Positions 1-23,917 of a DNA stretch of 23,917 bases are shown here, piece after piece. A model generated the notes under the pieces. It was given only the letters and a program-made list of their open reading frames with translations, searched no databases and was not told the DNA's origin. A program made the translations under genes and the position numbers. Position 1 is the first letter of the stretch, and each line of letters begins with the position of its first letter. The stretch covers positions 1-23,917 of IMG/VR virus record IMGVR_UViG_3300025617_000115; one strand, written 5' to 3'. The stretch comes from a virus.

Positions 1-649
1 TTGCTGATGTTTCAATCTCACCTGTAGTACCAGAAATGGTAAATGTTTCACCAATCGTCGCTGCCGCAGTACCTGAATCACCACTTAAGGTGATATCTTT
101 TGCGGAAACTGCTCCAGACGAAACGTCAAAGTTTGTTGTACTAAAACTTGCAACACCCTTAGAGGTTGTTGTTGCGTCGGTACCAGAAATTGTAAGAGTG
201 TTTGCACTAAGAGTCGTGGTAATACCAGTACCATCACCAGAAACAAAATTAAATGTTTCACCTAGTGCAATTTCAAATCCTGTTCCGTTGTTCGCAGTAA
301 GATCATATCCACTGTTCAATAACTGTGAGTTATCAATCGACCCGCCATCAATATTAAATAAAATGGAACCGTTTGCTTGTCTTTCAATCGCAACACCACT
401 ACCTGCTTCAAGAAGGATGTTGTTTGTTGAAAGTGTACTATCTCCTAAAAGTTTAAGATAGGCACCCGCACCAGTAGTTGGTGAATCTGTAGTAAGTCGG
501 AAATCTTCACCACCAATTGCAGTGACACCTGTCGTATTACCTACGTATAACTTTCGGTCAAATAGGTTGACTGCAATTTCACCAGTTTCCAAAGAACTAG
601 GGACTGACCCTTGCGTGGAATTACGTTTGATTTTAATGATAGATGCCAT
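1..649 (-). CDS. Tail fibre-like virion structural protein, partial (C-terminus beyond left edge)
   Basis: Only the first 216 codons are present; the frame is still open at the left edge. The N-terminus (MASIIKIKRNSTQGSVPSS, then LETGEIAVNLFDRKLYVGN) is the short leader typical of fibre and structural proteins of T4-like marine phages. The rest is rich in G, S, T and N with beta-strand-like repeats. A segment near residue 170 (TSKGVASFSTTNFDVSSGAV) resembles two segments of the 1102-residue fibre protein encoded at 12905-16213. The ATG at 649-647 has a strong GGAG ribosome site about 8 nt upstream that abuts the stop of the preceding coiled-coil gene. A late-promoter-like TATAAATA lies 63 nt upstream. 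Fibre identity comes from composition and the N-terminal pattern; receptor and exact position on the virion are unknown. Confidence 0.75.
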   Translation of the reverse strand, partial: MASIIKIKRNSTQGSVPSSLETGEIAVNLFDRKLYVGNTTGVTAIGGEDFRLTTDSPTTGAGAYLKLLGDSTLSTNNILLEAGSGVAIERQANGSILFNIDGGSIDNSQLLNSGYDLTANNGTGFEIALGETFNFVSGDGTGITTTLSANTLTISGTDATTTSKGVASFSTTNFDVSSGAVSAKDITLSGDSGTAAATIGETFTISGTTGEIETSA

Positions 650-665
650 TATAGCACTCCTTTAA

Positions 666-1073
666 TTATTTTGGTATTCCGCCTTTGCGGGTAGGTTTTT
701 CTTTGTTCTCTCTATTTATAATAATTTGAACTGGCACCTTCGACTTATAGTACTCTACGTCTTCTTTGAGTTTTTCGTTCTCTTTTAATAGTTTTTTAAA
801 CTCTGTTTCATAATATCGAGGGACGTGTAAATTATCTCTTTCTTTTAAATTTTCTTTAAGATTTTTATTAAGATCCTCAAGATGAGTTATTTTTCTCCTT
901 ACACTTGCAGGTATCTTATCTTCAGCAGTTTCTGATTGCTCTTTTAATTGTTTTTCTAATATAGTCACTTTTGTTCTTAACATTACAATAACATCATTCA
1001 ATTCTTTAATTGTAGCAGAATGCGAGTCTCTATAAATTTTATTTATTTCTTCAGCATCATACCAATCAGTCAT
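666..1073 (-). CDS. Coiled-coil hypothetical protein, possible fibre-assembly factor
   Basis: This 135-residue, strongly charged protein is rich in K, E and L. Heptad-like spacing suggests a coiled coil over roughly residues 20-110, followed by a basic tail (KEKPTRKGGIPK). There is no signal peptide or membrane segment. Its ATG overlaps the stop of the 277-residue structural gene by one base (TAATG), with GGAG about 10 nt upstream, so the two are translationally coupled. It sits just before a fibre gene, so a chaperone or connector role in fibre assembly is possible, but that is inferred only from position and coiled-coil character. I do not recognise a named family. Confidence 0.65.
   Translation of the reverse strand: MTDWYDAEEINKIYRDSHSATIKELNDVIVMLRTKVTILEKQLKEQSETAEDKIPASVRRKITHLEDLNKNLKENLKERDNLHVPRYYETEFKKLLKENEKLKEDVEYYKSKVPVQIIINRENKEKPTRKGGIPK
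713..720 (-). promoter_or_regulatory. T4-type late promoter candidate (TATAAATA)
   Basis: The minus strand reads TATAAATAG, identical to the T4 late promoter core, 63 nt upstream of the partial fibre gene at 649 and inside the end of the coiled-coil gene. In this AT-rich sequence the 8-mer is expected a few times by chance, so the support comes from its position. Confidence 0.5.
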
Positions 1074-1906
1074 TAACTATAATCTCCGCCATTTAAATCA
1101 TCAAATTGTGGTTCACCAGAACTATTTATCTGTAATATTTTTCCAGTTGTCCCTGTAATAAATCCTAATTGACTGGTATTACTAGCAAACAAAACTCCGT
1201 TCGTTATGAATGTTTCCAATCCAGTACCACCAGAATTAGAACTGAGTGGAGTTTCTAAAACAAGAGTATTTGCAGTAATTGTATTTGCGACCACAACATT
1301 TGCTGTAAGTGTTTCTGTAACCTCTAAAGTGTTTGACACTATTGTATTAGAGGTAAGGTTAGTAAAATCAGATCCACTTGTTCCTAATTGGCCAACATAT
1401 CTAGCACCGCTGATGTATACTTTTTTAGTATCAGACATTGATGATGGTAAATTTGTACCAATAAAATGTAAAACTCCAGACTGATAATCAAAAAACCATT
1501 CGTCGTTGTTTCCAGAACCTGTTGCGAATACTTGAGTTCCGGTTGATGTTGCGTCCGCAACACCTGCGTTGTCAATATAAACTTTTACCTGATAAGTAGA
1601 TCCGAATTCTGGAGGAATCCAATCAGTTTGATTTGTTAACCATGTTCTATTGTTTGTGGACGATCCATCTTCTGATGTTTCTACTGCAGACCCTCCTAAA
1701 TACACTTCAACAATTGATGTCGTTGCCGATGGAATTACTGTCGGGATTTCACCAGCCGAAACCCAAATCTTATCTCCACGGATCAGTAAAGGGGAAACAA
1801 TTGCTTCGTTAGGTGCTTTCTTTTTATCATTTGTGTCTGTCTTTGCGGCACCATATCCCAGTTTCTTCCACAAATAATCTACTTTTTGTGCATCAGAAAT
1901 AGGCAT
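1073..1906 (-). CDS. Virion structural protein (277 aa)
   Basis: The N-terminus (MPISDAQKVDYLWKKLGYG, then AAKTDTNDKKKAPNEAI) is a globular cap of the kind found on structural proteins of T4-like marine phages. A beta-rich middle follows, containing a WFFDYQSGVLHFIGT segment near residues 138-152. From about residue 180 the protein becomes a low-complexity run of T, N, V and S (repeated N-T-hydrophobic units such as VVANTITANTLVLET), typical of a fibre shaft or trimeric beta-structure. The ATG overlaps the stop of the 937-residue gene by one base (TAATG) and has GAGGA about 10 nt upstream. It probably belongs to the same particle substructure as that gene. The exact role is unknown. Confidence 0.7.
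   Translation of the reverse strand: MPISDAQKVDYLWKKLGYGAAKTDTNDKKKAPNEAIVSPLLIRGDKIWVSAGEIPTVIPSATTSIVEVYLGGSAVETSEDGSSTNNRTWLTNQTDWIPPEFGSTYQVKVYIDNAGVADATSTGTQVFATGSGNNDEWFFDYQSGVLHFIGTNLPSSMSDTKKVYISGARYVGQLGTSGSDFTNLTSNTIVSNTLEVTETLTANVVVANTITANTLVLETPLSSNSGGTGLETFITNGVLFASNTSQLGFITGTTGKILQINSSGEPQFDDLNGGDYS
1123..1130 (-). promoter_or_regulatory. Late promoter-like motif (GATAAATA)
   Basis: The minus strand reads GATAAATAG, matching the NATAAATA form reported for late promoters of T4-like cyanophages. It lies 49 nt upstream of the coiled-coil gene start at 1073, inside the end of the 277-residue gene. A chance match is possible. Confidence 0.3.
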
Positions 1907-4719
1907 TACGATGGTTCCTCGATAGAGATAGAAGTTATTGAGTCATCACTATTTAGTGCTACTGAAATTAACACCTGATTCTGATGAGAGTTAGTGGTTG
2001 TTTCGGTTCCAAACGTCAAGTCGAATGTATCATTACTATACGTTGTGCCATCAAGAATTCTATCTCCTCCGGTAAATGCACCTCCATTGGAACCATTACC
2101 TCCATTACCAGTGTCTGCTCCCGGAATACCAGATCCTGCATATTGAACAGAAGCATCAATCCAACCATTTATTGTCGATGAGCTATCAATGGAACTTCCC
2201 GGCAAAGCATAGAAAAATCCAGACACTTTCCCCGTTAGTCGAACTCTGAAGTTCGACACAGCAGTTCGTTTAAAAGCAAATCTAAAATATTGTGTTCCAG
2301 AACGTCCTGTCGAAAGATCTGGACCGACAGGCAAATAACCACTTGACAAATCTGTGTCAAAATGTTGTAATGAACCGTAACGAATAATTGCTTCATCTGT
2401 TCCCGCAACTGTCGCAGACCCAGACCAAGCATTATCTGAATAATAATCGGTAGAAGAACTGTATGATGGAGTCGCACCAGAAAATCCAGTCAATCTTACA
2501 CCATTTGTTGTGTATCCTAATCCAAGTGAACTGGAAACTTCAATGGCAGATTCGTTGATAACATCGGTGCCATTAAATACATTAATGATGGGTGAGGTAA
2601 TTGTTTCGGTATCTGTTCCATTTACATTTCTTGCTTGGAAGGTTAATCGACAAGAATTGTCACCTGATCCTATATTAACTGTAAGATCTTCAACATTAAT
2701 GCTTGTCAAGTTTGCATTTGGAATAGCACCAGATCTATCTGAAGATGACAATGCTGTTGAGTAATTATATGACTGGTCTGATATAGAAGTGCCAGAAAGT
2801 GTCTCAACATTCACGTCTCCTACAGTGAACGCATTTCCACTATAATATGTTTGTCCTGTAAGGTTAGAAACGGTGACCCCTCCTAATGTGATTGTGTCAC
2901 CGCTATTGTAGTATGGCACACCGGAAATATAGTTGTATGATCCGGATCCATGAGAAACTGTTACTCCGGAAACATCAACAGAAGGATTCGCAGATAAATT
3001 ATCATAGACATATACTAATTCATTAGAGTTACCTTCATCAGTCACAAATTCAATTTTATTTGCACCATAATCAAAACTAGAAACATTAACAGATATTGTT
3101 GCTTTGTGTCCAGTGGTAAAAAGATTAGGGGCATAGATTCTTTGGGACGATGAAACTACAGACCCACTCGCATTATAGTTATAGTAATCGACTCCAGATT
3201 CAGAAACAGTTGGAGTAATTAATGAAGCAGTATCATTAAATTCAGCAGTTATAGATCCATTAGAATGGAAATAAGTTCCCATTGTCGAGGTAGTTGCAGA
3301 TCCTGATGTTATACGAGGAATAGATGAACTTAGTATATCACCTGCATTCAATCCCGTTACATTAACGTTTGCAATGAATCCCTCCGCAAGTGCAGGTGAA
3401 GATCCTGACGATGAGGTCTGCCATGAAATTGTTTTGTCAGTGATATTATCCGGTGCACCGAGATTAAGATCAAATACCTTCAATGAATAAGTGTTTGAAA
3501 CAGGAAGAAGACCCGGAGTTGCAGTACTCATTGAAACAATGTTCATTGTTAAAGTATACAATGATGAACCAGATCCAGAAGTATATGTGTGTGATAATCT
3601 TGCTCCTTGGTCACCACCCGCATCAACTTTACTCGTGATTTGATCTAACGAACCATCTCCCCAGTTGATAGAGTATGATGCAGTAACATCAGTGTTAGGA
3701 ACTTCTCTGGAATCGTTATCAAGGTACACTGCTTGACCAGTATTTGCTTCTGTAATTACTGATCCCGCAGTCAATCCAGAGTATATAAAGAATACAGGTT
3801 CTGGATCTTTCGCAAATAATGTAATAAAATTAGTGTTTGTTTCCGTACTAAAACTTCCTGCACCAGATCCTCCTGTATTCCTTGCAACAACTTTCAAGGT
3901 CAAAGGACTCAATGCTACAGCTTCTTCAGTGTAAACGTGAGTTGGAGTTACGTCTGTGATATTGTTTGAAAAAGTTCCATCTCCCCAATCAACATCATAT
4001 TCATTTGGATTTCCTTCAGAACTTATGGTCAAACGAACCGTTGTTCCTATACCTAAATTTCTAGGATCAGCAGTAAATGTCACATTACGAACAAATGTGT
4101 CATCATGAATGTTTAAAAGTGCCTCATTCAAATCATCCAAATATTCAACAACATTGGTATTTGCGTTAAAATGTTGAAGTGCACCATCAGACAAATCAAA
4201 ATCAGTATTCCCTGTATCTTTACCAATAGTCATTTGATTGGCAGTAGAAATCGTACTTAGTGTTCCTAAAATTACAGTATTTGTGTGATGCTCATTATTT
4301 GCTTCAAAGATTTCAGTTTGGCGAACAAGAGTAATCGTTCCGAAACCAGTATCGGAAAGTGATACGTTACCAATCGTTACCGTGTTTCCTTGAACGAATA
4401 ATGATCTAAAAGGATTGGTTCGTGAACCCAAGTCCACGTTTCTTCCGACAGCAGGAACGATCGCATTCCCAATTGCTACATAATTATTATTAGCATCTCT
4501 AACAAGAGCGCCTGAAGTAAATATAAAAGTATTGGATTCTGCATCAAACTGAAGAATGTCCCCGTGTTGTATTGGATCCCCGCTTCTGGCGGCAACATCG
4601 TTTAATTCTTGTAGTTTAGTTTTATCGACTGCTTGGTTTTTTAAGGTAATCCTTTTTTCTGCTTCAAATGTAGCAGAAATATTACCTCTTTTGCCGAATG
4701 TGACTGTATAGTCTGCCAT
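1906..4719 (-). CDS. Large virion structural protein with PKD-like domains
   Basis: This is a 937-residue S/T/N/G-rich protein. Residues 1-60 form a distinct head domain. Near residue 93 it has one copy of the DLGS...F..L(F/Y)V module (VDLGSRTNPFRSLFVQG) that also recurs in the 1102-residue fibre protein. Two WGDG motifs (DWGDGTF near 240, NWGDGSL near 350), each followed by H-[TV]-Y-T, are the hallmark of PKD-type immunoglobulin-like folds. These are often found on extracellular or phage-surface proteins that bind glycans or protein partners. The C-terminal 150 residues contain an aromatic/glycine-rich segment that could be the exposed tip. The ATG at 4719 follows the previous stop by 8 nt with AGG upstream. 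A host-contact or baseplate-periphery role is inferred; the structural assignment is strong by context. Confidence 0.75.
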   Translation of the reverse strand: MADYTVTFGKRGNISATFEAEKRITLKNQAVDKTKLQELNDVAARSGDPIQHGDILQFDAESNTFIFTSGALVRDANNNYVAIGNAIVPAVGRNVDLGSRTNPFRSLFVQGNTVTIGNVSLSDTGFGTITLVRQTEIFEANNEHHTNTVILGTLSTISTANQMTIGKDTGNTDFDLSDGALQHFNANTNVVEYLDDLNEALLNIHDDTFVRNVTFTADPRNLGIGTTVRLTISSEGNPNEYDVDWGDGTFSNNITDVTPTHVYTEEAVALSPLTLKVVARNTGGSGAGSFSTETNTNFITLFAKDPEPVFFIYSGLTAGSVITEANTGQAVYLDNDSREVPNTDVTASYSINWGDGSLDQITSKVDAGGDQGARLSHTYTSGSGSSLYTLTMNIVSMSTATPGLLPVSNTYSLKVFDLNLGAPDNITDKTISWQTSSSGSSPALAEGFIANVNVTGLNAGDILSSSIPRITSGSATTSTMGTYFHSNGSITAEFNDTASLITPTVSESGVDYYNYNASGSVVSSSQRIYAPNLFTTGHKATISVNVSSFDYGANKIEFVTDEGNSNELVYVYDNLSANPSVDVSGVTVSHGSGSYNYISGVPYYNSGDTITLGGVTVSNLTGQTYYSGNAFTVGDVNVETLSGTSISDQSYNYSTALSSSDRSGAIPNANLTSINVEDLTVNIGSGDNSCRLTFQARNVNGTDTETITSPIINVFNGTDVINESAIEVSSSLGLGYTTNGVRLTGFSGATPSYSSSTDYYSDNAWSGSATVAGTDEAIIRYGSLQHFDTDLSSGYLPVGPDLSTGRSGTQYFRFAFKRTAVSNFRVRLTGKVSGFFYALPGSSIDSSSTINGWIDASVQYAGSGIPGADTGNGGNGSNGGAFTGGDRILDGTTYSNDTFDLTFGTETTTNSHQNQVLISVALNSDDSITSISIEEPS

Positions 4720-4727
4720 GAAACTGC

Positions 4728-5078
4728 CTATGTGTTCGCGACAGGTGTTTTAGTCACCTGTGGTGTTACGGTAACAATTCCTTCGACAAGTCTGGTTCTG
4801 ATATCCGAGTCATCTGTCAATTCGATGTCATAAACATATCTACCCGGTTCTAAAGTTTCTGTCACATCGCGATCCATTTTAAGTGTTACTTGACCACTAG
4901 TACGAGGATTCTGAAATTCTATAGTGAAATCATATGCAGTCGTAGCAGTGTAATGTTTGCGAACCTGCCCAAAACCAGTGTGTCCCGCTAAATTTTTAAC
5001 GTTCCCATCAGTGTCTTTAACTGTGATTGTGGTAGAAAAATCTGAACCTTGATCGATGATGATATTCGCTTTTGCCAT
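4728..5078 (-). CDS. Small beta-rich virion structural protein
   Basis: This 116-residue protein begins MAKANIIIDQGSDFSTTITV and continues with a D-T-D-G-N turn, a QVRKHY segment and an LEPGRYVYDIEL strand near residues 77-88. I recognise the pattern as a small beta-sandwich protein recurrent beside fibre genes of T4-like marine phages, resembling N-terminal domains of baseplate upper proteins. It is too short to be a fibre itself, so an adaptor or connector role is plausible. A perfect TATAAATA motif starts 23-30 nt upstream of its ATG, and AGGA provides a ribosome site. This makes it the likely first gene of a late transcription unit running through the next four genes. The fold assignment is from pattern memory only. 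Confidence 0.7.
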   Translation of the reverse strand: MAKANIIIDQGSDFSTTITVKDTDGNVKNLAGHTGFGQVRKHYTATTAYDFTIEFQNPRTSGQVTLKMDRDVTETLEPGRYVYDIELTDDSDIRTRLVEGIVTVTPQVTKTPVANT

Positions 5079-5099
5079 GGGGAATTCCTAAGTTTTGTT

Positions 5100-5705
5100 C
5101 TATTTATATTTAGGCAATTCTTTCAGAAACGAATCATCTCCTAGTACATAAAACGATTGTGGTGTGCTTTTATACATGTATACACCTCGAAATTCAAAAT
5201 TGTTATCAAACCGTCTGAGAGTTTTTTCGAATGCTTTTGGATTTTGATTACGATCTGGATAAAATGTCCGAGTTAAAAATAGGTTTTCGATACCATGCTT
5301 CTGGTGATACTCAGGATGATGTTCAAAAAATCCAAGCATTTTTTGAACAGCATATCTGTTTTGACTTCTGATTTCGTCGGTAACCTCGTCAACGTCGCCT
5401 GTAGACGAAAAGAACTCACCTTGCCATGTTGTTCTTTTCCATTCTCGATAGAAACAACGTGCAACATTATATGGTTCCATCCAATCTTCTTGTTGAAGAC
5501 CAAATAGATTGAAAGGGTAATCATTTTTTCTATGAATCACACAAAATTTCGTAAAATTCTCTTGTAAGATATTTTTATTATAATCTTTTGCCCTGCGATG
5601 TGTGTTATTCTGAGCTGCATCAAGCATCATGTCGTAGTAGTCACCGTTTGTTTCATCAAACACGATAGCACTATATCCATGATCATATTGAATGGTCTCT
5701 ATCAT
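5100..5705 (-). CDS. Hypothetical protein in the radical SAM/aminotransferase operon
   Basis: This 201-residue soluble protein is rich in aromatic and charged residues. Its first 120 residues alternate strand-like and helical segments. A conserved-looking stretch near residues 52-92 (FTKFCVIHRKND, then NVARCFYREWKRTTW) is faintly reminiscent of an acyltransferase-type fold, but no acetyl-CoA-binding motif is evident and I would not name a family. Its ATG overlaps the radical SAM stop by 4 nt (ATGA) with GGAG upstream, so the two genes are translationally coupled and it may be a partner or tailoring enzyme. Its stop codon TAG is part of the TATAAATAG motif that probably drives the next structural gene. 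Confidence 0.65.
   Translation of the reverse strand: MIETIQYDHGYSAIVFDETNGDYYDMMLDAAQNNTHRRAKDYNKNILQENFTKFCVIHRKNDYPFNLFGLQQEDWMEPYNVARCFYREWKRTTWQGEFFSSTGDVDEVTDEIRSQNRYAVQKMLGFFEHHPEYHQKHGIENLFLTRTFYPDRNQNPKAFEKTLRRFDNNFEFRGVYMYKSTPQSFYVLGDDSFLKELPKYK
5101..5108 (-). promoter_or_regulatory. T4-type late promoter candidate (TATAAATA)
   Basis: The minus strand reads TATAAATAG 22 nt before the ATG of the 116-residue structural gene. The final TAG is also the stop codon of the 201-residue gene. This would restart late transcription for the structural genes leftwards of the accessory enzymes. Confidence 0.6.
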
Positions 5706-6496
5706 AAAATCTCCATATATTTAATTAGTGGAAAATTGCTAATCTTCTCACAACAATTGTGGCAGTAATCTTCATATTGAAAAAGATTAAGCCTCATCAT
5801 ATTATGTATGTTTTCTTCTGTAATGTCAAATGTTTTTGAGTCCAATGTTCTTTTACTGCAATGCCTTAAATTTTTGTTTTCAAAATCTATAACAGGCACC
5901 TGTGGAAACTTCGAACAAAGTTTTCGATCAATTACAGGTGATTGTTCAACAACATCAAAGTTCTTTGACCTTGAGTTGTAGGTTTTCCATTGTGTATTTT
6001 TGTGTGATAAATGTTCTATTTCATTTTTATGCGTGTCATAGTATTTAAAATAGTTGGGTGTCTTGATGACCACATTGTAGTTATTCAATTCATTTTCTTC
6101 GAAACACTGATAATTACCAAGTTTTGAAATCTTGTCTGAATGAAAGTCCTCGATCAAATGCTCCATGTAAATGACATTTGGGTCTTCAAGAATTTCCGGA
6201 TACCTTTTCCTTACGAACGAATTCGATAAAACTGATGGTACAAAATTGTCATATCTCTTAATCGCATCAATTACATCCTTTAAGTTCTTTACAAGACCGG
6301 GTTCACCTCCAAGTAAACTAATCCTGATTTTATAATCTTTCAGATAACCAAGAACCCTTTCTAAAAAATCCATATCTACTGTTAGATTTCTCTGCTCGAT
6401 GGTGTATGATGTGCAATACTCGCAGGTTTTGTTGCACGACATTGTTAGAAAGAAATCAATTGCGAAATGACTATTCTGGATTTCTTGCAATCGCAT
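5702..6496 (-). CDS. Radical SAM enzyme with SPASM/twitch-like C-terminal cysteines
   Basis: The 264-residue product has the canonical CX3CX2C cluster motif (C21, C25, C28 in SCNKTCEYC), which binds the 4Fe-4S cluster that cleaves S-adenosylmethionine, and a GGEP motif at residues 63-66. Five further cysteines near the C-terminus (C194, C213, C245, C248, C249; the last three in YCHNCCEK) suggest an auxiliary iron-sulfur cluster of the SPASM/twitch type. The length is close to compact enzymes such as the BtrN dehydrogenase. I chose the ATG at 6496 because GAGG sits 6 nt upstream; a TTG at 6508 would also be in frame but has no ribosome site. It overlaps the aminotransferase by 26 nt and the next gene by 4 nt. 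The substrate is unknown; amino-sugar or peptide modification are the main options. Confidence 0.88.
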   Translation of the reverse strand: MRLQEIQNSHFAIDFFLTMSCNKTCEYCTSYTIEQRNLTVDMDFLERVLGYLKDYKIRISLLGGEPGLVKNLKDVIDAIKRYDNFVPSVLSNSFVRKRYPEILEDPNVIYMEHLIEDFHSDKISKLGNYQCFEENELNNYNVVIKTPNYFKYYDTHKNEIEHLSHKNTQWKTYNSRSKNFDVVEQSPVIDRKLCSKFPQVPVIDFENKNLRHCSKRTLDSKTFDITEENIHNMMRLNLFQYEDYCHNCCEKISNFPLIKYMEIL

Positions 6497-7517
6497 AGAA
6501 TGCCTCAACTATTTTTTCATGATGTGATCCAACAGACCAATCAGGATATTCAAATATCTTCTCGACAAGCATCGTATAAATTTCATCTACTGGTTCTGCT
6601 TTGTTGAGTATCGGTAGGGTCACGATAGTATCTGAAACTAATTGTGCATTAATACAGAAATCTTTTCTGTGTTTTATTGATTTATACATCGAGTTCTCAG
6701 ACATGGGTTTATCATAGTGAACCTTAAGACCAAAAATATCTTTGATTTTATCACGGTCTGGTTTACTATCAAATCGAATCGTATGTCGAAAATAATTACT
6801 GATTAATCCGTCTGGTCTTTTTTGAGTTGGACGATTGAACTTATATTTCTCAGTTGCTTCCTTTCTCAATACCCATTGATCACAATACGAATTCATTTGT
6901 GTTAAAATATGCTCTGCATCTACATTTGACATTCGTGAGTTACGCCCAAGATACTCAAAATCCTCTCCGTGTCCATGATGACTTAATTTAGTTAATTTGT
7001 CAGCAACCTCTTCGTTGTCTGTCAATACCATGCCCCCACCAGTCAACCCACTAATCACTTTGTTGGTATTGAAACTGAACGTAGATATATCACCTATTGA
7101 TCCCGCAGGAACACCATCAAGAGTGCATCCAAATGCCTGACACGAATCTTCGACTAATAGTATACCGTGATTTTCACAGAACTGTTTTAGATCAGTTGCG
7201 TCATGCATACTGCCGAACAGATGGACAAAGATAATTGCTTTTGTTTTTGATGTGACCATCCGTCGGACGCTATCCATACATAGATGGTACGTGTCAATAT
7301 TGATATCACAAAATACAGGTGTCGCACCAACCATTGATATACAAGATGCAGAAGATATCCAAGAAAAGTTGGGGACAATAACTTCATCCCCTTCTCCTAT
7401 ACCATTAACAAGTAATGAAAGATATAATGCTTCGGTGCCGTTACTAACGGGTATTGCAAAATTACGGGTTGTAAGGTTCCGGACGTGTTGCCCAATCTTC
7501 TTTAACACTATCTTCAC
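6471..7517 (-). CDS. DegT/DnrJ/EryC1/StrS-family PLP aminotransferase
   Basis: The 348-residue product shows the family landmarks in order: SNGTEAL (25-31), GDEVIVPNFSW (43-53), VEDSCQAFG (122-130, with the PLP-contacting D124 and Q127), and SFNTNK with catalytic K153 followed by GLTGGGMVLTD. These enzymes usually transfer an amino group to a keto sugar bound to a nucleotide or to a keto-cyclitol. The N-terminus starts only about 25 residues before SNGT, shorter than usual. A TGA in frame at 7523-7521 prevents extension, so the start is GTG at 7517 or GTG at 7508 (GAGG 8 nt upstream of the latter). The 5' end overlaps the previous gene by up to 56 nt in another frame. Its 3' end overlaps the radical SAM gene, which suggests a shared pathway. 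Confidence 0.9.
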   Translation of the reverse strand: MKIVLKKIGQHVRNLTTRNFAIPVSNGTEALYLSLLVNGIGEGDEVIVPNFSWISSASCISMVGATPVFCDINIDTYHLCMDSVRRMVTSKTKAIIFVHLFGSMHDATDLKQFCENHGILLVEDSCQAFGCTLDGVPAGSIGDISTFSFNTNKVISGLTGGGMVLTDNEEVADKLTKLSHHGHGEDFEYLGRNSRMSNVDAEHILTQMNSYCDQWVLRKEATEKYKFNRPTQKRPDGLISNYFRHTIRFDSKPDRDKIKDIFGLKVHYDKPMSENSMYKSIKHRKDFCINAQLVSDTIVTLPILNKAEPVDEIYTMLVEKIFEYPDWSVGSHHEKIVEAFYAIARNPE

Positions 7518-8166
7518 CTCTCACCATTTTATAATGTTCACGTTCTTTGTAGTCCCATTTGTTAAAAAGTTCTGGTGCATTTTGCATTCCTAATGCAAAC
7601 ACTTCCTGTCTTGTCAAATCTTTGAACGGTCTGTAAAACATATCATTCTCTTCATATGATTCATCGTAGTTAAATGTTCTTCTAAAATCATCTACAATTG
7701 AGTTTGTTGTTGCATCAAAAGAATCTATTATAGATCGGACTGTATGTAAAGAATATCCTCTTTCAATTCCCAACTTAATCAAATCTATGTAAACATCCAT
7801 TCTATAACTATCGACAATAAAATTATCACCATTTTCGAACTGAAAGTCAGACAAAGTTTTAAATTCAATTCTATAACTTTCTTCTATTTCAAAATCATCA
7901 CACATTTCCAAATAATTTGCATATCTTGTTGGTTGAGATCTAGTCGGACCACCGGGACGGTCTGGATCATTTGGATCAAATTTTGAAATTCCTCGATTAT
8001 AATTTACTGTTTCTAAAAGATGCTCTGAAGCAATATATAGAACATATAAATTATCTAGAGAACCTTTTTGTCTTTTTATTTCAGACAATATAGAAACAGA
8101 TCGAGTCGGACGTGTGTGTATTAACATCGACTTGCTATTTTCTGAGATTTCTGGTAAAATGATCAT
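7462..8166 (-). CDS. Hypothetical protein, weak resemblance to ATP-pyrophosphatase/QueC-like enzymes
   Basis: With the ATG at 8166 the protein has 234 residues. That start has GGAG 6 nt upstream, whereas the in-frame ATG at 8190 has no ribosome site and lies against a putative promoter. I do not recognise the family with confidence. The C-terminal segment RPFKDLTRQEVFALGMQ (179-195) resembles the P-(F/L)-x-x-(L/F)-T-K-x-E-(I/V) pattern near the end of QueC-like N-type ATP pyrophosphatases. Residues 13-32 (SMLIHTRPTRSVSILSEI region) sit where their SGGxDS loop would be, but the loop itself is absent. If related, it is a degenerate or diverged member. It heads the four-gene minus-strand run, downstream of a CATAAATA motif. 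Confidence 0.6.
   Translation of the reverse strand: MIILPEISENSKSMLIHTRPTRSVSILSEIKRQKGSLDNLYVLYIASEHLLETVNYNRGISKFDPNDPDRPGGPTRSQPTRYANYLEMCDDFEIEESYRIEFKTLSDFQFENGDNFIVDSYRMDVYIDLIKLGIERGYSLHTVRSIIDSFDATTNSIVDDFRRTFNYDESYEENDMFYRPFKDLTRQEVFALGMQNAPELFNKWDYKEREHYKMVRGEDSVKEDWATRPEPYNP
8132..8160 (+). promoter_or_regulatory. Sigma70-like promoter candidate for the plus-strand block
   Basis: TTGCTA (8132-8137), a 17-nt spacer and TAAAAT (8155-8160) preceded by TGG (an extended -10 element) match a host-type promoter in 4/6 and 5/6 positions. Transcription would begin about 30 nt before the glycosyltransferase ATG at 8197. The promoter would lie inside the 5' end of the divergent gene. Confidence 0.45.
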
Positions 8167-8191
8167 TCTATTCTCCAAAATTGAGTACATC

Positions 8192-8199
8192 TATTTATG
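8192..8199 (-). promoter_or_regulatory. Late promoter-like motif (CATAAATA)
   Basis: The minus strand reads CATAAATAG 25 nt upstream of the ATG at 8166, the first gene of the minus-strand accessory run. It overlaps the ATG of the divergent glycosyltransferase. With it in place the upstream ATG at 8190 would fall near the transcript start, which favours the downstream ATG. Confidence 0.45.
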
Positions 8200-8865
8200 A
8201 ACATTGTTTGCGTCAAATGGGGCAAAAAATACTCTGCAGAGTACGTACATAAACTGTATAGCATGCTGTTACGCAACATGCCTGTACCATTCAATTTCTA
8301 TTGTTATACTGATGATAACACAGATCTGAATGGATTGCAAACAATTCCTATCGAATCTGACCTTGAAAGGGTTTGGCCTAAAGTAGAACTGTTCAACCTT
8401 TTCAGTAAAGGAGATACCATATACTTTGACTTGGATGTTGTTGTCCTCAATCCACTTGAACGATTGTGTTCAGTAAAGACAAGGACTGTTTCCGTATTGT
8501 ATTCTCAATGGAAGTCAGATTACTTTTATCCATATGCAGAAAAGAAATTTTCACCAACTCTTTATAATTCGTCAATTATGAAATGGAATGGAAAACAAGG
8601 ACAGAGCATCTACGAACATTTTCAAAAACAAAAAGATCGTATCCTCGTGAGATATCGTGAAGGATTAGACAGGTATCTTTTTAATGATCCTGTTGATGTT
8701 GATATACTTCCGTCAGGAATCGCATACTCTTATCGACTAGGAGCAAGGTATCGGAAAGATGAAGAAGCAGAAAAATTAAGGAAAGATTATGAGGTGTGCA
8801 TCTTGAATCAAGGCGAAAAAAATGATACACTATTAGGTACATGGATTGGAGATTACTGGAAATGA
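8197..8865 (+). CDS. Glycosyltransferase-like protein (GT8-type fold)
   Basis: The 222-residue protein has a Rossmann-type opening (MNIVCVKWGKKYSAEYV), a DxD metal/nucleotide-sugar motif within YFDLDVVVLNP (D78 and D80), and a YNSSIMKWNG segment (123-132) matching the N-S/G-G/I-hydrophobic-x-W acceptor-side strand of GT8-like enzymes. Such enzymes move a sugar from a nucleotide-sugar donor to a protein or glycan. It is the first gene of the plus-strand block and shares its N-terminal pattern with the last gene of that block, so the two look like diverged paralogues. Its ATG overlaps a CATAAATA motif of the opposite strand. The ribosome site is weak (TTGAG about 11 nt upstream). Donor and acceptor are unknown. 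Confidence 0.75.
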   Translation: MNIVCVKWGKKYSAEYVHKLYSMLLRNMPVPFNFYCYTDDNTDLNGLQTIPIESDLERVWPKVELFNLFSKGDTIYFDLDVVVLNPLERLCSVKTRTVSVLYSQWKSDYFYPYAEKKFSPTLYNSSIMKWNGKQGQSIYEHFQKQKDRILVRYREGLDRYLFNDPVDVDILPSGIAYSYRLGARYRKDEEAEKLRKDYEVCILNQGEKNDTLLGTWIGDYWK

Positions 8866-9512
8866 GTGAGTTTGATCAAGTCAAAAAATGGTGTGCTGAT
8901 CAAGAACTGTTTTATCTGAGAGCAGACATTAAAATTCCAGAAACAGTTATTGATGAGGCATTGACTATTTATGATGAGGGACTATTTGTCGAACACCGAG
9001 GTTCAGATGGCCGAGGTTGGCAATCGGTGACCCTTCATGGTGAGGGAATGAATGTCACCACATATAATCCAGAATCATATAATCATGATTGGACAGAACT
9101 GGTAAAGTATGCTCCTACCATGAAAGAGTGGTTGCAAGACACGTTTCCAAATAATGGTATGTATGGACGTTGCCGATTCATGTTACTTGAACCCGGTGGA
9201 TATATACGCAAACACACTGACACACACATGTGGAAAGAAGGTCTCCCACTAAAAAACAATGTGATGTCCGCTATAAATATAGCAATCACACAACCAGAAC
9301 AGTGTTATCTTCGGAGGTGTTCTGATATGCTAGAAGTTCCGTTTCAACCAAGAGAAGTGTATTGGTTTAATAACGGTCCTTTCCATGAAGCAGCGAACTT
9401 CTCCAAAGAACCAAGAATCCACTTTATCATACATGGTGGAACGAACAAGGCACGTAAAGAATTATTTGTAAAATCATTCCACAAGGAACACCCTGATGCT
9501 CAACTCATTTGA
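8862..9512 (+). CDS. 2-oxoglutarate/Fe(II)-dependent oxygenase, Asp/Asn hydroxylase-like
   Basis: With the ATG at 8862, coupled to the glycosyltransferase stop by a 4-nt ATGA overlap, the protein has 216 residues. RCRFMLLEPGGYIRKHTD contains the HxD pair (H118, D120). FNNGPFHEAANF gives the distal histidine (H175), and EPRIHFIIHGG gives the arginine (R185) that would bind 2-oxoglutarate. Order and spacing match the double-stranded beta-helix core of aspartyl/asparaginyl beta-hydroxylase-like enzymes, which hydroxylate protein side chains or small molecules. An ATG 21 nt upstream is in frame but lacks a reason to be preferred. Placement directly between glycosyltransferase-type genes suggests it prepares or modifies the acceptor; that is inference. 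Confidence 0.8.
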   Translation: MSEFDQVKKWCADQELFYLRADIKIPETVIDEALTIYDEGLFVEHRGSDGRGWQSVTLHGEGMNVTTYNPESYNHDWTELVKYAPTMKEWLQDTFPNNGMYGRCRFMLLEPGGYIRKHTDTHMWKEGLPLKNNVMSAINIAITQPEQCYLRRCSDMLEVPFQPREVYWFNNGPFHEAANFSKEPRIHFIIHGGTNKARKELFVKSFHKEHPDAQLI

Positions 9513-10791
9513 AGAATTTGGTAAGTTTATCTTACAAAACTCAAGTCACAACACAAAAGAAACCAAAAAGGTTCATATTATTTTGAACTATCCCAAAATC
9601 GAGTGGGATGAATATGCACAATATATGGCAACCCTTACTTGGTGGACTGGTGTCGGTTGGGGTCGCAAAGGTAATACAGAAGCAATTATTTTTGCAGAAA
9701 CTTTAGATGAAGCAGTTGCTCAATCAGACAAATACGAATATGCCATGGTGAGTTATATTGGTTCATTTTATAATAACTGGCATAGAGATGAACCGAATAC
9801 AATTCATACTTACTTCGATGAGTTTTGCGAGTCCGGTGCACCATGCAAAGGTCATATCCTTTGGCACGAAAAAAATCAGTACGCACGTATGCATCTCCAA
9901 TGTTTTTTCTTAAACTTAAATCATTGGAGAGTTATTGGGAAACCTTCATTTGGTAGGTATACAGGTGATGTGGTCTGGCCAGAAAGATCGTCTACGAATG
10001 TGCACGATGACTATACACCTTATTGGTTAAAACCCAAAGAAGAAACTGTTATTAAAACTGTGCGCAATGCAGAAATGGCAGAGTACATTTCAAAAGTTAT
10101 TGAAGCAGGTGATACAATCCACAACTTCATTCAAGAAAGAGATGTCAAGTTTTTCTGCTATCCAGAGAGAAGATCATGTGAAGCACTTGACTTTGAAGAA
10201 AATAAAAATGACAATATTGTTTACACTAAGAATAACGAAAAGTATTCTCATATGAAAGTCAAAACAAATTTGAAGTTTGACGTAATCTATGCTCCCGCAT
10301 CCGGATTCAGTGGAGAATATTTGTATCATCTTTATGGACATGAAAACACCAAGATGATTTTCTTTGATATTAATGATGATTCAATATCATGGAAAAAAAT
10401 GGTATACGATTTCCGTGATTTAGACAGAGTTGAGAATTATTGGAAAAAGAAAGAAGGTGTCATTGTTGACGATGCGGATTACAAACCTGTTGTTCGTGGT
10501 GATAATGAAAAACTTTTCCCCCAAGATAAAATTTTAGAAACAATTGAAAAAATTGGAAACCCTGAATTTATTAAATTTGATGCGGTCATCGATCCTATTG
10601 AAAATTTAAAGATTGACACAGACAAAGTTAATTTACTATACTTCTCAAATATCTTCTGTTATAATTACCTTATTCACCGTCATCCTGTGGATGTAATTCA
10701 TGCACGTTGGGGAGAATTTTTAGATCTTGACAATTGCATTATTGGTGGAAAGAACTTGTTTAGAGATGAGGTCATCAGCGGTAACTATTAA
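9496..10791 (+). CDS. Two-part protein of unknown function, possible methyltransferase-like C-terminus
   Basis: This 431-residue soluble protein appears to have two parts. Residues 25-200 form an N-terminal domain with a distinctive GHILWHEKNQYARMHLQCFFLNLNHW region (119-144; residues G119, H120, H124, H133, C136) and GKPSFGRYTG (148-157). Residues 258-431 read like a diverged Rossmann fold: strand FDVIYAPASGFSGEYL (261-276), a strand ending in an acidic residue (MIFFDIN, D291), and VNLLYFSNIF (378-387), in the order of SAM-dependent methyltransferase motifs but without a clear GxGxG loop. The ATG has AAGGA 8 nt upstream and overlaps the oxygenase by 17 nt. It is flanked by glycosyltransferase-type genes and ends in a TAATG overlap with the next one. 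The real activity is unknown. Confidence 0.7.
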   Translation: MLNSFEEFGKFILQNSSHNTKETKKVHIILNYPKIEWDEYAQYMATLTWWTGVGWGRKGNTEAIIFAETLDEAVAQSDKYEYAMVSYIGSFYNNWHRDEPNTIHTYFDEFCESGAPCKGHILWHEKNQYARMHLQCFFLNLNHWRVIGKPSFGRYTGDVVWPERSSTNVHDDYTPYWLKPKEETVIKTVRNAEMAEYISKVIEAGDTIHNFIQERDVKFFCYPERRSCEALDFEENKNDNIVYTKNNEKYSHMKVKTNLKFDVIYAPASGFSGEYLYHLYGHENTKMIFFDINDDSISWKKMVYDFRDLDRVENYWKKKEGVIVDDADYKPVVRGDNEKLFPQDKILETIEKIGNPEFIKFDAVIDPIENLKIDTDKVNLLYFSNIFCYNYLIHRHPVDVIHARWGEFLDLDNCIIGGKNLFRDEVISGNY

Positions 10792-11453
10792 TGAAAATAT
10801 TATGTGTAAGAGTCGGTGACCGATACGGTCCTGAATATGAAGAATATTTAGAGTCGAAACTTCCTGAACATGAATTTATTTGGATTCGGGAAGAGATGCC
10901 AAATGTTCAATTGCAATGGAATAAAATGGTTGGAATGAATCTTGATATTGATGAATGCATCTGTGTTATGGATATTGACATCTTGCTTTTGAATGATTAT
11001 AAAAAAATATTTGAGTACCCTGTCGAGAAAGGACAGTTTTTATCCATCCACAGTTGGTGGAAAGACACTGAGTTTTCTCGATTCACTATCAATGGTGGGT
11101 TCTACAAGTACTATCCGAAAGATTGTAAATATATCTACGATAAGTTTATGGAACATCCAGAATATTATCAGAGAAAATATATTCAAGAAGGGTACACTAC
11201 TGGTCCTGTCAATGGCGAACAGCATTTCGTTGAAGATGCAGTTAATGAAAAGTTAGAATTGATCTATCTGCCTAGTTCATGGGTGTGTCGTTTCCACGAG
11301 AAAAATCTGAAGAAATTAAATACTATGTACAAAGAAGAAACGGGAAATCCGTATATGTACTTAGGTGAGTTTCATAGTGATATTAAGTTTGCGCACTTCA
11401 CGCACATGGATAATCTCCCCCATCTCTGGGGGAGATACGAATCATTCGTATAA
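10791..11453 (+). CDS. Glycosyltransferase-like protein, paralogue of the first gene of the block
   Basis: The 220-residue protein opens MKILCVRVGDRYGPEYEEY, matching the pattern of the 222-residue glycosyltransferase at 8197. It carries a DxD motif in CVMDIDILLLND (D61 and D63), an INGGFYKYYP strand (100-109) that corresponds to the N-S-S-I segment of its paralogue, and a GEQHFVEDAV segment (142-151) like the D/E-Q helix of GT8 enzymes. A late histidine pair is in FAHFTHMD (H202, H205). Donor and acceptor are unknown. The ATG overlaps the previous stop by one base. Its last 12 nt overlap the end of the opposing 166-residue gene, inside an inverted repeat. Confidence 0.75.
   Translation: MKILCVRVGDRYGPEYEEYLESKLPEHEFIWIREEMPNVQLQWNKMVGMNLDIDECICVMDIDILLLNDYKKIFEYPVEKGQFLSIHSWWKDTEFSRFTINGGFYKYYPKDCKYIYDKFMEHPEYYQRKYIQEGYTTGPVNGEQHFVEDAVNEKLELIYLPSSWVCRFHEKNLKKLNTMYKEETGNPYMYLGEFHSDIKFAHFTHMDNLPHLWGRYESFV
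11413..11450. terminator. Possible bidirectional terminator at the convergent gene junction
   Basis: Two adjacent inverted repeats lie here. ATCTCCCCC (11413-11421) pairs with GGGGGAGAT (11428-11436) around a 6-nt loop, giving a 9-bp GC-rich stem. TACGAAT-C-ATTCGTA (11436-11450) is a second 7-bp arm pair. They cover the ends and both stop codons of the converging genes. Neither strand shows a long T run after the stems, so a classical intrinsic terminator is not proven. Confidence 0.45.
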
Positions 11454-11942
11454 AAACTTACCTGCAATGTAAAGACACTCTAGAGGTGTCTTTGCTTCTC
11501 TTAATCGTTTCTTCAATTCTTGTGTTTCTTCAGACCATTCAACATTCAAAAGTTCTGGCATATCAAAAATTCTCAACTTCAAGTTGAATAAAAACTCTTC
11601 ACCAATATTTCCTTCAGGTAGTTCAAAGAGATGATCTACCCTCAAAAGGTTATCTACCTCGACATTCGCAGGGTCATATACCAATCCCTTTTTTAATGCT
11701 TCTCCCAAAACTAATGTCTTGAAAGCTTCTGCTTCAGAAGCAGATCTTTCGTTTGTGTTATTTTTTATCTGTTTTAAATTATATTTTTCCAACAATTTCT
11801 GATAGTTTTCATTTTCAAGATCCACAGGAATAAACACATTGTAGTAAGAATCCACTCCAAAATCATGCCACGTTGCTTGAATTTCGTTTCTATCATCGTT
11901 TGTAAAATATGCATCGATGAATTCACCTTGCTCTAAAATCAT
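11442..11942 (-). CDS. Hypothetical protein at the end of the structural run
   Basis: This 166-residue acidic, mainly helical protein has no signal peptide, membrane segment or recognisable catalytic motif. Residues 26-60 look strand-rich (WHDFGVDSYYNVFIPVDLEN), and the last 30 residues form an E/L/K/R-rich helix followed by LECLYIAGKFLYE. The ATG overlaps the stop of the 318-residue structural gene by 4 nt (ATGA) with GAGGA 8 nt upstream, so it is translated with that gene. It could be a minor virion protein or an assembly factor. It is the last gene before the opposite-strand block and converges with it. Confidence 0.65.
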   Translation of the reverse strand: MILEQGEFIDAYFTNDDRNEIQATWHDFGVDSYYNVFIPVDLENENYQKLLEKYNLKQIKNNTNERSASEAEAFKTLVLGEALKKGLVYDPANVEVDNLLRVDHLFELPEGNIGEEFLFNLKLRIFDMPELLNVEWSEETQELKKRLREAKTPLECLYIAGKFLYE

Positions 11943-12895
11943 ATATCAGTCCTCACTTTTAATCTGTATGTATTTGCAGTCGTAGGTTCTCCTGAAGGAA
12001 CTTCTTGTGACCTGTAGTCGTTCTTACTAAATCTTTTACCAATGTACGGATACGTTCCAGTGTTATCTAACTGTTGATTAATAACTGTTCCTGTAACAAT
12101 TCCATCATTTTCAAATAACGCGTTAATATCCCATCCAAATCTAAGTTTGTTTCCAGAAACATTTCCAAAATAATGACGAGCAGAATCTTTTAAAAGAGAA
12201 TCGATTTGGGTGTCAGATAACAAAACAGCATGACCTTGTTCATAACAAACTGGTCGAGTCAATCCGGGAATAGTAAAACCATTTTTCTGTAGCAAATAAT
12301 AACTTGTTGTGTCAAATATATCTTGCGACTCGTCTGTTTCAATATTGTCCGCAGAATATCCATCATCTTCCTTAGACACTGCAATAGTATCCTCAAATAT
12401 TTTCCCTAAATTTGTATATCCAGTTGCTACATCCGTATTCAGAATTGTATATAATCTACCAGCGGTACTTAAGGTACTGCTTATAGGTGATATGAATGTA
12501 TCATAAACATCGTCAATGTCCATTTCTTTAAGATGGTTCCCATCATAATACAGTGGAAACTTATGAGTTAGTGCCGTTGGAGCATTAGTAGTAACGATAT
12601 TTTGACTTATGTTTTCCCAAGTAACACTCAGTTGTTGAATTGTGATGTCGTCATCATTCTTAATTTTAAGTTCCGCACCAGCAACACTTACGGCATCTGT
12701 TGTGCCGATACTAGTATAGTAACGAGTGTCCGTGATCGCGTCAAGATTTCCTCCACTTTCAACTCTGCTTAAGTAAACTGAAGGATTGCTTGTAAACAAT
12801 CCTACTGCATGACTTCGCAATGCAGAAAGCATGTCGTCAGTCATCTCTTGCAAACTGTTTGAAAAATCATAGTATACTGGTCTTACTGATGCCAT
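11939..12895 (-). CDS. Probable virion structural protein (318 aa)
   Basis: The protein begins MASVRPVYYDFSNSLQEMTD. It has an S/T/N/D-rich composition with many short strand-like segments and no membrane segments or enzyme motifs. Position and style match structural proteins that follow the fibre gene in T4-like marine phages; I do not recognise a named family. The ATG lies 9 nt after the stop of the 1102-residue fibre gene, with AGGT 8 nt upstream, so the two are probably one transcript and may act together on the particle. The C-terminal residues (about 270-318) are rich in polar turns, which could form a contact surface; this last point is speculative. Confidence 0.65.
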   Translation of the reverse strand: MASVRPVYYDFSNSLQEMTDDMLSALRSHAVGLFTSNPSVYLSRVESGGNLDAITDTRYYTSIGTTDAVSVAGAELKIKNDDDITIQQLSVTWENISQNIVTTNAPTALTHKFPLYYDGNHLKEMDIDDVYDTFISPISSTLSTAGRLYTILNTDVATGYTNLGKIFEDTIAVSKEDDGYSADNIETDESQDIFDTTSYYLLQKNGFTIPGLTRPVCYEQGHAVLLSDTQIDSLLKDSARHYFGNVSGNKLRFGWDINALFENDGIVTGTVINQQLDNTGTYPYIGKRFSKNDYRSQEVPSGEPTTANTYRLKVRTDI

Positions 12896-12904
12896 AAAAA
12901 ATAC

Positions 12905-15900
12905 CTATAAATTCGGATCGCCCACTGCGAATAACGTCTTTAATATTGTACCACCACTTGACTTAATATGCAAGGTCACTTGGTCTTTTAATTGATCTTT
13001 TCCTACTGCGTCATCAGCAATATTTGTCTGCTTAACCGTACCGGCACCAAGGACTGCCGATGTGATAGCACCTGCTTTAAAGTGTTCAGATCCAATTGTA
13101 TTATCTACAATTTTATCTCCAGTTACTGCGTCTGCCGCAATTGCGGCAGTATCAACTGCTTCATTTGCTAATTCATCCGCACCAACAGAGTTCGTTGCAA
13201 GGTGAGTTGACGTGACACTGCCTGTCGCAAGACCAAGTGCCACATCGTCAACATCACCGGATCCATCGATAGTGAAACTTCCAGTAACCACACCTTCATC
13301 AAATGTAATTGTTCTTGCTGTTGCCCACTTCGATGCTGTTGAAGCATTACCACTTAATGTCGCAGTAATAGTTCCTGCAGAGAAATTTCCTGATGCATTT
13401 CTTGCCACAACTTTGCTTGCTGTGTTATTTGGTGTAGCATCAACAGCAAATGTTTTGTCGGCAGATCCGTTAAATGCAGATCCTGTTAAATAACTTCCGG
13501 GTGATACACTATGTCCTACTTGAGTTGCAGTTCCTTCAAAATTAGAAGCAATTACAGTTCCAGTTCCAAATGTCCATTTATTTGCAGTTTCATCCCACAA
13601 TAAACTTACATTTGTTTCAGTTCCTCTTTCAACTGAAAATCCTGCGTTTTCACTTGGTGTTCCTGTTTCATTAGAATTTAAAACAATTACACTGTCTTCG
13701 ATGTTGACTTGTTCTGCTGATTTAAACACTGCAGAACTTCCGCCAGTCATGATCAAATTTCCTGCAAGAACAATGTTCTCTGAAACATTCAACTGTCCTG
13801 CAATTGTCACATCATCAGGTAAACCTATGGTAACCGCACCACCAGTCCTAGAAACATTAACTTCATTTGCTGTCCCTGATACTGACAGAACAGCACCACT
13901 TGATCCACCTGCTAAACTTACATGTCCGTTAGAAGCAACTGCAAATGAAACTGGATCAAAAGATGCAATACCATGCACCGCACGAGCAGCCAATGGAATA
14001 CTGTTGGCAACAACTCCTGTTATTTGACCCTTTGCGTTGACTGTGATTGTCGGTACCTGAACACCATCACCATACGTTCCCGCAGTAAGATCTGCAACAT
14101 CCGCAAGTTGAGAAGTAGACACCCCTCCACTTTTAATAGATACTGCACCCGATTGCACACCAAAGTCATTCGAATTGAAACTAGCAATACCTTTAACTGA
14201 CGTTGTTGCATCTGGGACAGAAGCAGTAAAATCACTACCATCTGCTGTTCCAATTGTAAATGTTCCTGTTGCGTATGTAAATGATGAAACACCTGCAACC
14301 GTCGCAGTTTCTATAGCAGTCACAATCCCTTTATCGTTTACCGTAACAACTGGAATTGCAGTAGAACTGCCATACTGTTGTGCCGTAAGGTCTGCTACAG
14401 TTTCTAGCATATTACTGCTAATAGTTCCATCGCTGATGGTGTTATTTGCATGCAGTTTATTATTTTTTCCTATGATATTTGTTGTACCATCATAGAGAGA
14501 ACCGGAAAGATACAGATTATTCCACTGACTAGATGCCGATCCAATATTCCGTGTTCCTGTTGGAATAATGTTGCTATCGATTGATGCATTGATTGTAACA
14601 GTATCACCAGATGCATCACCAATGTCAACATCACCCTGAAGATCTGTTGCTCCAGTAACAGTTAAATCAGTAAATGTGCCTTCTGGTGCAGATACTGCAG
14701 TACCAGTTGCAAGTGATACATTCCCTCGTACAGTAAGAGAACCATTAATTGTTGCGTTATTATCTACAAAAAGATTGTTGGCATATGCATTGTTAGCATA
14801 AACGGCATTCCATCTTTCAGATGTCGAACCTAGATCGTAATGACCATCACCATCGTCAACATCAGGAGTTAGATCACCTCGTATATCTGTATCGATTTCT
14901 AACCATGAACTATTGACTCGCATGTTGCCGTCAAATGTAGAAAGACCTTCAACCGAAACGTTTGCAAAATTACCTTTGACTGTAATGGTATCTGTTGACG
15001 CATCACCGAGTTCAATGTCACCAGATAAGAATGTATTTCCTGTGACTACTAATTCATCTTGGAATGCGGCATTAGAAGAGAATACAGTGTTTCCGTTATG
15101 TACGGTTTTCCCTGTAACAGTGACTGTGTTGGAGAATGTTGCACTACCTGTAAGAGTGGTAGAACCTCCGATAGTCAAGTTTCCATTAGCATTTAGATTC
15201 TGTGAAACACCAAGTCCTTTAAATACACCCGCACCACCGTTTGTAGTGTCCGCCCAAACTGTACCCCATTTACGAGTCTGTGAACCAAGATTACCCGCGG
15301 CATCCGTCTTAGGAATTAATGATGTTGATACACCCTGACCTGAACCTGTTGCAATTGATAGTTCGTCAATGTTCGCAACACCGTCTACCCACAAATTTCT
15401 CCACTCACGATTAGGCGCACCAAGATCGTGTTGATCATCTTGTCCAAGTTCTGGTAAAATATTTCCAGATGAAGATACTCCACCCAATTCAACGTTGGAT
15501 GTTAAACTTAATCGTCCATCAGAATCTACAGAGAAAATTTCTGTATTCGTAGAATCCGTGATAACAAACTTAGAATCACCATCATCATCAACTAGAGATA
15601 GATAAACATCAGATTCACCGATTGCACCAGATGCCATAAAAAATCTTGCTCGATCCACACCGTTAGACAAGATAAGATGCGGAGAGTCGTTATTGTCACT
15701 GAATGTAGTGTTCGCACCAGAAAGAATCAGGTGCGCAGAATTTGATGATAGGTCAGCAAGATCTCTTAGAGTCAAAGATTTGAAGTTTAGAACATCGTTC
15801 TCATCTTCCATTCTGAGGAACTGTCCTCTGACACCTCCTGTCATTCTGATTCTAGAAATGTCTCCCATGATGAGTCGATTCGCACCAGAGGTTGCAAAAT

Positions 15901-16213
15901 TTACATTTCCTTGAAATATTGTATTAGACGTTACTGATAAAGTGGTTGCATTAATAGTAGCATTGGAGTAAACATTCAACCAAGAACCATCATCTGATGT
16001 ATTACCAGATCTAAGATTATTTGTTCTTAAAACACTAGAACTGAAAGTACCACCAACATGCGCATCACCTTTAGAAAACCCTCCACGATTAGAATCTCCA
16101 CCGGGGTTAACTGTGATAACATTATTGGAAATAACAGTCGCAATAAGATTAGTGTTTAATCTCCACGTCTCAAAATTGTCTGTTAAATTAGTATTTGAAA
16201 TAGATACTGTCAT
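12905..16213 (-). CDS. Large tail fibre-like structural protein built of repeats
   Basis: This 1102-residue protein is dominated by G, S, T, N, V and D. Its N-terminus (MTVSISNTNLTDNFETWRLN) is a short attachment domain. At least four imperfect copies of a (D/N)(L/I)G(S/A)xxxxWxx(L/V)(Y/W) module start near residues 263, 308, 458 and 553, separated by shaft-like strands. Two KGIASF/HGIASF segments (near 671 and 747), each following a G-I-V/Q-I-T-G/A stretch, repeat in the second half. The C-terminus has tandem DAVTGDKI-type units (about 1020-1085), the usual beta-helical ladder of phage fibres. The ATG overlaps the previous stop by 4 nt. Fibre identity is inferred from composition and repeats; receptor unknown. 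Confidence 0.78.
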   Translation of the reverse strand: MTVSISNTNLTDNFETWRLNTNLIATVISNNVITVNPGGDSNRGGFSKGDAHVGGTFSSSVLRTNNLRSGNTSDDGSWLNVYSNATINATTLSVTSNTIFQGNVNFATSGANRLIMGDISRIRMTGGVRGQFLRMEDENDVLNFKSLTLRDLADLSSNSAHLILSGANTTFSDNNDSPHLILSNGVDRARFFMASGAIGESDVYLSLVDDDGDSKFVITDSTNTEIFSVDSDGRLSLTSNVELGGVSSSGNILPELGQDDQHDLGAPNREWRNLWVDGVANIDELSIATGSGQGVSTSLIPKTDAAGNLGSQTRKWGTVWADTTNGGAGVFKGLGVSQNLNANGNLTIGGSTTLTGSATFSNTVTVTGKTVHNGNTVFSSNAAFQDELVVTGNTFLSGDIELGDASTDTITVKGNFANVSVEGLSTFDGNMRVNSSWLEIDTDIRGDLTPDVDDGDGHYDLGSTSERWNAVYANNAYANNLFVDNNATINGSLTVRGNVSLATGTAVSAPEGTFTDLTVTGATDLQGDVDIGDASGDTVTINASIDSNIIPTGTRNIGSASSQWNNLYLSGSLYDGTTNIIGKNNKLHANNTISDGTISSNMLETVADLTAQQYGSSTAIPVVTVNDKGIVTAIETATVAGVSSFTYATGTFTIGTADGSDFTASVPDATTSVKGIASFNSNDFGVQSGAVSIKSGGVSTSQLADVADLTAGTYGDGVQVPTITVNAKGQITGVVANSIPLAARAVHGIASFDPVSFAVASNGHVSLAGGSSGAVLSVSGTANEVNVSRTGGAVTIGLPDDVTIAGQLNVSENIVLAGNLIMTGGSSAVFKSAEQVNIEDSVIVLNSNETGTPSENAGFSVERGTETNVSLLWDETANKWTFGTGTVIASNFEGTATQVGHSVSPGSYLTGSAFNGSADKTFAVDATPNNTASKVVARNASGNFSAGTITATLSGNASTASKWATARTITFDEGVVTGSFTIDGSGDVDDVALGLATGSVTSTHLATNSVGADELANEAVDTAAIAADAVTGDKIVDNTIGSEHFKAGAITSAVLGAGTVKQTNIADDAVGKDQLKDQVTLHIKSSGGTILKTLFAVGDPNL
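14505..15427 (-). repeat. Imperfect protein-coding repeat modules in the fibre gene
   Basis: Four in-frame modules of about 20 codons encode DLGAPNREWRNLWVDG, NLGSQTRKWGTVWADT, DLGSTSERWNAVYANN and NIGSASSQWNNLYLSG. They are diverged at the DNA level and unevenly spaced, so they look like old duplications or exchangeable shaft modules. One related copy lies near residue 93 of the 937-residue protein encoded at 1906-4719. Confidence 0.65.
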
Positions 16214-16416
16214 TTACTTATCTCTGTAATGAGTTTATGAAGCATGGATTTTATTTCATTTATTTCTTGCTTCATTTGGTTTATCTCAGATTGTTTATTT
16301 TTTTCAATCTCTCGCCTCATTCTGTATCGATCAAGGGATGTCAAATCAGTATTTAACACCGCCTTTGTTTCAACATCCCTAACAAGATCCTCATTATCTA
16401 CTATTTTACACTTCAT
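16210..16416 (-). CDS. Small coiled-coil protein
   Basis: This is a 68-residue protein. Residues 1-30 (MKCKIVDNEDLVRDVETKAV, then LNTDLTSLDR) form a polar head, and residues 31-66 form a heptad-like helix rich in E, K, I and M (NQMKQEINEIKSMLHKLITE). It is coupled on both sides: TAATG overlap with the DUF4815 gene and ATGA overlap with the fibre gene. Small coiled-coil proteins in this position are common in T4-like marine phage structural clusters; a role in linking or trimerising the flanking proteins is possible. The tight coupling on both sides supports a real gene rather than a chance frame. Confidence 0.7.
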   Translation of the reverse strand: MKCKIVDNEDLVRDVETKAVLNTDLTSLDRYRMRREIEKNKQSEINQMKQEINEIKSMLHKLITEISK

Positions 16417-19400
16417 TATTTTTGCAACGCAATTGCTCTCATGTCTTTAACTAAAGGAACAATGTTTGTTCCCGAACTTGTCAAAACTATTTTAATAGCA
16501 AATGTATTGTATGTGTGATGCACAGATCCGTCTCCAGATCTATATGCAACAACTCCACTATTAGCACTATTTAGTCGTGCATGAGAGTTAGCTGTGGTCA
16601 AGAACCCTTGTCCGTTAGTATTTGCTGAGAACCCATATTCATATTCTATAATATCAGTTCTATCAACCGAATCTGATCTAGTTTCCGCACTTGTAATTTG
16701 CGTTAACGGAGTAAAATCTTTTAAGGAAAGATCTTCTGCATCGGATGGATTATGAATTTTTGCGTAAACCTTAACATCGGTTCCTGAAGGTTTCCATGCA
16801 CTAACAAATACTTTAAGATCTTCTGCATCGTTTCCTCTAGCAAGTTCGACTGGTCTTGTAATATATCTTACAAGTGCATTTCCAACTTCTTTGTGTTCAT
16901 CAATCGAATCATTGTTAATTTTATTTTCAAGAACGATGGCATTGCATCTAGATGTATCGACAATAGGAGAAACATAAGTATCTGTTGTATTCAGAGATCC
17001 TTTAAACACTAAAGTTTTCTTAGAAGTCGCAACAGGTGATAAAGCATCTCCCGGAGTATGTCCGAATACTTTTTTCTCAGAATCTATAAAATCATTTTCC
17101 TCAGAGATGTTCACAGATCTATAAGAACTGTTGATTACACCAGAAGTTGAAGTTGTTCTGACCGACCAAGTTGCACTAGTGTTAGCATATGTCAACTGAG
17201 GAATCTTAGGAACAACGGTGTTCATAATAACATTATCGACTGATTCAATAGTCGCAGTCGCAAGAGACGATACTCCTCTAATGTTATCACCTGCTGAAAA
17301 CCCTCCTGTTGAATTTTCAATATGAATTTTTCGATTCGTAGTATCTATAAATTTAACAAAACCTCTCTCAGTACTGCCTGTTTTCTGAACCTTTTCTCCG
17401 AGTTTAAATGAACCAGTAATTGTGGAGTAAGTAAAGAAATCGATATCATCATTTTCAATATAAACAGTTCCTGTACTTCTAGTAAAGTTAGCACGGTAAA
17501 GTTTAAACTTAAGATCTTCACTTTGAATTGGAGACCAAGTTTTGTCGTTTGCTGAAGTAAACAATATACCAGTAGCAGGCTGTTGGTGAATCAATTCGTT
17601 GGTGTCAACGTCTTGTTGTCCAAGTTTTCCGACCCACAAAGCATACTCATCCGTGTTACCACCCGGTAGAATTGTGATTGCATAATCTTTTTGATTCTGC
17701 AAAAATACTGGAGACGCAAATTCAAAAGTTGTTGCATTTGTTGCCACCGATGTACTTACCACAACAGCACTTGCTTGTAATGTTTTAGAACCATATGGCA
17801 CAATAATTTCTGTTGGGAAACCATTTTCAACTTCACGAATTTGTACTGTAACAGGATATGTGCTAGATTTCTTGCCAAAGAAAAGATCCAGTTTTGTGAT
17901 AAACACACCCTCAGAATCACCGACATTAACTGAGAATGTTTGTGACAGAGGATCATGACGAGTCGTTGTGGTTGTTACAGTTGTTACAGTTCTGTTCCTA
18001 GAAACTCTTTGGTCTGAAAGTTGCGGAACCTTCATACTAATACTAGCACCTCTTTGAGAGATGTCTAGTTGAATAGCAGTGTAATCTCCATGTGCAGAAG
18101 TAGTGATCAGATCAGATTGCGTGATAGTATTGGCAACATCTTTTAGAGTAAACCGCTTTGTTCCAATTCTAAATTTTAAGTTATCATCATTTGGAATTCT
18201 AAAGTTTGCATACAAAGTACCAGTGCTATCTGTGATGAGATCCGATCCTTCAGAAGCAGTATTAGCATGACTTGCGTCAGCAGGTGTAACATAACCAGAA
18301 ACAAGTTCATCCTCAAAATAAGGATATACTCTTGTGTTTGGTTTCATTCTATACGCAGTAATCTCAACATTTCTTGATCTAATATAATCACGAGTCGCAA
18401 CATTTGTGACCATGTTACCAAGATCAAAAGTTTCTGTTGAAGGACTCATCGTTGTTTGAATGCCACGTTGAATTTGGTCTGACTGAGTTGTAGTCGTGGT
18501 GATCCGTGTCATCCGGTTTGGCATTGTACTGGTAGATGAAGATGACGAACTAGTTGTTTGCCATGCACCCCAATCAATTCCTGTGACACCAGTACGTCTT
18601 GCAATTTCTTCAATAGCATTGTACATACCATCAAAATCAACTTGAACATCTGGTAGTTCAGTGATGTCTGGAGTATTATCCATTGAAGGGTTTAGTTCGA
18701 TTTCACCCTCCCAATTAAATGTCAATTCTTGAACAGGATTACGTAGCTTCGATGCATAATTTTGATCGATAAAACTAGAATGAGTGTAAGTCAAACAAAT
18801 TAAATCACCTTTCTTAACTACATTGGTTGACGTTAGTGTCACGTCATTTGATAATCCAACATCAACTCGATTAAATGAAGGACGCAACTCTGTTCTGTTT
18901 CTGTCAATAGCAGCTCGATACCCAACTGCTTTAGTGTCAGAGATATTGTGACCATCGAAATTATCTACCAAGAAACCATTTTTGAATCTATCCAATCCAG
19001 ATTCACCAAAGATTTGTTTATTTCGGGCAGATGTTTCTAATGCATTCAGAGATGAATAATATTCTAAATTTTTAACTCTTTGATCAACAGCACGTAGATC
19101 TTTCATAGTATATCTACGATTATTGATTATGTTCAGTCCTACTCTATAATCGAACCTATCAGAACTTTTCGCTGCTTGTGGTGACAGAGAAGGAAATACT
19201 GGTATATTAAGAGTAGCAATCGACATTGCATGCGCACCACCAAATGGTTCTTGGGGAACAGGAGCAGGAATTCCCTTAACAACTTCAATGTTTCCTTCTT
19301 TCGTCAAAGTAATTTTATCTACCCGAGGAAGATAAAACTGAATATCTGTCTGGAAATTCTCATCCGGAGTAGGACAATAGGAACCAGACGAATCAATAAT

Positions 19401-22073
19401 ATATGTTGTCGCAGACGTAGGGTTAGTGATTGATGGAGTTTGGACTGCGATAGCATTAGCAGATGGAGTAATGTTGTATGATTTAGTTTGTCTAAAATCA
19501 ACAGAATCTCTTAAGTCAAATCTTTTTCCTGAGAAAGGAGAAACAAATACTGGAATTTCCTCAGTTCTAATGCTATCATCTGGAGCAGATGCGCTATCAT
19601 TAACAGGATAAGAATCTACAGAGAAGAAACCAATACCAGCCGAGGTGTCTCTTCCAAAATAATCAAATTTAACCAACAAACCTGCAGTTGTCAAGTCTAA
19701 TGAACTATCCGCCCTTAACTCTATACTAGCAGTGTCATAGTGACCATCTTTTTGACCATCATTTAAAATAAAATGTTCAGTAACATCCGTATCTGAATCG
19801 GTTACTGTAGCTGCACCACCTTTATAAATCTTAATTAATTTAAAAGCATCTGATACTCCAAGTGACCATGGACCAACAGAACTATTAGGGTGAGTAGCAC
19901 AATTAATATGGACATACTTATTGCGTTCAGCAGTTTTGGACGCAGCTACTGCACTTGATCTATTAATATCGAAATAGACAGATGCGGCAAAATCACTTGA
20001 TAAGTTTGCTTGTTGTAGATTTATATTGTGCTGAGTGGATGTGGATTGGAATTGTCCGTTCGACACTGTATCAAAAACGTGTCCTTTCGGAAATCTTGTT
20101 GCATGAGCTAAGGTTGCTGAACTCGTTTCCATTGTGGGACTAAGACTATTCACAGTCAACACAGTGTCACTAGTGATGGTATCAATGATTCCAATATGAG
20201 TGTTAACTCCTTGCACAATTTTTATAACGTCACCGGATTTATAAGATTGCAAGAAAGTTGTCGATCCACCAGTAACCGTAGTTCCACTTACGTCTGCAAT
20301 GTGACCAGTATGAGGTTCCGTATCAACTTGATCTCTTGCAACAATTATAATGTTTCTTTCGTCAGTATTTGTGAGAGGTGTTCCGGTATCATTGAGTGTC
20401 TCTGTGCCACCTGCATGTGCTGTATTTGGTGTGACCGTTGCAGTTCCCGATGCATCAAAACTAACAGTTTTTTCTGTTCTTACAACAAATTGAGTATCAA
20501 CAACATTATCTTCATCTTTTAATGTTTTTGTTCCTGTTTGAGTAAACGGAAATACCATGGTTTTTAATGGAGTGTCTTGTAGAACAGCAGATCCATTTGA
20601 ATCTAATACAATGTCCGCTATTGCAGTGGCACCTGTGGAGTTTTGTTGATAGATAGATTTGACATCAGAGAACGATCTTCCTGACTCTAATTGAATGTCA
20701 AATAGATATAATCTAAATTGTCCAGTTGAAGTTCCGGGATTTCCTGAATGCCACTGGAACCCGCGAACTACAGCAGTACCAATTTCAGTTGCACCCAATG
20801 TTGACGTGTCACTAAAGTTTAATCCTGAAATTGCATTTAATGCGGTGTCATATAATCCGACCGTTCTCAAACCTTGGAAGTCCCAAGTCCCAACTTGTTC
20901 ATCAACAATAACATAATTTCCAACAGTTTGCCCGATTACTCGTGCGTCTTTAGTTTCAAAATCTGTTGCTTTATCAAAAGAACGAACTACGGTTTCGTCA
21001 ATTGAAATTCGATTGCCTCCAACGTAAGCAATCGCAGGTTCGATTTCCGCAACAAGTTTATTGATGTCTCCTGCTTCATAACGACCAAAATTATCGTTTC
21101 TTTTTAAATGTTCTCTGACTCTGATATTAAATGGTTCTGTTGCAAAGTTACCATTTGTTTCAAAAATTCTATTTGCTACGAGATCATTAACAGCACCTAG
21201 TTCTTGATTTGTTTGTTGCGTGACCAATCCTTCTTCTACATTACCAATAGAGAAGAATGTCGTAGTGTTAGCAACTGCTGACTCGATAGCACGAGTTGCT
21301 AATACGGGACTAAGTTTTAATCTGTCGGCACCCGGTGCTGAGAAATTAGTTGCCCCTGTTGCATTGTCTAATAAAGATGAATCTTCGTTAGAGTTAACTG
21401 TGGTCTCACGAGTTTCAAAACCAACTTTGTTTGAAGGAGTCGTGTTATATTTTTCTAAGATAATTCCTTGAGCATCTACATTAATAAAATGCCCTTTATG
21501 GTAAATAACCCCGTCAGAAACAGTTGCTCTTAAACCGAGTCCTGTAGAAGCAGTAGTTATGGTATTTGCGGCAACCACAAAAGAACTGTCAGATTGAGAT
21601 CTGGCAATAATTGTTTCATTGTTATCAAAAGATTTTTTAGTATTATTTGTACCGGAATTGAGGTACTGAACAAACACGGTAAGATAATTTGGTGCCGCAG
21701 CTTCAGAACCTTCTGCTACGTCAATTAATTTAGCAACGACTCCAGAAGATTCTCCTGTAATGCTAACGTTAGCAATTGTTCCGTCATTGTTTTTAAAATC
21801 CGTGACAAGCAACACTCTGTTATTAGCATCTTTGTCTCTTAATTTTACATAGTTAACTGTATCTGTATGCAGACCTACACCGGAAACTACTCGACCATCG
21901 TATACAACTTTATTTGCAAATTTTTCAATTTGATTTTGAAGAATACTTTGAAGTTGAGTTAATTCTCTTGCCTGTACCCCAAATCCCGGTCTAAAAAGAA
22001 CACGATGGTATTTCTTGTTTTCCACAAAATCATCGAAATACGGACTTTGATTTAAATTAGTTTCGAGTGCCAT
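16416..22073 (-). CDS. Very large virion structural protein, DUF4815-type
   Basis: This is an 1885-residue protein. The N-terminus (SPYFDDFVENKKYHRVLFRP, then GFGVQARELTQLQSILQNQ) is the signature I associate with DUF4815, a large tail-associated protein of T4-like phages. Residues 1374-1530 carry a second distinctive block: DPLSQTFSV, GVFITKLDLFFGKK, VQIREVENGFPTE, then TGILFTSAND and LKFKLYRANF. Between them near residues 1170-1200 is a Ser/Thr-rich low-complexity linker. The last 350 residues are beta-rich and could be the distal part. The ATG follows the gp8 gene by 10 nt with AAGGT upstream. Position next to gp8 suggests a baseplate-periphery or fibre-anchor role; that is inference from context. 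Confidence 0.85.
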   Translation of the reverse strand: MALETNLNQSPYFDDFVENKKYHRVLFRPGFGVQARELTQLQSILQNQIEKFANKVVYDGRVVSGVGLHTDTVNYVKLRDKDANNRVLLVTDFKNNDGTIANVSITGESSGVVAKLIDVAEGSEAAAPNYLTVFVQYLNSGTNNTKKSFDNNETIIARSQSDSSFVVAANTITTASTGLGLRATVSDGVIYHKGHFINVDAQGIILEKYNTTPSNKVGFETRETTVNSNEDSSLLDNATGATNFSAPGADRLKLSPVLATRAIESAVANTTTFFSIGNVEEGLVTQQTNQELGAVNDLVANRIFETNGNFATEPFNIRVREHLKRNDNFGRYEAGDINKLVAEIEPAIAYVGGNRISIDETVVRSFDKATDFETKDARVIGQTVGNYVIVDEQVGTWDFQGLRTVGLYDTALNAISGLNFSDTSTLGATEIGTAVVRGFQWHSGNPGTSTGQFRLYLFDIQLESGRSFSDVKSIYQQNSTGATAIADIVLDSNGSAVLQDTPLKTMVFPFTQTGTKTLKDEDNVVDTQFVVRTEKTVSFDASGTATVTPNTAHAGGTETLNDTGTPLTNTDERNIIIVARDQVDTEPHTGHIADVSGTTVTGGSTTFLQSYKSGDVIKIVQGVNTHIGIIDTITSDTVLTVNSLSPTMETSSATLAHATRFPKGHVFDTVSNGQFQSTSTQHNINLQQANLSSDFAASVYFDINRSSAVAASKTAERNKYVHINCATHPNSSVGPWSLGVSDAFKLIKIYKGGAATVTDSDTDVTEHFILNDGQKDGHYDTASIELRADSSLDLTTAGLLVKFDYFGRDTSAGIGFFSVDSYPVNDSASAPDDSIRTEEIPVFVSPFSGKRFDLRDSVDFRQTKSYNITPSANAIAVQTPSITNPTSATTYIIDSSGSYCPTPDENFQTDIQFYLPRVDKITLTKEGNIEVVKGIPAPVPQEPFGGAHAMSIATLNIPVFPSLSPQAAKSSDRFDYRVGLNIINNRRYTMKDLRAVDQRVKNLEYYSSLNALETSARNKQIFGESGLDRFKNGFLVDNFDGHNISDTKAVGYRAAIDRNRTELRPSFNRVDVGLSNDVTLTSTNVVKKGDLICLTYTHSSFIDQNYASKLRNPVQELTFNWEGEIELNPSMDNTPDITELPDVQVDFDGMYNAIEEIARRTGVTGIDWGAWQTTSSSSSSTSTMPNRMTRITTTTTQSDQIQRGIQTTMSPSTETFDLGNMVTNVATRDYIRSRNVEITAYRMKPNTRVYPYFEDELVSGYVTPADASHANTASEGSDLITDSTGTLYANFRIPNDDNLKFRIGTKRFTLKDVANTITQSDLITTSAHGDYTAIQLDISQRGASISMKVPQLSDQRVSRNRTVTTVTTTTTRHDPLSQTFSVNVGDSEGVFITKLDLFFGKKSSTYPVTVQIREVENGFPTEIIVPYGSKTLQASAVVVSTSVATNATTFEFASPVFLQNQKDYAITILPGGNTDEYALWVGKLGQQDVDTNELIHQQPATGILFTSANDKTWSPIQSEDLKFKLYRANFTRSTGTVYIENDDIDFFTYSTITGSFKLGEKVQKTGSTERGFVKFIDTTNRKIHIENSTGGFSAGDNIRGVSSLATATIESVDNVIMNTVVPKIPQLTYANTSATWSVRTTSTSGVINSSYRSVNISEENDFIDSEKKVFGHTPGDALSPVATSKKTLVFKGSLNTTDTYVSPIVDTSRCNAIVLENKINNDSIDEHKEVGNALVRYITRPVELARGNDAEDLKVFVSAWKPSGTDVKVYAKIHNPSDAEDLSLKDFTPLTQITSAETRSDSVDRTDIIEYEYGFSANTNGQGFLTTANSHARLNSANSGVVAYRSGDGSVHHTYNTFAIKIVLTSSGTNIVPLVKDMRAIALQK

Positions 22074-22083
22074 TTATGTTACC

Positions 22084-23859
22084 TTAAAAATCTAGGATAA
22101 TTTTAAAATCTTCTTGTTGGTCTAAGTCACGAGTGACTACTGCAATGCTTTCAGTAAAGAGTACTTCGGAAGAAAAAGTATTTGCCTCTGGTCCTTTAAT
22201 CGATTCGACCGTAGCAATTTCAGTTTCACTTGTACTCTTAAGAATAACGTCGTCCTTTACAAAAGACGGTTTGTCACTATAACTTTCTACACTATTTAGG
22301 TACATTGTATAGAAGGATGGATCAGATTGTGTTTCATCCTCACGAATAAATACTACTTGAGCATTAGCACCCTGAACTGCTTTCTGTAAGGAGTCAGTCC
22401 TTCTTTGAACAGGAGATAACTCAGTAATAAACTCCAAGGTTCCTTGTTCTGCTTGAAGTCTCATTCTTTCATTAGTAATAATATCTCTTACTTGCAAACT
22501 ATTAACTGGATCATTACCGTCCATCTGATTATAAGAAATAACCATTCTTGAAGTAAACCTTAAAGTGTTTGGTGAGTTTGAAGTATTTGCAATAGTTTCC
22601 ACTTGAACGTGATTATTATTTGCGTCTACTTTTAACATTGGATCTTTGATTATAGATATACTTCTAAATTCTGTGTTGGAAGGAATGTAACCATTGCCAT
22701 TTGCAGAAATTCCTTCGTTAGAATTAAATTTAATATTCAACGCTACTTTGTCTGCTCCCAGTTCCCTAACAGGATTACTACCATGTCCTCCTACTGGAGA
22801 GACGATAACATTAGCAGAAGCACCAGATCCATGAACAACGTTTGAAGTAATATATGCTTTTGCGCGAGTATAATTTCTGCCAGAGTCTATAATTGATACA
22901 TTAGAAACACCACCATTGTTATCAACTCTAGCATATGCTTTGGCACCTTGTCCATCCCCTATGATGTTTACTGTAGGAGAAATGATTACTCGACTATCAG
23001 TATTGGGAGTTGTTGAAAAAGCAGTGTTAACTGTTAACGTCTTTGTAGATCCTACATAATTTGTGACCCGTCTCAATTGACCTGAACCAGTTCCAGAAAT
23101 AATATAAACAGAAGAACCATTGTAAATATTATCGATAGGTGAAACGTCTACTCCTGAACTACCGCTCATTCGGATTGTAAATTTTCCTCCTGCATCTACA
23201 ACTCCATTTGTTACCTGTAAATATTCGACTCCTGTGTCATTAACTTCAACAATTTCTATTGAACCATTTGTAGATGCATTTTGTACGAGCAATTGTCTAT
23301 CAGATTCAGTCGAACCATCACCCGTTTCAATTTTCTTAACAGGCATATGAACTTTCGTTAAAAATTTACTAGCGTCACCCAGAGACAATGTGTACATATA
23401 TTTCCAAGTGTACCCATCAGAAGTAGTGAAAGGTGTTGTGGAAAATCCTGAAGGTTTAATTGTTGACGGAGATCCTTGATTATTATATAAACATTTATAA
23501 ACATTGTATTCGTCTGTCATTACATAGAATGGACGATTATATAAATTAATATCAACATCTCGATACATCGAATAGACAGTTCCATTCGTCCAGTCATGTC
23601 TCAGAGTGACATGACTAACATCATTTGTATTAATTTTTTTGGCTCCGATAAAATCTCGATGCGTTTGATATTGGATATACTGACCATTGTCGATTGGAGC
23701 AGAAGGTGACGGTTCATTTTCATATTCATTAATGTTGCCAATTGCAGCGTAAAGAATGGTAGAGTTTTTTTCGTCTCTTCCGTCTTCCCTATTTAATGCA
23801 TCAATAAATGCTTCAGCATTGTTGATTGATAAATCTTTTGTTGCTAATTTGTTAGACAT
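22084..23859 (-). CDS. 8: Baseplate wedge protein, T4 gp8-like
   Basis: This 591-residue protein is longer than the 334-residue T4 gp8. The N-terminal third contains the gp8 hallmarks: WTNGTVYSMYRDVDINLYNR, NRPFYVMTDEYNVYKCLYNN, then PFTTSDGYTWKYMYTLSLGD at about residues 143-162. In T4, gp8 dimers join the wedge arms with gp6, gp7 and gp10 to form the baseplate. The extra sequence (about residues 190-480, including SGSGQLRRVTNYVG and repeated G-x-G-x turn units) looks beta-rich and is probably an added domain typical of marine homologues. The ATG overlaps the preceding stop by one base (TAATG). Identity is by pattern recognition; the first third is the best-supported part. Confidence 0.85.
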   Translation of the reverse strand: MSNKLATKDLSINNAEAFIDALNREDGRDEKNSTILYAAIGNINEYENEPSPSAPIDNGQYIQYQTHRDFIGAKKINTNDVSHVTLRHDWTNGTVYSMYRDVDINLYNRPFYVMTDEYNVYKCLYNNQGSPSTIKPSGFSTTPFTTSDGYTWKYMYTLSLGDASKFLTKVHMPVKKIETGDGSTESDRQLLVQNASTNGSIEIVEVNDTGVEYLQVTNGVVDAGGKFTIRMSGSSGVDVSPIDNIYNGSSVYIISGTGSGQLRRVTNYVGSTKTLTVNTAFSTTPNTDSRVIISPTVNIIGDGQGAKAYARVDNNGGVSNVSIIDSGRNYTRAKAYITSNVVHGSGASANVIVSPVGGHGSNPVRELGADKVALNIKFNSNEGISANGNGYIPSNTEFRSISIIKDPMLKVDANNNHVQVETIANTSNSPNTLRFTSRMVISYNQMDGNDPVNSLQVRDIITNERMRLQAEQGTLEFITELSPVQRRTDSLQKAVQGANAQVVFIREDETQSDPSFYTMYLNSVESYSDKPSFVKDDVILKSTSETEIATVESIKGPEANTFSSEVLFTESIAVVTRDLDQQEDFKIILDF

Positions 23860-23917
23860 TAACTAGACCCATTCCTGTAGTAAACGTTTGCAGATGCAAT
23901 ACTTGAATTTGCCCAAG
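23859..23917 (-). CDS. C-terminal end of an upstream structural gene, partial
   Basis: Reading into the window from the right edge, one minus-strand frame gives WANSSIASANVYYRNGSS followed by a TAA that overlaps the gp8 start by one base (TAATG), the same coupling seen at three other junctions here. The other two frames also stay open for much of this short stretch, so the choice rests on the junction. In T4-like phages a baseplate wedge gene often precedes gene 8, but 18 residues are too few to name it. Confidence 0.5.
   Translation of the reverse strand, partial: WANSSIASANVYYRNGSS

Follow-up and report, generated by a model that had tools for sequence, protein, structure and literature searches.

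Two enzyme cassettes joined in a variable host-recognition slot of a T4-like virus

Among the closest described counterparts of the locus analysed here is the host recognition cluster (HRC) of pelagimyophages, for which Zaragoza-Solas et al. 2020 (PMC7029224) reported radical SAM cassettes as well as glycosyltransferases (GTs). Our locus differs in uniting two cassettes. Neither these cassettes nor a pair formed by a 2-oxoglutarate (2OG) hydroxylase and an unnamed protein, i7, were resolved in PMC7029224, as far as searched. Sugar-enzyme clusters of marine T4-like phages are also known from cyanophages (P-SSM2, S-SSM7; PMC3037559), in which carbamoyltransferase and 2OG oxygenase genes were noted. 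These clusters are large and have been discussed as lipopolysaccharide (LPS) genes (PMC3037559), whereas the present island is small, consists of two cassettes and lies in a fibre block. In mycobacteriophages, phage-borne soluble GTs are proposed to decorate capsid or tail proteins (Freeman et al. 2023, cited in PMC12619734), and a similar role is conceivable here. That glycosylation was shown experimentally, whereas for our island it is putative and would involve a hydroxylase and amino-sugar enzymes in addition. As predicted for our locus, collagen lysyl hydroxylase/GT enzymes (human LH3; mimivirus L230, PMC9546862, PMC9614988) couple a 2OG hydroxylase with a domain of the GT-A type.

The enzyme island and its slot

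The window, i.e. the whole stretch of DNA analysed, comprises 23,917 bases and is the entire IMG/VR record IMGVR_UViG_3300025617_000115 of a T4-like phage. It is probably a genome fragment. The far boundary of an HRC is the neck gene gp14; the present record stops at base 23,917, and its opposite end breaks off within fibre genes.

A sequence-only reading had described an island of eight genes in divergent four-gene runs flanked by structural genes on the minus strand, and ORF calls and HMM matches confirmed this layout. Exactly eight ORFs lie in 5100-11453. The minus-strand run i1-i4 and the plus-strand run i5-i8 diverge across a 6-base gap (8190/8197), and adjoining genes abut or overlap in an operon-like manner. 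Minus-strand virion genes are found on both sides. One flank carries a gp8 wedge gene (phrog_438) and a 1885-aa phrog_358 protein, the homologue of which in Pelagibacter phage Mosig is annotated as VrlC. The other flank encodes phrog_3304 fibre-assembly and phrog_8578/9417 proteins. Starting from the VrlC homologue, the order in the window is fibre, r10, r9, island, s5, fibre. The features are as follows:

4728..5078, minus strand: s5, fibre-assembly-like, marks the far border (phrog_1084 5.8e-26, phrog_3304 7.3e-24)
5100..5705, minus strand: i1, 201 aa, no assigned family (ORF; no Pfam match, PHROG match weak only)
5101-5108, motif of the minus-strand gene s5: TATAAATA, at -30 of this fibre-assembly gene (position)
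5702..6508, minus strand: i2, radical SAM, cassette B (PF04055 4.9e-7)
6471..7517, minus strand: i3, DegT/DnrJ/EryC1/StrS sugar aminotransferase, cassette B (PF01041 1.7e-68, 231.9 bits)
7462..8190, minus strand: i4, 242 aa, no assigned family (ORF; no Pfam match)
8192..8199, minus strand: CATAAATA, predicted T4-type late promoter motif at -33 of i4 with start 8166 (position; enrichment in relatives)
8197..8865, plus strand: i5 (GTa), glycosyltransferase-like, cassette A (phrog_1962 glycosyltransferase 2.3e-13; conserved in relatives)
8841..9512, plus strand: i6, Fe(II)/2OG hydroxylase, cassette A (PF05118 2.3e-9)
9496..10791, plus strand: i7, 431 aa, family without a name that shares the motif HDDYTPYW, paired with i6, cassette A (ORF, relatives, AF2)
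10791..11453, plus strand: i8 (GTb), GT-like, cassette A (VMDIDxLL, a DxD-type motif, in the alignment)
11442..11942, minus strand: r9, 166 aa, no assigned family, constant border neighbour convergent with i8 (ORF, relatives)
11939..12895, minus strand: r10, 318 aa, conserved gene at the border that served as the unbiased anchor (relatives)
16416-22073, minus strand: VrlC homologue (PHROG match and Mosig homologue)

The gene content proposed earlier also agreed with our matches: a radical SAM enzyme, a DegT aminotransferase, a PF05118 2OG enzyme, two GT-like proteins and three unassigned proteins (i1, i4, i7). The GT-likeness of i8 consists of its DxD-type motif and a moderate match between the i8 and i5 profiles (hhalign probability 63%, E 6.8e-5). 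Pfam matches, and hence an assignment to GT8 (PF01501), were absent for both i5 and i8, and the GTb profile gave no matches in the PDB; GTs of other islands score just below the GT8 cutoff. Base composition did not delimit the island (GC 0.33-0.40 inside versus 0.33-0.42 outside). The window yielded no tRNA and no dehydratase or epimerase for sugar nucleotides, and no membrane spans were predicted in the eight island proteins.

In loci anchored on r10 the order gp8-VrlC-fibre-r10-r9-[variable enzymes]-s5-fibre recurred. The content of this slot is highly variable among relatives. In a non-redundant set of 32 loci, 31 encode GTs, and other islands encode enzymes of the sugar-tailoring type, i.e. 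carbamoyltransferase, O-methyltransferase, GT8-like and radical SAM/SPASM enzymes. In phage Mosig EXVC030M (MT647606) the slot contains 23 genes, mostly for enzymes, which are divergent there too; this culturable phage has a relative of cassette B, defined below. Like the HRC, the slot is a variable region in the structural block that begins downstream of VrlC and includes fibre genes, and it shares the GTs and radical SAM cassettes reported in PMC7029224. Its location and general content were thus already known from that source. This limits the suggestion of an undescribed system: slot, GTs and radical SAM cassettes have been published (PMC7029224), whereas the 2OG-i7 pair is not resolved there as far as searched.

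Two cassettes that usually occur apart

The same reading had treated the island as a unit. We searched with the radical SAM gene and with i6 as anchors and inspected the best 80 loci of each search with flanks of 8-10 kb. Of the best 80 radical SAM loci, 66 extended far enough upstream, and every one of these had DegT directly upstream on the same strand. A carbamoyltransferase gene accompanied 70 of the 80 loci and a weakly SGNH-like gene 69. i7 was found within the flanks in 0/80 and a 2OG gene of the i6 family in 1/80. Conversely, among the best 80 i6-anchored loci GTb occurred in 69 and DegT plus radical SAM in the flanks of only one; this set includes the L002 contig (identical to L195), which bears both cassettes. 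Complete copies of both were found together only in the window and in L002. The r10-anchored set, picked independently of either pair, agreed (Fisher 9e-7 for DegT/radical SAM and 8e-4 for 2OG/i7, P values that ignore shared ancestry).

Hence, the island is composed of cassette A (GT-2OG-i7-GT) and cassette B (DegT-radical SAM), which usually occur apart. Their nearly complete separation rules out a single indivisible eight-gene unit and indicates that the eight-gene combination unites two cassettes which are common as such but rarely joined. The expected co-occurrence in related phages held for the enzymes, which are associated far beyond chance and in the same slot, but not for all eight genes together.

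Pairwise identities fit a possible movement of the cassettes between phage backbones. The window shares 67-79% identity with L002 in cassette A but only 36% in r10. Relative to L052, the structural genes are closer (VrlC 63%, gp8 70%) and cassette A is less alike (51-65%); no DegT match was found across the whole 102-kb record of L052.

In cassette B, i3 retains the catalytic lysine motif FSFNxNK, and its PLP lysine K153 is invariant, in agreement with DegT family membership. Its profile matched glutamine--scyllo-inositol transaminase best in the PDB (7b0d, 2e-82) and 2-deoxy-scyllo-inosose aminotransferases too. The i2 protein has a CX3CX2C motif and further conserved C-terminal cysteines in an alignment of 11 relatives, which appear twitch/SPASM-like. 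For i2, a start at ATG 6496 is more likely than at TTG 6508. In butirosin-type pathways a DegT aminotransferase acts along with BtrN, a radical SAM dehydrogenase with an auxiliary cluster. Cassette B resembles this pairing of an aminotransferase with a radical SAM enzyme that carries a putative auxiliary cluster, but differs in that the i2 profile did not match BtrN in the PDB. In the PDB the profile aligned over the core only, with viperin-like chains and further radical SAM proteins, so that identities as BtrN or viperin were dismissed as core similarity.

The i3 protein lacks an N-terminal stretch found in most orthologues. Given this loss and the sugar-nucleotide steps missing from the window, cassette B is less likely to function unaided by genes of the host or further genes of the phage.

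The two remaining minus-strand genes kept no family. i1, for which no counterpart was found in L002, was tested as GNAT-like without support, and a relation to the c22 or c36 proteins was not significantly supported. i4 has a homologue of about 30% identity in L002, and c28, which lies upstream of DegT at other loci, was rejected as a homologue of i4. Its start is more likely ATG 8166, which is preceded by a GGAG ribosome site and by CATAAATA at -33.

The hydroxylase i6 and its partner i7

i6 belongs to the Asp/Arg hydroxylase family PF05118 (37.7 bits at a cutoff of 22.6). The triad H125-D127-H182 (HxD...H) and an arginine are invariant across 15 relatives, and the AF2 model (pLDDT 90) has L-proline cis-4-hydroxylase, then AspH, as closest folds. 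Searches of cultured phages with i6 and i7 gave no match. i7 matched no family in Pfam or NCBIfam, no sequence in the PDB, and no PHROG at a meaningful level (best E 0.045). Its AF2 model is confident (pLDDT 88) and matches uncharacterised phage proteins over the full length (TM 0.70-0.78). Weak fold matches that cover only parts of the model and have low TM-scores were obtained to methyltransferases and to the GT-A enzymes LH3 (TM about 0.2), COLGALT1 and the PBCV-1 capsid GT. From the order of secondary structures and the alignment, the N-terminal half is predicted to be GT-A-like and the C-terminal half methyltransferase-like. c36, an O-methyltransferase fusion occupying the place of i7 in L041 and L044, was rejected as a homologue.

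The two genes are coupled beyond gene order. Among the best 80 i6-anchored loci, i7 followed just downstream of the 2OG gene in 56 of the 57 with full flanks. All i7-anchored loci with enough flank had a 2OG gene within 2 kb; the three lacking it each ended at the contig end. The 2OG gene was encountered upstream, downstream, divergent and convergent relative to i7. L048 encodes both as one fusion protein, which hhalign matched to i6 at 99.5% and to the C-terminal half of i7 at 97.5%. Homologues also adjoin and overlap in a Halobacteriovoraceae assembly, a MAG to which the usual binning caveat applies; radical SAM, GT2 and carbamoyltransferase proteins are apparently encoded nearby.

i6 and i7 are an undescribed pair that is nearly always together and probably decorates phage fibres or the host surface. 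A more specific scheme, which we consider unlikely, is that i6 makes an attachment hydroxyl on a fibre protein which its GT-A/methyltransferase-like partner glycosylates or caps, i.e. a hydroxylation-dependent glycosylation of phage proteins in parallel to collagen modification. LH3 and COLGALT1 were among the top, albeit weak, fold matches of i7. However, i6 is of a different hydroxylase family (PF05118) than in LH3/L230, i7 has an additional methyltransferase-like domain and the acceptor is putative; i7 had no PDB sequence match, so that homology of both domains to LH3/L230 was not found.

Late timing, proposed function and alternatives

The T4-type late motif ATAAATA was searched within 70 bases upstream of leading genes and compared with permutations of the motif. 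It preceded 22 of 52 leading island genes (median for permuted motifs, 1) and 12 of 23 structural leading genes. Within the window alone the motif was not more frequent than by chance, and none was found directly upstream of i5; the late promoters are predicted from motif position and enrichment in relatives. Such predicted promoters precede divergent island operons, including the one in the window. Late timing equally allows a modification of the host surface.

From the slot, the modules, the coupling of i6 and i7 and the promoter motifs we infer reactions, a sugar and an acceptor as follows. The island would be one filling of a hypervariable host-recognition slot in a T4-like, pelagimyophage-like virus, assembled from two cassettes. 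Judging from the enzyme families, cassette B may convert a host nucleotide-sugar or cyclitol to an amino derivative. By cassette A an acceptor would be hydroxylated and a sugar then added and capped: i6 would make the hydroxyl, the GT-A-like/methyltransferase-like i7 may act on the same product, and the GTs i5 and i8 would extend the sugar chain. For the phage, the effect would be an altered adsorption surface. We give roughly even chances to such a late-expressed system for building and attaching sugars, with virion fibres as a likelier putative acceptor than host LPS. If the predicted late promoters make the enzymes available during virion assembly, a fibre or baseplate protein would be the most likely acceptor. 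The late signals, the soluble nature of the enzymes, a hydroxylase of the amino-acid/protein type and the location amid fibre genes favour modification of virion proteins. The earlier suggestion that the island builds and attaches a modification is therefore consistent with gene content and late signals, but sequence does not decide between virion and host surface.

A somewhat less likely explanation is that a host surface glycan, i.e. the LPS O-chain, is remodelled during infection and superinfection by other phages thereby blocked. This was proposed for the GTs of the pelagimyophage HRC in PMC7029224 and agrees with the GT8-like families, with a slot named for host recognition and with the possibility that soluble GTs feed an LPS assembly encoded by the host. 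It is disfavoured by the late promoters and by i6 being closest to amino-acid/protein hydroxylases. In addition, a simple hydropathy count predicted at least two membrane spans in just 3 among 532 distinct island proteins, so that flippase- or polymerase-like genes are not evident. A membrane flippase, polymerase or initiating transferase, as would mark an LPS/O-antigen cluster, was not found in the island, although the host could supply these.

The very variable slot content would also agree with assorted auxiliary metabolic or small-molecule genes that yield free metabolites and share a recombination hotspot, and the substrates of PF05118 and DegT enzymes include free amino acids and cyclitols. 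We regard this as improbable in view of the near-perfect pairwise linkage within each cassette across diverse loci and hundreds of kilobases, the i6-i7 gene fusion and the almost constant presence of GTs. Very improbable is a hypermodification of phage DNA by a base-oxidising 2OG enzyme and GTs that add sugars. In its favour, 2OG enzymes can oxidise bases. Phage GTs can also modify DNA (PMC12619734). However, i6 is a PF05118 protein nearest to proline and Asp hydroxylases rather than to TET/JBP, the genes belong to the fibre block and have late promoters, and the window, which is a fragment, contains no base-modification gene.

In these abundant aquatic phages, HRC-type slots presumably govern which host is recognised. 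Two strictly linked cassettes, one with a hydroxylase whose unnamed partner is almost constant across many virus contigs, represent two small testable sets rather than assorted cargo. If the acceptor is a fibre, these phages would change their own receptor-binding surface chemically, beyond sequence change.

Ends of the DegT aminotransferase

The DegT aminotransferase gene i3 was compared with its orthologues, including that of L002, the one relative found to have both island cassettes complete.

6471-7517 (window), minus strand: DegT aminotransferase, i3
6905-7963 (L002): DegT aminotransferase

An N-terminal stretch present in the orthologues of relative loci L076, L084, L085, L089, L104 and L110 is missing from the proteins of the window and L002. 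Both carry a C-terminal tail, the counterpart of which is a separate gene of 101-122 aa in L083, L084 and L110.

Settings of the 2OG-i7 pair and content of the slot

In L041:12141-13334 and L044:12072-13220, a protein unrelated to the 2OG hydroxylase and its partner i7 stands in their stead between the two glycosyltransferases; an O-methyltransferase (PF13578, 2e-16) makes up the C-terminal half of this protein. In the freshwater-type phage loci L029:1-9860 and L019:5000-15000, the 2OG-i7 pair adjoins radical SAM/SPASM genes arrayed in tandem, with c7 present in about seven copies; L029 also contains a carbamoyltransferase. The pair was furthermore found on a 207-kb contig of a Halobacteriovoraceae MAG (L111:6994-9176), neighbored by radical SAM, GT2-like and carbamoyltransferase-like genes. 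In Pelagibacter phage Mosig (MT647606; L028:5503-21538), the slot contains 23 genes, among these two annotated Asp_Arg_Hydrox, nitroreductases, a peroxiredoxin and a desaturase.

Late-promoter-like site at the island border

A late-promoter-like site overlaps the stop codon of i1, an island gene without assigned family.

5101-5108, minus strand: late-promoter-like site TATAAATA, position -30 relative to s5, the fibre-assembly gene

This position allows independent transcription of the fibre genes beyond the island, with TATAAATA as the candidate promoter.
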